From positions 186,001-250,000 of the forward strand of contig NZ_CP041348.1 in assembly GCF_009834365.1 (NCBI RefSeq): DNA of 64,000 bases, in the 5' to 3' direction. The position numbers and the translations under genes were made by a program. A model generated the notes under the pieces. It was not told the DNA's origin, did not search any database, and saw only the letters and a list, made by a program, of their open reading frames with translations. Positions 1 to 64,000 of this stretch are shown one piece after another. Source of the stretch: Komagataeibacter xylinus. Lineage in GTDB: Bacteria; Pseudomonadota; Alphaproteobacteria; Acetobacterales; Acetobacteraceae. Each line of letters opens with the position of its first letter. Within the stretch, counting starts at the first letter, position 1.

Positions 1-1138
1 AGGGGGAAAGAACCAGATCGCGATGCACCATGACCCGGACGGGAAAACCGCGCCGGATCGTATTGGTGGGCTGGATATTGAGCGAGCGTCCGACCATCTG
101 CTCACCGATCTGGTTAAATCCTTGCGATCCGCCGGTGCGCAGCGCCTGGGCGATGCCATTGCTACCGCCAATATCGGCTTCTGAACCCACGCTCAGCATC
201 GTCGAAACCAGAGCGGCCTTGAACACCTCCCCCCAGTGATTGTCGGTCTGGTCCTGCAACCCGGCGTAGCCCGCCGCATCGGCGGCAGGTTCGTTTTCTA
301 ATACGATCGAATCCCCGACCCCGCGTATCAGCCGGGTCCAGACCAGCAGCACGCGGGTCTGGCCGTAGGCGATCTGGGAGTCATAGCGGCCGATCAGTTT
401 CGCGCCCTGCGGGATCAGCAGGATATGGCCGGTCGGACTGTCATAGACATTCTCCGTCACCTGCGCCGTGACCTCACCGGGCAGGTCGGAGCGGATGCCA
501 GTAATCAGCGCGCCGGAAATGATCGATCCCGCCTGGATTACATACGGACTGGGAGCGAGCGTCAGACGCACGGCGCTGACGGTACGCTGGTCGACCGGGC
601 CATCGAGAAACGCCTGGTTGCGATCGGTGGCAGCACCGGCGGCCAGAAGCGGGGTGGCACCGGCCGTCACCGGGGCGGCGCTGTTTCGCCCGACCTGCGT
701 CTGGGTAAAGAGATGACTGACCCGGGCTGCTTCCTGCTCCTGGGCCATGCGCTGCTTCTCGGGATCGGCCGGTGCGGCGGGTGTCGCCATGCCGGGGGCA
801 CCCACGCCTGCCTTGAGGAACGGCCTGCCGAGATCGCCGGGCAGCGGAGGCCCGAGGCGCGGCGGGTGGGTATAGTCTCCCGGCAGGGTCGCCAGCCCGT
901 CCGGCGTGGTGCGATTGCCGGTATTATAGAGTTCAGCCTTGCCCGTTCGAGGTGCCGGCTTCAGCGCCACATAGAGCGCACCCCCGACGCCGATGATCGC
1001 CATCAGCGTCAGCCCCATGATCACCTTGCGCGACAGTCGCGTGACCGGCGGTCGCGTCACGCGCATCCGCATCTCGCCGGGCGGCCTGACCGGAGGTACC
1101 GGTTTGCTCGCCTCCTCTGCTCCGGTGCTCCCGCTCAC
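1..1138 (-). CDS. trbI: TrbI/VirB10-like conjugal transfer protein, 3' end cut by window
   Basis: This is the inner- to outer-membrane spanning channel protein of the type IV secretion system. The reading frame is open from a GTG at 1138 (overlapping the TGA of trbG at 1135-1137) to the window edge, about 379 codons. An N-terminal proline-rich cytoplasmic tail precedes one membrane segment near residues 39-59, then a Pro/Ala-rich periplasmic linker and a VirB10-type beta domain. The last visible residues, GFPVRVMVHRDLVLSP, are the kind of sequence that closes TrbI proteins, so very little is missing. It is the last visible gene of the trb operon. The family call is firm; the start is inferred from translational coupling to trbG. 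Confidence 0.9.
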   Translation of the reverse strand, partial: MSGSTGAEEASKPVPPVRPPGEMRMRVTRPPVTRLSRKVIMGLTLMAIIGVGGALYVALKPAPRTGKAELYNTGNRTTPDGLATLPGDYTHPPRLGPPLPGDLGRPFLKAGVGAPGMATPAAPADPEKQRMAQEQEAARVSHLFTQTQVGRNSAAPVTAGATPLLAAGAATDRNQAFLDGPVDQRTVSAVRLTLAPSPYVIQAGSIISGALITGIRSDLPGEVTAQVTENVYDSPTGHILLIPQGAKLIGRYDSQIAYGQTRVLLVWTRLIRGVGDSIVLENEPAADAAGYAGLQDQTDNHWGEVFKAALVSTMLSVGSEADIGGSNGIAQALRTGGSQGFNQIGEQMVGRSLNIQPTNTIRRGFPVRVMVHRDLVLSP

Positions 1139-2121
1139 GACCGGCGCGCTCCATCGGTACGGACGATGCGCACTACCTGCTGGTGCTTCGCCCCAAGCCG
1201 CAATTCGGCTGCCGCGAACAGGCGATCGACGATCATCCGGTTGCCGCGCACCCGGTAATTCACCAACTGGCCGTCCCCTTGCGGGCCGATGACCCACAGC
1301 GGCGGCATCTCGCCCTGGGCGATGCCGGTCGGAAACTCGATGAACACCTGCCGCCCGTCATCGAAGGCCCGCAACGGCCGCCACGGCGCCTCGTCGCCCT
1401 CGATCCGATAGCGGAAATTCAGCGCATCGAGATCGACGCCCGTCGCGACCGGAGTGCCAAGATCAGAATCCCGATCCTGCCCGCGCAGGGCGACGATCTG
1501 GTCCTGCGGATAGTCCCATGAGACCGAAGCCATATAGGTCCGCTCGTCGGAGCGCAGTTCCAGATGATAGGTCCGCCGGTCGGTATTGATGACTAGGTTG
1601 GTGGTCAGGTCCGGCCGCGTCGGTTTGAGCAGGATATGAATCCGTTTCGACGCCCCTGCCCCGCTCTCTGTATCACCGATGATCCAGCGGACGGTATCGC
1701 CGGCGGCGACCGGACCGGAGCCAACCAGCTTCTCGCCCGGCTGCAGTGCGATGTCGGTGATCTCGCCGGGTGCGGCGTAGAGCTGATAGAGCGCGCCCTC
1801 GGAGAAGGGATAGACCTGGATCGCATTGAGATAACCGGCACGCGTCGGCTGGACCCGCGCCGCACTATTGGCATGCTCGACCCGCTGATGGGGATCGGCG
1901 GCTTCCGGCGTCGTACGCCGATACGGGATCGGCTTGAGCTGCCCCGGCAGCGGCAGGGGCTCGGGCAGAGCCACCACCTGCACCGGTTTCGGTAACTCCG
2001 GGGTAAGAACCGCCTGCCGGGGCGTATCGTCGTACCGGATGGCAGGCGGCTTCCATGAGGAGCAGGCCGCGAGCGGCGCCAGCAGGATCATGAGCGGCGC
2101 GACGGTATTGAGGGTGCGCAT
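1135..2121 (-). CDS. trbG: TrbG/VirB9-like outer-membrane channel protein
   Basis: The protein has 328 residues and is the VirB9-type part of the outer-membrane core complex of the conjugation channel. The N-terminus is a lipoprotein-type signal ending in LAAC, with the candidate lipidated cysteine at residue 20. The body contains the TrbG/VirB9 beta-sandwich region, and the C-terminal part carries the conserved FRYRIEGDEAPWRP and IEFPTG segments. The ATG at 2121 overlaps the trbF stop, and its own stop overlaps the trbI start. No separate trbH/VirB7 lipoprotein gene is present in the operon, so the lipobox on this protein may take over outer-membrane anchoring. That last point is inference. 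Confidence 0.92.
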   Translation of the reverse strand: MRTLNTVAPLMILLAPLAACSSWKPPAIRYDDTPRQAVLTPELPKPVQVVALPEPLPLPGQLKPIPYRRTTPEAADPHQRVEHANSAARVQPTRAGYLNAIQVYPFSEGALYQLYAAPGEITDIALQPGEKLVGSGPVAAGDTVRWIIGDTESGAGASKRIHILLKPTRPDLTTNLVINTDRRTYHLELRSDERTYMASVSWDYPQDQIVALRGQDRDSDLGTPVATGVDLDALNFRYRIEGDEAPWRPLRAFDDGRQVFIEFPTGIAQGEMPPLWVIGPQGDGQLVNYRVRGNRMIVDRLFAAAELRLGAKHQQVVRIVRTDGARRS

Positions 2122-2801
2122 CAGCCGAGTTCCCTGGACCAGTTAAGGGCGTGAATGTAGATGCCGAGCGGATTCTTGCGCAGCCGCTCGGCATCGGTGG
2201 GGGTGGTGACGACAAGGGTCAGGAGCGCGCTCCAGCGTTCGGTCGAGGCCAGCGCGCCATCGACATAGCGGCGCTCAATCCACTCCACCCGGAAACTGTC
2301 GTCGGAGGCACGGATCACGCTGGCAATCTCGACCGCCACCTGCATCCTGCCGAGCTTGCCGAACGGATCGTTGGTGCGGGCATAATCGTTCAGGGCCAGC
2401 GCGCCGCGATCGGTGACGTAATTATAGGCGTCGAGCCAGTTCTGCCGCAGGACCACCGGATCGGCCGGGATGCCGCGCACCTCGGAGATGAAGCGCGCCA
2501 GATACCAGGCGATCTGCGGATCGGTCGGCCGATAGGCGGCGGTTGCCGGACCGACGGCCTGCGCCTGGCCCAACCGGTCGATCTGTACCACCCATGGCGT
2601 AATGGTGCCCCGCGCCGACTGCCAGACCAGCCCGGCGGAAAGCCCTCCGCTCAATGCCAGGCAACCGAAGAACGCCAGTCGCCAGTTACGGGCCTGGACA
2701 CGAGCCGAGCCGATGCGGTCGTCCCAGACCTGGGCTGCCTTGTGATAGGGCGTTTCCGGTTCCGGCGTTCTGCCGAACCGTATAGTGGGGCGGCGGAACA
2801 T
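2121..2801 (-). CDS. trbF: TrbF/VirB8-like bitopic assembly protein
   Basis: The protein has 226 residues. In the VirB8 family it nucleates assembly of the secretion channel at the inner membrane. A cytoplasmic N-terminus with the TPYHKAAQVWDDRIG segment common to TrbF proteins is followed by one membrane helix around residues 42-60 and a periplasmic domain with the NYVTDRGALALNDYA region. The ATG at 2801 lies 2 bases after the trbL stop, and its stop overlaps the trbG start, so translation is probably coupled. Length and order are normal for the family. Confidence 0.92.
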   Translation of the reverse strand: MFRRPTIRFGRTPEPETPYHKAAQVWDDRIGSARVQARNWRLAFFGCLALSGGLSAGLVWQSARGTITPWVVQIDRLGQAQAVGPATAAYRPTDPQIAWYLARFISEVRGIPADPVVLRQNWLDAYNYVTDRGALALNDYARTNDPFGKLGRMQVAVEIASVIRASDDSFRVEWIERRYVDGALASTERWSALLTLVVTTPTDAERLRKNPLGIYIHALNWSRELG

Positions 2802-2803
2802 GG

Positions 2804-4048
2804 CTATTCTCCTTCCGAGAGATCGACGTCATGGCCGCCGCTGGGCCGGTCGCCGCCTTTGATCGCCTGCGCAGCGGCATCAGCCCCGCCTTTGATCCGG
2901 TTGTTGCGCTGCATCCGGCTGGCCCAGGGCGGCGGCTTGCCGGCAGAAGCTCCGCCAGCGCCAGAAGCGGTCGCACCGCCCGTGGCGGCGGCTCCGCCGG
3001 CCTGATAACTGGTGCGGACACTGGCCATGGCGCGGCGCAACGGGCTGGCGGCAGCGGACAATCCGGCCTTCGCGACACCTGCCGCACCTCCGGCCTGATA
3101 GGCGGCGGTCGTGCCGCCCGCGACAAAGGCCCCGCCACGCACGGCGGCGGCCGCGGCCCCCACGGCCAGTCCGGCCCCGGATGCGGCAGCCACACCAGCG
3201 CCGACCACACCAGCCGCCGTGGCGACAGCGGAGCCAGCCCCCAACTGCGGACCACCGGCGATCAGCCCGTTGGCCAATGCCGGTCCGAACACGGTCAGGC
3301 CGAGCAGCGTCAGGGAGGCGAGAATCAGGGTCAGCGCATCATTGATGGTGGGCGGGTTGTTGAAACCACTGGTGAACTGGCCGAACACCGTCGAGCCGAT
3401 GCCGACGATGACGGCCAGCATCAGCACCTTGATCCCGGACGAGACGACATTGCCCAGCACCTTCTCGGCGAGGAAGGCGGTGCGACCGAACAGGCCGAAG
3501 GGCACCAGCACGAAGCCTGCGAGTGTGGTCAGCTTGAACTCGATCAGCGCCACGAAAAGCTGGATCGCCATGACAAAGAAACTGATGACCACGATCAGCC
3601 AGGCGAGCAGCAGCACCACGATCTGGATTGCGTTGTTGAAGATGGCCACGAAACCGACCAGCGAGGAAATCGAGGTCAGGATCGGCTTGCCGGCATCGAT
3701 GCCGACCTGCGCCAGCCGCCCCGGCTGGAGAAGCTGCGCCTGGGTGAGATGGCCACCACCAGCCTCGATGCCGAGGCCTGCGAAGGATTCATAGATGATG
3801 CGGGCGAGACCGTTAAAATTCCCGATGATGAAGGCAAACATGCCTATGAACAGGGTCTTGCGGATCAGCCGCGCCAGTACGTCCTCGTCCGGCGCCAGCG
3901 TCCAGAACAGCCCGGCCAGGGTGATGTCGATCGTGATCAGGGTGGCGGCGAGCCAGTGAACGTCGCCCTGCACCAGACCGAAGCCGGAATCGATATATTG
4001 GGTGAAGATGGCAAGGAAATTGTCGATGACGCCGGTGCCCTGCTGCAT
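2804..4048 (-). CDS. trbL: TrbL/VirB6-like polytopic inner-membrane protein
   Basis: The protein has 414 residues and forms the inner-membrane pore part of the mating channel. After a short N-terminus come several strongly hydrophobic segments, roughly residues 30-240. The C-terminal third is an Ala/Gly-rich low-complexity tail ending in a charged segment. I start it at the ATG at 4048 (MQQGTGVIDNFL), 4 bases after the trbK stop, rather than at an in-frame start at 4075 inside trbK. The antisense strand carries a 475-codon open frame here; it is a composition artefact. Such a long tail is usual for TrbL proteins of alphaproteobacterial elements. Confidence 0.9.
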   Translation of the reverse strand: MQQGTGVIDNFLAIFTQYIDSGFGLVQGDVHWLAATLITIDITLAGLFWTLAPDEDVLARLIRKTLFIGMFAFIIGNFNGLARIIYESFAGLGIEAGGGHLTQAQLLQPGRLAQVGIDAGKPILTSISSLVGFVAIFNNAIQIVVLLLAWLIVVISFFVMAIQLFVALIEFKLTTLAGFVLVPFGLFGRTAFLAEKVLGNVVSSGIKVLMLAVIVGIGSTVFGQFTSGFNNPPTINDALTLILASLTLLGLTVFGPALANGLIAGGPQLGAGSAVATAAGVVGAGVAAASGAGLAVGAAAAAVRGGAFVAGGTTAAYQAGGAAGVAKAGLSAAASPLRRAMASVRTSYQAGGAAATGGATASGAGGASAGKPPPWASRMQRNNRIKGGADAAAQAIKGGDRPSGGHDVDLSEGE

Positions 4049-4052
4049 GGCG

Positions 4053-4325
4053 TCACCGTGCGGTTTCGGGCGCAAAGAAGCGCTTGCGGTTCTCGGCCCA
4101 GATCGCTTCGCAAGCCGGATCGCCGTCGGCCTTCATGCCGAGGGCCTGGCAGCGCGCGAGACCGACGGCCAACCGGTCACGAGACCCCGGCGGCCCAAGA
4201 TCCGGCACGCCGACGTCACGGGGGATATGCCGGAGATGAAGGCTTGCGGCCACGATGATCAGAACGACCAGCCCGACGGCAGCCAGCCGGAAGACGATCG
4301 GCGGGGAGAGACGTGGCCAGCGCAT
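4053..4325 (-). CDS. trbK: TrbK-like putative entry-exclusion protein
   Basis: The predicted protein has 90 residues with one N-terminal membrane segment (residues about 9-29), then a conserved-looking region with LARCQALGMKADGDPACEAIW. This matches the short TrbK-alt proteins found between trbJ and trbL in alphaproteobacterial trb operons. They are named by position as entry-exclusion factors that block redundant transfer between cells carrying the same element. The ATG at 4325 shares one base with the trbJ stop (TGATG). A TTG one codon upstream is also possible. The exclusion function is inferred from family and position, not visible in the sequence. Confidence 0.75.
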   Translation of the reverse strand: MRWPRLSPPIVFRLAAVGLVVLIIVAASLHLRHIPRDVGVPDLGPPGSRDRLAVGLARCQALGMKADGDPACEAIWAENRKRFFAPETAR

Positions 4326-5071
4326 CAATGGAACATCTGCGCGGAGCCGGAGGTGTAGCCGGCGCCGTAATTGAGGAAATTCGCCAGTTGTGCCCGGCCC
4401 TGTTCCTCGCCTTCGACCTGACGCGCACCGTCCAGCGCCTGGGCGCGGCCCATCGCCGTGACGACTGCGGTGAGGTCGGCAAGCTGGCGCGTCTGCAGCG
4501 CGGTCAGCTGGTTGCCCGATTGCGCGGCCTGCAGGGCGCCGGTCGCGGACTGGCTCGAGGTGACCAGACTGTCGATCTGGCTGCGCGTGGCATCAAGATT
4601 CTGCACCGCGCCGGTCTGCACGCGCAGCCCGTCCTGATAGGCACCCCGCGCGTTCTGCCATCGCGTCTGCGCGTCGGCGGTCATCTGCGTCGCCGAGGAC
4701 GGGCTGCCGAGCGCCTGCGGGTAGGTCTGCGAAAATGCCTGATCGATACTGGTCAGGTTATAGGAGAGCCCTCGCGCCTGGCCGACGATCTGCTCCGTCT
4801 GCTGGATTGATTGCTCCAGCGGCGACAGGACGGAGAGCGGGAGGTTCGCGAGATTGCGGGCCTGGTTCTCCAGCATGGTCGCTTCGTTGAGCAGGCTCTG
4901 CGCCTGCTGGTTGACCTGCTGCAGTGCCCGAGCGGCAATCAGGACGCTCTGCACATGATTGGCCCCGTCATAGACTGCCCATTGCGCATGGGCTGGCGCA
5001 CTCACGGAAAACGGCAGCACCAGAGCAACGCCGGACACGAAAACTGATTTCATTGTCGGCATGTTTTTCAT
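4325..5071 (-). CDS. trbJ: TrbJ/VirB5-like pilus-associated protein
   Basis: The product is 248 residues, exported, and predicted to be a minor pilus component or adhesin of the VirB5 type. The N-terminal signal peptide (about residues 1-29) ends in the cleavage motif AHA. The mature protein is rich in Gln and Ala with long amphipathic helices, including a NQQAQSLLNEATMLENQARNL segment typical of TrbJ. The ATG at 5071 overlaps the trbE stop (ATGA), which decides the start over upstream in-frame codons. It sits between the VirB4-type ATPase and trbK as in other trb operons. Confidence 0.9.
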   Translation of the reverse strand: MKNMPTMKSVFVSGVALVLPFSVSAPAHAQWAVYDGANHVQSVLIAARALQQVNQQAQSLLNEATMLENQARNLANLPLSVLSPLEQSIQQTEQIVGQARGLSYNLTSIDQAFSQTYPQALGSPSSATQMTADAQTRWQNARGAYQDGLRVQTGAVQNLDATRSQIDSLVTSSQSATGALQAAQSGNQLTALQTRQLADLTAVVTAMGRAQALDGARQVEGEEQGRAQLANFLNYGAGYTSGSAQMFH

Positions 5072-7494
5072 GATCCCTCTCCCGGATTGAGCATCTCCAC
5101 CGCCCACTCAACACCTTTGTGCATTAGCCATGCCGCCGCGAACCCGTCGCGCCCATGCCGGGCAAAGATCCGGTCGATGGCGGCCTGGTCGGCGGGCGAG
5201 GACGCGGCGGTGAAGGCCAGCGCCACCTCGGACAGGCCGAGATCGAACAGCCGGTTGCCCCGCCGGGACTGGCAGTAATAATCGCGCTTGGGTGTCGCCC
5301 GGCTGAGGATCTCGATCTGGCGATCGTTCAACCCGAAGCGGCGATAGATCGCGGCGATCTGCGGCTCCAGCGCCCGGTCATTGGGCAGGAACACCCGCGT
5401 CGGGCAGCTCTCGATCAGCGCGGGGGCGATCGGGCTGGCATCGATATCGGCCAGCGACTGGGTGGCGAAGATGACGGAAGCGTTCTTCTTGCGCAGCGTC
5501 TTCAGCCATTCCCGCAACTGCCCGGCAAAGGCGCGATCGTCCAGCGCCAGCCAGCCCTCATCGATGATCAGCAGCGTCGGGCTGCCGTCAAACCGGTCCT
5601 CGATACGATGGAACAGATAGGACAGCACGGTGGACGCGGCACCCGAGCCGATCAGCCCCTCGATTTCGAAGGACTGGATATCGGCGACGCCCAGCCGCTC
5701 ATGCTCGGCGTCGAGCAGGCTACCCCACGGCCCGCCGACACAATAAGGCTGCAACGCCTGTTTCAGCGCCAGCGACTGGAGCAGCGCCGACAGGCCGGTG
5801 AGGGTGCGTTCCGCAACCGGGGCCGAGGCCAGCGAGGTCAGCGCCGACCACAGATGCTCCTTGAGATCGGGCGCGACAGTGATCCCCTCGCGCTCCAGTA
5901 ATGTCGCGACCCATTCCGCCGCCCAGGCCCGTTCGCCTGGCTCGTCGATGCGCGCCAGCGGCTGCAACGCGACGGGTTCGTTCCCGTCCTGCGCCAGCGC
6001 GCCGCCGAGATCGTGCCAGTCGCCGCCCATCGCAAGCGTTGCCGCGCGGATCGAGCCACCGAAATCGAAGGCGAAGATCTGCGCCCCGGCATAGCGACGA
6101 AACTGCATCGCCATGAAGGCCAGCAGCACCGACTTGCCGGCACCGGTCGGCCCGGCGATCAGCGTGTGGCCAACATCGCCGACGTGGAGTGCAAAGCGGA
6201 ACGGCGTAGAACCCTCGGTACGGGCATAAAATAACGGCGGGGCGGCAAAGTGCCCGTCCCGCTCCGGTCCGGCCCACACCGCAGAGAGCGGGATCATGTG
6301 CGCGAGGTTCAGGGTGGAGACGCAGGGCTGGCGGACATTGGCGTAGACATGGCCCGGCAGGCTGCCGAACCAGGCTTCGAGTGCGTTCACCGTCTCGCGC
6401 ATGCAGGTGAAATCGCGGCCCTGGATGGTCTTCTCCACCAGACGCAGCCGATCGGCGGCGACCGCCGGATCCTCGTCCCACACCGTGACGGTGGCGGTGA
6501 CATAGGCCTGCCCGACCTGATCGGTGCCGAGTTCCTGCAACGCCGCATCGGCATCGGCGGCCTTGTTGGCGGCATCGGAATCCAGCAGCACCGACGCCTC
6601 GTTGGTCATCACCTCCTTGAGGATGGCCATGATCGATTTGCGCTTGGCGAACCATTGCCGCCGGATCTTGCCCAGCGCTCTGGTCGCGTCAGTGCGGTCG
6701 AGACAGATCGCCCGCGTCGACCAGCGATAGGGAAAGGCCAGCCGGTTCAGCTCGTCCAGCAGCCCCGGCCAGGTCTGGGTGGGAAAGCCGGTAATTGTGA
6801 GCGTGCGCAAATGGGCGTCACCCAGGCGCGGCTCCAGCCCGCCGGTCAGTTCCTCGTCCACCAGGATGGCATCGAGGTGCATCGGGATTTCTGGCACCCG
6901 GACCCGCTGCAGGCGGGTGGAGATGCAGGAGTGGAGATAGGTCAGGGTTTCGCCGTCATCGGGCCAGTCGGCTTCCGGCATGAAGCCGTCGAGTAGCGCC
7001 AGCACCCGGTCGGTCTGATCAATGAATCCCGCGACCACGGCCTGCCAGTCGGAGCCGCCACGGGCGCGGTTCTCGTAGAGCCAGGCCTCCGCGCGGGCGG
7101 CGTCGTCCGCCGGTGGCAGCCAGACCAGGGTGAGGAAATAGCGGCTCTCGTAATGGGCACCCTCTTCCTCGAACTGCGCCCGACGCTCGGCGTCGACCAG
7201 TTCGGAGGCCGGATCGGGGAACGGGCTGGAAGGATAGCCCCGCGCTTGTCGGCGCTGCGCCTCCACGAAAATGGCCCAGCCGGAGCCGAGCCGCCGTAGG
7301 GCGTTGTTCAGGCGGGACGTGATCGCGACCAGTTCGGATGCGGTCGAGGAGTCCAGGTCCGGACCGCGAAAGCGCGCGGTGCGCTGGAAGGCGCCATCCT
7401 TGTTCAGCACCACGCCTCTGGCGACCAGCGCCGCCCAGGGCAGAAAATCGGCGAGACGGTCGCGACGATGGCGGTATTCGGCAAGGTTCATCAT
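5068..7494 (-). CDS. trbE: TrbE/VirB4-family conjugal transfer ATPase
   Basis: The product is an 808-residue VirB4 (CagE/TrbE) ATPase that powers pilus assembly and substrate transfer at the inner-membrane base of the channel. The N-terminal domain begins MNLAEYRHRRDRLADFLPW. Walker A, GPTGAGKS, is near residue 450 and Walker B, LLIIDEGWLAL, near residue 640, followed by LREWLKTLRKKNASVIFATQS. The length is normal. I start it at the first of two consecutive ATG codons at 7494, 7 bases past the trbD stop; the frame extends 41 codons upstream but that part overlaps trbD. All catalytic motifs are intact. Confidence 0.95.
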   Translation of the reverse strand: MMNLAEYRHRRDRLADFLPWAALVARGVVLNKDGAFQRTARFRGPDLDSSTASELVAITSRLNNALRRLGSGWAIFVEAQRRQARGYPSSPFPDPASELVDAERRAQFEEEGAHYESRYFLTLVWLPPADDAARAEAWLYENRARGGSDWQAVVAGFIDQTDRVLALLDGFMPEADWPDDGETLTYLHSCISTRLQRVRVPEIPMHLDAILVDEELTGGLEPRLGDAHLRTLTITGFPTQTWPGLLDELNRLAFPYRWSTRAICLDRTDATRALGKIRRQWFAKRKSIMAILKEVMTNEASVLLDSDAANKAADADAALQELGTDQVGQAYVTATVTVWDEDPAVAADRLRLVEKTIQGRDFTCMRETVNALEAWFGSLPGHVYANVRQPCVSTLNLAHMIPLSAVWAGPERDGHFAAPPLFYARTEGSTPFRFALHVGDVGHTLIAGPTGAGKSVLLAFMAMQFRRYAGAQIFAFDFGGSIRAATLAMGGDWHDLGGALAQDGNEPVALQPLARIDEPGERAWAAEWVATLLEREGITVAPDLKEHLWSALTSLASAPVAERTLTGLSALLQSLALKQALQPYCVGGPWGSLLDAEHERLGVADIQSFEIEGLIGSGAASTVLSYLFHRIEDRFDGSPTLLIIDEGWLALDDRAFAGQLREWLKTLRKKNASVIFATQSLADIDASPIAPALIESCPTRVFLPNDRALEPQIAAIYRRFGLNDRQIEILSRATPKRDYYCQSRRGNRLFDLGLSEVALAFTAASSPADQAAIDRIFARHGRDGFAAAWLMHKGVEWAVEMLNPGEGS

Positions 7495-7501
7495 GGCGAC
7501 C

Positions 7502-7768
7502 TCATCCGACCATATGGGTGGGATAGCGCAGGTGCCGGCGCACCACGTCGACGAAGGCGGGATCTCGCTTGGCGGCCCAGACGGCGGCGAGATGGCCGAC
7601 CAGCCAGAAGATCCCACCGGCGATCCACAGCCGCAGGCCGAGGCCGATCGCTGCCGACAGCGTGCCGGTGACGATCGCCACCGTGCGCGGCGCCCCGCCG
7701 AGCAGGATCGGCTCGATCAGGGCGCGATGCACCGGGGCGGTGAAGCCGGGAATGCTGTCCGGCTCCAT
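7502..7768 (-). CDS. trbD: TrbD/VirB3-like inner-membrane protein
   Basis: The product is 88 residues. It has the family opening IPGFTAPVHRALIEPILLGGAPR, two closely spaced hydrophobic segments at about residues 28-60, and a short basic tail. VirB3/TrbD proteins work with the VirB4 ATPase in pilus assembly. The ATG at 7768 overlaps the trbC stop (ATGA). The start was chosen by this overlap and by the family N-terminus; a longer open frame upstream is out of register with the conserved sequence. Confidence 0.9.
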   Translation of the reverse strand: MEPDSIPGFTAPVHRALIEPILLGGAPRTVAIVTGTLSAAIGLGLRLWIAGGIFWLVGHLAAVWAAKRDPAFVDVVRRHLRYPTHMVG

Positions 7769-8094
7769 CAGATCAGCGCCCCGCCCGAGAAGGAGAAGAA
7801 GGACAGGAAGAAGCTGGACGCGGCAAAGGCGATCGACAGGCCGAAGACGATCTGGATCAGGCGGCGGAAGCCGCCCGAGGTCTCCCCGAAGGCCAGGGTC
7901 AGACCGGTCACGGTAATGATGATCACCGAGATGATCTTGGCCACCGGCCCCTGCACGGATTCCAGTATCTCGTTGAGCGGGGTTTCCCACGGCATGCTGG
8001 AGCCCGAGGCGTAGGCCGGCGCCGACAGCAGGGCGAGCGAGAGCGTGGCGCCAGCCACGGGAAAGCGGCGGCGCAGGGCAATCATGCTTGTCAT
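7768..8094 (-). CDS. trbC: TrbC/VirB2-like pilin precursor
   Basis: The product is 108 residues, predicted to be the major conjugative pilin subunit. A long signal sequence ends with the AYAS cleavage region around residues 28-30. Two hydrophobic helices follow (about 50-70 and 78-105), separated by a short polar loop with GETSGGFRR, the typical pilin layout. The ATG at 8094 overlaps the trbB stop. An in-frame ATG at 8085 is an alternative start. Mature TrbC pilins of RP4 type are cyclised by TraF, and a traF-like peptidase is encoded at 45579-46121, so the pair is consistent. Confidence 0.9.
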   Translation of the reverse strand: MTSMIALRRRFPVAGATLSLALLSAPAYASGSSMPWETPLNEILESVQGPVAKIISVIIITVTGLTLAFGETSGGFRRLIQIVFGLSIAFAASSFFLSFFSFSGGALI

Positions 8095-9059
8095 GGCGGA
8101 TCTCCGGCGGATGCGAGGATGTAGTCCCCGTCCGGGGTCAGGCCCCGGACAGTGGCGAGTTCGGCCAGCCGCCGCGCGCTGCCGCGCCCGGACAGCACCG
8201 CGATGACGTCGATCGTCTCGGCGATCAGGGCGCGCGGTACAGTGACGACGGCTTCCTGGATCAACTGCTCCAACCGGCGCAGGGCGCCGATCGCAGACCC
8301 GGCGTGCAGGGTGCCGACCCCGCCGGGATGACCGGTGCCCCAGGCCTTGAGCAGGTCGAGCGCTTCGGCGCCGCGCACCTCGCCGATCGGAATCCGGTCG
8401 GGGCGCAGACGCAGCGAGGAGCGCACCAGGTCGGAGAGCGAGGCCGCGCCGTCTCTGGTGCGCAGGGCAACCAGGTTGGGCGCGGCGCATTGCAGTTCGC
8501 GGGTGTCCTCGATCAGCACCACCCGGTCGCCGGTCTGCGCGATCTCGGCCAGCAGGGCGTTGACCAGCGTGGTCTTGCCGGTGGAGGTGCCGCCGGCAAC
8601 GAGAATATTCTGACGCTCGGCGACGGCACGGCGCAGAAACGCGGCCTGTGCGGCGGTCATGATGCCGGCAGTCACATAATCGTCGAGCGAGAACACCGCG
8701 ACCGCCGGACGCCGGATGGCGAAGCACGGTGCTGCCACCACCGGGGGCACCAACCCTTCGAACCGCTCCCCGCTGCCCGGCAGTTCGGCGGAGACGCGGG
8801 GGCTGGCGGGATGCACCTCGACCCCGACATGATGGGCGACAAGACGGACGATCCGCTCGGCGTCGGCAGGCGTGATCCGGGTGCCGGTATCCTCCATCCC
8901 GCTGGCGAGCCGGTCGATCCACAGTCGGCCGTCCGGATTGAGCATCACCTCGACGATCGACGGATCATCAAGATGCCCGGCAATCGCCGACCCAAGGGCA
9001 GTGCGCAGCATGCGCGTGCCCCGGGCAACGGCTTCGGAACGGAAAGGCGCAACGGTCAT
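8091..9059 (-). CDS. trbB: TrbB/VirB11-family secretion ATPase
   Basis: The product is a 322-residue hexameric traffic ATPase of the VirB11 family, acting on the cytoplasmic face of the channel. Walker [10 protein letters not shown], is near residue 160, the Asp-box region [11 protein letters not shown] near 185, and the Walker B/His box region with GVGTLHAGS near 245. It is the first gene of the trb operon. In related elements copG and traG lie directly upstream; here they are 29 kb away at 38260-40670, with cargo between. A weak ribosome site precedes the ATG at 9059. Its expression may depend on a promoter now supplied by the cargo side, which is inference. Confidence 0.94.
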
Positions 9060-9272
9060 CGGAAACCCGCGATTGGCCTCCCGAGGGAGGCTGTGGATCA
9101 GCGGGGTTGATTAGAAAGAGGCACGAACACGGAAGCGCAACAAGTCTCTGGGACCGTAGGGCGCCGGGATAGAAGAACTTGCATAGGAGTAGGTTGCTGT
9201 TTGGGCGCTGACGGGGCGACAGGGCGCTGCTACCGTTTTCTGGAATCGACCACGACACGGAGCTGTGCCCGC

Positions 9273-9384
9273 ATGAGCAAAGCCTTTATTGCCGCCGTTC
9301 TTCGGGACGTTCATCATCCACAAGACCAAGGTCGGCAATACCGTGCGCTTCAAGGCCAGTCCGGTGCTGAAGAAGGTCGTGTGA
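9273..9384 (+). pseudogene. Internally deleted remnant of an HU-family DNA-binding protein gene
   Basis: An ATG at 9273 opens MSKAFIAAVL, an HU-like N-terminus. Shortly after, a different frame reads FFGTFIIHKTK and then VGNTVRFKASPVLKKVV before a TGA at 9382-9384. This resembles the GFGTF turn and the VRFKAS...LKK C-terminus of HU/IHF proteins. Most of the dimer core and the DNA-binding arm are missing and the halves are out of frame, so the gene is dead. It lies in the 418-base gap between trbB and the SRAP gene, at the left edge of the cargo. The rest of the gap shows no supported gene. The family call rests on short segments and should be checked by a translated search. Confidence 0.55.
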
Positions 9385-9477
9385 TCTGTCAGTCGGTCTC
9401 GTCAGCAGGTTCGAAAAAAGAGCCGGAAAGTGATAGAACTTGAAGATGGAGAGCGGACTGCACCCCCATCATAACTG

Positions 9478-10125
9478 TCATCCGAACGGACGCGGCTCTT
9501 CGACACAAGCAAGCACGCCATCCGGCAGCGGCCGCTGAAGGCACAGAGCCTCTACTGCCGGCGCGTTCATCCATACATCCAGTTCGTCCGGCTGCGTCAG
9601 GATCACTGGCATGGCCTTCGGATGGACCGCTCCTACGTCCCGGTTGGCGTCGGTGGTCAGAAACCCGAACAGGTCATCCGTCGTCTCTCCATCAGCCAGT
9701 TTCCGCACTGACGTCCAACGACACCAGATCCCGGCAAAGAAGGCCAATGGCTCTCCGTCGCTGCGGGCAAACCACACCGGCCGCGATTTCCCGTCGGGCA
9801 GACGCTCCGGTTCCGAGAAGGCGGTCAGCGGCACCAGACAGCGATGGGCAACACCTTCCCAGCACTTCCACCATGTCGAGGTCGGATTGCGGATGTTGGT
9901 GACACCACGATCGACCTTGTGCCCCCTGAGATAACCGGGCGGTGTCGGCATGCCCCAGCGCGCCATGACCAGTTCGCGACCATTGTCGCCATTCCGCACG
10001 ACCGGTGCCATCGTATTCGGCCAGATCTCGGGCAACGGCTGAAGATTGCCTGTGCGATCCTCAAGGACTTTCGCGATCTCCCTGATCGCCTGCGGGTTGG
10101 AGGTCATGGAATAGAGATTGCACAT
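9478..10125 (-). CDS. SRAP-family peptidase / abasic-site DNA crosslinking protein (YedK/HMCES-like)
   Basis: The product is 215 residues and belongs to the SOS-response-associated peptidase family. These proteins use Cys2 to form a covalent thiazolidine link with abasic sites in single-stranded DNA, shielding them from error-prone processing. Seen here: Met1-Cys2 at the start (MCNLYSMTSN), the RNP substrate segment in NIRNPTSTWW, the PLTAFSEPE segment and the late catalytic histidine in VHPKAMPVIL. It lies 13 bases downstream of the UvrD-type helicase gene on the same strand, so the two are probably co-transcribed from the LexA-controlled divergent region near 12.3 kb. Length is normal and all key residues are present. 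Confidence 0.92.
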   Translation of the reverse strand: MCNLYSMTSNPQAIREIAKVLEDRTGNLQPLPEIWPNTMAPVVRNGDNGRELVMARWGMPTPPGYLRGHKVDRGVTNIRNPTSTWWKCWEGVAHRCLVPLTAFSEPERLPDGKSRPVWFARSDGEPLAFFAGIWCRWTSVRKLADGETTDDLFGFLTTDANRDVGAVHPKAMPVILTQPDELDVWMNAPAVEALCLQRPLPDGVLACVEEPRPFG

Positions 10126-10138
10126 CGGTCCTGCTCCC

Positions 10139-12241
10139 TTATGACCACATGCCGCGTAATCTGGCCGCCATATCGATCCTTACGGATTTCACCGCCTCCT
10201 GCCGGACCTGTTCCTCCGGTTTCACGACCGGCCACGCCACTGACTGAAACAGAGGCAGCATGTCCCGGTCGATGAAACGTGTGCGCGAGGCATAGACATG
10301 CCGGTCGCCCCGACTGTGCTGACCGTGCACATAGAAACGCTGCGGCACCATGATATCGAGACTGTCCTTCGCCCTTGTCATGGCCACATAGAGCAGGCGA
10401 CGTTCCTCCTCGATGTCATCCTTCTCACCGGTGGCCAGATCGGACGGAATGCAGCCATCCACAGCATTCATCACGAAGACATTCTTCCATTCCTGCCCCT
10501 TGGCGGAATGAATGGTGGAGAGGATCAGATAGTCCTCGTCCAGCAGCGGCACGCCAGCCTGATCGGACGTGACATCCGGCGGGTCCAGCGTCAGTTCGGT
10601 CAGGAACTTCTCGCGTGACGGATAGCCGCCGGCGATCTGCTCAAGCTGCACCAGATCAGCCAGACGGGTGGAGGCGTCCTCATGCAGCCGCTCCAGATGC
10701 GGCTCATACCAGTACCGGACGGCCGCGATCTCACCGGGCCAGCCGACCTGATGGCTGCCAACGGCTGTCAGCAGGTTCACGAAACCCGTCCAGACCTCGC
10801 CGCTGCGTTGTGGCGCTTTGACATCCTTCAGCGCCTCGAAGGGATGCGCACTCTCGCCCATCGTATCCAGCACGCGCCGGGCCGAACTTGGCCCCACGCC
10901 TAGCAAAAGCTGCAACACCCGGAAGCCCGCGATGCGATCGCGCGGGTTCTGGGCAAAGCGCAATAGCGCCAGCACATCTTTCACATGCGCACTGTCGAGA
11001 AACTTCAGACCGCCAAATTTCACGAACGGAATGTTCCGCCGGGTCAGTTCCACCTCCAGCGTGCCGCTATGGTGCGAAGCCCGGAACAGCACGGCCTGCT
11101 GCTTCATCGGTGTCCCGGCCTCACGCTCTTCCAGGACCCGATCGGCGATGTAGTTCGCCTGGGCGGTGTCATCCCATATGGTGACCAGTCGCGGCTTTTC
11201 TTCCGACGCCCGGTCGGTCCACAGATCCTTGGTGAAACGCTCGGCTGCTTCTCCGATCACGGCATTGGCCGCATCCAAAATGGGTTTCGTGGAACGATAG
11301 TTCCTATCCAGCGTCACTACACGGGCCGGTGGATCGAAGGACGCCGGAAAATCAAGAATGTTGCGCACGGTCGCGGCCCGGAAGGCGTAGATCGACTGCG
11401 CGTCATCGCCCACCACCGTCAACCCGCTCCCGTCGGGTTTCATGCCTAGCAGGATGTCTGCCTGCAGCCGGTTGGTATCCTGATACTCATCAACCAGCAC
11501 ATGATCCCATTTGCCGCCGATGTCGGCGGCAAGCACCGGATCGCTGACCATCTGCGCCCAGCACAGGAGCAGATCGTCGTAATCCAGAACACCCTGTTCC
11601 TGTTTGGCCGTGACATAGCCTGCAAAGAGCTGTTTCAACTGGACTTCCCAACCCGCGCACCATGGGTAGTGCTTCAGCAGCACATCGGCGAGCGGTGCGC
11701 CGGAATTCACCACACGGGAATAGATGGCCAGACACGTGCCTTTGCCGGGGAACCGCTTTTCGGTTTTCGAAAAACCCAGATCATGGCGGATCAGATTCAT
11801 CAGATCAGCGGAATCCTCCCGGTCATGGATCGAGAAGGCCGGATCCATACCGATCTGCTGGGCATACTCCCGCAGCAGCCGGGCACCGATGGAATGGAAC
11901 GTCCCGGCCCAGGCCAGCGCGTCGGCCAGAGGACCAGCCTTGTCTCCCAGCACCGTTTTGCAAATGCGCTCCACACATCGCGTCATCTCGACACTGGCGC
12001 GCCGGGAGAAGGTCAGCAGCAGGATGCGGCGCGGATCGGCGCCCGAGGCGATCAGATGGGCCACCCGATGCGCCAGCGTGTTGGTCTTGCCCGATCCCGC
12101 GCCCGCGATGACCAGCAACGGAGAAGAGTCCGCCCCGCCCGGCGAGACTCCGGTCCCATGCGTGACCGCCTGTCGCTGGGCGTCATTCAGACGGGACAGA
12201 TAATCGTCGCTGCCCGAAGCGGGAGAAGGTTCTGGATTCAA
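10139..12241 (-). CDS. UvrD/Rep-type superfamily 1 DNA helicase
   Basis: The product is about 700 residues, an ATP-dependent 3'-5' DNA helicase of the UvrD/Rep/PcrA class. Q motif LNDAQRQAV is near residue 20, Walker A AGAGSGKT near 50, motif II VLVDEYQDTN near 250, motif III GDDAQSIYAFR, motif V VLSTIHSAKGQEW and motif VI LLYVAMTRAKDSL. The C-terminal region is shorter than in housekeeping UvrD, suggesting an accessory paralogue. The annotated start is a TTG, because no ATG exists near the 5' end and an in-frame stop lies 5 codons upstream; the true start is uncertain. It is divergent from imuA across a 156-base region with a LexA box, consistent with damage induction. Confidence 0.9.
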   Translation of the reverse strand: MNPEPSPASGSDDYLSRLNDAQRQAVTHGTGVSPGGADSSPLLVIAGAGSGKTNTLAHRVAHLIASGADPRRILLLTFSRRASVEMTRCVERICKTVLGDKAGPLADALAWAGTFHSIGARLLREYAQQIGMDPAFSIHDREDSADLMNLIRHDLGFSKTEKRFPGKGTCLAIYSRVVNSGAPLADVLLKHYPWCAGWEVQLKQLFAGYVTAKQEQGVLDYDDLLLCWAQMVSDPVLAADIGGKWDHVLVDEYQDTNRLQADILLGMKPDGSGLTVVGDDAQSIYAFRAATVRNILDFPASFDPPARVVTLDRNYRSTKPILDAANAVIGEAAERFTKDLWTDRASEEKPRLVTIWDDTAQANYIADRVLEEREAGTPMKQQAVLFRASHHSGTLEVELTRRNIPFVKFGGLKFLDSAHVKDVLALLRFAQNPRDRIAGFRVLQLLLGVGPSSARRVLDTMGESAHPFEALKDVKAPQRSGEVWTGFVNLLTAVGSHQVGWPGEIAAVRYWYEPHLERLHEDASTRLADLVQLEQIAGGYPSREKFLTELTLDPPDVTSDQAGVPLLDEDYLILSTIHSAKGQEWKNVFVMNAVDGCIPSDLATGEKDDIEEERRLLYVAMTRAKDSLDIMVPQRFYVHGQHSRGDRHVYASRTRFIDRDMLPLFQSVAWPVVKPEEQVRQEAVKSVRIDMAARLRGMWS

Positions 12242-12337
12242 TTCCTTAGCGCACTTTCATCAACGATACTGAACCAACATCGGACACCAGCATGCCGGAT
12301 ACGGGGCGAATTTGCATTGACTTGCGTAGCATAATTG

Positions 12338-12352
12338 GAACAAATCAGGAAC
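12338..12352 (+). promoter_or_regulatory. LexA operator (GAAC-N7-GAAC) between divergent SOS operons
   Basis: GAAC at 12338-12341, seven bases, and GAAC at 12349-12352 match exactly the direct-repeat LexA box known from alphaproteobacteria (GTTC-N7-GTTC on the other strand). It lies directly upstream of a perfect -10 hexamer (12354-12359) for imuA. Binding there would block the promoter. The same region serves the leftward helicase-SRAP unit, whose start is about 97 bases away. Confidence 0.88.
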
Positions 12353-12353
12353 A

Positions 12354-12359
12354 TATAAT
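12354..12359 (+). promoter_or_regulatory. -10 hexamer TATAAT of the imuA promoter
   Basis: A perfect TATAAT lies 39 bases upstream of the imuA ATG and immediately downstream of the LexA box. No good -35 hexamer is seen at normal spacing; 12331-12336 (ATAATT) is the sequence at 17-base spacing. A weak -35 would fit a promoter kept off by LexA. Confidence 0.6.
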
Positions 12360-12397
12360 CAGGAAATTTGCCTGCACAAGGAACGTCGAGCCGTGAC

Positions 12398-13177
12398 ATG
12401 ACTGCTGAAACCCATAAAAAACCCGGTCTGGAGACGCTGCAGGCGGCGATCAACCGTCTCGAAGGGCACAGCGACCGACGCCGCACGGTGCTGCCCTTTG
12501 GTGTGTGCGAGATCGACAGCCGCCTGCCCGGTGGCGGGCTGGCTCTGGGCGCGCTGCATGAAGTGGCAGGCGGAGGCAACGACGCCCTTCACAGTGCGGC
12601 CGCCGGTCAGTTCTGCGCCGGAATTGCAGCCCGCACGCCCGGCAAGGTGCTCTGGATTGTCACCCGTCAGGACGTATTCGCTCCCTCCCTGAAACAGGTG
12701 GGGCTGTCGGCACGGCGAACGATCTTTGTCGAAGCCTGTTCGGACGTCGATGTGCTGGCCTGTTTCGAGGAAGGGCTGCGACATGGCGGCCTCGGGGCCG
12801 TTGTGGCCGAGGTGGCGCGTCTGTCCATGACGGCCTCACGCCGCCTGCAACTGGCGGCCGAAACGTCTGGTTCGCTTGGCATCGCGATCCGCCGCTGGCG
12901 GCGGCAGACCGACGCGGCGGATTTCGGCCAGCCGACCGCCAGTGTGACCCGCTGGCGGGTCTCCGTCCTGCCGTCCGTGTCGTTGCCGGTTCCCGGTGTG
13001 GGAAGACCGCGCTGGTTGCTGGAACTGATCCGCGCCCGTGCGGGCGAATGTGCCGATTTTGAAGTGGAGGCCTGTGATGGCAAAGGGAGACTGGCACCGG
13101 GTCGTCTCTCTTTACCTGCCGCTCTGGCCGACGGATCGGATCAGGAAGCGGCTGGGCAAAGACGCGCCAGCGCCTGA
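12398..13177 (+). CDS. imuA: ImuA, SOS mutasome RecA-like accessory protein
   Basis: The product is about 259 residues. ImuA works with ImuB and DnaE2 in damage-induced translesion synthesis in bacteria lacking UmuDC. The RecA-like core is degenerate: FGVCEIDSRLPGGGLALGALHEVAG near the N-terminus, with no canonical Walker A, as is typical of ImuA. The C-terminus has the [21 protein letters not shown] segment seen at the end of ImuA proteins. The first ATG of the frame is at 12398; a TTG 30 bases upstream is possible. It overlaps imuB by about 100 bases in another frame, so translation is coupled. It is the first gene under the LexA-box promoter. Confidence 0.88.
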   Translation: MTAETHKKPGLETLQAAINRLEGHSDRRRTVLPFGVCEIDSRLPGGGLALGALHEVAGGGNDALHSAAAGQFCAGIAARTPGKVLWIVTRQDVFAPSLKQVGLSARRTIFVEACSDVDVLACFEEGLRHGGLGAVVAEVARLSMTASRRLQLAAETSGSLGIAIRRWRRQTDAADFGQPTASVTRWRVSVLPSVSLPVPGVGRPRWLLELIRARAGECADFEVEACDGKGRLAPGRLSLPAALADGSDQEAAGQRRASA

Positions 13178-14615
13178 GGTGCCGCTGGCGCTGGCCGGGC
13201 GAGAAGGACGGCGGCGGGTTGTGCTGTCTGTTGATCTGGCCGCCCGCAAGCTGGGGCTGCGCCCCGGCACACCGGTCGCCAGGGCTCAAGCACTCTATCC
13301 CGATCTGGTGCTGATGGATGCCGATCCTGATGGCGACCGTCTGGGACTGGAAAAGCTGGCGCTGTGGTTCCAGCACCGTATTGCGCCCATCGTGGCCGTC
13401 GATGCGCCGGATGGGCTGGTTCTGGACACGACCGGGGCAGATCACCTGCACGGTGGCGAGCTTCCCATGCTCAAGGACATGGTTCATCGCATGACGGGCG
13501 CCGGGTTTCGGGCAAAGGCCGTGGTGGCGGAGACGTGGGGTGCCGCGCACGCCATTGCCCGTTATGGCCGGGCACCGATTGCCGTTGTGCCCTCAGGCGA
13601 GACAGCTTCCGCACTGGCTGATCTCCCCGTTGAAGCACTCCGCCTGCCGGACACGATTGTCGACGGACTGGCCACTCTGGGTGTGTCGCGCATTGGCCCC
13701 CTGGCCGCCATGCCTCGTGCGCCGCTTGCGCTGCGGTTCGGTCCCGAGGTGACCCGTAGGCTGGATCAGGCCTTTGGACGCATCGGGGAGGCCATCGTGC
13801 CAGTCCGCCCTGTCGATCCGGTGGAGGTCAGCCGCAATTTCGCCGAGCCGATCGGAGCGGTCGAAACCATAGCCAAATACATCGGCAAGCTGGCGCCGCT
13901 GCTCTGCCAGGGACTGGACGAACGCGGACAAGGGGTGCGGCGTCTCGACCTGCTGCTGCATCGCGTGGACAGTCGCACCGAAGCGATCCGCGTGGCGACC
14001 GCCATGCCGGTGCGCGACGTGAAGCGCCTGACGCGGCTGCTGTGCGAGAAGATCGAGACCATCGATCCGGGGTTCGGCATCGAGCGCATGGTGCTGATCG
14101 CCTCACTGGCCGAACCGATGGACCGGCGGCAGACCGTCTCCTCCCTGATCGCCGAGGAAGAGGCCGATGTGTCCGATCTGGTCGACACACTGGCCAACCG
14201 TGTCGGCATGCAGGCGCTGTATCGCTTCGCGCCAGTAGAAAGCGATTTGCCCGAACGCTCCTTCTGCCGCGTGCCCGCGCTTGCCCCCGAGGAGACGAAG
14301 GAGTGGCCCGAGCACTGGCCTCGCCCTACCCGGCTGCTGGCACGACCGGAACCGGTGCAGGCCATGGCGGAACTCCCGGACCAGCCGCCGCTGTTCTTCA
14401 TCTGGCGGGGTGTACGACGGAAGGTGAAATGCGCTGACGGGCCGGAGCGCGTGTTTGGCGAATGGTGGAAGAACGACGCGGAACTGACCATCGCCCGGGA
14501 CTATTTCCGGGTGGAGGATACGAGCGGCGAGCGGTTCTGGCTTTACCGGGCGGGTGATGGTGAGCACGGCGAGACCGGCTCGCAGGGCTGGTTTCTGCAC
14601 GGGATTTTCGGATGA
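13077..14615 (+). CDS. imuB: ImuB, Y-family polymerase-like mutasome hub protein
   Basis: The product is 512 residues. ImuB resembles Y-family DNA polymerases but lacks catalytic acidic residues. It serves as the hub that binds the beta clamp, ImuA and DnaE2. The N-terminus [19 protein letters not shown] is characteristic. Later come [19 protein letters not shown] (little-finger and palm remnants), [23 protein letters not shown] (helix-hairpin-helix-like) and a C-terminal [19 protein letters not shown] segment. I use ATG 13077 (MAKGDWHRV), 38 codons before the imuA coding end. Its stop overlaps the dnaE2 start by the ATGA arrangement. Confidence 0.9.
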
Positions 14616-17600
14616 ACACCCCGGTACCGTGCTATGCCGAACTGCAGGTCACAACCTATTTCTCGTTCCTGCGTGGAGCCTCGTCGCCCATTGAGTTATT
14701 CGAGCAGGCAAAGGCCCTTGGCATCGAGGCACTGAGCATCTGTGACCGCAACTCTCTGGCCGGAATGGTGCAGGCATACGGAGCCGCGAAGGCTACCGGT
14801 GTCCGGCTGGTTGTCGGCTGTCGCATCGACCTGGCCGATTTCCCAGCAGTGCTGGTCTATCCGACCGACCGCGCGGCCTACGGTCGCCTGTGCCGGCTGC
14901 TCACCATAGGCAAGGCACGAGCCGGCAAAGGGAAATGCCATCTGCTCTGGGAGGATCTGGTCGCCTGGGGCGAGGGCCTGATCATCGTCATGGTCCCTGA
15001 CACGGCAGACGATGCCTGCGCTTTGCATCTGCGCAAACTGAAAGACGCCTTTGCCGACCGGGCCTATATGGCGCTGACCCTGCTGCGCCGTCCCAATGAC
15101 CAGATGCGGCTCTACGAACTGGCCAACCTGGCGCAGCAGGCGCATGTGCCAACCGTTGTAACCAATGACGTGCTGTTCCATACCCATGACCGGCGCATCC
15201 TGCAGGACGTCGTCACCTGCATCCGGCATAACACGACCATCGACGAGGCCGGGTTCGTCCGCGAACGTCATGCGGACCGCTATCTCAAACCCCCGCAGGA
15301 AATGGCCCGGCTGTTCAGCCGTTATCCGGAAGCGGTGGCTCGCACCGTGCAGATCGTCGAGCGCTGTCACTTCTCTCTGGATGATCTGGCCTACCAGTAT
15401 CCCGATGAAGTGTCCGTTCCCGGCCAGACGCCCCAGCAGGCATTGGAAGCGCTGACATGGGAGGCCGCAGCCCGCACCTATCCTGAAGGTATCCCGGACG
15501 AGGTTCGCAAAAGCCTGAACCATGAACTCGGCCTGATCGGGCGCATGGCCTACGCACCGTATTTCCTGACGGTGAACAGCATCGTCCGCTATGCCCGCAG
15601 CCAGGACATTCTCTGTCAGGGACGTGGATCGGCGGCCAATTCTGCCGTCTGTTACGTGCTCGGCATCACGGCCATTGATCCCGCGCGCAACTCCCTGCTG
15701 TTCGAGCGCTTCGTCTCCGAAGAGCGGGGCGAGCCGCCGGACATCGATGTCGATTTCGAGCATGCGCGACGTGAACAGGTCATCCAGTGGGTCTATGAGC
15801 ATTACGGACGTGATCGGGCAGCACTGACGGCCGTGGTCATCCGCTATCGCGCCAAGGGAGCCTTGCGCGATGTCGGGAAGGTCATGGGGCTACCGGAAGA
15901 CCTGATCCGCACACTCTCGGGCCAGATTCATGGTTGGGGCCGCACGCTGGACGATGACGCCCTGACTGACAGCGGTATTGATCTGTCCGATCGGCGCATC
16001 CGCCTGACTCTGGATCTCGCGCGGTGCCTGATCGGGACGCCCCGCCATCTGTCGCAACATCCCGGCGGCTTTGTGCTGACGCATGACCGGCTGGATGAAC
16101 TGGTGCCGATCGAACCCGCTTCGATGGAGGCCCGCCAGATTATCGAGTGGGACAAGGATGATATCGACGTCCTGAAATTCATGAAGGTCGATATCCTGGC
16201 GCTTGGCATGCTGACCTGCATGAAAAAGGGGCTGGATCTGCTGGCGGAGCACAAGGGCCAGCATTTCACCCTCCAGACCCTCCCTGCCGAAGATCCCCGC
16301 ACCTACGCCATGATCCGCAAGGCGGACACTATCGGCGTGTTCCAGATCGAGAGCCGGGCACAGATGTCCATGCTGCCACGGCTCAAACCGCGTGTGTTTT
16401 ACGATCTCGTCATCGAGGTCGCGATTGTTCGACCTGGTCCCATACAGGGAGACATGGTCCACCCCTATCTCCGAAGGCGCGAAGGGATCGAGCCGGAAGA
16501 CTATCCCACCCCGGAACTGGAAAAGGTTCTGAAAAAGACGCTTGGCATCCCGCTGTTTCAGGAACAGGCGATGCAGGTCGCCATGATCTGCGCCGGGTTT
16601 ACAGCCGCCGAGGCCGATCAGTTGCGGCGGGCCATGGCGACGTTCAAGAACACTGGTACCGTCTCTCAGTTTCAGACACGCCTGATCAATGGCATGCGCG
16701 CCAACGGGTATGATGAGGAATTCGCTGAACGGATCTACCTGCAACTGGAGGGCTTCGGGTCTTACGGATTTCCTGAGAGCCATGCGGCCAGTTTCGCCAT
16801 TCTGGCCTATTCGTCATCGTGGATGAAATGCACCCATCCGGACGTGTTTCTGGCCTCGCTTCTGAATTCCCAGCCTATGGGGTTCTATGCCCCGGCGCAA
16901 CTTGTCCGCGATGCGCGGGAACATGGCGTGGAAATCCGGCCCGTTTGCGTCAATGCCTCGCGCTGGGACAGCACGCTGGAAGGACCGGAAAGCCCCAACG
17001 GGATGTTCGCCGTGCGACTGGGCATGAGCCTGGTGAAGGGACTGGCCAATGATGATGCGGCCCGGATTGTTGCCGCACGAGACTCCCGTCCCTTTACATC
17101 CATTGATGATCTGTGGCGTCGGGCGGGTGTGAAGGCGGCAGCCCTGACCCATCTGGCCGAGGCCGATGCGTTCCGGCCCTCGCTTGGGCTGGCCAGGCGC
17201 GAGGCGCTCTGGGCGATCAGGGTCCTGCGCGATGAACCGTTGCCGCTGTTCGCGGCAGCCCAGATCACGCGGGAAGCTGAAGAACCGGATGTATTGCTCC
17301 AGCCCATGCGCGATGGGGCCGAGGTGGTGCGGGATTACAACCGACTTGGCCTGACCCTTCGGGATCATCCGTTGACTTTTCTGCGTGAGGATCTTCAGGA
17401 AAGGGACATCATGTCCTGTCGGCAGGCACTGGCAGCGAAGGATGGGAAGCGTCTCACCGTGGCAGGGCTGGTGCTGGTCCGGCAGCGACCGGGCTCCGCC
17501 GAAGGCGTGGTGTTCATGACGCTGGAGGACGAAACGGCCAATATGAACGTCATCATCTGGCCAGACATGTTCGATGCGAACCGGCGCGTGGTACTGGGCG

Positions 17601-17788
17601 GGCAGATGCTGGCGGTAATGGGCATGCTGCAAAAGGAAGGTGAGGTCGTGCATCTGGTGGCGAAGGAGATCACCAACCTGTCTGGATTGCTGGCCGATGT
17701 CGGGAACCGGTCCCTGCATGAGGTCGGCAGGGCACAACAGGAAGCCAGATCTGAACGGATCACGGTGAAATCAAGAAACTTCCACTAG
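14612..17788 (+). CDS. dnaE2: DnaE2, error-prone DNA polymerase III alpha subunit
   Basis: The product is 1058 residues. DnaE2 performs error-prone translesion synthesis with ImuA and ImuB under SOS control. An N-terminal PHP domain begins [19 protein letters not shown]. The catalytic palm contains [12 protein letters not shown] near residue 375 with its pair of aspartates, and [21 protein letters not shown] just before it. A helix-hairpin-helix region follows near residue 830, and an OB-fold near 950 ([26 protein letters not shown]). The length and motifs are those of DnaE2 rather than replicative DnaE1. Start ATG 14612 overlaps the imuB stop. About 115 bases with no gene follow before the convergent MFS gene. 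Confidence 0.95.
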
Positions 17789-17904
17789 CCCCTGCGCTTA
17801 CGTGATAATTCTGCTGGTCAACGATGTCGTCTTTCGCCCTCAAAGCAGAAAAATTCAGCAGAGCTTGCCTGATTTGTTTTTTTTGGTGACCGCTCAAAGT
17901 ACAG

Positions 17905-19329
17905 TCACGTCGAAGGTTGTCGAGTTTCGCGGTTGTTTTCTGAGTGGTTGATGAAGCGCGTCGTGAGTAGCAGAACGCCATGAAATAACGCGAGCACTCC
18001 AAATGCTTCGGCAAAAGCCTCTGATGGGATATGAGACGGACCGGTTGTCGCGAGCCGCCATCCAAGGAATGTGGCGCACACCGTGGTCAACGTCGGCCCC
18101 CCGATCCTTTGCATGATGTTCAGCGCAGTCGTTGCCATGGGAATATCGTCCCGAGCGATCGACGCATACCCCGCGCTCATCGCCGGAATGCCCACGGCTC
18201 CTCCGCCACCACCGCGCAGAAGCAGGGCGACGCTGAGCAGGGCGGCATTCAGACCGTTATAGGCGAGCACAGCCAGAATCAGTGTTCCAACCAGCGAAAG
18301 CAGCGCGCCGCAACCGGTCAGATCGCGCGCGTCAAACCGGTCACTCAGACGACCAATGAGCGGATAGACGCACATCATTCCCAGGCCCAGCGGCGCCATG
18401 AGCAGGCCCGTCCGCTCGGGCGAGACACCGCAGGCGTGGATCAGCCATACGGGTAGAAGCATCTGACCAGCGAACGACACCCCGTTCGTCAGAAACATGA
18501 TGATCGCCGACACCGAAAAGGCGGGCGCACGCAACAGGCGCAGGTCGATCAGCGCATCGTCGCCCTTGCGTCGCGCGGATCGGATATACAGGACGAACAG
18601 CACAAGGGATGCGCTCAGGGTCGCCTGCCCGTAAGGTCGGGCGATGTGATCCATGCCGTAGAGAAACAACACCAGGGCAGGCCCGAGCAGCCCGAGCCCT
18701 GTCAGATCGAGCGGACGGGCACGCGCGCCCTCTCTGTCGTCCGGGAGAAACAGGACGGCGAGGACAAAGGCCGCCAGCCCGACCGGCACATTGAGAAGAA
18801 AGATCCAGCGCCACGACGCGACGGAGAGGATGGCTCCCGCGACAACGGGTCCGAGAAGCGGCGCGAGCAGAACGGGTGCCGTCATCGCACTCGCAACCCT
18901 CGGCATCTGTCGGCCCGCCACACGGGCGACCGTCATCTGCGCCATGGGAGCAAGCAGGCCGCCAGCCATGCCTTGCAGCAGGCGGAACGCGATCAGGGAC
19001 GGTGCCGACCATGCCAGCGCGCAGAAGCCTGATGTCAGCGTGAAAGCACCGAAGCACCATAAATAGACCGCTCGCCCCCCGAGGCGGCTTACGAGCCATC
19101 CGTTCAGCGGCAACGTCAGGGCGAGCGCCAGCAGATAACCGCTGACCACCCATTGAACGCTTGAAAACGGCGCGTGCAGGGTCCTAACGAGATCGGGGAG
19201 CGACACGTTGACGATCGTGGCGTCCAGTTGCGCCATGAAAGACCCGATCGCCGCGACGCTCACGATTTTCCAGGTTCCGGGAGGCAGTTGATCCGAGCCT
19301 TGGGCTGGCAACGACGTTCCGGCGTTCAT
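17905..19329 (-). CDS. MFS drug efflux transporter, DHA2 (EmrB/QacA) type
   Basis: The product is 474 residues with about 14 hydrophobic segments, a proton-coupled multidrug exporter by family. The first membrane helix carries LDATIVNVSLPDL, the motif D1 signature of the DHA2 group, and LGPVVAGAIL in helix 5 is motif C of antiporters. It starts 48 bases downstream of the isochorismatase-like gene on the same strand. Both lie divergent from a TetR-family gene with clear operator repeats, so a drug- or metabolite-inducible efflux unit is likely. The natural substrate cannot be read from the sequence. Confidence 0.88.
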   Translation of the reverse strand: MNAGTSLPAQGSDQLPPGTWKIVSVAAIGSFMAQLDATIVNVSLPDLVRTLHAPFSSVQWVVSGYLLALALTLPLNGWLVSRLGGRAVYLWCFGAFTLTSGFCALAWSAPSLIAFRLLQGMAGGLLAPMAQMTVARVAGRQMPRVASAMTAPVLLAPLLGPVVAGAILSVASWRWIFLLNVPVGLAAFVLAVLFLPDDREGARARPLDLTGLGLLGPALVLFLYGMDHIARPYGQATLSASLVLFVLYIRSARRKGDDALIDLRLLRAPAFSVSAIIMFLTNGVSFAGQMLLPVWLIHACGVSPERTGLLMAPLGLGMMCVYPLIGRLSDRFDARDLTGCGALLSLVGTLILAVLAYNGLNAALLSVALLLRGGGGGAVGIPAMSAGYASIARDDIPMATTALNIMQRIGGPTLTTVCATFLGWRLATTGPSHIPSEAFAEAFGVLALFHGVLLLTTRFINHSENNRETRQPST

Positions 19330-19377
19330 GAATGATCTCGCCGGGAACCGCGAGACGCGCAGATGTCCGCCATTCGC

Positions 19378-19944
19378 TCACGCATCCAAGGCAATCGCCT
19401 CGCTGGTCGTCACGCGGCCAAGACGAGGAAAAATCTCCTCGCAGGCAAAGCGCTGCATCTCTTCGGTGAATGTGGACATAACATCCTCGGCGAGCACGAC
19501 GTTGTATCCATGCTCATGAGCCCCCCTGGCGGTGGACTCCACGCCCAGATTGGTCGCGATTCCGCCCAGGACGATGGTGGTGATGCCGCGCCGCCGCAAC
19601 TGAAGGTCGAGATCCGTGCCGTAGAAGGCACCCCATTGCCGTTTCGTGATACGCAGATCATTCGGTCCGGCGAGCCCGTCAACCAGTTCGGTCCAGTCGG
19701 GAGCAAAGCCTCCGGGCGGCGAAAAGGAGCGATCGACGACCGCATGCACCGCGTCCGCGAAATCGGGCGCGAACGCGACATTCACCAGAATGACGGGAGC
19801 ACCGGCGGCCCGGAAACGCGCCGCGAGTTCTTTCGATCGTTCGACGATCGTGGCCCCCGGTATCGGGGCCAAAGGCAGTCCCGTGATTCCCTTCTGGAGA
19901 TCGATCAGGACGAGGGCCGTCCGGGTGGGCGGAAGTGAAATCAT
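19378..19944 (-). CDS. Isochorismatase-like cysteine hydrolase family protein with Gly at the nucleophile position
   Basis: The product is 188 residues with the isochorismatase fold. Asp of ALVLIDLQKG and Lys of LRITKRQWGAF match the first two catalytic positions. The third position lies in GGIATNLGVESTAR, where the usual cysteine after TN-x is a glycine, as in a YecD-like subgroup. It may therefore not act as a cysteine hydrolase at all. The ATG at 19944 is used; an upstream in-frame codon at 20001 would run into the TetR operator region. It is the first gene of a two-gene unit with the MFS exporter, transcribed away from the TetR gene. Substrate unknown. Confidence 0.82.
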   Translation of the reverse strand: MISLPPTRTALVLIDLQKGITGLPLAPIPGATIVERSKELAARFRAAGAPVILVNVAFAPDFADAVHAVVDRSFSPPGGFAPDWTELVDGLAGPNDLRITKRQWGAFYGTDLDLQLRRRGITTIVLGGIATNLGVESTARGAHEHGYNVVLAEDVMSTFTEEMQRFACEEIFPRLGRVTTSEAIALDA

Positions 19945-20016
19945 GGCGTGAGCTTCCCTGTTGACGTTCGCGCGACCGTCCCGAAGCGTTGTCCAGACCA
20001 CACGGAACCGCTAGAA

Positions 20017-20063
20017 GTTGAGCAGATACTCAAACAGGAGCATTATTTGAGGATGGACTCAAA
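20017..20063. promoter_or_regulatory. Tandem TetR operators, (T/G)TTGAG-N6-CTCAAA twice
   Basis: Two copies of one dyad are seen: GTTGAG-N6-CTCAAA at 20017-20034 and TTTGAG-N6-CTCAAA (perfect) at 20046-20063, 29 bases centre to centre. The second copy contains the ATG of the TetR gene (20053-20055). Both lie in the divergent region between the TetR gene and the isochorismatase/MFS unit. They are the best candidates for autoregulation and control of both transcripts. Confidence 0.8.
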
Positions 20064-20712
20064 TACGTCAAGAGCAAAACGGACATCTCTTCAGCCGCTA
20101 CGCTCGGCCGGACGCCAGCGCGTCGAGGAACTGCTCGCGGCTGCGTCCGACCTTATGGCGGAACGCGGTTACGAGGCGACGACCATGGCGGAGATCGCCG
20201 CGCGCGCCGGGGCGAAGATCGGCTCGCTCTATCGCTTCTTTCCGAACAAGGAGGCTGTGGCGGACGCTCTGGTGCAGCGGCATATCGCCATTCTGGAAGA
20301 CGAATACGCAGCACTTGCCAAACGTGCGGCCACGCTTTCGCCGGAAGCGTTGGCGGATATCCTGATCGAACTGCTTGTCACGCTTCATCCGCGTGTGAAA
20401 TCGCTGTCCGCCCTGATGGAGGCGCGGACTGACAAGATGGAGATCCGCGACCGCGCGCGAGGTCATGCCGTGGCCGGAATTGCGGCGGCGCTGCGCGTGT
20501 GTGCGCCGGGACTGGATGAGGCGCTGGCGAAAGACATCGCGGCGGTCGTTCTGAACACCATGAAAGTCTTGCGCGGCATGCTCGCGAACGACGCGCCCAC
20601 GACGTCGGGCGCGCCCGATGAGTTGCGGCGGATGAACCGACTTTATCTTTCCGACAGGCTGGCGCCGTTCCGGCGCGGTGCAGACAGCGCAACGGATGGA
20701 AAGACACGCTAA
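20053..20712 (+). CDS. TetR-family transcriptional repressor
   Basis: The product is 219 residues. The N-terminal helix-turn-helix is typical of TetR: RQRVEELLAAASDLMAERGYEATTMAEIAARAG then KIGSLYRFFPNKEAVADAL at about residues 20-70. The C-terminal ligand domain is not assigned. I start it at ATG 20053 (MDSNTSRAK), which lies inside the downstream operator copy; the frame extends 35 codons upstream through both operators, which argues against a longer protein. It is divergent from the isochorismatase-like/MFS operon and probably represses it and itself. No gene is supported in the 430 bases between its stop and the IS. Confidence 0.9.
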   Translation: MDSNTSRAKRTSLQPLRSAGRQRVEELLAAASDLMAERGYEATTMAEIAARAGAKIGSLYRFFPNKEAVADALVQRHIAILEDEYAALAKRAATLSPEALADILIELLVTLHPRVKSLSALMEARTDKMEIRDRARGHAVAGIAAALRVCAPGLDEALAKDIAAVVLNTMKVLRGMLANDAPTTSGAPDELRRMNRLYLSDRLAPFRRGADSATDGKTR

Positions 20713-20809
20713 ATGCGAACCGGAGACGAAGCCACACTTTCCCGGTGTGATGCGTCCTTCGACTGACGGCGCGAGAGATCGGCCGCACTTGCGAAGTGCG
20801 AGATGCGCA

Positions 20810-20872
20810 GCGGCGGCTTCCGCCTACATCCCGGTCATACAGGCGGTTGGGAGAGTTTCCCGAAAGCCGACA
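20810..20872 (+). repeat. Degenerate direct repeat, left copy
   Basis: A stretch of about 63 bases (core GTTGGGAGAGTT and AAAGCCGACATGA) matches 27357-27420 at roughly 85 percent with one gap, in the same orientation. The two copies bracket the IS and the qat operon. The gap 20713-21140 holds this repeat and otherwise nothing I can name. Confidence 0.6.
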
Positions 20873-21135
20873 TGAATCCATCCGACGCTCTGCCGGCAAA
20901 GGCGGATAGCGGATTTGCGCATGCATTCTACCCAGTCGAGGCTCGAATCTCACTAGGCGGGCCGGAACCAGATGAGAACTACGTCTACGCCATAGCCCTC
21001 TAAAGCCCCCTTTTGGGACTGAGTCGCCATCCATGGTGCCGTTACCTAACGGCTGTTTATGCCATAATCTGCCGATGGTCTGTTGACGTTGGATCAGCGG
21101 GACGAACGTTCAGTTTCAGGTTAGCGATCTGCACC

Positions 21136-22095
21136 CTACGTGTTTAGTCCCGGGATTTGATGGATTGGGTTGATGATGAATCGATCTGGTTCTGAAGTCC
21201 ATATTTTGCAGATGTATTCATAGGGTGTGAGGCCTTTGAGTGTCTTGAGCCTTCGCCCGAAATTATACGCGGCGATGAAGTCATTGAGGTGCGTCCTCAA
21301 CTGCTCATGGCTGTCGTAATGGAAGCGTTTGACCGTTGCTTCCTTGATCGTCCGGTTCATTCGCTCGACCTGACCATTGGTCCAGGGGTGATTGGGTTTT
21401 GTCAGGCGATGCTCGATCCCGTTAGCCTCGCAGATCATGTCGAAACGCATGGAACGTGACCATGCCGAGCCCCGGTTGCGGGGCTGTTCGGCGAACTGGA
21501 TGCCGTTGTCCGTCAGGATAGTATGAACCTGATAAGGGACGATGCGCAGAAGATATTCGAGAAATTCCCAGGCTGTCCGTCTGTTGGCTTTGTCCACAAG
21601 CTGCGTTACCGCAAACTTGCTTGTGCGATCTATACCGACGAAAAGGTAAAGCTTTCCTTCGGCAGTCTGGACTTCGGCAATATCGAGGTGAAAGAACCCG
21701 ATCGGATAGCGCTTGAAGTGCTGCCGTTTTGGCTTGTCTCCTTCGACATCAGGCAGGCGTGAAATCCCGTGACGCTGAAGACAGCGATGCAGGGCCGAGC
21801 GTGTCAGATGTGGAATGGTGGCCTGCAATGCATAAAGGCAATCATCCAGCGGCAGTAAGCTATGCCGACGGAAGGCCACGATCATCGCTTCGTCAGTCTC
21901 GGACAGAACCGTTGAGCGCGGCGCTTTGGGACCTGTCTTCTGATCCTCGACAGTCTGACGCTTCCGCCATTTCGCCACCGTTTTCGGGTTGATCCCGAAC
22001 TCCTCGCTCAGCGCCGCGAGCGAAGCCTGCGATCGCTGTATTGCTGCTCGCACGGCGTGCGTGGTCGTGGCGCTCCCATGACGTATCTGTCCCAT
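21136..22095 (-). CDS. IS481-family DDE transposase
   Basis: The product is 319 residues. An N-terminal helix-turn-helix (AALSEEFGINPKTVAKWRKR) is followed by the integrase catalytic core. The DDE residues are visible in FFHLDIAEVQT, HTILTDNGIQF and WTNGQVERMNRTIKEA. ATG 22095 (MGQIRHGSA) is preferred over an ATG 5 codons upstream. The coding region runs through the left terminal inverted repeat, and the TAG stop at 21136-21138 lies outside the element, in target DNA. If the target is NCTAGN this supplies the stop at each insertion. The gene appears intact. Confidence 0.92.
   Translation of the reverse strand: MGQIRHGSATTTHAVRAAIQRSQASLAALSEEFGINPKTVAKWRKRQTVEDQKTGPKAPRSTVLSETDEAMIVAFRRHSLLPLDDCLYALQATIPHLTRSALHRCLQRHGISRLPDVEGDKPKRQHFKRYPIGFFHLDIAEVQTAEGKLYLFVGIDRTSKFAVTQLVDKANRRTAWEFLEYLLRIVPYQVHTILTDNGIQFAEQPRNRGSAWSRSMRFDMICEANGIEHRLTKPNHPWTNGQVERMNRTIKEATVKRFHYDSHEQLRTHLNDFIAAYNFGRRLKTLKGLTPYEYICKIWTSEPDRFIINPIHQIPGLNT
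21141..21163 (+). repeat. IS terminal inverted repeat (transposase 3' end)
   Basis: This 23-base repeat is complementary to 22129-22151 except for one position (A here, G there). It encodes the last residues of the transposase on the minus strand. Confidence 0.9.
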
Positions 22096-22128
22096 AATGC
22101 TTCCTTCCACTCGCGTGAAAATATCACA

Positions 22129-22151
22129 CCATCAAACCCCGGGACTAAACA
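22129..22151 (-). repeat. IS terminal inverted repeat (transposase 5' end)
   Basis: This is the partner of 21141-21163. It lies 33 bases upstream of the transposase ATG, so the promoter must overlap or adjoin it. Confidence 0.9.
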
Positions 22152-22263
22152 TCTAGGCTAGCCGAGACGGATGGATTTGCAACAGACAGGTTCCAGCGCA
22201 AGCCGGGATATGGTGCCGTTAACCGTGTCTTCACCACCGCCAGAGGGCGAAGCGAGCAGATCG

Positions 22264-23004
22264 TCAGAAGAGAAGCTTCCTGAGATTGGCGTAGATCAGG
22301 GCCTTAGTCTCGGTTTCGTCCAATCCTAGCAAAGCGGCCAGTGGAGCGAGTGCCCGCCCCGCATCTGTAGGCTCAGCCGCACGATCCCCTACCTTAGTAA
22401 ACGGACCGTCCGTTTCGGTCAGGAGACATTCACGCGGCAGGGATCGCAGAAATGCCGTTTTACCTTCCTTGGCGAGCATCTGTTCGTTGATCGAGAAATA
22501 GCACCCGAGATCGGCCGCACGGCGTGCTTCCGCTGCCGAGCCCGTGAACCAGTGTAGCACCACCTTCCCGCGATCGGACGGCATGTGAGCCTCGACCATA
22601 TCGAGGACGATCTTCGCCGACCGTACGCTATGGACCGACAGGATCTTGTTACCGGCTTCGGCACAAGCTTCCAGTACGTGGGCGAAGACCTTCTTTTGCA
22701 CGTCGAACGAGCTATAGTACCGAGGTCCCGCATCGAGGCCGACTTCGCCGACATAGCGCGTCTCGGGCAGCAACCTCTCCCATAAGCCTATCTCGGCTGC
22801 CCTTTCGCCCACAAGCTGAGGATGGAGGCCGAGGCCCGCGCGCACATATTTCGTCGCTCCCGTCACTTCCGCGTTCCGCCGCCACGCCTTAGGCGTCGTC
22901 GTCACCGTGAGGGTGAAGACGCCTGCGCGTTCGCAACGCTCGACCGCGCGCTCGAAATCTGGATACAGGTCGAGGTGACAATGGAAATCTACGAGATTGC
23001 TCAT
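22264..23004 (-). CDS. qatD: QatD, TatD-family metal-dependent nuclease of a Qat defence system
   Basis: The product is 246 residues, an amidohydrolase-fold nuclease. Metal ligands match TatD proteins: DFHCHLDLYP at residues 6-15, Glu of GEVGLDAG near 86, His of ILSVHSVRS near 122, His of VVLHWFTGS near 148 and Asp of LLTETDGPF near 198. It is the last gene of a four-gene operon, 9 bases after qatC. In the characterised QatABCD anti-phage systems the TatD component is required for defence, and the order here is the standard A-B-C-D. No ligand is missing. Confidence 0.92.
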   Translation of the reverse strand: MSNLVDFHCHLDLYPDFERAVERCERAGVFTLTVTTTPKAWRRNAEVTGATKYVRAGLGLHPQLVGERAAEIGLWERLLPETRYVGEVGLDAGPRYYSSFDVQKKVFAHVLEACAEAGNKILSVHSVRSAKIVLDMVEAHMPSDRGKVVLHWFTGSAAEARRAADLGCYFSINEQMLAKEGKTAFLRSLPRECLLTETDGPFTKVGDRAAEPTDAGRALAPLAALLGLDETETKALIYANLRKLLF

Positions 23005-23013
23005 CCCCGCCCT

Positions 23014-24360
23014 CTACCTCGGACGCGTGCGAACGCCATCCAGCAATCGCCCGACTTCCTCCAGACCACGCGCGTAGACCCCTGCCATGCGGCCTTGGTC
23101 ATCCAGATCATGGTCGTAGAGGGGGCCGGGTTTATGGATGAGGATCTTCGCCAGGTCGGGTCGGTCGCGGAGCCGCGCGATCGCCAACTGAAACGAGCGG
23201 ACCTGTACGCCTTCTGCTTCCGCGCTGTTCAGCGGGCGCTGGCGCAGGTCCTCGAGGAAGTACCTCGTCGGATCGCCGTCCGGCATCGATGCCCGCCGGA
23301 TGAGGCACGGAACGCAGTATCCGCAATGTCCTTGAGCATAGCCCGCCCACCGCAGTTTCGCGGGGGACGAACAGGAGATCGATTTGTCGGCGATCGTCAT
23401 GAGGAACGGCTTGTCCGCGCAAGCGTCGACCATCTCGCCCTTGGTCATCGCCCAATAAGGGTTTGACAGTGACCCATCGATGCCGAGCGCGGCGATGATC
23501 TCGCGCCAGCGCGCCATATAGAATGGGTGTGTCGTTCGGGTACTAAGTGCCCCGAGACGTAGCGGATCGAGCGGTACGTTAAGCGCGATAAGGCCATTTT
23601 CGGGCACTTTGAGGTCGAATGGCCGACGCAGCGCCGTTCCGGCCGCAACACCGAAGGCGAAGAACAGAAACGATCGCGCCCTAGTCGACGTCTCCGATCC
23701 GACGCCTTCTGCCAAGTCATGCGCGAAGACCATCGGCAGCCTCACCCATTCGAAACGACGCTGCGGGAATTTCGCCTTGAGCGCCGCGTGGCAAAGATAC
23801 TGCGCTTTGCTCCCCGCACCTTCGCCAGCATGGCTCACCAGCAGGGGCCGCTCATCGGCCGCGAGGCTATCGATGGCGCCGATCAAGCTATCGAGGCCGC
23901 CCGAGAAGAGGTTCACACCCCCGAGATCCGTATTGAGCAGCGGCGCGTCGCCACCGAGCCTTCCCTTGCCCACTGGCCGGGTGCGGAACTCAATCTCCCA
24001 TCGGTCGCCGCTCAGGAAGCCTAATGCGCGGTCGATCACCGGTCGTGCCCTTTCCCACGCGGCGACGTCACTGACTGGCAACGAGATGCGTATCTCGCGG
24101 GTCCAGCCGTCCTGGGCTTCGGTCGCGCGAGCGATCCGCGTATCCGCCGCGTAGACGAGGGCGCCAAGCGCCAGCAGGTCGATGCCGATCTCATTGGGGA
24201 CCAGATCGAACTTGCGCAGCTCATTGAGCGCCGTCTGTACCCCATAGGCCATCCCGCCTGCGTTCAGGAGCTGGACGTCGGATCGGACTTCGTCGATCCG
24301 CGTCAAGACAGTAGGGTCGTCCGTGGGTCCCAATTTGCCGACGAGGAGATGACGCTTCAT
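23014..24360 (-). CDS. qatC: QatC, QueC-like (7-cyano-7-deazaguanine synthase-related) protein of a Qat defence system
   Basis: The product is 448 residues, longer than housekeeping QueC (about 230) because of an N-terminal extension of about 130 residues. The adenylation P-loop reads NLFSGGLDSLIGAID near residue 150. A zinc site is visible near residue 345 in GHCGYCVPCLIRR, with an upstream cysteine in CSSPAKLRW. In Qat systems this protein is thought to modify a partner or nucleic acid using QueC-type chemistry. The start overlaps the qatB stop (ATGA), and qatD follows 9 bases after. Confidence 0.93.
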   Translation of the reverse strand: MKRHLLVGKLGPTDDPTVLTRIDEVRSDVQLLNAGGMAYGVQTALNELRKFDLVPNEIGIDLLALGALVYAADTRIARATEAQDGWTREIRISLPVSDVAAWERARPVIDRALGFLSGDRWEIEFRTRPVGKGRLGGDAPLLNTDLGGVNLFSGGLDSLIGAIDSLAADERPLLVSHAGEGAGSKAQYLCHAALKAKFPQRRFEWVRLPMVFAHDLAEGVGSETSTRARSFLFFAFGVAAGTALRRPFDLKVPENGLIALNVPLDPLRLGALSTRTTHPFYMARWREIIAALGIDGSLSNPYWAMTKGEMVDACADKPFLMTIADKSISCSSPAKLRWAGYAQGHCGYCVPCLIRRASMPDGDPTRYFLEDLRQRPLNSAEAEGVQVRSFQLAIARLRDRPDLAKILIHKPGPLYDHDLDDQGRMAGVYARGLEEVGRLLDGVRTRPR

Positions 24361-25232
24361 CGTGCCGCCTCCGCATCGCCCATCGCTTGGAGGATCTGGA
24401 AGGCATCCTCGTAGACCGATGTCACGAAACCGTTGATCTGGTCGGGTGAAAGCGTCTGGATGTTACTACCGGAACGCGCCACTGCGTCGGTTACGCCGCG
24501 CTGGATGAAATCGTGCAGCATATCCTCGACCTTCTGGGCTGCCGCCGGGTTCGCGGGCAAGGCCACCGCCTTGGTCCCGATGTCATTGCAGATGCGGGCT
24601 TCGATCGTGTGCGCCACATAAAGCTCAAAGACCGTTGTCATCTGCTCGGAGGTCAAACCATCGATGTCAGTGATGCCGGCTTCGGCTAGGTCGGCGATCG
24701 TCTCTATGAAAGCGTTGCGCGCGATGCCTTGATCTATCGACCCATCTTCCGGACAGACATAGTCCGCCAGCCCCGCGAACACTTCCTCGATAGGACGTCC
24801 GGCGAGCGCGGTGAGATTAAGCTCCCGCAAGGTCTCTGCGATCCCGTTGGCCTGCACCGATTGCAGCATCCGGACCACGTTGCCGCCGGACGCGCGAGCG
24901 GTGCCCATCCGCTGCGCTGCGCGGCGCGGGCTCCCCATGGACGAGCGCACATAACCTGATACCGCCCGGCCCAGACTGCGCCGATCGGTGCCGCCAGAAC
25001 GCGCAAACGTCGTGAAATTGGCGCGCGGGGCCGTGAAGCGACCTGCTGCACCCGGTGGCGGGAGTGGCGGCGCGGCGGGCGCAGGTTCGCCATCACCGCT
25101 GTTGCCATCGGCACCATCCTGCCCATCGCCTGCGTCATCACCGGCCCCACCGTCCCGGTCGCTGTCGTCGACGAAGGTGGGCACCAGCGGGCGATCGTTA
25201 TTGGGGCCGTCGAAGGTCGAGGACGTGCCCAT
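24357..25232 (-). CDS. qatB: QatB, Qat defence system protein of unknown chemistry
   Basis: The product is 291 residues. The first 110 are disordered, rich in Asp, Gly and Pro, then SGGTDRRSLGRAVSGYVRSSMGS introduces a helical C-terminal domain. QatB proteins are defined by this arrangement and by position between the KAP ATPase and the QueC-like gene; their reaction is not known. ATG 25232 is chosen because it overlaps the qatA stop (ATGA); the frame continues 45 codons upstream inside qatA. Identification rests on neighbours plus the conserved C-terminal domain. Confidence 0.88.
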   Translation of the reverse strand: MGTSSTFDGPNNDRPLVPTFVDDSDRDGGAGDDAGDGQDGADGNSGDGEPAPAAPPLPPPGAAGRFTAPRANFTTFARSGGTDRRSLGRAVSGYVRSSMGSPRRAAQRMGTARASGGNVVRMLQSVQANGIAETLRELNLTALAGRPIEEVFAGLADYVCPEDGSIDQGIARNAFIETIADLAEAGITDIDGLTSEQMTTVFELYVAHTIEARICNDIGTKAVALPANPAAAQKVEDMLHDFIQRGVTDAVARSGSNIQTLSPDQINGFVTSVYEDAFQILQAMGDAEAAR

Positions 25233-27196
25233 CAGCCCTTCGCCCTCGTCCGCAGAGCGGCGGTCGCGCTCGCGGCCAGCGCCGGATTGTCGGTAGCCTT
25301 GCTCCATCGCTCCAGCAGAGTCTGGAAGCGCCGTCTTTCGGCGTCTTCGGTGATCACCTCCGACCAACCCGCGACGATCCAGGGACCGCTTGAGGCGGGC
25401 AGCGTTCCGAGCATGTCCAAGAGAGCCGACTGAAGGTGCGGTTGCGTACGCACGAGGATCGTCGCGCCGTCGATGCCGGCGGGTGGCCGCGAGAAATCAC
25501 CCGCACCTAGGATTCGCCGACGCACATAATCGAAGACGAGCGAGGCTTCGGGCTTTGCGAGCGCCCGCAGTTCCGCATCCATTCCCGAGACGGCCATGCG
25601 ACGGCCCATCAGCCGTTCGACGACCGCCGCCAGCGGGCCGAGGGCGGAGGCTGCTGCGAGATAGTCCTTCCGGTCCTTGGTGACGAACAGATACGGACGC
25701 AAATCAACATTGCTCAAGGGCGGCTGAAGCTTCGCCCACGCCTTGATGACGTCCGACGCCTGCCATTGTGTCAGGACCGGATTTTCGACCGTCGCAGGCT
25801 CGGGGGCGGCGACAGCCTTGGGGGGCACGACTTTCTTCCCTTCCCCGCCTGCCACAAGTGGTGCAGGGGCCCGAGCCGTTTCGGGTTTGGAACCTTCCTC
25901 GAGGACAGCGAGGTCTTTGCAACGACCATCGGGATCGTTCGCCGACGCGAGGCCGATCTCGTCGAACAACGTGGGGATGAACCGTTCCGCTAGCATGAGC
26001 TTGGCCAGCACCGGCAATTTGACCGCAGCCCCGAAGCCTCGCGCGTCCGCCGTCCGCTCGCGGAGCAGCAAGCTGTTGAGGAATCGCTTGATCTGCCGCG
26101 GATTGCCGGACGTCCCACTAGCCAGCAGCGGCACGATCTGTTCGGTCAGCACGAGATCGTCCGCAACATCCTTCGCGCGCGCACCGAGCGCAGCTTGGAC
26201 CGCGGCACCATCGAACCCCGTCGGATCCCATGGGCGCTTCAGCGCCTCGCGCGCCACCGCCACCAACGCCTTGAATTGCGCGTCTTCGTCACCGAGCCGT
26301 GCGCCCACGAGGAGCAAGGTCACATAGATATGCGTCTCAACCCCGCCGAGCGCCGGGATGCGAAACGGGATCTGGATGAGCTTCTCGAGATAATTGCGCG
26401 CATAATCACGCGGACCGGTGGTATCCGGTAAGTCGGGGAAGTGCTTACGCACCGAATATTCGATCATCGCCTCGTCCGCCGCGATGACGAAGGCGGTGCG
26501 GTCCATCATCACGAACAAGCGCATCGCTTCAAGCGTCTCGATCGCCGGCTCGGGCAGGCAGCGGTCGAGATCGTCGATCAGGACGACCAACTGCTTCAGT
26601 CCAGCGCGATTTAGCAGTTCATCGAATGCCTTACGGAATTCCTCGACTTCCTGCGGGACCCGCCGACTTTCCTTCTCCTTCAATAACCCTTCGGCACCTT
26701 CTATGACCTTGTTTATCTGCTCCTTGTCGGCATACTTGGCCGGGTCCGCGAAGAAGCCTTTCACCATGCCGACGACCGCGCCGACATGATCGGGACTGGG
26801 CAAACCCGACATCGCGGTGAACGCGAGCCCACCGCCCATCCGCGCTACCTTGAGCCAGTCAATGCGCTTGACGACATCCTTGACGGCATCGGCTGCCTTC
26901 GTCGTCAGCGACCTCTTCTCGATCAGCTGCGTGACCACGCCTTCAATCAGCGCGATCTTCGCATCCTCTAATCCCTGGAACCGCCATGCGTTGAACTTAA
27001 TGCACAGCGTCTCATCATGATCGGCGAACGACGCTTCGATCATCTCCAGCACGCTTGATTTGCCCGCTCCCCAGTCACCGTGGACACCAACGGTGACGGC
27101 GCGCTCGGGATCTTCGGTAATGAGGCCGACAATAGTCTTGGCGATCGCATCGTTGTTCAGCAGATCGAAAGTGGTCTCGTTGTCCGCAAGCAGCAT
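25232..27196 (-). CDS. qatA: QatA, KAP-family P-loop NTPase of a Qat defence system
   Basis: The product is 654 residues. Walker A is GVHGDWGAGKSS near residue 40, and the KAP Walker B LVVLIDDLDRCLPEP near 205, followed by LFVMMDRTAFVIAADEAMIEY. The KAP domain normally has membrane segments inserted between the Walker motifs. Here the insert (LAFTAMSGLPSPDHVGAVVGM) is only weakly hydrophobic. The C-terminal third is specific to QatA. It heads the qatABCD operon, whose genes overlap or nearly touch. QatABCD is an established anti-phage system, and all four parts are intact here. Confidence 0.93.
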   Translation of the reverse strand: MLLADNETTFDLLNNDAIAKTIVGLITEDPERAVTVGVHGDWGAGKSSVLEMIEASFADHDETLCIKFNAWRFQGLEDAKIALIEGVVTQLIEKRSLTTKAADAVKDVVKRIDWLKVARMGGGLAFTAMSGLPSPDHVGAVVGMVKGFFADPAKYADKEQINKVIEGAEGLLKEKESRRVPQEVEEFRKAFDELLNRAGLKQLVVLIDDLDRCLPEPAIETLEAMRLFVMMDRTAFVIAADEAMIEYSVRKHFPDLPDTTGPRDYARNYLEKLIQIPFRIPALGGVETHIYVTLLLVGARLGDEDAQFKALVAVAREALKRPWDPTGFDGAAVQAALGARAKDVADDLVLTEQIVPLLASGTSGNPRQIKRFLNSLLLRERTADARGFGAAVKLPVLAKLMLAERFIPTLFDEIGLASANDPDGRCKDLAVLEEGSKPETARAPAPLVAGGEGKKVVPPKAVAAPEPATVENPVLTQWQASDVIKAWAKLQPPLSNVDLRPYLFVTKDRKDYLAAASALGPLAAVVERLMGRRMAVSGMDAELRALAKPEASLVFDYVRRRILGAGDFSRPPAGIDGATILVRTQPHLQSALLDMLGTLPASSGPWIVAGWSEVITEDAERRRFQTLLERWSKATDNPALAASATAALRTRAKG

Positions 27197-27356
27197 TTAT
27201 TCCCCCGAGAGAGACGGTTTGGGCCAGCCGTCTCCGAAAGCTATCCTGCATCTTGCGATGACTAGATCAAGGGGTGTCGGTATTAAAGCCAAGAGGAACC
27301 AGGCAACTGCCTGATGAAAATTGGCCGTGCGAAGGACATGCACCGAAGGCAAAAGG

Positions 27357-27420
27357 CCGCTTCCGCCCTCATCCCGGACATGCCAGGCAGTTGGGAGAGT
27401 TGCCCAAAAGCCGACATGAC
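27357..27420 (+). repeat. Degenerate direct repeat, right copy
   Basis: About 64 bases match 20810-20872 at roughly 85 percent, same orientation. It lies in the 485-base gap between qatA and mesX. The rest of that gap is AT-rich (27430-27590) and holds the presumed promoters of qatA leftward and mesX rightward; I see no gene in it. Confidence 0.6.
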
Positions 27421-27526
27421 TATTGCATATCTCTATCGCCACTTTGGGCGGAAAAAGTCCTAATTGTAGGCGCCTGAACAGCAGGCTTATTCCGATAATA
27501 AACTATGAATGATATCTATATTTTTA

Positions 27527-27539
27527 TGAATTAAAATCA
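27527..27539. promoter_or_regulatory. Possible MetR-type site upstream of mesX
   Basis: TGAA-N5-ATCA differs by one base from the MetR consensus TGAA-N5-TTCA. It lies in AT-rich DNA about 145 bases before the mesX ATG. A MetR-like regulator is encoded at 32228-33127. Weak evidence on its own. Confidence 0.3.
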
Positions 27540-27681
27540 TTTTTGTTCACGGTTTTATTCGGGCATAAAGCGATCACGATAACGATTGCAGCCTGTGAAC
27601 GTCAGAAACCAAAACGAGAGACTTCCTGTCTACCGTTTGGTCTGGTTCTGGTTTTTTCGGGAAAAGAGAAGTAGAACCACA

Positions 27682-28665
27682 ATGATTCAGGATTCAACAT
27701 TCAGTATTCATCGACTTCGCTTCGATGAGACCTATCATCCATCTGACCGGACGCGTCTCACGACCAATTTTGCCAATCTGGCGAGAGGGGAAAGCCGTCA
27801 GGAAAATCTACGTAATGTCATCAGAATGATTGACAATCGTTTCAATGAACTGGCGCATTGGGATAACCCCACGAGAGACCGTTATTCCATTGAACTGGAA
27901 ATTGTCTCTGTAGAGATGGATCTCGCTTTTGCTGGAAAAAATGACAGTTTTCCTCTGATTGAAGTATTGTACACAACGATTGTCGATAAAAAGGAAAATA
28001 GGCGTATAGAAGGTCTCGCAGGGAACAGCTTTTCCTCATATGTGAGAGATTATGATTTCAGCGTGCTGCTGCCGAAATATAATAAAGACAAGACAGAATT
28101 CAGCGTTCCTCACAATTACGGAGATCTGCATGGCAATCTCTTTAAAAGTGTTATAAATTCCGCCGCATATAAAAAGAACTTCAAAAAACGTCCTTTGATA
28201 TGCCTCAGTGTTTCTACCAACCGGACCTATCATCGGACAGAAAATCAGCACCCTATTCTGGGTGTTGAATACCAGCAGCGTGAATTCTCACTCACGGACG
28301 AATATTTTGCAAAAATGGGGATGAAGGTTCGCTATTTCATGCCCTCCAACAGTGCAGCTCCGCTGGCGTTCTATTTTTTCGGTGATCTGCTGTCTGATTA
28401 CTCCACGCTTGAACTTATCAGCACCATCAGCACGATGGAGTCCTTTCAGAAGGTTTACCGCCCTGAAATCTACAACGCCAATGCCTCGGCAGCCGATTGT
28501 TACAAGCCCAGTCTGAAGCACCAGGATTATTCAAATACCCTCATTATCTATGACCGGGAGGAACGCACTCAGCTGGCAACGGCACAGGGGAAGTATACGG
28601 AAGAGAATTTCAGCGAACCTTACTACGATGTTCTTGAGCAGTGGTCTGCCAGCTACGCCGCCTGA
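27682..28665 (+). CDS. mesX: MesX (DUF1852), partner of the MesD methionine synthase
   Basis: The product is 327 residues of the DUF1852 family. Work on folate-independent methionine synthases showed that MesD enzymes need this protein, and oxygen, to make methionine. Its chemistry is not settled. I start it at ATG 27682 (MIQDSTFSIHRLRF); the frame runs 32 codons upstream but that part (YRLVWFWFFREK) does not look like family sequence. mesD begins 27 bases after its stop. Base composition is clearly lower in GC than the surrounding backbone, consistent with separate acquisition. Confidence 0.87.
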   Translation: MIQDSTFSIHRLRFDETYHPSDRTRLTTNFANLARGESRQENLRNVIRMIDNRFNELAHWDNPTRDRYSIELEIVSVEMDLAFAGKNDSFPLIEVLYTTIVDKKENRRIEGLAGNSFSSYVRDYDFSVLLPKYNKDKTEFSVPHNYGDLHGNLFKSVINSAAYKKNFKKRPLICLSVSTNRTYHRTENQHPILGVEYQQREFSLTDEYFAKMGMKVRYFMPSNSAAPLAFYFFGDLLSDYSTLELISTISTMESFQKVYRPEIYNANASAADCYKPSLKHQDYSNTLIIYDREERTQLATAQGKYTEENFSEPYYDVLEQWSASYAA

Positions 28666-28692
28666 TCAATCAGAAATGCAGGATCAATTCTT

Positions 28693-29721
28693 ATGAAAAC
28701 GCTACTCCCGACCTCCACAGCCGGCAGCCTGCCCAAGCCGTCCTGGCTCGCCAAACCGGAGACCCTCTGGTCTCCCTGGAAATTGCACGGCGAGGAACTG
28801 ATCGAAGGTAAACAGGATGCGTTGCGCCTGACGTTGGACGATCAGGACCGGGCCGGTATTGATATCGTCAGCGATGGCGAACAGACGCGTCAGCATTTCG
28901 TCACAACATTTATCGAGCATCTCAGCGGCGTCGACTTTGAGAACCGTCAGACGGTTAAAATTCGCAACCGTTACGATGCCAGTGTGCCATCAGTTGTCGG
29001 TGCTGTGGCACGCGAGAAGCCTGTCTTTGTCGAGGATGCGAAGTTTTTACGCGCACTGACGAAGAAACCGATCAAATGGGCTCTCCCCGGCCCGATGACC
29101 ATGATCGACACGCTCTATGACGGCCACTACAAAAGCCGCGAAAAGCTGGCGTGGGAATTTGCCAGGATCCTCAATCAGGAAGCGAGAGAGCTGGAAGCGG
29201 CTGGCGTCGATATCATCCAGTTTGATGAGCCTGCCTTCAATGTGTTCTTCGATGAGGTGAATGACTGGGGCATCGCCACATTGGAAAAGGCCATTGAAGG
29301 CCTTAAATGCGAAACCGCCGTCCATATCTGCTATGGCTATGGTATCAAAGCCAATATCGACTGGAAAAACGCGCTGGGGGAAGAGTGGCGTCAGTATGAG
29401 GAAATCTTTCCCAAGATTCAAAAATCCAATATCGATCTTGTCTCTCTGGAATGTCAGAATTCCCGTGTTCCGATGGATCTGATCGAACTCATTCGCGGGA
29501 AAAAAGTGATGGTCGGCGCCATTGACGTTGCCACAAAAACCATTGAGACACCCGAAAAAGTCGCTGATATCTTGCGAAAAGCGCTTCAGTTTGTCGATGC
29601 CGACAAGCTTTATCCCTGCACGAACTGCGGCATGGCGCCTTTGCCGCGTGACGTGGCACGAGGCAAGCTCAATGCTCTGGGGGCAGGTGCGGAAATCGTT
29701 CGTAAAGAACTCTCGACCTGA
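28693..29721 (+). CDS. mesD: MesD-type folate-independent methionine synthase (core MetE fold)
   Basis: The product is 342 residues, equal to the C-terminal catalytic half of MetE and lacking the N-terminal half. Zinc and homocysteine ligands are visible: His and Cys in AVHICYGYG near residue 210, Glu in SLECQNSR near 251 and Cys in PCTNCGMAP near 310. The absence of the MetE folate-binding half and the adjoining DUF1852 gene point to the MesD family, which transfers a methyl group from a donor other than methyl-tetrahydrofolate. The natural donor is unknown. A ribosome site is not obvious. The gene is intact and likely in one operon with mesX. Confidence 0.87.
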   Translation: MKTLLPTSTAGSLPKPSWLAKPETLWSPWKLHGEELIEGKQDALRLTLDDQDRAGIDIVSDGEQTRQHFVTTFIEHLSGVDFENRQTVKIRNRYDASVPSVVGAVAREKPVFVEDAKFLRALTKKPIKWALPGPMTMIDTLYDGHYKSREKLAWEFARILNQEARELEAAGVDIIQFDEPAFNVFFDEVNDWGIATLEKAIEGLKCETAVHICYGYGIKANIDWKNALGEEWRQYEEIFPKIQKSNIDLVSLECQNSRVPMDLIELIRGKKVMVGAIDVATKTIETPEKVADILRKALQFVDADKLYPCTNCGMAPLPRDVARGKLNALGAGAEIVRKELST

Positions 29722-29879
29722 CAGACTGCCGTAGGTGGATTCCAAAAGAGGGAGAGAAGTAGAGACGACCATGTCGATACGCTCTCCCTTGGGCAAGCAG
29801 GATACGATTCAGCTTCTCCATGACGTCAGGGTTTCGGGGGAGATCAACAGTCTTGCAACATCGTCCGCACTGTAAAACG

Positions 29880-30173
29880 TCAGCGAAAAGCGTCCTGAAG
29901 CCTGGCAGGGGTGAGGGGGCGTGTGCCGATGTCTTGCATCGTTATGATCAGCCGTTCGACATCTCTTGCCGTATCGGCCATGGGGCGGGAAGCGCCGAGC
30001 ACATGGCTGAACCGGCGCAAACGCTTGCGGCACTCTCCCCGTCGACAGCCGACGATTTTGTGAGTTTCCGAGAGGAAATCGACAAAACGGGATATCTGTT
30101 CTCCTTTGGACAGCACCGGGCGATCAGGCATTTGAAGATAGCGCATGATGTCTGCGGCAAGGGTCTGTGGCAT
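29880..30173 (-). CDS. Small hypothetical protein, not recognised
   Basis: The open frame of 97 codons starts at ATG 30173 (a TTG lies 4 codons upstream). The product is mostly helical and basic, with the segment RYLQMPDRPVLSKGEQISRFVDFLSE and a C-terminus VERLIITMQDIGTRPLTPARLQDAF. The even composition and domain-like helical pattern suggest a real gene rather than a shadow, but I recognise no family. It is on the same strand as queH and metF and about 150 bases past the mesD end, facing it. Confidence 0.45.
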   Translation of the reverse strand: MPQTLAADIMRYLQMPDRPVLSKGEQISRFVDFLSETHKIVGCRRGECRKRLRRFSHVLGASRPMADTARDVERLIITMQDIGTRPLTPARLQDAFR

Positions 30174-30209
30174 GGTGCGCGTCAAAGCCTGAGCCGCATT
30201 TCATCCGGC

Positions 30210-30383
30210 TCAACGAAACCAGGGCACCACGCAACACGGGCATCCGAACGGGCTTTCGTCATCAGGATCGTCGCAGGCCAGAGATGGACCGGCCCGATGA
30301 CGAGCCTGGTGGTTCAGCCTCGGCACAATCGTCGTAGTGTCGGAAAACGCCTCGTCGTCCTGCGGCGTGTTATGAGGCGTCAT
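30210..30383 (-). CDS. Very small Cys-containing hypothetical protein
   Basis: The frame has 57 codons from ATG 30383, which overlaps the last 14 bases of queH. The product ends [17 protein letters not shown], where the CPCC group is suggestive of a small metal-binding or redox protein. Its start overlapping queH suggests translational coupling. There is no family assignment, and it could be a chance frame. Confidence 0.35.
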
Positions 30384-31032
30384 CGTTCGTTCCATAATAC
30401 AGCTTGCCAAGTTCGATCGCCGGGCGGCCCTGGCTGCGACGATGGGCGTTGGTATCCCGCAGCGAATAGGCGCAACCGCAATATTCCTGCTGGTAGAAGC
30501 GCTCCTGCTTGCTGATCTCGATCATCCGGGCGGAGCCTCCCCCTTTGCGCCAGTTGAAATCCCAGTAGGACAGCCCGTCATAGGGAGATACGGCGCGTTG
30601 CCCGCACTCGTTGATCTGCGCCATGTTCTTCCATCGTGAAATACCGAGCGAACTCGTCATGACCGGGAAATCATGCTCATGGGCGTAGAGTGCGGTCCGC
30701 TCGAAGCGCATGTCGAAGCACATGGTGCATCGTACGCCACGTTCCGGCTCCCATTCCATGCCTTTCGCCCGGGCGAACCAGTTATCCTTGTCGTAATCAG
30801 CGTCGATAAAAGGAACATCATGTTTTTCGGCAAACCGGATGTTTTCGTCCTTGCGGAGGAGATACTCCCGCTCGGGGTGGATGTTCGGGTTGTAGAAGAA
30901 GATCGTGTAGTCGATGCCCGATGCCGTCATCGCCTCCATCACCTCACCCGAACATGGTGCGCAGCATGAATGGAGAAGCACCTTCCTCTGTCCGCCCGGC
31001 GGTGTCAGAATTTGTCTCGGCTTCTCGTTCAT
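30370..31032 (-). CDS. queH: QueH, epoxyqueuosine reductase
   Basis: The product is 220 residues. QueH reduces epoxyqueuosine to queuosine in tRNA, the last step of the pathway, without cobalamin (unlike QueG). Conserved cysteines are visible in [14 protein letters not shown] near residue 22, in [20 protein letters not shown] near 100 and in [11 protein letters not shown] near 175, matching the iron-sulfur and metal sites of the family. ATG 31032 (MNEKPRQIL) lies within the 3' end of metF; the two genes overlap by 89 bases in different frames. This is a tight, probably coupled pair. No functional link with methionine synthesis is obvious. Confidence 0.9.
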
Positions 31033-32002
31033 CACTTGTCTCTTCCTGTTCCGGATAGTCTGCCACATGATCCAATATGGAACGGCCGATCTCCTGCAGT
31101 CCGAGGATATGGGCGATTGCATAAGTCGGGTCCGCACGATTCAACGTGGAGATATGAAATTCGTTGATACCGTTGGCCTGCAAGGTTCGGATCTGCTCCA
31201 CCGCCACAATACTGGCGACGATGCGCCGGAGTTCCGGGTTTTCGTCGGTGTCTTCAAACAGACGCCTGAGCCAGGCTGGCACCGCGACCCCACAAAGCGC
31301 CGAGAAGCGTGCCACCTGCTCGTAATTCGAGACCGGCATGATGCCCGGAATGATGGGCGCGTTGATACCAGCGGACTGACACCGGTCAAGGAAGCGCAGG
31401 CAGGTCGAAGCGTCAAAGAAATATTGCGTGATGGCGCGTGTGGCCCCCGCATCAAGCTTACTTTTGAGATTGTCGAGATCGGCTTCAGGGCTAAGGGCTG
31501 CCGGATGCGTTTCCGGGTAGGCAGCGACGGAGATGTCAAAATCGGCGATACGACGTAACCCCGCGACGAGATCGCGGGCATAGGCATAACCACCCGGATG
31601 CGGAGTGTAGTCCGCTGTTCCCGCTGGTGGATCGCCGCGCAGTGCCACGATGTGCCTGATCCCTGCTTCCCAATAGCTGCGGGCGATAGCGTCGACTTCT
31701 TCCCGTGTCGCACCGACACATGTCAGATGGGCAGCCGGTACGAGGTCAGTCTCACGTCTGAGGCGCAACACCGTCGCATAAGTGCTGGCCTGAGTGCTTC
31801 CGCCCGCACCATAGGTCACGGACGCGAAGCACGGCGAGAGCGGTGCAAGGCGCCGGATGCATTGCCATAACCGCTGCTCCATAGGTTCTGTTCTTGGCGG
31901 GACGAATTCAAAGGAAAGCGCAGGTGGCGGCATGTCGCAGCTGCACGACAGCAGGTTGCCGATCCGTTCCTCCGAGACCAATCCGTTCAATCTGTCTGTC
32001 AT
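30944..32002 (-). CDS. metF: MetF, methylenetetrahydrofolate reductase
   Basis: The product is 352 residues, an FAD enzyme reducing 5,10-methylene-THF to 5-methyl-THF. Family motifs are seen in order: [79 protein letters not shown] and [13 protein letters not shown]. The C-terminal 45 residues are acidic and variable. ATG 32002 is preferred over a start 14 codons earlier. It is divergent from the metR-like gene, which probably controls it. Since the neighbouring methionine synthase is of the folate-independent type, the user of its product is not evident within the window. Confidence 0.92.
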
Positions 32003-32200
32003 GTCAGTTGCAGGGAAACACAATCTCCGGCTCGTTCCCTGCATGTCTCATGCTGGCGATCGAATTTGTATTCAGATTCAGAGCACAAGAGGCCACGATT
32101 ATCGGTCGGGATCATAGAAAGCTATCCGAAAGAATCCTGTAAACCATCACGATAAAAGTTTATGTAAGTGAACTGAAATGATATGTTTTTATAATTATAT

Positions 32201-32215
32201 GAATTTCGTGCATTC
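32201..32215. promoter_or_regulatory. Possible LysR/MetR-type dyad between metF and metR
   Basis: GAAT-N7-ATTC lies 13 bases before the metR start, in an AT-rich divergent region (32003-32227). A LysR-type regulator would be expected to bind here. The arms are short and the call is tentative. Confidence 0.3.
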
Positions 32216-32227
32216 GAGAGGTAAGTC

Positions 32228-33127
32228 ATGAGTGTTCTGGAGCGCAGTCATCTGACAATTATTCGGGAAGTCGCGCGAGAAGGCTCATTGACGGCCGCAG
32301 GAATGCGTCTGAACCTGACCCAGCCGGCGCTCAGCCATGCCATCCGCAAGATTGAACAGCAGCTTGGCGTCAAGATATGGCGCCGTGAGGGACGTTCCCT
32401 TGTGCTCAACCAGGCAGGCGAATGGCTGCTTTCTCTGGCGAACCGTCTGCTTCCTCAATTTGAGCTCGCGGAAAGCCGCCTTGAGCAGTTCGCAAATGGC
32501 GGGCGTGGCACACTCCGCATCGGCATGGAGTGTCATCCCTGCTATCAGTGGCTTCTGAAGGTGGTCTCCCCTTATTTGGAGAGGTGGCCCAAAGTTGATG
32601 TGGATGTGCGGCAGAAGTTCCAGTTTGGCGGTATTGGTGCGTTGTTCAGCAATGAAATCGATATCGTGGTCACGCCTGATCCGCTTTACAAACCTGGCCT
32701 GAAATTCACGCCGGTATTCGATTATGAACTTGTTCTGGCCGTTGGCCCTGGACATCCTCTGCGGAATGAGAAGTTTGTCTTGCCGGAGCAACTTGCGGGC
32801 GAAACATTGATCACCTATCCCGTTCCATCCGAGCGGTTGGATATCTATACACAGTTTCTGCAGCCTGCTGGTATTGGTCCGCGGCATCAGAAACAAATTG
32901 AAACCACTGATATCATGCTGGTGATGGTGGCACATGGACGGGGCGTTGCAGCACTTCCTCGCTGGCTTGTGGAAGAGTACGCTTCCCGCTTTGATCTTTA
33001 TCCTGTGAAGCTTGGCAAGAAAGGCATTGCAAAACAGATATTTCTTGGTTGCCGCGAAACTGATGAAGAGATTCGATACCTGCAAGATTTTATCGAATTC
33101 GCCGCTTCACCTGATTCAGACACTTAA
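32228..33127 (+). CDS. metR: MetR-like LysR-family regulator of methionine genes
   Basis: The product is 299 residues. An N-terminal winged helix (EGSLTAAGMRLNLTQPALSHAIRKIEQQLG, about residues 19-50) is followed by a LysR substrate domain. The segment LRIGMECHPCYQWLLKV at about residue 95 is a close match to the corresponding region of MetR, which senses homocysteine. Location next to divergent metF supports the call. It may also act on mesX-mesD, 2.5 kb away. Confidence 0.85.
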   Translation: MSVLERSHLTIIREVAREGSLTAAGMRLNLTQPALSHAIRKIEQQLGVKIWRREGRSLVLNQAGEWLLSLANRLLPQFELAESRLEQFANGGRGTLRIGMECHPCYQWLLKVVSPYLERWPKVDVDVRQKFQFGGIGALFSNEIDIVVTPDPLYKPGLKFTPVFDYELVLAVGPGHPLRNEKFVLPEQLAGETLITYPVPSERLDIYTQFLQPAGIGPRHQKQIETTDIMLVMVAHGRGVAALPRWLVEEYASRFDLYPVKLGKKGIAKQIFLGCRETDEEIRYLQDFIEFAASPDSDT

Positions 33128-33202
33128 GTATTGCCTTCGAAATCCACATATAGAACCTACTTGTTTTTTTACAATGTCCGGTTTCTCTGTTTTCCTTTCG
33201 AT

Positions 33203-33224
33203 ACCGGACCTTCCGTATTCCCCC
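33203..33224 (+). repeat. Short direct repeat at module boundary, left copy
   Basis: Twenty of 22 bases match 38228-38249 in the same orientation (core ACCGGACCTTC and ATTCCCCC). The two copies bracket the relBE-antiporter-alkene reductase-mazEF block. The flanking 33128-33397 holds no other gene. Confidence 0.45.
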
Positions 33225-33397
33225 TGAACGGTCAGTCCGCTCAGTGATATAGAAGCGGACCTGCTGCTTACGCCTCTTTTCTGCCGTTTCCGCAACCGAT
33301 CAGGTTTCTCGAATGCAGACATCAGCATCGACCATCTTTCGCTTCATTTGTACCAACAACTGTGATACATATGTGCATACACGCAAGGAGGCTTTGT

Positions 33398-33658
33398 ATG
33401 TCTGCTGTTACATTCCGGGTAGATGAAACGCTGAAGGCAGCCGCAGTTAAGAAGTTGTCGGCTCAAGGCATTTCACTTTCTGACGCACTGCGCGATACGC
33501 TCGCGTATATTGCTGAAACGGGTCGCTCTCCCGTCAAGCGGAGGCTTGTCACAGACGAGGATGCGGAGCTTATCGAGATTGTGCGCGAACGCCTAAAAAA
33601 CCCTGCCCAAAAGCATCGTATGACTTTTGCAGAGCTTAAGAACCGTCATCGCGAATGA
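33398..33658 (+). CDS. RelB/DinJ-type antitoxin
   Basis: The product is 86 residues. The N-terminus MSAVTFRVDETLKAAAVKKL is a ribbon-helix-helix DNA-binding region typical of RelB/DinJ antitoxins, and the C-terminal half is charged and toxin-binding. A good ribosome site AAGGAG (33385-33390) decides ATG 33398 over an upstream in-frame start. The stop overlaps the toxin start. Direct repeats TGTGATACA and TGTGCATACA upstream (33361-33381) may be its operator. It keeps the RelE partner neutral and stabilises the element. Confidence 0.85.
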   Translation: MSAVTFRVDETLKAAAVKKLSAQGISLSDALRDTLAYIAETGRSPVKRRLVTDEDAELIEIVRERLKNPAQKHRMTFAELKNRHRE

Positions 33659-33948
33659 AAGAGTATTGTCTTGAATTCGACGACAGAGCGCTCAGAGAGT
33701 GGGATGCTCTTGACGGCAGCGTGCGTAAGAAATTTGAAAAGAAGCTGGAAAAGCTGATCTGGAACCCTCACTCTCCAGGAAACGAACTGCATCGCGACCT
33801 ATCAGGGTTTTATAAGATCAAGCTTCTGAAAGATGGTTACCGCCTTGTTTATCAGGTCATCGACGAACGGATCGTCATCTATGTAATTGCCGTTGGCCGG
33901 AGAGCCGATAATGAGATTTATGAACTGGCTTCGAAGCGAACAGAGTGA
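33655..33948 (+). CDS. RelE/ParE-superfamily toxin
   Basis: The product is 97 residues. The RelE fold shows LEFDDRALREWDALDGSVRKKFEKKL then NELHRDLSGFYKIKLLKDGYRLVYQV, with basic residues (Lys, Arg) in the positions that contact ribosomal A-site mRNA in RelE toxins. The start overlaps the antitoxin stop (ATGA). By family it is a ribosome-dependent mRNA endonuclease. It is intact and paired with the RelB-like antitoxin. Confidence 0.87.
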   Translation: MKEYCLEFDDRALREWDALDGSVRKKFEKKLEKLIWNPHSPGNELHRDLSGFYKIKLLKDGYRLVYQVIDERIVIYVIAVGRRADNEIYELASKRTE

Positions 33949-34078
33949 ATTTACTTTCTTGGTAGAAAGTCAGCTCCCGCCTCATTTTTGTCATTCAATG
34001 CCCGGTTAAGCTTCTCGAATAGCGGACTATTTTCGGTTTTTCTTGACGTAAGGAGCCTGAGCAGTCAGCGGTGAGGTC

Positions 34079-35341
34079 ATGGATACCATCAGCCTTCTTG
34101 CTCTACTCCTGACGCTCTCGGCAGGCTTCAGCATTCTCAACCACCATACGTTGCGTGTTCCTGTCACGATCGGCGTTCTGGTCTTCTCATTGCTGACCTC
34201 GCTTCTGGTCATGATCCTGAACCCTCTGATCCCGGCCTATGACCTTCAGGCTCTCCCACGGTCTGTACTCGGCGCGATCAATCTGCCTGCGGCACTTCTG
34301 AACGGTGCCCTGTCGCTGCTGCTTTTTGTGGGAGCCATGCAGGTGGATGTCGGGCATCTGCGAGCAAAGCTGATGTCTGTGACCGCTCTCTCCATTCTGG
34401 GAACCGTTCTGGCCGTGGCGTTTCTGGCGGTCGCGGCGTGGTGTGTTTTCCCGCTGCTGGGCCATGCCGTTCCCTTTACATGGTGCATCGTGCTCGGCGC
34501 TATCCTCGCTCCGACAGACCCGGTTTCGGTCGTGGGAATGCTGAAACGTCTGGGACTGCCAGGACCGCTACAGGCCGTCTTTGCGGGCGAGAGCCTGTTC
34601 AATGACGGCGTGGGCGTCGTCATTTTCGGTGTGACGATCGGGCTGGCGACTGGAGACAGTCAAGGGGTGGGCGCTTCTGAGATTGCCATGAGCTTCTGCC
34701 GCGAAGCGCTCGGTGGTGGTCTTCTTGGAGCGATAACCGGGTGGATTGCTCTTCGTGTGCTCAAGGGACAGCGTGACCCGCATATTGATCTGCTGACCTC
34801 GCTGGCTCTGGCGACCGGAACCTTCAGCATCGCCAATCAGTTGGGGATGTCCGGTGCGATTGCCGTCGTCGTGGCCGGTCTCTGCTTCGGAACCAGCTAC
34901 AGCCATTCCATTTTCGATGAAGTATCGCGCAAGGAACTCGACATTGCATGGACGCTGATTGACGAAGTGCTGAACGTCCTGCTGTTCATGCTCATCGGCT
35001 TTGAAATACTGGAGATCACGCCGCATCTGTTCACGGTTCTGGCGACGCTTGCCGTGATCCCGCTGTCCATTGCCGTGCGGGCATTGAGTGTGCTGTTCTC
35101 CACCCTGCCGGTTCATCTCCGGCAGTGGGAGCGGGGCCGTGTCCTCGGCATCCTGACATGGGGCGGCCTGCGTGGCGGCATCTCGGTTTCTCTGGCGCTT
35201 GGCCTGCCGCACGGAGACCTGCGTGATCTGCTGCTGCCTGTCTGTTACGGTGTCGTGGTGTTCACCATCATCGTGCAGGGGCTGACCATGGAGCGGGTCG
35301 CCCGCAGGCTCTATCCGTCAATCGTCTCCCGGCCGCAGTAA
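34079..35341 (+). CDS. CPA1-family Na+(K+)/H+ antiporter (NhaP-like)
   Basis: The product is 420 residues with about 12 membrane segments. The ion-binding core shows GAILAPTDPVSVVGMLKRLG then GESLFNDGVGVVIFG (the essential Asn-Asp pair), and TWGGLRGGISVSLALGLP later. These are hallmarks of the CPA1/NhaP group, which exchange Na+ or K+ for protons. The yoaK-like gene starts directly at its stop, so the two are co-transcribed. The first 30 bases of its coding region and about 65 bases upstream recur, at about 80 percent identity, at 51890-51987. Confidence 0.9.
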   Translation: MDTISLLALLLTLSAGFSILNHHTLRVPVTIGVLVFSLLTSLLVMILNPLIPAYDLQALPRSVLGAINLPAALLNGALSLLLFVGAMQVDVGHLRAKLMSVTALSILGTVLAVAFLAVAAWCVFPLLGHAVPFTWCIVLGAILAPTDPVSVVGMLKRLGLPGPLQAVFAGESLFNDGVGVVIFGVTIGLATGDSQGVGASEIAMSFCREALGGGLLGAITGWIALRVLKGQRDPHIDLLTSLALATGTFSIANQLGMSGAIAVVVAGLCFGTSYSHSIFDEVSRKELDIAWTLIDEVLNVLLFMLIGFEILEITPHLFTVLATLAVIPLSIAVRALSVLFSTLPVHLRQWERGRVLGILTWGGLRGGISVSLALGLPHGDLRDLLLPVCYGVVVFTIIVQGLTMERVARRLYPSIVSRPQ

Positions 35342-36024
35342 TGCCGTCTTCCCTTCTTCCCGTCTCGATTTCCGCCCGGCGGGTTCTCATTCTCGGGCTT
35401 GTCGCAGGCTATGTGGATGCCCTGAGTTTCGTCGATCTGAGCGGTGTCTTTGCCGGCGCGATGACCGGCAATACCACGCATATGGGCGCCTCGTTTATCA
35501 GTGGGAACTGGCAGCACGGCCTGCTTCTGATGGGTGTGCTGGGCGTATTTTTTCTTGCCGCTATTCTGGCCAGCCTGATGCGGCTGTTATGGTCGCCAGC
35601 TTGCGGGGTCATGGTCATGACGATCTTCATGGTTCTGGCGCAGGCGGTTCAGGGATCGTCCCTGCGTTACTGGGGAGAATTTCTCGTGCTTCCGGCACTT
35701 CTGGCCGTGCAGGGCGAAACGATCGCGAAATTCTCCGGCACGCCCATGCCCACGATCGTCGTGACGACAAACCTGTTAAAAGCCGCATCGGGAATTGCGG
35801 AATGGATGGCGTCATGGATTGCGCCGGACAGGAACATTCGCCCTATCGCAGGAAGCATTTTTCTGCCGCTACTTTCGTGGGGGGCTTTTCTGGCAGGCGT
35901 GATGGCCGCCGCTACGGGGCTGGCCCTGCACGGTAGTTTTCCGTTCCTCTGGCCCGTCCCTTTCCTTGTCTTTCTATACCGGGATATCTGGAAAACGGAG
36001 CGTTCCGGGCAGGACGATAATTGA
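35341..36024 (+). CDS. YoaK-family (DUF1275) membrane protein
   Basis: The product is 227 residues with 6 or so membrane segments. The N-terminal region RRVLILGLVAGYVDALSFVDLSGVFAGAMTGNT is diagnostic of the DUF1275 family (G-x-x-D-A-x-x-F and MTGN). Function is unknown. The ATG shares a base with the antiporter TAA stop, so expression is coupled. I see no terminator at its end but a cluster of CTGTC/GACAG dyads follows. Confidence 0.88.
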   Translation: MPSSLLPVSISARRVLILGLVAGYVDALSFVDLSGVFAGAMTGNTTHMGASFISGNWQHGLLLMGVLGVFFLAAILASLMRLLWSPACGVMVMTIFMVLAQAVQGSSLRYWGEFLVLPALLAVQGETIAKFSGTPMPTIVVTTNLLKAASGIAEWMASWIAPDRNIRPIAGSIFLPLLSWGAFLAGVMAAATGLALHGSFPFLWPVPFLVFLYRDIWKTERSGQDDN

Positions 36025-36028
36025 ACAC

Positions 36029-36178
36029 CCTGTCTGACAGGTCAGGATCAGACGCAGGACGTAACGCGTTTATGATGCGAATCTGCCTCTCGGTCAGGTC
36101 AGATTTTCATGCCTGACAGCCGACATTCAGCTTCCCCCCCAAATCTGCCTGTCGGCTTCACCAATTCAGCAGACAGGC
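36029..36178. promoter_or_regulatory. Cluster of CTGTC/GACAG palindromes upstream of the alkene reductase
   Basis: A 13-base palindrome CCTGTCTGACAGG (36029-36041) is followed by further copies of the half-site (TGCCTGACAGCC near 36110) and a 7-base inverted repeat GCCTGTC/GACAGGC at 36147-36153 and 36172-36178. Four related sites in 150 bases before the alkene reductase suggest an operator array for an unidentified regulator. No regulator gene adjoins. Confidence 0.45.
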
Positions 36179-36278
36179 AGTGCTCACCTCAAGTCAGACG
36201 AGGTTGTAAGCCTTCTGTTGTATTCCTCGTGAGGCTTCCCAAATTCATAGGAACTGCATCTTTTAAGAAGGATCTGTC

Positions 36279-37352
36279 ATGACCAGCCTGTTTGAGCCGA
36301 TTGAACTGGGAAGCATTTACGCCAAAAACAGAATTCTCATGGCGCCGCTGACACGCGGTCGGAGCACCCGTGATCATGTGCCCACCCCCATCATGGCCGA
36401 ATATTACGCGCAACGGGCCGGAGCCGGTCTGATCATCTCAGAAGCGACCGGGATCAGCCGCGAAGGTCTTGGCTGGCCGTATGCGCCGGGCCTGTGGTCG
36501 CAGGAACAGGTGGAAGCCTGGAAGCCCATCACCGCCGCAGTTCACGCCAAGGGCGGAAAGATTGTGGCCCAGCTCTGGCATATGGGTCGGATGGTTCATT
36601 CCAGCGTGACGGGCCAGCAACCTGTGTCCTGCTCGGCGACAAAAGCGCCTGAAGCCCTCCATACGTACGATGGCAAGCAGGCTCCCGAAGTCGCCCGCCC
36701 TCTCACCAAGGAGGACATTGCCCGCATCCTGAACGACTACGAAAATGCTGCTCGCAATGCCCTTCAGGCAGGCTTTGACGGTGTGCAGATTCATGCCGCC
36801 AACGGTTATCTGATCGACGAATTTCTGCGGGACGGCACCAATCATCGTTCCGACGAATATGGCGGTTCGCCGGAAAACCGCATCCGCTTCCTGCGTGAAG
36901 TCACCGAACGCGTGATCGCAACGATTGGCGCGCACAAAACGTCAGTAAGGCTGTCCCCCAATGGCGATACGCAGGGCTGCATCGACAGTCATCCAGGGCA
37001 GGTTTTTGTGCCGGCCGCAAAGCTGCTGAATGACCTCGATATCGCTTTCCTTGAACTGCGCGAGCCCGGACCGAACGGCACGTTCGGCAAGACCGACCAG
37101 CCCAAGCTGCATGGTCCGATCCGCGAAGTCTTCAGGAAGCCGCTGGTTCTGAATCAGGACTACACACGGGAAGAAGCGATCGAGACAGTCGCTACCGGTG
37201 TTGCGGACGCCATTTCGTTTGGTCGGCCTTTCCTCGCCAATCCGGACCTCGTGCGTCGTCTGGAAGACAATCTGCCCCAGAACAAGGACGATATCCGCAC
37301 CTGGTACTCGCAGGGTGCAGAAGGCTATACGGATTATCCGCTTGCTCGCTGA
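36279..37352 (+). CDS. Old Yellow Enzyme-family alkene reductase (NemA-like)
   Basis: The product is 357 residues, an FMN-dependent NADPH alkene reductase acting on electrophilic enones, maleimides or nitro compounds. The N-terminus SLFEPIELGSIYAKNRILMAPLTRGRS is family sequence. The active-site His-x-x-Asn is in VQIHAANGYLIDEFLRDGTN, followed by the catalytic-loop Tyr in RSDEYGGSPENR. The C-terminus has DAISFGRPFLANPDLVRRL, the FMN phosphate site. The ribosome site AGAAGGA (36266-36272) is well spaced. A perfect 13-base hairpin follows the stop. Confidence 0.93.
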   Translation: MTSLFEPIELGSIYAKNRILMAPLTRGRSTRDHVPTPIMAEYYAQRAGAGLIISEATGISREGLGWPYAPGLWSQEQVEAWKPITAAVHAKGGKIVAQLWHMGRMVHSSVTGQQPVSCSATKAPEALHTYDGKQAPEVARPLTKEDIARILNDYENAARNALQAGFDGVQIHAANGYLIDEFLRDGTNHRSDEYGGSPENRIRFLREVTERVIATIGAHKTSVRLSPNGDTQGCIDSHPGQVFVPAAKLLNDLDIAFLELREPGPNGTFGKTDQPKLHGPIREVFRKPLVLNQDYTREEAIETVATGVADAISFGRPFLANPDLVRRLEDNLPQNKDDIRTWYSQGAEGYTDYPLAR

Positions 37353-37368
37353 TACCCTATTTTTCCCG

Positions 37369-37397
37369 CAAGTTCCTTCCAATGGAAGGAACTTGCA
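37369..37397 (+). terminator. Perfect 13-base hairpin after the alkene reductase
   Basis: Arms at 37369-37381 and 37385-37397 pair perfectly around a 3-base loop, 17 bases past the stop. The U-tract is weak (ATTTG), so it may be a terminator or a transcript-end stabiliser. Confidence 0.65.
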
Positions 37398-37552
37398 TTT
37401 GAACTATAGAAAATATTTAGCCGCCGACGTGATACTTGTCGTGAAGTAGGCGAAATCACCTGAATAGTTCTACTCCCTGCCATGAATGTGAACACTGCGA
37501 AAGGCTGTTTTCGGTAACTCTATCCCGATAGCCGACTGTCTGTTTCCCCCAG

Positions 37553-37882
37553 TCACCCGACGAGTAGTCTTGTTCGTTCGCGCACCGCTTCCAGTTCTCT
37601 TTCGGAGACCCGACCTTTATGCTTTGCTCGTCTGGCGCGCCAATCAAGACTGCGAACCTGATCAGAGAGAACCACGCTTGTCGGCTCTCCTGTCAAAGGC
37701 ACTTCAAAGGGATACCCTTTGATTTTTGTCGTTGTCGGGCAACAAACAATCATACCAGATTTTTTGTTGTAACTAACTGGCGAAAGCACCACAGCCGGGC
37801 GATGCCCAGATTGTTCACGCCCTGCCTGAGGATCAAACTCCAGCCAGACGATGTCTCCGCAATCTGGCACCCATGCTGACAT
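37553..37882 (-). CDS. mazF: MazF/PemK-family endoribonuclease toxin
   Basis: The product is 109 residues. Family motifs: GDIVWLEFDPQAGREQSGHRPAVVLSP at the N-terminus, MIVCCPTTTKIKGYPFEV in the middle and VVLSDQVRSLDWRARRA toward the C-terminus. MazF/PemK toxins cleave mRNA at short sequences. The start adjoins the antitoxin stop without a gap. Intact. It faces the alkene reductase gene across about 200 bases without other genes. Confidence 0.92.
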   Translation of the reverse strand: MSAWVPDCGDIVWLEFDPQAGREQSGHRPAVVLSPVSYNKKSGMIVCCPTTTKIKGYPFEVPLTGEPTSVVLSDQVRSLDWRARRAKHKGRVSERELEAVRERTRLLVG

Positions 37883-38125
37883 TTACCAGATCTCTCCGCC
37901 AATTTCAGGCCCAAAACTCACTTCACCGTGACGGTTATCATCCGTGATGGCGGCAGTCAGGGTGTCCAGCGAAAGGACAGCAGGGTGAACCGGTTGAATG
38001 ATGATACGCCCATCTTCTTCCCGGACATCAACAGCCTGATTGATCTGTAGGTGAACCGCTTCAAGGATATTGGCTGGTAGACGGATGGCAGCGCTGTTCC
38101 CCCATTTGCGAACGGTCCCATGCAT
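37883..38125 (-). CDS. mazE: MazE/PemI-family antitoxin
   Basis: The product is 80 residues with an AbrB/MazE swapped-hairpin domain: MHGTVRKWGNSAAIRLPANILEAVHL at the N-terminus. A C-terminal tail after residue 45 would wrap the toxin. An excellent ribosome site (GGAGAGATCC reading leftward) lies just before ATG 38125. A 23-base palindrome at 38140-38162 lies upstream and is probably its operator. The toxin gene follows directly. Confidence 0.9.
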   Translation of the reverse strand: MHGTVRKWGNSAAIRLPANILEAVHLQINQAVDVREEDGRIIIQPVHPAVLSLDTLTAAITDDNRHGEVSFGPEIGGEIW

Positions 38126-38139
38126 TGGATCTCTCCTTT

Positions 38140-38162
38140 GTGTGTCTACATTGTAGATACAC
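38140..38162. promoter_or_regulatory. Palindromic operator of the mazEF pair
   Basis: GTGTGTCTAC-ATT-GTAGATACAC is a 10-base dyad with one mismatch, 14 bases upstream of the mazE start. Autoregulation by a MazE-MazF complex at such a site is usual. Confidence 0.7.
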
Positions 38163-38227
38163 CTTCGGCCACTTCTGTTTCAAGCTAAAAGTAGCCAATG
38201 TCCGCTTCCAATGAGCCAGGTATGCAA

Positions 38228-38249
38228 ACCGGACCTTCTGCATTCCCCC
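38228..38249 (+). repeat. Short direct repeat at module boundary, right copy
   Basis: Partner of 33203-33224 (20 of 22 bases identical, same orientation). It lies between mazE and the end of the copG-like gene, exactly where cargo meets the conjugation backbone. Confidence 0.45.
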
Positions 38250-38259
38250 CTTAACCGAC

Positions 38260-38694
38260 TCAGGTATCGTGCCGTTCCGCCTCAGATCCCACGTCCAGCC
38301 TGACCTCATCATCCAGCGTCGTCCCACGCGCCAACCTGCGTCCGACAGCCTCGACAAAGCCGTCATACCGCTCCCGCCCCTTGCTCTGCGCCGCAGCCAA
38401 AGCCGCATCGGGCAGTGGGGGAGTGCTGGTGAGCCAGAACCGCACGAACACGGCGAGCGATTCATTGGAGATCGTCACCCGTCGTTCCATCCGCTCCAGC
38501 TGCCGCGTCATCCGGTCCAGCCGCCGAGCGAGCGCCGCCTCCAGCCGCTCCGGCCCATCCGGCGACAGAAACGATGCCAGCGCCGTCTCCACAATCAGCG
38601 CCTGCGGCACCTTCTTACGGGCGGCGTAATCGGCGAGCCTGACACTAAGGTCAGCGGGTAGCCGGATCGTGTGTCTGATCCGCATGGCGGTCAC
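38260..38694 (-). CDS. CopG-family ribbon-helix-helix protein of the conjugation module
   Basis: The product is 144 residues (GTG at 38694 overlapping the traG stop; ATG 38685 is an alternative). The N-terminus RHTIRLPADLSVRLADYAARKKVPQALIVETALASFL is a ribbon-helix-helix DNA-binding domain, followed by a helical coiled part. In related conjugative elements this protein lies between traG and trbB. Here traG is directly upstream, but trbB is 29 kb away beyond the cargo. It likely regulates the transfer genes. Confidence 0.85.
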   Translation of the reverse strand: MTAMRIRHTIRLPADLSVRLADYAARKKVPQALIVETALASFLSPDGPERLEAALARRLDRMTRQLERMERRVTISNESLAVFVRFWLTSTPPLPDAALAAAQSKGRERYDGFVEAVGRRLARGTTLDDEVRLDVGSEAERHDT

Positions 38695-40670
38695 AGCCCC
38701 ATCCGATCACCAGGATCGAGCGACACCTGCCGCGCGAGAGCCCGCTCCCCGCGCCGCAGGGTCTGTGCCCGTGTAGCATCGTCCTCGGATTCATCCTCAG
38801 GCGGGTCGAACTCACGCACCGGCTTCCTTGGTGCCTGTACTACCTCTTCCTGTTCCGGCAGTTCCGGCTCACGGCGGATGCCAGCATTGGCGGGATCATC
38901 ATCCCCATTGCTGGCAGGAGGCGGCTGCACCACGTCGGCCCAGTCCCCCGGCGGCGGTCCGATGGGTGGCGTTCCATCCGGAGCCAGAGGCGGCTCGAAC
39001 CGGGGTGGCGGGAGGACGCGCGCGGCCAGTTCGGCGTCTTCGAAATACCGCGCCTTGCGCGCCCGGATCGGCGGGCAGCCCGAGACCATTACCAGTTCTT
39101 CGTCAGGGGGAAGCTGCATGATCTCGCCGGACGTCAGCAGCGGCCGCGCGGTTTCGTGGCGCGTCACCATCAGATGCCCGAGCCACGGCGAAAGCCGGTG
39201 GCCGGCATAGTTCTTCGCGTCACGAATCTCGGTCGCGGTGCCGAGCGCGTCGGAGACCCGTTTGGCGGTCCGTTCATCGTTGGTCGCGAAACTGACCCGG
39301 ACATGGCAGTTGTCGAGGATCGAGTTGTTCTGCCCATAGGCTTTTTCGATCTGGTTCAGGCTCTGTCCGATCAGGAAGCTCTTGATCCCATAGCCCGCCA
39401 TAAAGGCCAGCGCGCTCTCGAAGAAGTCCAGCCGCCCCAGCGCCGGGAACTCATCGAGCATCAGCAGCAGGCGATGGCGGCGCTTCGCCTCCAGTTCCTC
39501 GGTCAGACGACGGCCGATCTGATTGAGCACCAGCCGGACCAGCGGCTTGGTGCGGCTGATATCCGATGGGGGTACCACCAGATACAGCGTCGCCGGATGG
39601 CTGCCGGCGACAAGGTCCCGGATCCGCCAGTCGCAGCGCCGGGTCACATGCGACACCACCGGATCACGATATAGACCGAGAAACGACATGGCGGTGGACA
39701 GCACGCCCGAGCGTTCATTGTCGCTCTTGTTCAGCAGTTCCCGCGCGGAACTGGCGACCACCGGATGCACACCCTTCGCGCCAAGATGTGGCGTGGTCAT
39801 CATGGCGCGCAGCGTGGTCTCGATCGCCCGCTTGGGGTCGGAGAGGAAATTGGCGACCCCGGCCAGGGTCTTGTCTTCCTCGGCGTAGAGGACATGCAGG
39901 ATGGTGCCGACCAGCAAGGCGTGGCTGGTCTTTTCCCAATGGTTGCGCTTCTCAAGGGCGCCCTCGGGATCGACCAGCACATCGGCGATGTTCTGCACGT
40001 CGCGGACTTCCCGTTCACCGCGCCGGACCTCCAGCAGTGGATTGTAGGCGGCGCTGGCGAGGTTGGTCGGATCGAACAGCAGCACCCGACCAAAGCGGGC
40101 GCGCCAGCCGGCGGTCAGTGTCCAGTTCTCGCCCTTGATGTCATGGACGATCGCCGCACCTGGCCAGGTCAGCAGCGTCGGCACCACCAGTCCCACCCCC
40201 TTGCCCGAGCGGGTGGGCGCGAAGCACAGGACATGTTCCGGCCCATCATGGCGAAGATAGGCATCGGCCGAGCGGCCCAGCACCACGCCATCGGGGGCGA
40301 GTAATCCGGCGCGACGGATCTCGCGCGGGTCGGCCCAATGCGCTGAGCCATAAGTGGTGGCGCGCTTCTTCTCGCGGGCGCGCCAGACGGACATCGTGAT
40401 CGCGACGATGACGGCGGCCACGCCGCCCGCCGCCGCGATATACCCGCCGATGGTAAAGATGTCCGGAGCATAGGCGTCGTAGGCGAACCACCACCAGAAG
40501 AATTCCGGCGGATAATAGACTGGCCAACTGAGCAGCATGAACCACGGAGCGCCAAGCTGCGTCTGGAAGCCGAGCCGCCAGGCGGTCCATTGCGTCGCCG
40601 CCCACGTGAAGGCGAGGATCACGGTGCCGACAGCAAACACCGAGCCCCAGAGGATCCTGGTCTGGTTCAT
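38691..40670 (-). CDS. traG: TraG/VirD4-family type IV coupling protein
   Basis: The product is 659 residues, the ATPase that brings the relaxase-DNA complex to the secretion channel. Two N-terminal membrane segments (about residues 8-28 and 74-96) precede the cytoplasmic domain. Walker A is APTRSGKGVG near residue 157 and Walker B LLLMLDEFPALGRLDFFE near 400. The C-terminal 100 residues are Pro/acidic and variable. Upstream, a 119-base region separates it from a rightward DOPA-dioxygenase-like gene. Its stop overlaps the copG start. Confidence 0.95.
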   Translation of the reverse strand: MNQTRILWGSVFAVGTVILAFTWAATQWTAWRLGFQTQLGAPWFMLLSWPVYYPPEFFWWWFAYDAYAPDIFTIGGYIAAAGGVAAVIVAITMSVWRAREKKRATTYGSAHWADPREIRRAGLLAPDGVVLGRSADAYLRHDGPEHVLCFAPTRSGKGVGLVVPTLLTWPGAAIVHDIKGENWTLTAGWRARFGRVLLFDPTNLASAAYNPLLEVRRGEREVRDVQNIADVLVDPEGALEKRNHWEKTSHALLVGTILHVLYAEEDKTLAGVANFLSDPKRAIETTLRAMMTTPHLGAKGVHPVVASSARELLNKSDNERSGVLSTAMSFLGLYRDPVVSHVTRRCDWRIRDLVAGSHPATLYLVVPPSDISRTKPLVRLVLNQIGRRLTEELEAKRRHRLLLMLDEFPALGRLDFFESALAFMAGYGIKSFLIGQSLNQIEKAYGQNNSILDNCHVRVSFATNDERTAKRVSDALGTATEIRDAKNYAGHRLSPWLGHLMVTRHETARPLLTSGEIMQLPPDEELVMVSGCPPIRARKARYFEDAELAARVLPPPRFEPPLAPDGTPPIGPPPGDWADVVQPPPASNGDDDPANAGIRREPELPEQEEVVQAPRKPVREFDPPEDESEDDATRAQTLRRGERALARQVSLDPGDRMGL

Positions 40671-40789
40671 GACAGGAACCGACCAGACAGCTCGATTCTC
40701 CGATATTCAAGGTCTAATGACAACGCCTGGGGCCGCAGGACAGCAGCGGATAATAAACGGACGGACGGCCAGTCCGCAGGGATTGAACG

Positions 40790-41209
40790 ATGACCGACAC
40801 CATCCGCCTGATCGACTCCATCGCCAGCTATCATGCCCATGTCTATTTCGACGGCGCAATGGAACGCGCGGCGGCGGAAAGGCTTCGCGCCGAGGTCGCC
40901 GAGCGCTTCGTGGTCCGGCTGGGTCGCTGGCACGAGGTTCCGGTCGGCCCACACACGTTGCCGATGTATCAGATCGCCTTCGAGACCGGGCTGTTCGCGA
41001 CGCTCGTTCCCTGGCTGATACTCAATCACCGGGGCCTGAGCATCCTGATCCACCCGAATACGCGTTCTCCGCGCCGGGATCACATCAGCGACGGACTCTG
41101 GCTCGGGCAGCGTCGCGCCTTGCTGCCAGAGCAGCTACCGGAAGACTCGCTGAAGGCGGACGACGCAGGGGCTCCGAATACTGAACCGGCGGGCACGGCG
41201 CCGATCTGA
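40790..41209 (+). CDS. DOPA 4,5-dioxygenase-family protein
   Basis: The product is 139 residues. Segments SYHAHVYFDGAMERAAAERL, RLGRWHEVPVGPHTLPMYQIAF, LVPWLILNHRGLSILIHPNT and RDHISDGLWLG are characteristic of the DOPA 4,5-dioxygenase family, with the conserved histidines. Members cleave catechol rings, though bacterial roles are mostly unknown. It is on the opposite strand from the conjugation genes and, with the Xre/RES pair that follows, forms an insertion between traG and the relaxase. Confidence 0.85.
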   Translation: MTDTIRLIDSIASYHAHVYFDGAMERAAAERLRAEVAERFVVRLGRWHEVPVGPHTLPMYQIAFETGLFATLVPWLILNHRGLSILIHPNTRSPRRDHISDGLWLGQRRALLPEQLPEDSLKADDAGAPNTEPAGTAPI

Positions 41210-41313
41210 CGCCAGCCCGAAGCCAGGAGCGTGGCAGCGTTCTATTGGTTGCTTTGGTTGTCATGGTTTCCTATATTGCCATCACGAAGAAGACTCTGCC
41301 AGGAGGCGACAGG

Positions 41314-41940
41314 ATGCCCACGACACCCGTTTCGGAAACGCGCGCCCGCGTTGCGGGAAGCCATACGAGAACCCGACTTCTCGGCGTGGGCAGCATCGTG
41401 ATGGTGCCTGCCGGGCTGGAACTGGCGGCACGCAAGACAGCCCCCGGACGTGTCAGCGCGAAGCCACAGGTGCTGGAATACGAGGTTCGTCCGCAAGCCG
41501 GTCGCTCCCCCTCCCGCGAGACCGCTACAGATGCCTATGCGGTCGGCCCGCGGGGACTTGCCCTGTTACGCGGGAAACAGATCAGGGACGACGATCTTCG
41601 GCGCGCGGGCGGTGCCTACACGCTCGATCAGGTCAGGGAACTGCTCAGAGTCACGCGCCAGGCCATCGAGAAGAAGGTCCGTGAACAGGCGATCCTGGCG
41701 GTTCCGGGACCGAGCGGCGAGCGGCGCTATCCGGTCGCGCAGTTCACCGGCGATGGGGTCATGTCGGGTTTGAAGCCGGTGCTCGCCGCCCTGCCAAGCG
41801 AAAGCGCATGGTTCCGTCTGAATTTCCTGGTCACGCCGCTCGCACAACTCGACGGGCAGACACCGATCGAAGCGCTGGGCGCCGGCAAGACAGAGGCGGT
41901 GGTGAAAGCCGCGCAGTCCATCGGCGTCCAGGGCGGCTGA
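41314..41940 (+). CDS. Xre/MbcA/ParS-type antitoxin of a RES system
   Basis: The product is 208 residues. The C-terminal half shows YTLDQVRELLRVTRQAIEKKVREQAILAV followed by a DUF2384-like region ending FLVTPLAQLDGQTPIEALGAGKTEAVVKAAQS, the toxin-binding helix pair of Xre antitoxins. A strong AGGAGG (41301-41306) fixes ATG 41314; the frame is open a further 23 codons upstream. The RES toxin gene begins 4 bases after its stop. Confidence 0.8.
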   Translation: MPTTPVSETRARVAGSHTRTRLLGVGSIVMVPAGLELAARKTAPGRVSAKPQVLEYEVRPQAGRSPSRETATDAYAVGPRGLALLRGKQIRDDDLRRAGGAYTLDQVRELLRVTRQAIEKKVREQAILAVPGPSGERRYPVAQFTGDGVMSGLKPVLAALPSESAWFRLNFLVTPLAQLDGQTPIEALGAGKTEAVVKAAQSIGVQGG

Positions 41941-41944
41941 CCGC

Positions 41945-42535
41945 GTGCCGGACCAGCCCTGGCCGCCGGGAGACCTCGCTTCCCGGCAACCCCGCTGGCG
42001 CATTCTGCCCGCGGGCCATCCCCTGCATCGTTTTCACTCCCGCGCTCATGACCCCGTCTATTTCGACCGTTCGCGCTCCGGGCGTCTCAACGCGCCGAAC
42101 GGCTCTCATGGCGTTCTCTACACGGCGGAACAGCAGGCCGGCGCGTTCGCGGAGACGTTCCTGCGCGCGCCAGGACGCACGCTGCTGCCGATGGATCTCA
42201 TCGCCGCCAAGGCCTGCGCCATCCTGAGCGCCAATCGAGAACTGCGGCTGGTGGAGCTGCACGGTCCCGGACTGGCTGTACTCGGCGCCACGGCGGAGGT
42301 CACATCATCCGGCCTGCCGTACGATCTGCCGCACGCGTGGTCGAAAGCCGTTCACGACGCATGGTCCGATGCGGACGGCATCAGCTACCGCGCCCGTCAT
42401 GACAACGATCAGATCTGTTTCGCTCTTTTCAACCGGACGGAGAGCGCGATTGCGATCGCCTCCCAGAGCGACAATCTCGATGCGGACTGGTTCTATGAAC
42501 TGATGGAGATCTATGGCGTGGGACTGACGAGCTGA
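41945..42535 (+). CDS. RES-domain toxin
   Basis: The product is 196 residues from a GTG at 41945. The RES domain is recognised from HRFHSRAHDPVYFDRSRSGRLNAPNGSHGVLYTAEQQAGAFAETFL, with the conserved Arg, Tyr and Glu, and a later Ser region. RES toxins consume NAD+ and arrest growth. Paired with the Xre antitoxin just upstream. The gene ends 11 bases from the convergent end of the relaxase gene. Confidence 0.88.
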   Translation: MPDQPWPPGDLASRQPRWRILPAGHPLHRFHSRAHDPVYFDRSRSGRLNAPNGSHGVLYTAEQQAGAFAETFLRAPGRTLLPMDLIAAKACAILSANRELRLVELHGPGLAVLGATAEVTSSGLPYDLPHAWSKAVHDAWSDADGISYRARHDNDQICFALFNRTESAIAIASQSDNLDADWFYELMEIYGVGLTS

Positions 42536-42546
42536 CCGGCAAGGTT

Positions 42547-44304
42547 TCAAATCCCGAGCCCGCGCTTCCGCCCGAAATTCCAGTCCACCGATCCGCCCGG
42601 CGACAGGGTACCGGAAACCTGCCGTCCGAGCTTCTGCTCCAGCGCCGGGCGCCACGGCACGAGCTGGAAGCCCAGCCCGTCATCGACCATCGCGAACCGA
42701 CCCGAGGACAGGGCCACCCGCTGGCGATAGACCCCCGAGACGATCTCGCCTTCCTTCGCGGGCCGGTGCTCCAGCCCGCTCTGCGCCGCCAATCTGGCGA
42801 CGGCCTGATCCAGATCGCGCTGACGCAGGGTGCCGATCAGGTCGGGCGCGAACACCACGCGCTCGCCCTGTCGTCGGGCCAGCCCCTCGGACGCCAGATG
42901 ATCGATCCGCCGCGCCATTGCCTCACGGACCTCCGAGCCGAAACCCGCATTGGCCGGTGCCGGGTCTTTGGCCAGTAACTGGCGGTCAAGCCAGGTCGCG
43001 CCGGGCGCCGTCACCTGCTCGGCCAGCGTGAAGTCCGAGCGGGTCGCCAGCGACAGGCGCTGCGTGCCCTTGGCATCCTCCCAACTCCGGGTCTCGACGA
43101 TCGCACCGGTCCTGGCATCGCCGGTTAGGTCCAGATCGGGGAAGCGGACATGATGCGTGCGCCCGTCGGTCCCCGCGATCACCACGTAGCCCGAGCCCCT
43201 CAACTCGTCATCCAGCCCGCGCTCCACCAGCCGCCCGATGACCGGATCGGCGAGTTTCTCGCCATGGATCGCAAAGCCCGCGACATCGGGATCCACCACC
43301 CCGCCGCCAGACATGGCGCGGTGCATGGTTTTGATGATGTCGCCCCGGATGGAGAGATCGCGCAGGGTCGCCTCCAACCCCGGCTTGAGGGTCCAGCGGG
43401 CCACCCCGACCGGTTCGGCAAGACCAAGCCCTTCCAGCTTGGTCGCCCGGCCCATCAGCAGACGCCGCAGTTGCGGGTCTTCGCCTCCTGCGCCCGGCCG
43501 GAGATCGACGATGCCGCCGCGCTCGTCGTTGATGTCCTGCAACGCGCGATCGAGGCTGGTCCAGCGGTCGGCGCCGATCTCGGTCTCCAGGGCGGTGCGG
43601 ATTTCCTGCTCGCTGCGCGGGCCAAGTTCCAGCGTTACCCGTTCGGCGGCGCGGTCGCGCAGGCCCTGGCTGATATAGGCGCGGCTGATCACCAGATCCT
43701 TGCCGTCATCGGCCACCCCGCGCACCAGGATGTGGACATGCGGATTATCCGTATTCCAGTGATCCACCCCGACCCAGTCCAGTTTGGTGCCGAGGTCGCG
43801 CTCCATGTCCTGCATCAGTTCGCGTGCGAAGCCCCGCAGATCCTCCATCCGCGCCGCATCCTCGGGCGAGACGATGAAGCGGAAATGGTGGCGGTCGTCG
43901 GCGCAGCGTTCCGCGAAGGCCTTGCTGTCCGCTTCGTCGGAGCCGGCATCGAACAGATGGGCTTTGGCACCGTCGCGGGTCACGCCCTCGCGTCTGAGAT
44001 AGGCGATGTGGCGGGCGAGCGGCGCGGAGCGGAAGCGCGTGCCCTGCTGACGGACGACGCGCGCCTTGACCACGACCCGACGGGCATTGCTGCGCAGCCG
44101 CATGGACAGGGCCGCCCGTCGGCCGCGCCCGAAACGGGAGCCGCCACCGCCTCCCCTGCCCTTCGCGCCGAACCGGGTGCCGGTATGACCGGCCCTCTTC
44201 GCGGCACGCATGACCTCGCCAACGAAGGATTTCGGGCGTGCGCCCTGATTGCCATGCTGGATGCGTCCGGGCCGGACAGTCAGGCCGTCATCGCGTGTTG
44301 CCAT
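42547..44304 (-). CDS. VirD2-like relaxase with DUF3363 domain
   Basis: The product is 585 residues, starting at ATG 44304 (MATRDDGLTVRPGRI). Relaxases nick oriT and pilot the strand into the recipient. The metal-binding histidine motif is in WNTDNPHVHILVRG near residue 205, following the RHIAYLRREGVTRDGAKAHLF segment of this family. The C-terminal half is DUF3363. The 246 bases upstream (44305-44550), between relaxase and lytic transglycosylase, are a likely place for oriT, but I could not find a convincing nick sequence there. It lies in one direction with traG, interrupted by the RES module on the other strand. Confidence 0.9.
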   Translation of the reverse strand: MATRDDGLTVRPGRIQHGNQGARPKSFVGEVMRAAKRAGHTGTRFGAKGRGGGGGSRFGRGRRAALSMRLRSNARRVVVKARVVRQQGTRFRSAPLARHIAYLRREGVTRDGAKAHLFDAGSDEADSKAFAERCADDRHHFRFIVSPEDAARMEDLRGFARELMQDMERDLGTKLDWVGVDHWNTDNPHVHILVRGVADDGKDLVISRAYISQGLRDRAAERVTLELGPRSEQEIRTALETEIGADRWTSLDRALQDINDERGGIVDLRPGAGGEDPQLRRLLMGRATKLEGLGLAEPVGVARWTLKPGLEATLRDLSIRGDIIKTMHRAMSGGGVVDPDVAGFAIHGEKLADPVIGRLVERGLDDELRGSGYVVIAGTDGRTHHVRFPDLDLTGDARTGAIVETRSWEDAKGTQRLSLATRSDFTLAEQVTAPGATWLDRQLLAKDPAPANAGFGSEVREAMARRIDHLASEGLARRQGERVVFAPDLIGTLRQRDLDQAVARLAAQSGLEHRPAKEGEIVSGVYRQRVALSSGRFAMVDDGLGFQLVPWRPALEQKLGRQVSGTLSPGGSVDWNFGRKRGLGI

Positions 44305-44550
44305 AGCCCGCTCTCCGCTCCGTTTCGCCCCCGACGGCGCCCGGATCGTTGAAAAGATGAGAAAAAATGCACGGACTGCCGCAGGCGGTGCGTGATGAGA
44401 AGGAAAATTCCCCAATCAAACCAACCATATGCAGTCCCGAAGGAGCACTGCTTTTACCTTGCCGTCCTTCCCTCCGTTGCCAGCCTCCCCCCAGCGCCCC
44501 CTCCCAAAGGCACCCATGGCCCGCCAACGCCCGATGGACCGGAACGGGGG

Positions 44551-45255
44551 TCATCGACGTGCTTCCCCATGCCCTGAGGCGATGAACAGCCCGACCGACT
44601 GCGGTGCGAGTGCCGTCCAGTCTGTCGGGCGAGCGTCATCGGCATGCACCGGATCATGCGCGCTCTCGCCATGCCGAGGGGCATTTCCTGTGCGCAGGAA
44701 TGACGCCGGAAAGAGTGAAGATCTCTGCCAGGACGGTGTCTCCGAAGCACCGATCACGATGTCATCGGCAGGCGGAAGAGCCAGCCGCGCGCTGACCGAT
44801 GCAACGTAATCCCGCGTCTCGGCAGGCAGTGGTCGGCCGGTTGCGAGATGCTCGTCATAGCGCGCGGGACCGGCATTATAAGCAGCCAGAAATCCGGCTT
44901 CGCCATAGCGATCCCGCATCCAGCGCAGATAGGTCGCACCAGCCAGAATGTTGTCACGCGGGTCGAACGGATCGTCGCCGAGGCCGAGCGACGTACGCAG
45001 GCTGGCCCATGTTCCGGGCATCACCTGCATGAGCCCCATCGCACCCGCCGACGACACGGCATGCGCATCGCCCCTGCTCTCCGCGTGCAGCACGGCAGCA
45101 ATCCATGAGGCCGGAATCTGCGCGCGCGTGGCGGCTTCCGCGATCATGTCGGCGTAGGGATCGGCAACCGCATTATGCGTCGGCACCGTCAATGAAACGA
45201 CGGCCGGAAGCACGACACCGAGCAGACGGAGCGCCGCCTTACCGCCGGTCATCAC
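44551..45255 (-). CDS. Lytic transglycosylase of the conjugation system (VirB1-like)
   Basis: The product is about 234 residues. A signal peptide (to about residue 31, NAVA) precedes an SLT domain with the catalytic glutamate in AAVLHAESRGDAHAVSSAGAMGLMQVMPGTW and the later GATYLRWMRDRYG and LAAYNAGPARYDEH. It locally opens peptidoglycan so the transfer channel can cross. GTG 45255 or ATG 45252 are both possible starts; the gene overlaps the DUF736 gene by about 15 bases. Confidence 0.92.
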   Translation of the reverse strand: MMTGGKAALRLLGVVLPAVVSLTVPTHNAVADPYADMIAEAATRAQIPASWIAAVLHAESRGDAHAVSSAGAMGLMQVMPGTWASLRTSLGLGDDPFDPRDNILAGATYLRWMRDRYGEAGFLAAYNAGPARYDEHLATGRPLPAETRDYVASVSARLALPPADDIVIGASETPSWQRSSLFPASFLRTGNAPRHGESAHDPVHADDARPTDWTALAPQSVGLFIASGHGEARR

Positions 45256-45577
45256 GCTTCACCGGGCGGCTCCAGACCAGATGGAAGGCACGCCCCTGAC
45301 GATCGGACTGGAACAGATTGGCGCGGATCGGCTGCGCCAGCATGGGGTCGTCGAGAACCAGCGAGAGATAGGTGCCCGCCTTCTCGCCGGTGCGTTTCCA
45401 GGCCGCGCCGACCTCTGGTCCGGCATCGGCGTCACCGAGATGGACGCGATAATCGGGCGCATGCTCGGCGTCCGACGATGTCGCCGGCACGATCGTTAGT
45501 TCGACGTCGAGGGCGAGCGTGCGCAGCCGACCGGCGAAGCCGTCAGCCGTGCGTGTAAAAGTTCCGATCTGGGCCAT
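45239..45577 (-). CDS. DUF736 protein, first copy
   Basis: The product is 112 residues. The opening MAQIGTFTRTADGFAGRLRTLALDVELTIVP and closing AFHLVWSRPVKRD are diagnostic of DUF736, a small family found almost only in alphaproteobacterial mobile elements. Its function is unknown. A second copy is encoded at 54136-54462. It lies between the traF-like peptidase gene and the lytic transglycosylase gene. Confidence 0.88.
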   Translation of the reverse strand: MAQIGTFTRTADGFAGRLRTLALDVELTIVPATSSDAEHAPDYRVHLGDADAGPEVGAAWKRTGEKAGTYLSLVLDDPMLAQPIRANLFQSDRQGRAFHLVWSRPVKRDDRR

Positions 45578-45578
45578 G

Positions 45579-46121
45579 TCAGCCTCGTTTCTGCTTGGGG
45601 GTGGGAGACATCGGTGACGGCACGAGCCACAGCGGCTGCGCGCGGCCGAGCACCGCAGCGACCGGCAGGATGCCGAAATAGCGACCGTCAAGACTGGTCG
45701 GGACTGCTGCGTTCATGACGAAAATCTGGCCGGGCAGGACGTGCCGACAGCCTTGCCAGATCGGCAGCGGACGACCGCGATGATCGTAGGCGAGTGCCTC
45801 GCCAAGCGCCTTGCCGTCGACCGAAACAGCAGTACCGATCCGGCAGACCAATTGCCCCGGCAGTGCGGCAACCGGCTTGAGCAGCGGCACACCGAGGGGC
45901 AGATAGCCGCCGTGCGCCAGCATCGTGGCAATGTCGGCCGGTGGTCGGATCGCGATCAGGTCGTCGACATGCAGGGTGCTTACCGATTGCAGGCGATACA
46001 ATCCGACCGGTGTACTGGCGGTGGCATTCCAGATCAGCCGGGGCGCCGGATGAATCGCCACTGACGTGCCAACACCGAGTATTGCGAAATACGTGGTGAA
46101 GAACCAACCAAGGCGCGTCAT
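45579..46121 (-). CDS. traF: TraF-like S26 signal peptidase (pilin maturation)
   Basis: The product is 180 residues. One N-terminal membrane segment is followed by the catalytic serine in NATASTPVGLYRL (about residue 37) and the lysine in LLKPVAALPGQLVC (about 88), as in the S26/TraF family. In RP4-type systems TraF cyclises the TrbC pilin, and a trbC gene is present at 7768-8094. ATG 46121 overlaps the DUF2840 gene stop (ATGA), which decides the start over a much longer upstream frame. Confidence 0.9.
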   Translation of the reverse strand: MTRLGWFFTTYFAILGVGTSVAIHPAPRLIWNATASTPVGLYRLQSVSTLHVDDLIAIRPPADIATMLAHGGYLPLGVPLLKPVAALPGQLVCRIGTAVSVDGKALGEALAYDHRGRPLPIWQGCRHVLPGQIFVMNAAVPTSLDGRYFGILPVAAVLGRAQPLWLVPSPMSPTPKQKRG

Positions 46122-46582
46122 GACACCGCCCTCCGGCGCAGCCAGGCCTGATGGCGGTCGCGCGTGTAGGAGCGTGCCGCCTGCCCGGAGAGCATCCGAT
46201 TGTGCAGATGCCGCCAATGCTCGGGCGCCACGTCGACGGGGTCGATGCCGATAGCTTCGATACGATCGACAGCTTCGAGCACCAGACGGACCTTCGGCCA
46301 ACCGCTCTGGCGCAACAGGCTCTCCCCGCCGGGGCGCACGAACGGCACCGTCTGATACGGCTCGCCGGGACGGGTGACGCGCACGATGTCGATGCAGGAC
46401 ACCACCGTGCCGTAATCGTTCGCTGCCCAGCGCAGGAAGGCGAATACGGTGTCCGGCGGAAAGCTCAGTATCCGCCGACGACGATCGAGAATCTGCTCAT
46501 GGGCGACAGAGCCGAAGCGGATCCAGTGCTCGATGCGCTTCTCGATCCAGGTCAGTTCGACATGAGCGAGGGTGTCGGTCAT
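46118..46582 (-). CDS. DUF2840 protein
   Basis: The product is 154 residues, starting MTDTLAHVELTWIEKRIEHWIRFG, with RRRILSFPPDTVFAFLRWAANDYGT, typical of DUF2840, a family of unknown function that lies next to traF in these conjugative elements. ATG 46582 overlaps the RHH gene stop. It is likely part of a long leftward transcript starting above repA. Confidence 0.86.
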   Translation of the reverse strand: MTDTLAHVELTWIEKRIEHWIRFGSVAHEQILDRRRRILSFPPDTVFAFLRWAANDYGTVVSCIDIVRVTRPGEPYQTVPFVRPGGESLLRQSGWPKVRLVLEAVDRIEAIGIDPVDVAPEHWRHLHNRMLSGQAARSYTRDRHQAWLRRRAVS

Positions 46583-46821
46583 GGCACATCTCCAGCAGTA
46601 TCGGGGAACTCGCGGGCCAGCAGCGCGCGCAGCATGTCGGCGACCGTGATGCCGCGCTGGAACGCCGCGACCTTGAGCCGCGCGCGCAGCGCCGGCGTGA
46701 CGTCGATGGTCAGCCGGGCGGTAAAGCGGTTGATGGTCGAAGGCTTGTCCGGCGCCCTGACCCAGCGTTCGGGATCGGCGGGACGCGCCGCGAAGCCGGG
46801 CGGCGTGCGACGTTCCGTCAT
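46579..46821 (-). CDS. Ribbon-helix-helix protein of the replication/partition cluster
   Basis: The product is 80 residues. The C-terminal half INRFTARLTIDVTPALRARLKVAAFQRGITVADMLRALLAREF is a ribbon-helix-helix fold. It overlaps the methyltransferase gene on one side and the DUF2840 gene on the other (both ATGA). Such genes beside parA often serve as the centromere-binding partner of partition or as a regulator. Function inferred from position. Confidence 0.8.
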   Translation of the reverse strand: MTERRTPPGFAARPADPERWVRAPDKPSTINRFTARLTIDVTPALRARLKVAAFQRGITVADMLRALLAREFPDTAGDVP

Positions 46822-47561
46822 GGCGAAATTCCTTCGCCGAGCGGCAGCACGGAGGCGATGCGGTCGCGCGCCTTTTGCGCCATGACTGGATCGATCTCGC
46901 AGCCGACATAGCGCCGACCGGCGAGCCGGCAGGCGACACCGGCCGCGCCCGAGCCGGCGAACCAGTCACCCACCAGGCCACCTGGTGGGCAGCTCGTGCG
47001 GATCAGGATCTCCAGCAGTGCCACCGGCTTCTCGGTGGGATGGATGGCGCGCCCATGCGCATTGCGGACCGGAATCACGGAGCGCATCAGGCGCGGGCCG
47101 CCATCCTCGCTCACGTAATGGCCGGCATCGATCCGGCCCATGTGGGGCGGCCGGTGTCTCCGCCTTACCGTGCGCGCCCGCGCATCGGACGTGGTGGGAA
47201 CAACATTGTAGACGGCGCGCCAGGGCGTATCGTCGCGATAGAACTGGACGATCAGTTCATGCACGCGGCGGAAGCGATCGGCATGGAAGCTGGAACCGTT
47301 CTGCTTCTCCCAGACCAGTTCCTGAGCATATTTCCAGCCCGCATTCCGAAATGCCGCGTTGGATGCGAGAAAGCTCCGCAGGGAGCCGAAGACCCAGAGC
47401 GAGCCGCTCGGTTTCAGGGCGGCGAGTGCCTTGCCGGGCCAGTCCGCCACGCGCCGGTCCCAGGCGAGCGACGTATCGCCATAGGGCGGGTCGACCAGGA
47501 TCATGTCGTAGGGGCCGTGCCAGGGCATCAGGAGCGCGCTGTCGCCGGTCAGGAGGGTCAT
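46818..47561 (-). CDS. Solitary DNA methyltransferase (DPPY motif)
   Basis: The product is 247 residues. MILVDPPYGDTSLAWDRR holds the catalytic DPPY motif near residue 20, and VGDWFAGSGAAGVACRLAGRRYVGCEID near 205 is the AdoMet-binding FxGxG region. This motif order (catalytic first) is that of the beta class of N6-adenine or N4-cytosine methylases. No restriction gene adjoins, so it may be an orphan methylase for self-protection or regulation. It overlaps parA upstream and the RHH gene downstream. Confidence 0.88.
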   Translation of the reverse strand: MTLLTGDSALLMPWHGPYDMILVDPPYGDTSLAWDRRVADWPGKALAALKPSGSLWVFGSLRSFLASNAAFRNAGWKYAQELVWEKQNGSSFHADRFRRVHELIVQFYRDDTPWRAVYNVVPTTSDARARTVRRRHRPPHMGRIDAGHYVSEDGGPRLMRSVIPVRNAHGRAIHPTEKPVALLEILIRTSCPPGGLVGDWFAGSGAAGVACRLAGRRYVGCEIDPVMAQKARDRIASVLPLGEGISP

Positions 47562-48196
47562 GGCACCAGCCCCCCGATCTCGGCCGTCAGGGCGGCGATT
47601 TCGCGGGCGGCAATCCCGTGCGGGCGCAGGTCGCAGACCAGGCGGCCGGTGCGCGCGGCGTCGGCGAAAGCAACCCGCTGGCCGATCCGCGCCGCTAGAG
47701 CGGCAGGCTCATGCCCCATCAGCGCCAGCCGGGTTTCGCGGGCGATGACCGTGCGCGCGGCGCAGCGGTTGAGCACGAAGCGGGCCAGCAGGCCGGGACG
47801 GAAGAAGCGCGCGTCCTCCAGCAGCCGCAGCATCTCGGCCGAAGCCCATCCGTCGAACGGCGAAGGCTGCGCGGGAATCAGCACCAGGTCGGCAGCCAGC
47901 AGAGCGGAGCGCAATAATGCCGCCACCCGAGGCGGACCGTCGATGACGACGTGATCCACCCCCTGAGCTAGTTGGGGCGCCTCGTGGTGGAGTGTGTCGC
48001 GTGCCAGCCCGATCACGCCGAACAGCCGGGGCAGTCCTTCCCGCGCGCGCTGCGCCGACCAGTCCAGCGCCGAACCCTGCGGATCGGCGTCGATGACCGT
48101 CACGCGCTGGCCTTCCCGAGCCCATTGGCCGGCGAGATGCAGCGCCAGAGTCGTCTTGCCGACGCCGCCCTTCTGGTTGAGGAAAGCCACGATCAT
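47558..48196 (-). CDS. parA: ParA-family partition ATPase
   Basis: The product is 212 residues. The deviant Walker A, LNQKGGVGKTTLALHLAG, is at about residue 6-23, followed by VIDADPQGSALDWSAQR and VVIDGPPRVAALLRSAL. This compact form (no N-terminal HTH) is the ParA type found with small RHH partners. ATG 48196 overlaps the repA stop (ATGA). It drives plasmid segregation, with the RHH protein at 46579-46821 as a possible partner. Confidence 0.92.
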   Translation of the reverse strand: MIVAFLNQKGGVGKTTLALHLAGQWAREGQRVTVIDADPQGSALDWSAQRAREGLPRLFGVIGLARDTLHHEAPQLAQGVDHVVIDGPPRVAALLRSALLAADLVLIPAQPSPFDGWASAEMLRLLEDARFFRPGLLARFVLNRCAARTVIARETRLALMGHEPAALAARIGQRVAFADAARTGRLVCDLRPHGIAAREIAALTAEIGGLVP

Positions 48197-49248
48197 GGCC
48201 CCTCTCCGGGGGTTTTCCACGGATCGGCAGGGGGGCCAACATCCTTAAAGTTAGACTCTTTTAAGTTAGAATCTAAGTTAAGGGCGTCGTAACCAATTGA
48301 TTCAATGTCATGATTCGGCGTTTTCCGCAAACGATAGCACGGATGCCGTGGCAGTGATGGCACGGATAAATCCACAACTGATAGCACGGATGAACTCACA
48401 GCTTGTCCACAGACGCCTGTGGATAATTTGACAGGTGCAAAGGCCAGCGTGTCATTGCCGTTGCGGTCGGGACGCACCGACAGCCGATAGCCGGCAAAGG
48501 GCTGCCGCTTCGCCATGTCGCGCAGTTCGAAGGCAAAGCGCCGATAGGGGGAAAGACTGGCGGATTTTTCGTAGAGATGGCGCAGGCCGAAGGCCCAGCC
48601 CGCACGCTGGCGACCGCCATGCTTGCGCACGATGCGATAGAGCCAGCGCTCCAGACCGCCGGTGAGGCCAAAATAGGCCGGGTCGATGGTCAGCACGAGC
48701 GCGTCATCGAGAACCGCCTGGTAGAACCAGTCGGGCAGGATCAGTTCGATCACGCGGGTGCGCCCTTCCCGCGCGGTATGCCGTTTCCATTCGTTGATCC
48801 AGGAAAAGCGGTGCAGTTGCCCCTTGCCGGTCTGCCGCAGCGACGTCTTGATCGTGGTGGATTGCAGCCGGTCGAAGGCCGCTTCCAGCCGCTCATAGTC
48901 CCGCGCGCTGTCGCCCCGACCGATGAAGGTCAGGATCTCGCGCGGGCTGGCCACCATCAGCCGCGACGTGCGCCGACCGGCGTCACGCGCGGCAACGAGA
49001 TGGCTGGCGGCCCAGATCAGCACGTCAGCATCCCAGATCGTGGCCATGCCATGTTCGGCAGACGCCTCGACCCGGATGGTGACGTCCGGGGTCCGGTAAT
49101 CGATCGGGACCATGCGGGGGGATTTGGCGAGGCTGAAGAACGGAAACGCCATCAGATCCTGTGCGTCACGAGGAGCGAAATCTCCCGCGATAGCGTGGAA
49201 GAGTTCCAGTTGCTCGCGCTCGGAGCGCGCCCTGCCGGGCGGAGGCAT
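48193..49248 (-). CDS. repA: RepA, replication initiator protein A
   Basis: The product is 351 residues of the RPA family of replication initiators. The N-terminal to middle region contains MAFPFFSLAKSPRMVPIDYRTPDVTIRVEAS, ATIWDADVLIWAASHL and YFGLTGGLERWLYRIVRKHGG, winged-helix parts typical of the family. The last 80 residues are low in conserved features, and the DNA beneath them contains iteron-like repeats, DnaA boxes and an AT-rich repeat array. ATG 49248 overlaps the HTH gene stop. The C-terminal coding region thus doubles as a probable origin. Confidence 0.9.
   Translation of the reverse strand: MPPPGRARSEREQLELFHAIAGDFAPRDAQDLMAFPFFSLAKSPRMVPIDYRTPDVTIRVEASAEHGMATIWDADVLIWAASHLVAARDAGRRTSRLMVASPREILTFIGRGDSARDYERLEAAFDRLQSTTIKTSLRQTGKGQLHRFSWINEWKRHTAREGRTRVIELILPDWFYQAVLDDALVLTIDPAYFGLTGGLERWLYRIVRKHGGRQRAGWAFGLRHLYEKSASLSPYRRFAFELRDMAKRQPFAGYRLSVRPDRNGNDTLAFAPVKLSTGVCGQAVSSSVLSVVDLSVPSLPRHPCYRLRKTPNHDIESIGYDALNLDSNLKESNFKDVGPPADPWKTPGEGP
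48245..48283. repeat. AT-rich direct repeats, candidate DNA-unwinding element
   Basis: TTAAAGTTAGACTC (48245-48258), TTTAAGTTAGAATC (48260-48273) and TAAGTTAAG (48274-48282) are three tandem related units with a 15-base period. They are strikingly AT-rich in a GC-rich gene, as in unwinding elements of iteron plasmids. Confidence 0.6.
48332..48391. repeat. Three iteron-like repeats in the 3' end of repA
   Basis: The 13-base unit (T/C)GAT(A/G)GCACGGAT occurs at 48332-48344, 48355-48367 and 48379-48391, spaced 23 and 24 bases, close to two helical turns. They are likely RepA-binding iterons. Confidence 0.7.
48403..48426. promoter_or_regulatory. Inverted pair of DnaA boxes
   Basis: TTGTCCACA at 48403-48411 (one mismatch) and, on the other strand, TTATCCACA at 48418-48426 (perfect) face each other across 6 bases. 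Together with the adjoining iterons they indicate a replication origin. Confidence 0.68.
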
Positions 49249-49532
49249 CAGCGACGGCTCCCGCGTGATGTCGGCGGAATCAGCGGACTTTGCCGCGCGG
49301 CCGCCGGCACGACGCCGGCAGTGGTGTCCGAGGTATGGGCGCGGGCACCACTCTCGACCCAGGCCTGCAACTCATCCACCCGATAGACCACGCGGCCACC
49401 GAGCTTCGAGTAGCGCGGTCCGGTGCCGTAGATCCGGTGTTTCTCCAGTGTGCGAATAGATAGTCCGACGAAGCGCGAGGCGTCGGGCGTGCGCAGATAG
49501 CGCGGCGGCAGATCGCTGTAATTGGCGGACAT
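49248..49532 (-). CDS. AlpA/excisionase-like helix-turn-helix protein upstream of repA
   Basis: The product is 94 residues. LPPRYLRTPDASRFVGLSIRTLEKHRIYGTGPRYSKLGGRVVYRVDELQAWVESG is a MerR/AlpA-type winged helix. It is the first gene of the leftward rep-par-tra unit, and its stop overlaps the repA start. It probably regulates that unit. The upstream gap holds a strong 12-base inverted repeat at 49619-49652 which could be its operator. Confidence 0.85.
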   Translation of the reverse strand: MSANYSDLPPRYLRTPDASRFVGLSIRTLEKHRIYGTGPRYSKLGGRVVYRVDELQAWVESGARAHTSDTTAGVVPAAARQSPLIPPTSRGSRR

Positions 49533-49618
49533 GAGGTGGCTCCGTGGTCGCTGGCTGGGGCCGCGGGACAGATGCGGCCAGCAGGGATCAGCGTGGCGGA
49601 GCGAGGTCTTCCGGGACT

Positions 49619-49652
49619 AGGACCGATCTCATCGGGGGGCGAGATCGGTCCT
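49619..49652. promoter_or_regulatory. Perfect 12-base inverted repeat upstream of the rep operon
   Basis: AGGACCGATCTC and GAGATCGGTCCT flank a 10-base G-rich loop. It sits 87 bases upstream of the HTH-repA unit. It could be an operator for the HTH protein or a hairpin in the leader. A further perfect 9-base inverted repeat (GGCCCCATG/CATGGGGCC) lies at 49868-49901. Apart from these, 49533-50194 shows no gene. Confidence 0.55.
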
Positions 49653-50194
49653 TGACTGGCGGGAGATGGCGACGCGGCCGCCTCGAACCGGGCGACCGAA
49701 CCAACTGGATTTCGGCTTTCGCCCTCGTCCCAATCATACAAAGTTCTGCTGAAGGTTTCGGTAAGCGGACATCATGCTGCGATGACACGAGCCAGTCTGC
49801 CAGTTTCTGAACCATAACCCATGCCATATGGTCTGCTCTCAGCAAATTGCGAACTTAGCCCATGCCGGGCCCCATGACCCAGTAGCCAAGGACATGGGGC
49901 CTGGACCGCTTACTGCATCGTGTCGCCGTCCGGTTCAGCCAACAGAGAAAGAAAGCCGGGTTCAACAGTGGGGCAGCGGTCTACAGTCCATACGTTCTGG
50001 GACGTTGGGATGTCGGTCCTCACAAGACGATCACGCCATTGCAGCAGTCAACGTTGTGTTGGCTGGTCTGTCTTCTCGGGTTGCATCGACCTCACGACCT
50101 GACTACCCTGCAAGCACCATTGCCGCGTCGGGCCACAATACGACGAAACCTTATTGAGCGTGCTTACTACCTAGAGAGGTTTCGAAAAAACGCC

Positions 50195-51649
50195 ATGAAC
50201 TTTGCGACTTATCGGTCGCAGTGGGCTTATAACCCGCTGCGCGAAGTGCTGGCCGGAATGGTCGGCACCTTCGCCCTCATTCCCGAGGTCATTGCTTTCT
50301 CCTACGTTGCCGGCGTCTCTCCCGCCGTCTCCCTTTTCGCGTCATTTGTCATTAGCGTCGCCATTTCCATCACCGGTGGCCGCCCGGGAATGATCTCAGG
50401 GGCGGCGGGTTCCGTGGCCCTCGTAGCCGCGGCCCTCGTGCATAGCTACGGGCTTCAATACCTTCTCGTCGCGACATTACTGGCTGGCGGACTACAGATC
50501 ATTTTCGGTGCGCTTGGCTTTCAGGTCATTATGCGCTTCGTATCGGCTGAGGTCCGCACCGGCTTTGTGAATGCTCTCGCGATCCTGATCTTTTCGGCAC
50601 AGTTACCACAAATGCTTCATGTGACGTGGCACACGTATGCACTGATTGCCCTTGGGCTTGCCATCATCTATCTCATGCCACGGATATCAACCCTGATACC
50701 GTCGCCCCTGATCTGTATCGTAGTTCTGACAGGCATCACGATGTGGTATCCAATGCCGGTGCACACTGTCTCTGATCTGGGCACGCTGCCGACAGGCCTT
50801 CCTGCTTTTACGATCCCCCACGTACCATTCAATCTGGCCACACTGAAAATTGTGTTTCCCTATGCCCTTGCGATGGCATCTGTGGGCCTCCTTGAATCTC
50901 TAATGACAGCAGGTGTCGTGGATGATGAGACCGACACGCACGGTGATCCCAGAATGGAATGCGTAGGTCTTGGTGTCTCGAATGTGTTTGTAGGACTGTT
51001 CGGCGGCATCGCCGGGTGCGGTATGGTAGGGCAGACAGTCGGCAATCTTCGGTACGGCGGCCAAGGACGTCTGTCGACCTTTACTGCCGGCGCTTTCCTG
51101 CTGTTTCTGATGGTCATGCTGCATACTTATGTCGCCCGCATTCCAATGGCTGCCCTTGTCGCCATTATGTGCATGGTCTCAATCAGCACATTCTCGTGGT
51201 CATCCCTGCGTGATCTTGCGCGTTTTCCAAAGCTCTCAAGCCTCGTCATGGTCGTAACCGTTGCCGTGACTGTCGCATCCTCGGATCTGGCTCTAGGTGT
51301 GCTCGTCGGTGTTCTGCTCAGTGGTGTGTTCTTTGCCTGGTCTATGACGCATTTGATGCACGTCAAAAAGATCAGAGAAGAGGGTACGGATATCTACGAG
51401 GTTGAGGGACAGGTTTTCTTTGCTTCGTCTGACCTTCTTCACGATCAGATCGACTTCAGGACCAATGCGCGCCGGGTCGTCATCAGGCTGAACAACGCCC
51501 ATTTCTGGGACGTGACCTCGGTGGCTATGATTGAGAAGATCGTATCCAAACTCAAGGCTCGCGACATTGAAGTTGAAATCGAGGGCTTGCATGCGCTCCG
51601 GCATGGCATCGTCATGCGGTTGACCAGTGAAAAGCTCCTGACCACCTGA
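50195..51649 (+). CDS. SulP-family anion transporter with STAS domain
   Basis: The product is 484 residues. About 10-12 membrane segments begin REVLAGMVGTFALIPEVIAFSYVAGVSPAV, the SulP signature, and GGRPGMISGAAGSVALVAAAL follows. The C-terminal STAS domain starts near residue 390 (EVEGQVFFASSDLLHDQIDF) and ends at residue 484. SulP proteins move sulfate, bicarbonate or similar anions; the substrate is not evident. ATG 50195 begins at family sequence, while a 52-codon upstream extension does not resemble it. It is opposite in direction to the backbone and forms an insertion between the HTH gene and the DUF2285 gene. Confidence 0.88.
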   Translation: MNFATYRSQWAYNPLREVLAGMVGTFALIPEVIAFSYVAGVSPAVSLFASFVISVAISITGGRPGMISGAAGSVALVAAALVHSYGLQYLLVATLLAGGLQIIFGALGFQVIMRFVSAEVRTGFVNALAILIFSAQLPQMLHVTWHTYALIALGLAIIYLMPRISTLIPSPLICIVVLTGITMWYPMPVHTVSDLGTLPTGLPAFTIPHVPFNLATLKIVFPYALAMASVGLLESLMTAGVVDDETDTHGDPRMECVGLGVSNVFVGLFGGIAGCGMVGQTVGNLRYGGQGRLSTFTAGAFLLFLMVMLHTYVARIPMAALVAIMCMVSISTFSWSSLRDLARFPKLSSLVMVVTVAVTVASSDLALGVLVGVLLSGVFFAWSMTHLMHVKKIREEGTDIYEVEGQVFFASSDLLHDQIDFRTNARRVVIRLNNAHFWDVTSVAMIEKIVSKLKARDIEVEIEGLHALRHGIVMRLTSEKLLTT

Positions 51650-51889
51650 TAAACTTCGAATAAATGTCCGGAAAAATTCGCCGTCAGGCCAATTTTTCCG
51701 GGCAGGTTTTCCATATCTGGGTTGCGGTATTCGATTACAAAATAACTGCCCCTGCAGAAACATTCCCGATGCAAACATGCGATGGCTCGTGTCAACGTTA
51801 TCTTTTGACGTATAATGTTCAGGAATGGACTATTTTCTCCTTATGTATCTGAAGCCTCACTTCTTCTTTTCAACGAACCGTCACGCGTC

Positions 51890-51987
51890 TCCAATAGCGG
51901 ACCATTTTCGGTTTTCCTCGACACAAAGCACCGGAGCGGCCAGCAGTGAGGCCATGGATACTATCAGCCTCCTTGTTCTGTTCTTCC
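51890..51987 (+). pseudogene. Truncated 5' end of a CPA1 antiporter gene
   Basis: This stretch matches 34014-34111 without gaps at about 80 percent, covering about 65 bases of leader and the first codons (ATG 51955, MDTISLLVLF against MDTISLLALL). The match stops near 51987, just before the end of the DUF2285 gene. It marks a broken junction at the right side of the SulP insertion. The rest of 51650-52012 holds no gene I can support. Confidence 0.75.
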
Positions 51988-52012
51988 GGCCCTACAAGAC
52001 ATTCATCATCCA

Positions 52013-52778
52013 CTATCGTCCCCGAAACGGGTGCAGTAGCAGGCGCCGATATCCTCCGTCAGTCAGTCCCCGCGCAAAACGCACCAGCCGTTTCATGCGG
52101 AAATGCAGATCATGGGAGAGCCAGTCCCCTGCGGAAACCTCCCGACCGAACAGGACGCCGGCGATCTCGCGCTGCGACACCCCGTCGTCCAGGCCATCGA
52201 GCGTCCGGAGCGCCAGGATCAGCCTGCGGATGCGATCGGATGACAGGCAGGCCGGATCACGACCGGGACGCCGATCCATCAGCACGCGCCAGAGCCGCAG
52301 GGCGGCCTGGACACGCACCTCGAACAGCGCGTCGAGCGGCAGGAGCACGCCGAGCTGAGCCCCGTCAGGCGGCAAGACGTACAGCCGCAGGATCATCTCC
52401 CCCTGCTCGACCAGCACTTCTCCCGCCATATCAGGCGGCAGTTCTGCCCGAGCGAGGGAGACCGGATGATACGCCGCGTCAGCCAGTGCTGTCGGCAGGC
52501 GGACAACCGCAATCACGGCCGGCGATACCGCAACAGTCCAGCGGGCGGTACGCGGATTGAGGGCCGTGCGGACACTCTCGAAATCGCAACCCCCAGCGCC
52601 GGGCGAAGGCTTCGGCGTCTGACGTGGACAGCGCGGCCCGGAGCGCGGCGCGCTGAAGGGCGGCACGATCACGGATAAAGTCCCGATTGCGACTGACAAA
52701 CTGCAAGGCAAAGGCAGGAGCGTCGAGCGACCGCAGGCCCTCGTACGCGCCCGCCGACCGCCAGTTGGCGCGGCTCAT
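52013..52778 (-). pseudogene. DUF6499-DUF2285 regulator gene split by a frameshift
   Basis: From ATG 52778 one frame encodes a DUF6499-like N-terminal domain (MSRANWRSAGAYEGLRSLDAPAFALQF) up to EAFARRWGLRF near 52583. The continuation, ESVRTALNPRTARWTVAVSPAVI and then a DUF2285 domain (LILALRTLDGLDDGVSQREIAGVLFG), is in another frame running to 52013. One extra base in the AAA at 52581-52583 would explain it. Full-length homologues join these domains. Either a real mutation or an assembly error. The C-terminus also lies at the SulP insertion junction. Confidence 0.72.
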
Positions 52779-52910
52779 GGCGTCGTCTCCGATGCGTAAC
52801 GGGTGGGAACAGGGCAAGTACTTGCTCGCGAGAGTATGCCAGACCGTCCCGTTGCCCGCTACGCCCCGCACCTGCAACAGGTCTTGCAGGTCACGCAACG
52901 ATTCAGGGTG

Positions 52911-53189
52911 TCAGTGGGGCGCGCCGCCGCGCAGCAGATGCTGGTAGCCATGCTCGGTCATCCAGTGCGCCCGCGCCAGATGACTGTGCCAGCAGCGGTG
53001 GACGCCCTCGGGGTCAACCACCGGGTCGCGGTGGAGCACGATGCGGGCGACCTCGCGCCAGTCGGCGCCGTCGGCCTCGGCATCCAGCAGGCGGAGATAG
53101 GTAATCAGATGCTGTTCGTCGTAGCCGGTGAGACAGGACGCTTCCGGAGCGCTGTCGGCGACAGACGGGTCGAGCGGGGGCTTCTGCAT
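52911..53189 (-). CDS. DUF2285-family small protein
   Basis: The product is 92 residues. YDEQHLITYLRLLDAEADGADWREVARIVLHRDPVVDPEGVHRCWHSHLARAHWMTEHGY is DUF2285-like, a helical domain frequent beside the replication and transfer genes of these elements. Position between the frameshifted regulator and the XRE gene is typical. Role unknown, probably regulatory. Confidence 0.82.
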   Translation of the reverse strand: MQKPPLDPSVADSAPEASCLTGYDEQHLITYLRLLDAEADGADWREVARIVLHRDPVVDPEGVHRCWHSHLARAHWMTEHGYQHLLRGGAPH

Positions 53190-53200
53190 GATGGAGTCGA

Positions 53201-53485
53201 TCAGGTCGGAGAACGAACGCGACGCACCCTAGCCTGCCGCGTTTCGATGCCGGAAGTCTCGTTAAGAAACATGACGCCACGCCCTTGTCCGGACTCGATG
53301 AACAGGATGCCCGCCGCTTCCAGCGCGCGGCGAACCTGGTCGGTCGTGCCCTCATGAACGCCGAGACCGCGTTCGGATTCAAGGCGCTTGAGCGCGGTCA
53401 GTGCTACGAGGGCTTTTTCAGCGAGCATCTCCTGTGTCCAGTTCAGGAGTGCCCGTGCCGCCCTTACCTGTCGGCCAGTGATCAT
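53201..53485 (-). CDS. XRE-family transcriptional regulator
   Basis: The product is 94 residues. The N-terminal HTH is ITGRQVRAARALLNWTQEMLAEKALVALTALKRLE. The C-terminus includes VRRALEAAGILFIESGQGRGVMFL, a common ending of this class of element regulators. A 17-base perfect palindrome with an embedded TATAAT lies 42 bases upstream (53527-53543) and is a likely self-operator. It probably controls the DUF2285 genes downstream on the same strand. Confidence 0.88.
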   Translation of the reverse strand: MITGRQVRAARALLNWTQEMLAEKALVALTALKRLESERGLGVHEGTTDQVRRALEAAGILFIESGQGRGVMFLNETSGIETRQARVRRVRSPT

Positions 53486-53526
53486 CCATGATCACATCCG
53501 ACACGCGGGGCATGCACACCAGTAAT

Positions 53527-53543
53527 ACGACTATAATAGTCGT
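53527..53543. promoter_or_regulatory. 17-base perfect palindrome containing TATAAT
   Basis: ACGACTAT-A-ATAGTCGT. TATAAT at 53532-53537 reads as a -10 rightward and, on the other strand, TATTAT leftward. It is positioned to serve as promoter and operator of the XRE gene. Confidence 0.65.
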
Positions 53544-53568
53544 GTTAGAGAGATTCAACAACGTTCTT

Positions 53569-53796
53569 TCAGGAGGATGGCAAAGTGGAATCGGCGCCTG
53601 GATATCCGATGGCACGGGCGACCATACGAAAAGCCCCCCGCTCTATGCGGGGGGGGGGCTCGTCGTATCGGTCCGCCGCGAATTGCGCGCATGCCAGCTT
53701 CAGTTCTCGTTCGATCCGTCGGCGCTCCCCGTGGCTCAGGTAAAAGCTGGTCAGTTCGGCGCGCAGCATCTGGATATGGTCGTGTAGCGTGGTCAT
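53569..53796 (-). CDS. Small hypothetical protein with a C10 coding tract
   Basis: The product is 75 residues, MTTLHDHIQMLRAELTSFYLSHGERRRIERELKLACAQFAADRYDEPPP and a short tail. It is helical and likely a coiled coil. A run of ten G (53649-53658 on the plus strand) encodes the three prolines. Such a run is prone to slippage, and everything after it (about 23 residues) would change frame. I recognise no family with certainty. Confidence 0.6.
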   Translation of the reverse strand: MTTLHDHIQMLRAELTSFYLSHGERRRIERELKLACAQFAADRYDEPPPRIERGAFRMVARAIGYPGADSTLPSS

Positions 53797-53899
53797 CGTC
53801 CTGCTCCTTTCGTTTCTCGAAGACAGGACTCCGCCTCATGCACGCGGGAGCCGGGTCAGGGATCGCCGCAGGCGACCGCGCCAGCGGCGCCCGGGGGAG

Positions 53900-53944
53900 C
53901 CGATTTTGTCCGGTGTGCCCGTAGGGTGCGCCGGGCAAAATTGG
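53900..53944 (+). ncRNA. Strand-specific 20-pair hairpin, unidentified structured element 1
   Basis: Arms 53900-53919 and 53925-53944 pair at all 20 positions in a plus-strand RNA, five of them as G-U wobble, around a 5-base loop CGTAG. On the minus strand the same five would be C-A mismatches. The genes around it are on the minus strand. No U-tract follows. It occupies the gap 53797-54135, which has no gene. Confidence 0.5.
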
Positions 53945-54135
53945 GGGGACCGCGCGTCCTTGAGGCGGTTCACGCCGGGCATGGTATAATGGGAAGACTG
54001 AGGGAAGCCCTGTTCCCCTTTCTTGCCCGCACCCCGGCAGATCGAGAGGAGCGCGACTGCTGCGCACGCCCGCTGGTTTCCAACCGGTCATGCGAAGGCC
54101 CCGCCCGGACCGGCCGGGCGGGGATCGCGGGCACT

Positions 54136-54462
54136 TCAGTCGCCGTTGCGGCGACCATTGGGGCGGGACCAGATCAGGCTGTAACCCTCGCCGTCCTCGT
54201 CATCGAAGAGATTGGCGAAGATCGGGGCGTTGAAGCTCGGATCGTCGAGCTTGAGGCTCAGATAGTCGCGCCCCTCGTTGGAGCGCCGGGACCAGGCCGC
54301 CCCGATCTCCACCCTGCCTACGAAGACGCGGTGGCTGGGGGCGTTGTCGTTCGCGCGCGTGGTCTCGGGAGCGATACGGACGTTGGGGGTCTGGAGCGAG
54401 AGGGTGACGATCTCGCCGTTATACCCGTTGCCGACTTTCTTGAAGGTGCCGATGGTGGCCAT
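54136..54462 (-). CDS. DUF736 protein, second copy
   Basis: The product is 108 residues, starting MATIGTFKKVGNGYNGEIVTLSL and ending YSLIWSRPNGRRNGD, clear DUF736. It shares the family frame with the copy at 45239-45577 but is quite divergent, so it is not a recent duplicate. ATG 54462 follows a good ribosome site (GGAGAGTATC reading leftward). Function unknown. Confidence 0.88.
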   Translation of the reverse strand: MATIGTFKKVGNGYNGEIVTLSLQTPNVRIAPETTRANDNAPSHRVFVGRVEIGAAWSRRSNEGRDYLSLKLDDPSFNAPIFANLFDDEDGEGYSLIWSRPNGRRNGD

Positions 54463-54585
54463 GATACTCTCCGTGATCTCTGTTATCGAGCCCGCACCAT
54501 TGCGGCCTCGATGGCGATCGGACAGACGGAGGCGAGCGGCGGCGCATCCCTTGGGGCCGAAGCGCAGCGGAGGACGGCGGGACAG

Positions 54586-54637
54586 AATTTTCTTGGTGCG
54601 CGAGGAATGACGGCGCAGCCGGCAGGGGAAGAAAATT
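54586..54637 (+). ncRNA. Hairpin with AATTTTCTT/AAGAAAATT arms, unidentified structured element 2
   Basis: A perfect 9-base outer stem (54586-54594 with 54629-54637) encloses a GC-rich inner pairing (GGTGCGC with GCGCAGCC, one bulge). It lies upstream of the DUF736 gene in the gene-free gap 54463-55053, which otherwise shows only a 6-base dyad TATGGC/GCCATA at 54637-54658. Confidence 0.4.
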
Positions 54638-55053
54638 ATGGCCCGTTGTTGCGCCATAGCCGATCGAGGCGTAGCCGGCCTTCGGCTAGATCAGCCATCT
54701 TGAGAGGCAGCATGCGTGCGCGGCCCGACAGAGCACACATCACGGAGACTATGGCGACCGGCACAGCGCACGAGATCCGGCGGCAACCAGAATGACGGCG
54801 TCATCCTCCCTCCATACCAGCCCACCGAACCGGCCCGTTCCGGGACTGCGCCTCACCGGACATGCCCGGCTTCCCCGTTGCGATCGGCCTGCGGGAAATC
54901 AGAGCGCCAGTTCGTTTGCTTCAACAGGCGGACCGTATCTGGAACAGCGCGTCGCATCCGCGCTTCGCTGCCCATCGCTCCCCGCCTCTCGATGACGTGG
55001 AAAGACAGGCAGGTACCTGATCCATGCCTGCCCGCCGGCTGCCGCGCAGGCGG

Positions 55054-55494
55054 TCAGACCCGCGCGACGCTCCCGTTGGCCGGTTCGGGCGGGGCCATGC
55101 CGGTAAAGCGGACGAACGCGGTGATGCCGACCGCAATGGCGCCGATGACCGAAAAGAAGAGCTGCCAGACGACGGACGGCATCATCATCTCGGCGAGACC
55201 GTGCGTGGCGCTATAACCGGCAATGATGGCGGGCACGGTATAGAGCAGGACGATCAGCCCTCTCAGCCAGATCCACGGCGCGCAGGCGAGTGCGATCTGA
55301 CCGGCGACGAAAGTCGCTATCCCCGCCACGACGCCGACGATCAGGGCGCCAATCACTCCGGCACCGGTATGAAACGCCCAGAGCCCGGCATACAACCCGC
55401 CAGCAAACGGCAAGGCGAAGACCGCGAGCGTGAACATGAGCCAGCAGAAAAATCCGATGCCGGCGACGATCAGGAACGGTGCGAAGATCACCAT
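55054..55494 (-). CDS. Multi-pass membrane protein, not recognised
   Basis: The product is 146 residues with about four hydrophobic segments (residues 5-30, 35-60, 68-95 and 105-130) and a short tail APPEPANGSVARV. Even spacing of helices and a clean start at 55494 with a purine-rich leader suggest a real gene. Membrane proteins of this kind are common in accessory parts of conjugative elements; no family is assigned. Confidence 0.65.
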   Translation of the reverse strand: MVIFAPFLIVAGIGFFCWLMFTLAVFALPFAGGLYAGLWAFHTGAGVIGALIVGVVAGIATFVAGQIALACAPWIWLRGLIVLLYTVPAIIAGYSATHGLAEMMMPSVVWQLFFSVIGAIAVGITAFVRFTGMAPPEPANGSVARV

Positions 55495-55657
55495 GGTGGC
55501 GGCTCCCGTAAAGATGACATGATCTGACGGTCACGCCTGCCACCACCACCACGGCGCAATCCGCATCATAGAGAAAACGATGTATCGACGGAACGAGAAT
55601 CGTACTGACGTCCGCCAAGCGGACGTGCATCGTGGGGCTGCTCAGGGAGACAACGTC

Positions 55658-55867
55658 ATGGCGGACATCACGGGACGCGAACTGCATCTGGTCAAAAAGG
55701 CGCTCGCCATTGCAGTGCTGGCCATTGAACAGCAACCAGGGCCGTTTCAGTCCTATTCGGACATGCAGGACATGAAGGGCCTGCTCGACCTTCTGGCGCC
55801 CGGCGATACCGAGCTGGCCTTCTATGCCCGTTCCGCGCGGATCGCCGTCACGGGTAATCCGGACTGA
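55658..55867 (+). CDS. Small hypothetical protein
   Basis: The product is 69 residues: MADITGRELHLVKKALAIAVLAIEQQPGPFQSYSDMQDMKGLLDLLAP and a short tail. A ribosome site CAGGGAGA precedes ATG 55658. A perfect 8-base inverted repeat ACGTCCGC-CAA-GCGGACGT (55608-55626) lies 31 bases upstream and may control it. It is the only rightward gene in this part of the backbone. No family recognised. Confidence 0.6.
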   Translation: MADITGRELHLVKKALAIAVLAIEQQPGPFQSYSDMQDMKGLLDLLAPGDTELAFYARSARIAVTGNPD

Positions 55868-55876
55868 AGACGGCGC

Positions 55877-56803
55877 TCACGCGCCGCCTCCGAACCGCAG
55901 GACCGGGATACCGAGGCGCTTCGCCTTGTCGGCCAAATTCTCCTGGATACCGGTTCCGGGAAAGACGATGACGCCAATCGGCAAGGTATCGAGCATGGCG
56001 TCGTTGCGGCGGAAGGGCGCGGCCTTGGCATGCTTCGTCCAGTCCGGCTTGAAAGCGATCTGCACGATCTCGCGGTGATCAGCCCAGCGAGACGCGACGA
56101 ACTCCGCGCCCCTGGGCGAACCACCATGCAGCAGCACCATGTCGGGATGCTTGGCACGGACCTTGTCCAGCCGGTCCCAGATCAGGATATGGTCGTCGAA
56201 GTCCAGCCCCCCGGTCACGACGACCTTGGGGCCGGGCGGGACCAGCAATTCGCTCTCGGCGCGGCGTCGGGCGTTGAGAAAGTCACGGCTGTCGATCATA
56301 GAGGCCGTCATGGTCCGCCGCGATACCAGCGAGCCGGTCTTCGGCCGCCACGCGCTCAGGGTCAGCCGCTCGAACTGCTCCTGCGCCTCGTCGCGGAAGA
56401 TCTCGTAGGCGTTGCGGCGTTCGATCAGTGTCAGCCCTTCGGCGATCAGTCGCTCCAGTTCCACCGAGCGGATCTCGCTGCCATCCTGATCCTGCTGGCT
56501 GCGTTTCTGCGCCTGCTCGTTGCGGTCAAGCTCACGCTCGACCTGGCCGACCATGCGGTGGAAGATGTTCACGGTGGACCAGAGCAGCGCTTCGAGGTCC
56601 GGTTCCAGCCGTGTGTCAGTCAGCGTCGCGGCGACGGCGTCGAAGATGTCGGCCACAGCACCCCCGATGCGCGGAGCTTCGGGCAGCGGCCTTGGATCAG
56701 GCTCGTCCTCGAAGGGACGGTAGCCATACATCTGAAGTTCAGCCAGCACATGGGCGGTGGATGAAGCGGCGTGCGGCGGTTCAAAATCATCGGTGCGGGT
56801 CAT
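55877..56803 (-). CDS. DUF2493 (SLOG-like, YspA-type) nucleotide-binding family protein
   Basis: The product is 308 residues. The C-terminal 120 residues form a Rossmann-like DUF2493 domain: KVVVTGGLDFDDHILIWDRLDKV, MVLLHGGSPRGAEFVASRWAD and LPIGVIVFPGTGIQENLADKAKRLGIPVLRFG. SLOG proteins sense or process nucleotide-derived ligands. The N-terminal 170 residues are helical and specific to mobile-element versions. It stands alone between two gaps that hold structured elements. Confidence 0.85.
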   Translation of the reverse strand: MTRTDDFEPPHAASSTAHVLAELQMYGYRPFEDEPDPRPLPEAPRIGGAVADIFDAVAATLTDTRLEPDLEALLWSTVNIFHRMVGQVERELDRNEQAQKRSQQDQDGSEIRSVELERLIAEGLTLIERRNAYEIFRDEAQEQFERLTLSAWRPKTGSLVSRRTMTASMIDSRDFLNARRRAESELLVPPGPKVVVTGGLDFDDHILIWDRLDKVRAKHPDMVLLHGGSPRGAEFVASRWADHREIVQIAFKPDWTKHAKAAPFRRNDAMLDTLPIGVIVFPGTGIQENLADKAKRLGIPVLRFGGGA

Positions 56804-56930
56804 GATGCGGTCCTCCCAGGTCTCCGGCCGCGCCCTTCGCGGCCTTTCCGGGGGCGGATAGCGGCAGACCAGGGACGGGCCGGAACCGCGCGCTCGCGCG
56901 CGGCCGCAGCACAGCGAAGGATGGCAGGGG

Positions 56931-56992
56931 GCCGGCTATTTTGCTTCGCGATGTAAAGCGCCCCCAAAGGGGCGCGACGGAAAATAGCTGGC
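56931..56992 (+). ncRNA. Two-stem hairpin, unidentified structured element 3
   Basis: An outer 12-pair stem (56931-56942 with 56981-56992, one G-U pair on the plus strand) encloses a perfect 7-pair inner stem GCGCCCC/GGGGCGC at 56958-56964 and 56969-56975 with a CAAA loop. It lies upstream of the leftward DUF2493 gene in the gene-free gap 56804-57126. Confidence 0.5.
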
Positions 56993-57126
56993 TCACGCCA
57001 TTGAAGGCCCGGCCCGGCTGACGCCCGCTCCCCACTTGAAAGGCCGGGGCGCGAACCTGCCGAACGGGAGGCACGACAGGACCGCCGATAGAAGACGGAA
57101 ACCGCCCGCCCCTCTTTCCGGCCCGC

Positions 57127-58173
57127 TCATGTGCCGGCAGTCTCCAGAAACCGTGCCACGTCCGGTGGCGCAAGTTGCGGATGCAGGATCGCCCGCAGTG
57201 CGCCGCGTCCGAGCGCCCGGAGATCATCGTTGAAATCGCCCAGCCGTGGCGACAGCCCGATCACCTCGATCCCGGCGTCATCCGCGCGGGCGTGCAGCGT
57301 CGCCAGCGCCTGATCCCCGGCCGGATCATCGTCGCGCAGCACGTAGAGCCGGCGCAGCAGCGGCGGAAAGATCAGGGCGGCGAGATGCGCCGAGGACAGG
57401 CATGCGGCCAATGGCAGATCGGGCAGAACCTGCCGCAGCGACAGCACCGTCTCGATGCCTTCCCCGGCGGCGAGCACATCGGATGCCACCCCAAAGCGCA
57501 CGGCATGGCCGAGCAGCCCGCCCAGGGCGCGACGCGGATGATCGACCGGCGCCTTGCCGCGCCCTTCCGCCGCCAGCCAGGTGCGATGCACACCGGTCAG
57601 AGTGCCGTCGAGATCGGTGACGGCGGCGATCATGGCGGGCCAGGTCTCGGTCGGACTGTCCTCGTCCGGGCGGTAAAAGCAGCGCGGATGGAAGCGCAGG
57701 GCGCCGGCTCCGTGCAAAAGCGTAATATCGCGTCTACGGAGATACGCTTCTACGGATGTACCCACGATCGGCCCGGACATGGCCCAGAGCCGATGTGCGG
57801 CTTCAGAAGAACTGGCAGAGCCACGCTCACGGGCCGGACGGTCCTGTGACGACGGTACCGGATCGGGACGCGGCAGGCTGAGAAAGGCGCGCGCCTCGTC
57901 GGCCACGTCGCGGAAATCCACCAGGCCGAGGCTTTCGCGGATCACGTCCAGCAGGTCGCCATGTTCAGCGGACTGCGCGTCCGTCCATTTTCCCGCCCTG
58001 CCGTTGGCGGTGTTTTGCAGCCGGACAAACAGCGACCGGCCGGGCGTGTTGCGTACGTCACCGACCAGCCAGTAATTGCCGTGACGACGACCAGCGGACA
58101 GATACCGACGGCACACCGCCTCTGCGTTCTCCGCCAGACGGCGGGCCAGATCGCCCGCGTCATGCAAGGTCAT
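57127..58173 (-). CDS. Toprim-domain DNA primase-like protein
   Basis: The product is 348 residues. An N-terminal region (RRYLSAGRRHGNYWLVGDVRNTPGRSLFVRL and GDLLDVIRESLGL) resembles the primase-associated domain of mobile-element primases. The Toprim domain follows: LAAGEGIETVLSLRQVLPDLPLAACLSSAHLAAL near residue 235 and LYVLRDDDPAGDQAL near 280 with acidic metal ligands. It may prime the complementary strand in the recipient or during replication. It overlaps the gene at 58160-58600 by 14 bases. Confidence 0.85.
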   Translation of the reverse strand: MTLHDAGDLARRLAENAEAVCRRYLSAGRRHGNYWLVGDVRNTPGRSLFVRLQNTANGRAGKWTDAQSAEHGDLLDVIRESLGLVDFRDVADEARAFLSLPRPDPVPSSQDRPARERGSASSSEAAHRLWAMSGPIVGTSVEAYLRRRDITLLHGAGALRFHPRCFYRPDEDSPTETWPAMIAAVTDLDGTLTGVHRTWLAAEGRGKAPVDHPRRALGGLLGHAVRFGVASDVLAAGEGIETVLSLRQVLPDLPLAACLSSAHLAALIFPPLLRRLYVLRDDDPAGDQALATLHARADDAGIEVIGLSPRLGDFNDDLRALGRGALRAILHPQLAPPDVARFLETAGT

Positions 58174-58600
58174 CGCCCTGCCCTCCTGTGTCGGGATTGC
58201 CTCCGTCCAGGGCGATCGCCAGCCAGCGATCGGTGGTCATCCATGAAATCGTCTTGCGCCTGCCAAGGTCAAGCAGATGCGCGCCTCCGCTGAAGGCGCC
58301 GATCCGGGGACGTGAACAGCTATTGGCCCACTGGAACCCCCATCGCCCCCGCAGCCGGAATGCCCGCGCACAGCGTAGCACGAAATCCACCACCTGATGC
58401 GGATCGCCGGTTGTCTCATCGTGCATCCAGAGTTTCGTGCCACCATATTCAGGCACGATCGACAGGACAAAACCGTCAGAGGGCGGGTCTTCCGCCGCCA
58501 GTTCGTCGATGAATTCATTGTAGAGGTCGAGCGCCTTTGCGGCATTGTCCACTGTGCCCACATCGAGAACGCAGGAAAAATGCGTGAAGAAATCAGCCAT
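58160..58600 (-). CDS. Hypothetical protein of the accessory backbone
   Basis: The product is 146 residues, MADFFTHFSCVLDVGTVDNAAKALDLYNEFIDEL with SIVPEYGGTKLWMHDETTGDPHQVVDFVLRCARAFRLRGRWGFQWANSCSRPRIGAFSGGAHLLDLGRRKTISWM later. The length and pattern are those of a globular alpha/beta protein commonly found next to primase genes in such elements. Function unknown. It is probably translated together with the primase gene. Confidence 0.75.
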   Translation of the reverse strand: MADFFTHFSCVLDVGTVDNAAKALDLYNEFIDELAAEDPPSDGFVLSIVPEYGGTKLWMHDETTGDPHQVVDFVLRCARAFRLRGRWGFQWANSCSRPRIGAFSGGAHLLDLGRRKTISWMTTDRWLAIALDGGNPDTGGQGDDLA

Positions 58601-58617
58601 CGGAAAACTCCCGAAAC

Positions 58618-58644
58618 GAAAAAGCCCGGCGCGGTGGCCGGGCT
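58618..58644 (-). terminator. Rho-independent terminator after the DUF932 gene
   Basis: On the minus strand an 8-pair stem AGCCCGGC/GCCGGGCT (58637-58644 with 58623-58630) is followed by a T run (plus-strand A at 58619-58623). It lies 39 bases downstream of the DUF932 stop, ending that transcript before the next gene. Confidence 0.82.
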
Positions 58645-58682
58645 CGTAAAAACGTATTGGCGGAAAAGCGTGCAGTCGGCTT

Positions 58683-59885
58683 TCAGGAAGCCCGTTCCAT
58701 CAGCCTGCGGGCCTTCTCTTCCAGATCCAGCCGCGTATCCTGATTGGCCCTGGTGCGGGCCAGTGCGGTAATCCCCTGCACGAAATCGAACACGCTCTCG
58801 GGCTTGCGCCCTTCCTCATGCAGCACGGTTTCGATGATCTTCGCCGTCTCTGGCTTCGAGAACCCGCGACGACGCAGGAAACTTTCGCGGTCCTCATCGG
58901 TTCTGGCCACCAGCGCCTTGCGCGAAGCCTGAATGCCGGAGACGAACGAGGCCGGGCTGGCCGTGGCGAAATTCCGTAGCGCTGGTGTCGCCTGATGCAC
59001 GAAACGGGATGCTGCAAACTTGCTATGCCGGATCGTGATCTGTTCGAAATTTTCCACGCCCCAGAGCATGCGGTTTTGACACACTCCGCGCAGGTAAAAG
59101 GAGGCGATGCCGAGGCTCTTGCTGCCGACTTCGGAATTCCAGGCGTAGAAACCCCGGAAATAGAGATCGGGATCACCGTTGGGCAGACGTCCCGCCTCGA
59201 TCGGATGCGTATCATCCACGAGGAATAAAAAAACGTCCCTGTCTGACGCGTAGAGTGTCGTGGTTTCCTTCGTGATGTCCACGTACGGATTATGGGTCAT
59301 GGTCGCCCAGTCGATCACACCCGGCACCTTCCAGTTGGTATCACCTGTGCCATCGCCGGCGATCTTGCGCACCGCCCCAACCAGCTCATGGTCCCAGATG
59401 CGGCCGTAATCCGGCCCCGTGACGGCGCGCAGTTCCACACGCCCGTCCTCGGTTTCCAGCGTCTTGACCAGTTCGGCCCGGTGCGACAGCAACCCGTGCT
59501 GCAGGTTGATTGCCGCCAGCGGAGCCGGAAGATTGCGCAGGTACGACGAGGGGGCACCAACCAGGCTGCACATCTGGCCAAAGGACCAGTGTGTGGGAGC
59601 AATCGGGTCATTCTGCCCCGGCACGGTCAGGGTCAGGCGCTCGGCATTGTCGCGGCTCGCCTCCACTCGGATGGCGCGGCTTTCTACCGTGCGGGCCGTG
59701 GCGCGCTCGGCACGGCCAAGAGTGGCCGCGTGCAAATCAGATAGGGACAGATACCGCTCGTCATCGGGGCGCGAGAACCATTCGGACGAGACGCGGGCAC
59801 TACGCTCCCCGCGCGAAGGATCGATCCGGAAGCCGCCGGACGCCGCACCACGGAACGCAGGGGGCAGGATGGTGGTTGTGGTCAT
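58683..59885 (-). CDS. DUF932 protein
   Basis: The product is 400 residues, from ATG 59885 with a good ribosome site (GAGGAG). The family is recognised from RYLSLSDLHAATLGRAERA, WSFGQMCSLVGAPSSYLRNLPAPLAAINLQHGL, AVTGPDYGRIWDHELVGAVRKI and LYASDRDVFLFLVDD. DUF932 proteins occur on phages and conjugative plasmids; their role is not known. It is followed by a clear terminator. Upstream, 59886-60197 holds no gene that I can support. Confidence 0.88.
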   Translation of the reverse strand: MTTTTILPPAFRGAASGGFRIDPSRGERSARVSSEWFSRPDDERYLSLSDLHAATLGRAERATARTVESRAIRVEASRDNAERLTLTVPGQNDPIAPTHWSFGQMCSLVGAPSSYLRNLPAPLAAINLQHGLLSHRAELVKTLETEDGRVELRAVTGPDYGRIWDHELVGAVRKIAGDGTGDTNWKVPGVIDWATMTHNPYVDITKETTTLYASDRDVFLFLVDDTHPIEAGRLPNGDPDLYFRGFYAWNSEVGSKSLGIASFYLRGVCQNRMLWGVENFEQITIRHSKFAASRFVHQATPALRNFATASPASFVSGIQASRKALVARTDEDRESFLRRRGFSKPETAKIIETVLHEEGRKPESVFDFVQGITALARTRANQDTRLDLEEKARRLMERAS

Positions 59886-60197
59886 GGAAAACTCTCCTCT
59901 GATACCGGTTATTCGGCACCAGAGGCGAAACCACCCTCTTCCTCCTATGACTACTTCCCGCGCGGGACCCCATCCGACCACGGAGACACCCTGCCCCTCG
60001 TTCCGCAACACGGCGAGGCCGCAGCCTCGCCGAAATCACGACGGCAACGGGGGGTAAACTGCCTGTCCGTTTTCTGGCTGACTTACACAGGAAACGGCCG
60101 AAACATGGCCCTTATAACGACGCGCCATTATTGAAGTGTGCGTTGAAAAACGGTATGGCGATCACGCGTCGATGCACGTCGCTGACTGAACATTTCA

Positions 60198-61418
60198 TTA
60201 TGCTGCCTGCCCAATGACGACCCCTCCCAGCGCGCTGATACCGACTACCACCAGGGGTGGCGCCCGCCAGACGGTCAGCAGGACGAAACCGACCAGCACG
60301 ATCCCGAAATCCGCCGCCGACCTGACCGCGCTCGTCCAGACCGGTGTATAGAGCGCCGCCCCCAGCAGGCCCACGACCGCTGCGTTGACGCCGCGCATCG
60401 TCGCCTGAACGGCCCGCTGGCTGCGGAAGGTGTCCCAGAAGGGCAAAGCTCCGATCAGGACCAGGATGCCCGGCAGAAAGATGCCGAAAAGACCGAAAGC
60501 GGCACCGGCAACACCGTGGGGAGATTGCCCGACGACCGCGCCGAGATAGGCCGCGAACGTGAAAAGCGGCCCCGGAACCGCCTGTGCCGCGCCATAACCG
60601 GCGAGAAAGGTGTCGTCGCTGACCCAGCCCGATGTCACGAAAGCCTCGTGCAGCAAGGGCAGCACGACATGACCGCCACCGAACACGAGCGCGCCTGACC
60701 GGTAGAAGGCGTCGAACAGGGAAACGCCCTCTGGTGCGCCATGGCGGGCGAGAACGGGCAGACCGAAGAGCAACGCCAGAAAGAGAGCCAGTGCGACGAT
60801 CCCTGCACGATGCGATACGGGCACTGTAATATGCTCGCCATCTGACGTCTGCACAGAGCGGCAAAGCCACAAGCCGGCGAGGCCCCCGAGAACGATGGCC
60901 GCGATCTGGGCAAGCGGTGAGATGGCGAACAGAACGATGAGCGCGGCCGTGACCGCGATCGAAGCTCGCGTCCGGTCCGGACACAGCGTGCGCGCCATGC
61001 CCCATACGGCCTGTGCGACGATGGCGACGGCGACGAGTTTCAGTCCATGCAGAAGGCCTGCACCAGTCGGGCCGGCAAGCGCGTTCGCGCCATAGGCGAA
61101 GAGGACCAGTATAAGTGCCGAAGGCAGGGTGAACCCCGCCCACGCCGCAAAACCGCCTGCATAACCGGCCCGCATCAGGCCAATGGAAAATCCCACCTGG
61201 CTGCTCGCGGGACCGGGCAGGAACTGACACAGCCCGACGAGATCGGCATAGGCGCGCTCATTGAGCCACCGGCGTCGGACGACGAATTCGTCCCGGAAAT
61301 ACCCGATATGCGCGATCGGCCCGCCGAAGCAGGTGACGCCCAGCCTGAGAAAGATGAGGAGCACCTCAAGAGCCGACCCCGGTCTTTCTGGTCCCACGCC
61401 ACGCGGCACGATCGTCAT
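60198..61418 (-). CDS. chrA: ChrA-type chromate transporter
   Basis: The product is 406 residues with two CHR domains and about 10 membrane segments. The N-terminal domain shows FLRLGVTCFGGPIAHIGYFRDEFVVRRRWLNE and LCQFLPGPASSQVGFSIGLMRAG; the second shows SGALVFGGGHVVLPLLHEAFV and GYGAAQAVPGPLFTFAAYLG. Proteins of this form expel chromate. A large frame on the same strand in another register (60112-61230) is a shadow. Intact. It opens the metal/redox block at the right end. Confidence 0.92.
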   Translation of the reverse strand: MTIVPRGVGPERPGSALEVLLIFLRLGVTCFGGPIAHIGYFRDEFVVRRRWLNERAYADLVGLCQFLPGPASSQVGFSIGLMRAGYAGGFAAWAGFTLPSALILVLFAYGANALAGPTGAGLLHGLKLVAVAIVAQAVWGMARTLCPDRTRASIAVTAALIVLFAISPLAQIAAIVLGGLAGLWLCRSVQTSDGEHITVPVSHRAGIVALALFLALLFGLPVLARHGAPEGVSLFDAFYRSGALVFGGGHVVLPLLHEAFVTSGWVSDDTFLAGYGAAQAVPGPLFTFAAYLGAVVGQSPHGVAGAAFGLFGIFLPGILVLIGALPFWDTFRSQRAVQATMRGVNAAVVGLLGAALYTPVWTSAVRSAADFGIVLVGFVLLTVWRAPPLVVVGISALGGVVIGQAA

Positions 61419-61582
61419 TGGGTCGATACTTTCTTATTTTCCCGTTCGACAGGAGACAATTCCCATGAACCGGCATTCATGTGGAGCTGCTGATGACAAC
61501 AAAAAAATCATCACTTCTGGCTTGTTGGCGACCCAGCATCACGGTGTGCCCAGTCATACAATCAGACAGGATACTGACCGCC

Positions 61583-62152
61583 TCACTGACGGAGCAAGAA
61601 ACACTGCGGCAACATGCGCCCGAGAACTTTGTCCTTCAGGACGAACTGATGAAAAAGCGCCGCCGCGCCATGGCCTGTCGCAAGACCCATAATCAACCAG
61701 GCGTTCCAGTAATGTAGCGTCTGAAACCACGTCACGGTTTCCGCCGGGAACCGCGCGAACGGGGATGGAATCAGGAGGCCGAAAAAACTCATCGTCTGCC
61801 CGGCACCCCATCGCCAGAGATAGCCCAGCAAGATTTCCGCCAGAAGCAGCACATAGAGCGTGTACTCTGCTCCAAGGGCGAATACCCGGTCCACAGGCAC
61901 GAGAAGGTCCGACAGATGCCGGCCTTTCGTCAGACGCCAGACAATGCGGAACACCATAATTGCGGTCAGCAGGATGCCGGCTGTCAGATGCGCGACCACC
62001 ATCAGATGATGGACGGGTTTTGTTGGCCAGTTCCAGGTTTCGCCAAGAGCAAACTGAAGCAGCACCAGAAAGGCCGTCATCCAGTGAAGGATGATCGTCG
62101 GCCTGTCGTAACGCAGCAGGCTATCTGTGATGTCCGGCGTTGAATAAGGCAT
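61583..62152 (-). CDS. Cytochrome b561-family membrane protein
   Basis: The product is 189 residues from ATG 62152 (MPYSTPDITDSLLRYDRPTIILHWMTAFLV). Four membrane segments carry candidate haem ligands: His in ILHWMTAF, His pair in PVHHLMVVAH, and later TLHYWNAW and GLATGHGAAALFHQFVLKD. Such proteins move electrons from quinol or superoxide across the inner membrane. Divergent from the VIT-family gene. The frame extends further upstream but that part lacks family sequence. Confidence 0.88.
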   Translation of the reverse strand: MPYSTPDITDSLLRYDRPTIILHWMTAFLVLLQFALGETWNWPTKPVHHLMVVAHLTAGILLTAIMVFRIVWRLTKGRHLSDLLVPVDRVFALGAEYTLYVLLLAEILLGYLWRWGAGQTMSFFGLLIPSPFARFPAETVTWFQTLHYWNAWLIMGLATGHGAAALFHQFVLKDKVLGRMLPQCFLLRQ

Positions 62153-62348
62153 ATACGTCTCGGCAAAAAAGAACCCTGAATCCACTTCCGTATCATGCTT
62201 ACCTGACAGGATTCTGAACAGAACAGATTTTCCTAAAACATAAACAATATTGAAAATAACTCGCAATATCAGAATGAAATATCTGTTGTCGCGGCAAATG
62301 ATGCATCTTAACCTTTATTTGTATTCACCAGAAGCAGCAGGTCATCTT

Positions 62349-63044
62349 ATGTCGCGTCTCCATCCTTTGGCCGAACGTCATGCCGTCGAGAAACTGGGAT
62401 GGCTGCGTGCGGCTGTTCTCGGCGCCAATGACGGAACGCTGTCGACCGGCAGCCTCATCGTCGGCGTTGCCAGTTCTCATGCGACACGCGGCAGCATTCT
62501 CGTCGCGGGACTGTCCGCGCTTGTCGCGGGCGCCCTGTCCATGGCGGCGGGCGAGTATGTCTCGGTCAGTTCCCAGGCCGATTCCGAACACGCCGACATC
62601 GCCCGCGAGAAACAGGAACTGGTCACGGACTGGGAGGGCGAAGTCACCGAACTGGCCGGGATTTATCAGAAGAGAGGGCTGGATAAAGACCTCTCGCGCA
62701 AGGTCGCCGTTGCCCTCATGAAGCATGATGCGCTCGGTGCCCATGCAAGGGATGAACTGGGTCTGTCCGAAGCCACGGCGGCACGACCCATACAGGCGGC
62801 ATTCGCCTCAGCAACCGCCTTTTCATCCGGAGCACTACTGCCTGTGCTGGCGGCGGTTCTGACGCCCGTGGCGTGGGTGTCCTGGGGCGTGTCCCTGACG
62901 TCCGTCGTGGTTCTCGCTGTTCTGGGGGTCGTTGGCGCGATTGCCGGCGGCGCAGCGCCTCTGCGCCCAGCACTGCGTGTGACGTTCTGGGGTATTGTGG
63001 CAATGATCGTCACGGGCGGGATCGGCCGCCTGTTCGGCGTGTGA
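62349..63044 (+). CDS. VIT1/CCC1-family Fe/Mn transporter
   Basis: The product is 231 residues. HAVEKLGWLRAAVLGANDGTLSTGSLIVGVASS and ALSMAAGEYVSVSSQADSEHADIAREKQEL are the hallmarks of the VIT family, with the acidic metal-binding segment between helices 2 and 3. These proteins move iron or manganese out of the cytoplasm. ATG 62349 (MSRLHPLAERH) is chosen; the frame is open 33 codons upstream through AT-rich promoter-like DNA. Confidence 0.9.
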   Translation: MSRLHPLAERHAVEKLGWLRAAVLGANDGTLSTGSLIVGVASSHATRGSILVAGLSALVAGALSMAAGEYVSVSSQADSEHADIAREKQELVTDWEGEVTELAGIYQKRGLDKDLSRKVAVALMKHDALGAHARDELGLSEATAARPIQAAFASATAFSSGALLPVLAAVLTPVAWVSWGVSLTSVVVLAVLGVVGAIAGGAAPLRPALRVTFWGIVAMIVTGGIGRLFGV

Positions 63045-63121
63045 AGCCGCGTTCCAAGCTCTGAACGAGGCATGTCCTGGGTAGTCTTGACTTCATCCCA
63101 TATATCTGTGATCGTCGATTT

Positions 63122-63475
63122 ATGGATACAGAATCCGCACTCTCGGCCCTCAACGCGCTGTCCCAGTCCACGCGGCTGGAGATCTTCCGCCTGCTGGTGC
63201 GCCACGAACCGGACGGACTACCCGCCGGAGACGTCGCGCGGCATCTCGATGTCCCGCAGAACACGATCTCGGCCCATCTTGCCACCCTGACCCGTGCCGG
63301 CCTGCTGACCTCGCAGCGCCACAGCCGGCTGATCGTCTATCGTGCGTGTCTTCCGCGCCTGCGCGACCTGATGCTTTTCCTCGTCAGGGACTGCTGTGCG
63401 GGCAGCCCCGAACTCTGCGCGCCCCTGATCGCGAACCTGTCTTCCTGCAGCCCGAGCCCGGCCTCCTGCCCATGA
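63122..63475 (+). CDS. arsR: ArsR-family arsenic-responsive repressor
   Basis: The product is 117 residues. The winged helix is seen in LSQSTRLEIFRLLVRHEPDGLPAGDVARHLDVPQNTISAHLATLTRAGLL. The C-terminal part has DCCAGSPELCAP, a cysteine cluster as in arsenic-sensing ArsR proteins. Its stop overlaps arsC by ATGA. It is the first gene of the ars operon and would repress it until arsenite or antimonite binds. Confidence 0.92.
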   Translation: MDTESALSALNALSQSTRLEIFRLLVRHEPDGLPAGDVARHLDVPQNTISAHLATLTRAGLLTSQRHSRLIVYRACLPRLRDLMLFLVRDCCAGSPELCAPLIANLSSCSPSPASCP

Positions 63476-63894
63476 CCGTCACCATCTACCACAATCCGGC
63501 CTGCGGCACGTCGCGCAACGTGCTGGCACTGATCCGCAATAGCGGCGAGGAGCCCAGGATCATCGAATATCTGAAAACCCCACCGAGCCGCGCGGAACTG
63601 TTCGATCTGATCGCCCGTATGGGGGTTCCGGTGCGCGCGGTCCTGCGGGAAAAGGGCACGCCCTTTCACGAGCTCGGCCTCGATAATCCGGCCCTGAGCG
63701 ATGATACGCTGATCGACGCCATGATCGCACACCCGATCCTGATCAACCGGCCCATCGTCGCAACGCCACTCGGTGTTGCGCTCTGCCGTCCGTCCGAAAC
63801 GGTGCTGGATATTCTTCCCTCCCCACAGCGCGGCGCATTCGCCAGGGAGGACGGCGAGAAGATCGTGGATGAGGCCGGAAAGCGGATCGTCTGA
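63472..63894 (+). CDS. arsC: ArsC, glutaredoxin-coupled arsenate reductase
   Basis: The product is 140 residues. The catalytic cysteine is in [21 protein letters not shown] (Cys11), with conserved arginines in [26 protein letters not shown] and [13 protein letters not shown]. It reduces arsenate to arsenite for export by ArsB. The ATG 63472 overlaps the arsR stop, and its own stop overlaps the arsB start (TGATG). Confidence 0.95.
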
Positions 63895-64000
63895 TGCTGG
63901 CCCTCGCCATTTTCATTGCAACGCTGGTCTTCGTCATCTGGCAGCCACGGGGTCTCGGCATCGGCTGGAGTGCGATGGCCGGTGCCGCCGTGGCACTGGC
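63894..64000 (+). CDS. arsB: ArsB-like arsenite efflux transporter, 5' end only
   Basis: Only the first 35 codons are in the window: [20 protein letters not shown] and a following [14 protein letters not shown], the first membrane segment of ArsB arsenite/antimonite pumps. The start shares a base with the arsC stop. The rest lies beyond the right edge. Order arsR-arsC-arsB is coherent. Confidence 0.82.

Follow-up and report, generated by a model that had tools for sequence, protein, structure and literature searches.

A candidate replication origin within the 3' coding end of a PF10134-type repA gene in Komagataeibacter xylinus

The repA gene described here raises the question of what the repeats in its 3' end are for: whether they form the origin at which RepA acts, and whether it is the DNA or the coded protein that is under selection. 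The gene lies in a 64,000 nt stretch of Komagataeibacter xylinus DNA (the window, whose positions are used throughout) and the features discussed are listed in Table 1. RepA matches PF10134 with E=3.6e-85. A sequence search of the PDB gave no matches, but comparison of the AlphaFold model with the PDB using Foldseek gave RctB domains 2-3 (E 5.9e-9) and RepE54 (E 3.3e-3). The mean pLDDT is 60, so the structural model is only moderate; it gives RepA, the probable cognate initiator, a winged-helix Rep fold. The pLDDT is below 50 over residues 274-351 (block values of 27-46 in the tail) and the tail has no confident predicted fold.

The repA stop (TGA, 48193-48195) overlaps the parA start (ATG, 48194-48196) in the sequence ATGA. 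With a PF10134 initiator and a single neighbouring ParA, this is not a repABC operon, in which repA, repB and repC are found together and repC is the initiator. There is a DNA methylase gene (PF01555) at 46818-47561, between parA and the small ribbon-helix-helix gene; at this position pGDIPal5II has no annotated gene, and a small gene, hypothetical or ParB-like, is found in other relatives.

Table 1. Features of the repA region and their positions in the window
Feature	Position	Strand	Basis or remark
repA, 351 aa, PF10134 (RPA) replication initiator	48193..49248	-	Profile match
Conserved RPA domain, residues 27-256	48481..49170	-	PF10134 match; codon-position variability
RepA tail, residues 274-351, coding over candidate origin	48196..48429	-	AlphaFold, codon analysis
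DnaA box, perfect, TTATCCACA	48418-48426	-	Motif scan
DnaA box TTGTCCACA, 1 mismatch, facing perfect box	48403-48411	+	Motif scan
Iteron 1 (first in repA order), TGATAGCACGGAT	48379-48391	+	Coded V-L-S
Iteron 2, 24 bases on, same reading frame as iteron 1	48355-48367	+	Coded V-P-S
Iteron 3, 23 bases on, other reading frame	48332-48344	+	Coded C-Y-R
AT-rich CTAACTTA-type repeats, 15-base period, coded LNLDSNLKESNF	48247..48282	-	Probable unwinding element
Distal DnaA-like box TTTTCCACG, 2 mismatches	48213-48221	+	Motif scan
parA, partition ATPase	47558..48196	-	NF041546, E=6.7e-78
Ribbon-helix-helix gene	46579-46821		Profile match
Small HTH_17 gene upstream of repA, ending at repA start	49248..49532	-	PF12728, ORF list

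Arrangement of motifs at the 3' end of repA

Read in the direction of the gene, the motifs at 48213-48426 start with a facing pair of DnaA boxes; then come the three 13-base iterons, the AT-rich repeats of 15 bases and, most distally, a degenerate DnaA-like box. All of them are within the final 78 codons. The iterons have no more than one mismatch among them and, because they are spaced 24 then 23 bases apart, the third is coded in a different frame (C-Y), so that one iteron word is read as VLS or VPS in one frame and as CYR in the other. The imperfect member of the facing pair reads TGTGGACAA in the coding sense and lies at -24 from iteron 1. There are three more DnaA-like boxes with two mismatches each (48368-48376, 48321-48329 and 48213-48221). 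The AT-rich repeats at 48242-48256 and 48257-48271 are 80% alike, with a partial third copy visible by eye, and the AT fraction is 0.66 in 48240-48310 in comparison with 0.35 in 48427-49248.

All the pieces listed in the original prediction were found where it had placed them, AT repeats to DnaA box (48242-48426) spanning 185 bases, and they are composed and ordered like an iteron origin, as it had proposed. The window contains the direct repeats near rep, the DnaA boxes and the adjoining AT-rich stretch that mark an iteron-type theta origin. That these motifs came together by chance in a GC-rich gene tail is so improbable as to be negligible: lone DnaA-like boxes with at most one mismatch are no commoner in the 64 kb than expected (6 matches vs 5.06), but a triple of 13-mers (at most one mismatch, within 75 bases) arose in 0 of 100 dinucleotide shuffles of 48196-49248, facing DnaA boxes arose in 0 of 2000 shuffles of 48196-48440, and the triple is conserved in 132 of 138 loci.

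Constraint on the DNA and on the coded tail

For the codon analysis, 80 loci were taken from genome records, among the matches listed (at least 598 stretches). Seventy-nine were readable; L025 was left out, having no RepA by the rule used, and L054 lacked an anchor motif. The codon set comprised 66 of the 80 aligned rows, seven having been removed as at least 97% alike and seven close Acetobacteraceae rows having been set apart. Among these matches, the codons GGA 291, GTG 296, TGC 304 and GAA 307 are fixed in 66 of 66 rows, and many iteron and AT-repeat codons are nearly invariant at synonymous sites. In windows of five codons placed over the iterons, DnaA box and AT repeats, synonymous identity is 0.87-1.00, where 0.51-0.65 is expected. 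This excess (motif z 5.1-5.4) was reached by 0 of 222 windows in the RPA domain, and two linker windows had none (z -0.6 and -0.5).

The diversity at codon positions 1, 2 and 3 is 0.098, 0.064 and 0.403 in the RPA domain, position 3 being about five times as variable as the other two, and 0.470, 0.497 and 0.502 in linker 310-319. Expressed as third against first and second positions, the ratio is 4.98 for the RPA domain, 1.04 for the linker and 0.26 for iteron 3. It exceeds 1 in iterons 1 and 2 (2.84 and 2.43) and in the AT repeats (about 2); few sites vary there, so the ratio alone shows constraint on the DNA only for iteron 3 and the DnaA codons. For residues 336-351, which align poorly, it is 1.09. 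Past the AT repeats, synonymous identity is mostly raised over residues 334-345 (the EERARDVENL stretch of long-tailed RepAs, 66 rows), perhaps reflecting the distal DnaA-like box, which is present there in many relatives.

The repeated motifs of the tail (VLSGT, VPSGT, CYQEP and LESN) might instead belong to a genuine protein module and be conserved as protein. These motifs look conserved in protein alignments and in 91 of 100 loci the RepA frame runs through the array without a stop. However, the synonymous sites are frozen, iteron 3 repeats the iteron DNA word in a different frame, the linkers evolve equally at all three codon positions, blocks of the tail have a pLDDT of only 27-46 and some relatives have a RepA without the tail, all of which makes a protein module highly improbable. 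Taken together, the comparisons indicate that selection acts on the DNA (the motifs, the 24/23 spacing and the distance to the AT repeats) rather than on linker residues within the tail.

The original prediction had named this comparison as a check, and it is borne out: the DNA motifs are conserved and the linker residues vary. Its suggestion that the tail is a by-product stands in part. The tail residues do look like a by-product, since the linker drifts and there is no confident fold; on the other hand, the open reading frame across the array seems to be kept, even where RepA stops earlier.

Embedded and split forms of the array

We classified 100 loci, including L095, which is the window again, and L005-L007, which share the RepA of the window. 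In 91 the array is embedded (the RepA frame is open through it) and in nine it is split from the gene (RepA stops before it). There are 20 split relatives with a verified RepA stop, 15 of the 16 read in detail and five more (L115 was excluded). As RepA stops just before the same array in these relatives, the origin need not be made of RepA codons. The 16 split loci keep the AT motifs and the iterons at 24/23 (23/23 in L101). Among the split loci scanned for DnaA-like boxes, there is one at -24 in L088 and L113, only at -13 in L104 and only at other places in L087 and L114, with none at the usual places in L091.

Between the PGY motif and iteron 1 the embedded loci have a distance divisible by 3; in the nine split loci classified, division by 3 leaves a remainder of 2. 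In the split loci the frame used by embedded tails is nevertheless open across the array, with a stop overlapping the ATG of the next gene, in 12 of 12 annotated cases. These represent five tree lineages (beta/gamma; L104; L091 and L112; L088, L110 and L111; L101). Shuffle probabilities of the open frame are 0.013-0.12 per locus, the value of 1.000 for L109, whose frame met no stop, being uninformative. The frames of L105 and L115 also end in ATGATC; L096 and L109 are outside the 12/12 count. In L106 (pENT-1f0b) an annotated 'hypothetical protein' at 2349-2603 is the open frame across the array between repA and parA.

Nine of the 14 annotated split RepA stops read GTGA or ATGA, as if overlapping a start, and the remaining five, all beta/gamma, read ATAA; in L096 and five later split loci the stop reads GTGA. 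Of the 86 embedded frames that close, 80 do so with ATGA or GTGA, and annotation shows the following gene to overlap by 4 bases in embedded L004, L098, L099, L100, L102, L103 and L108. The parA start, ATG ATC, itself supplies the TGA, so overlap alone is no proof of coupling; as far as sequence can tell, the open frame is the stronger sign. In the AT region of split loci L088, L091, L104 and L112, short inverted repeats (such as AGGAATCC TTC GGATTCCT), a possible hairpin, are visible by eye between CTAAC motifs; they are absent from embedded forms.

Trees of the RPA domain were built from thinned sets of 70, 65 and 59 rows, without L115. Two changes between the embedded and split states are needed on one tree and three on another, the latter rooted on L122, which the program marked as a long branch. 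AU tests do not reject a tree with all embedded loci in one clade (p 0.465) or one with all split loci in one clade (p 0.355), and the outgroups L086, L089, L090, L092 and L093 are too distant to root the trees (branches up to 10) and do not fall on one side. The original prediction held that the coding sequence had become the origin. This does not follow from the data, as the array lies after a verified RepA stop in 20 relatives and the trees leave the order unsettled. The converse idea, that the embedded form was derived from an intergenic one, gained no support, as RepAs at 41-59% domain identity are also embedded (L121, L122, L141, L143-L147, L149 and L150). In the far relative L086 the origin-like array is wholly after the repA stop.

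The spacing is widely kept. Among the matches listed, 79 of 79 readable genome-record loci are embedded and 78 are at 24/23, the exception being L011. In a search of 138 loci, near-duplicates included, that accepted any repeat sequence and 121 spacing pairs, the best triple was exactly 24/23 in 132 and 23/23 in two; four had none. The same search found 0 of 138 inside the RPA domain and six of 132 testable in the downstream stretch, none of them 24/23. An AT motif (one of a set) follows iteron 3 in 131 of 132 loci. In a separate search, 31 loci (L121, L122 and 29 from a family search) were scanned for any triple repeat with 12-mers and spacings of 18-28 each. Triples were found in 29 of these, 28 at 24/23 and one at 23/23, with 24 embedded and five after the RepA stop; within the 31, there was none in L131, whose iterons are degraded as in L011, or in L152, where the frame departs from RepA after the domain. 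A 13-mer search (at most two mismatches to the first copy) missed L122, which the 12-mer search (at most three) found with six mismatches in total.

The family search gave 43 places, 12 of which were left out of the array reading; such a RepA was found in 27 of 150 family genomes with an E value of 1e-60 or better. The window-type iteron pattern itself is present in four of 385 genomes spread over the class and had no matches in viral contigs, and pattern scans of 4 and 39 genomes gave one match each, already known, and no new loci. Of the 13 window-type loci scanned, nine have the -24 DnaA box (at most two mismatches; absent from L087, L091, L104 and L114) and 10 have the distal box at +155 to +167 (at most two mismatches; absent from L015, L091 and L104). 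In L011 and L131, a Gluconacetobacter tumulisoli-type element, iterons 2 and 3 are degraded and shifted with the DnaA boxes and AT repeats kept. The module can therefore decay, and these arrays may be decaying origins or may reflect a different RepA specificity. Distant RPA-type RepAs have other layouts: 21/21 triples after the stop in L086 and L093, a 24/22 triple 536 bases after the RepA stop in L123, and no triple repeat near the RPA-type repA in L089, L090, L092 and L124.

The contig of the window (C1) has three trbE relatives and further RepAs at C1:784475 (L121, 50% identity) and C1:3434864 (L122, 39%); more distant RepAs of this genome are on C3 and C4. Both L121 and L122 have embedded arrays at 24/23 with different iteron words, and by eye there are DnaA boxes before and AT repeats after each array. 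Iteron sequences thus vary between lineages, even among three elements of one genome, and the spacing is constant. Three RPA-type RepAs (L120 at C1:234196, L121 and L122) share this contig of at least 3.4 Mb, each with its own embedded iterons, apparently three compatible replicon specificities. Among the matches listed, a RepA identical to that of the window over 351 aa is found in contigs of Novacetimonas hansenii, Acetobacter conturbans and Acetobacter musti (L005, L006 and L007), which is a recent spread among acetic acid bacteria.

The candidate origin and known systems

In type Ib ParA systems, repeats are often located just upstream of parA and are bound by a small ribbon-helix-helix partner. 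The array could accordingly be a centromere (parS) for the adjoining ParA: it lies directly before parA, and there is a ribbon-helix-helix gene in the window (46579-46821). It does not depend on an adjoining parA, however. When the gene adjoining repA was considered, nine loci had the array with DUF2840 after repA: L091, L098, L099, L103, L104 and L112 (24/23), L101 (23/23), L100, where the array copies are degenerate (20 of 24), and L121, where the next gene was read by eye. A centromere is therefore very unlikely.

Iteron arrays that solely control copy number exist in other plasmids, and the array might in the same way (inc-type) bind RepA for autoregulation or copy control only, with replication starting elsewhere. 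The cumulative GC skew of pGDIPal5II gives the array no support as an origin, its extremes lying at 13063 and 16605 of the locus and the array near 9790. Against the inc-type reading, there are DnaA-like boxes and AT-rich repeats at near-fixed distances from the iterons, and the mapped origin of pSN1216-29, in the part of the source available, needs equivalent parts (PMC6232296). Nor is there support for the stretch 49533-49900, named in the original prediction as a possible site for another origin: there are no direct repeats in 49500-50150, only two inverted repeats, and here the DNA match to pGDIPal5II is continuous only up to 49659. We regard copy control alone as unlikely.

The best explanation is that 48213-48426 is probably the vegetative origin (oriV) of a plasmid-type replicon within a conjugative element of the chromosome. 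We infer that RepA, as a winged-helix initiator, would bind the three iterons and DnaA the flanking boxes, that the AT-rich repeats would melt, and that the excised circle would start replication at this site. The frame would be kept open most likely so that translation passes from repA into the next gene (parA) with no untranslated gap. The split relatives suggest that the part of RepA coded by the origin would be dispensable. Many of the compared loci are in chromosomes or large plasmids, and these may replicate without using the array. The circular Gluconacetobacter diazotrophicus plasmid pGDIPal5II (16.6 kb) has the same module with a RepA 95.4% identical, and its 21 listed features include no second replication gene, in a gene table that is possibly incomplete.

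More speculatively, this may be a 'translated origin', in which an open frame across the origin is selected, whether as an extension of RepA or as a small ORF of its own before the next gene. Ribosomes would cross from repA to parA, and RepA/DnaA occupancy and parA expression would compete; this competition would act as a switch between replication and maintenance of the excised element. With its split and fused forms, the array offers a natural experiment on one DNA stretch as both origin and coding frame. With a 214-base candidate origin in many alphaproteobacterial elements, the idea that repA/parA-bearing ICEs are plasmid replicators is now testable and, as co-resident elements differ in their iterons within a fixed 24/23 architecture, replicon compatibility groups should be predictable from sequence.

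The surrounding genes resemble those of Tn4371-like ICEs, whose repA-parA module lies beside relaxase and traG/trb genes. The window has repA-parA, relaxase, T4CP and a trbE relative (5089-7494) on a contig of at least 3.4 Mb, and the nearness of the repA-parA, relaxase, T4CP and trb genes suggests that they form one element. Genes for a chromate transporter and a sulfate permease (60198-61418 and 50039-51649) near the replication/transfer module are probably cargo or flanking genes. As far as the accessible text of PMC2789088 goes, RepA of these ICEs is related to the RepA proteins of pVS1 and pMLb, repA may have a part in replication, Rep and Par are proposed as a stabilisation system and the word oriV does not appear. 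pMLb (L099) has the embedded array. The beta/gamma relatives have the split form (the L115 RepA stop excepted), in contrast with the embedded form here. Among the open-licence PMC papers listed by our searches, none was found to place an origin within repA, either in PF10134 replicons or in Tn4371-like ICEs; this includes PMC2789088, PMC4489591, PMC3516476, PMC3832669, PMC8905914 and PMC12147919 in the parts available. Kinship with IncW was ruled out: the initiator of the broad-host-range plasmid R388 is also named RepA but belongs to PF04796.

The pSN1216-29 mini-replicon requires iterons, DnaA boxes and an AT-rich part, according to the available part of PMC6232296. L086 resembles it, with the iteron sequence given there, its parts in the same succession (a pair of TGTGGA boxes at -22 and -10, then iterons, one more DnaA box and an AT-rich region) and an initiator of 413 aa that belongs to PF10134, as does RepA of the window. 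It differs from the present array in that the origin of pSN1216-29 is wholly after the repA stop, has no coding overlap and has four 15-base iterons (PMC6232296), and in that the iteron spacing of L086 is 21/21 where measured, not 24/23. In pPDL2 the oriV is reported upstream of repA in the part of PMC3516476 seen, which differs from the embedded array and is a point against a shared layout in distant RPA-type RepAs.

Overlap of origin motifs with the coding sequence of the initiator has parallels in other families, so far as the sections available to us describe them. In pSK41 (RepA_N) the origin is inside rep and the protein part that it codes is a linker described as dispensable for replication (PMC5703833); the initiator belongs to another Pfam family, the hosts are staphylococci and the origin is in the middle of rep and not at its 3' end. 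The repABC plasmid p42d is alphaproteobacterial and has its oriV within the initiator gene repC, where silent mutations of the AT-rich part abolish replication, but repC has neither iterons nor DnaA boxes and is a different initiator (PMC3155836). The same source calls an oriV in the initiator gene 'uncommon but not exceptional', naming pAD1, pSX267, pAMbeta1, pLS32, pSK1 and pSK41. Origins inside rep genes (pSK41, pAD1 and the repABC plasmids) are thus already known and, with respect to the parts of these sources available, the version in a PF10134 repA is new.
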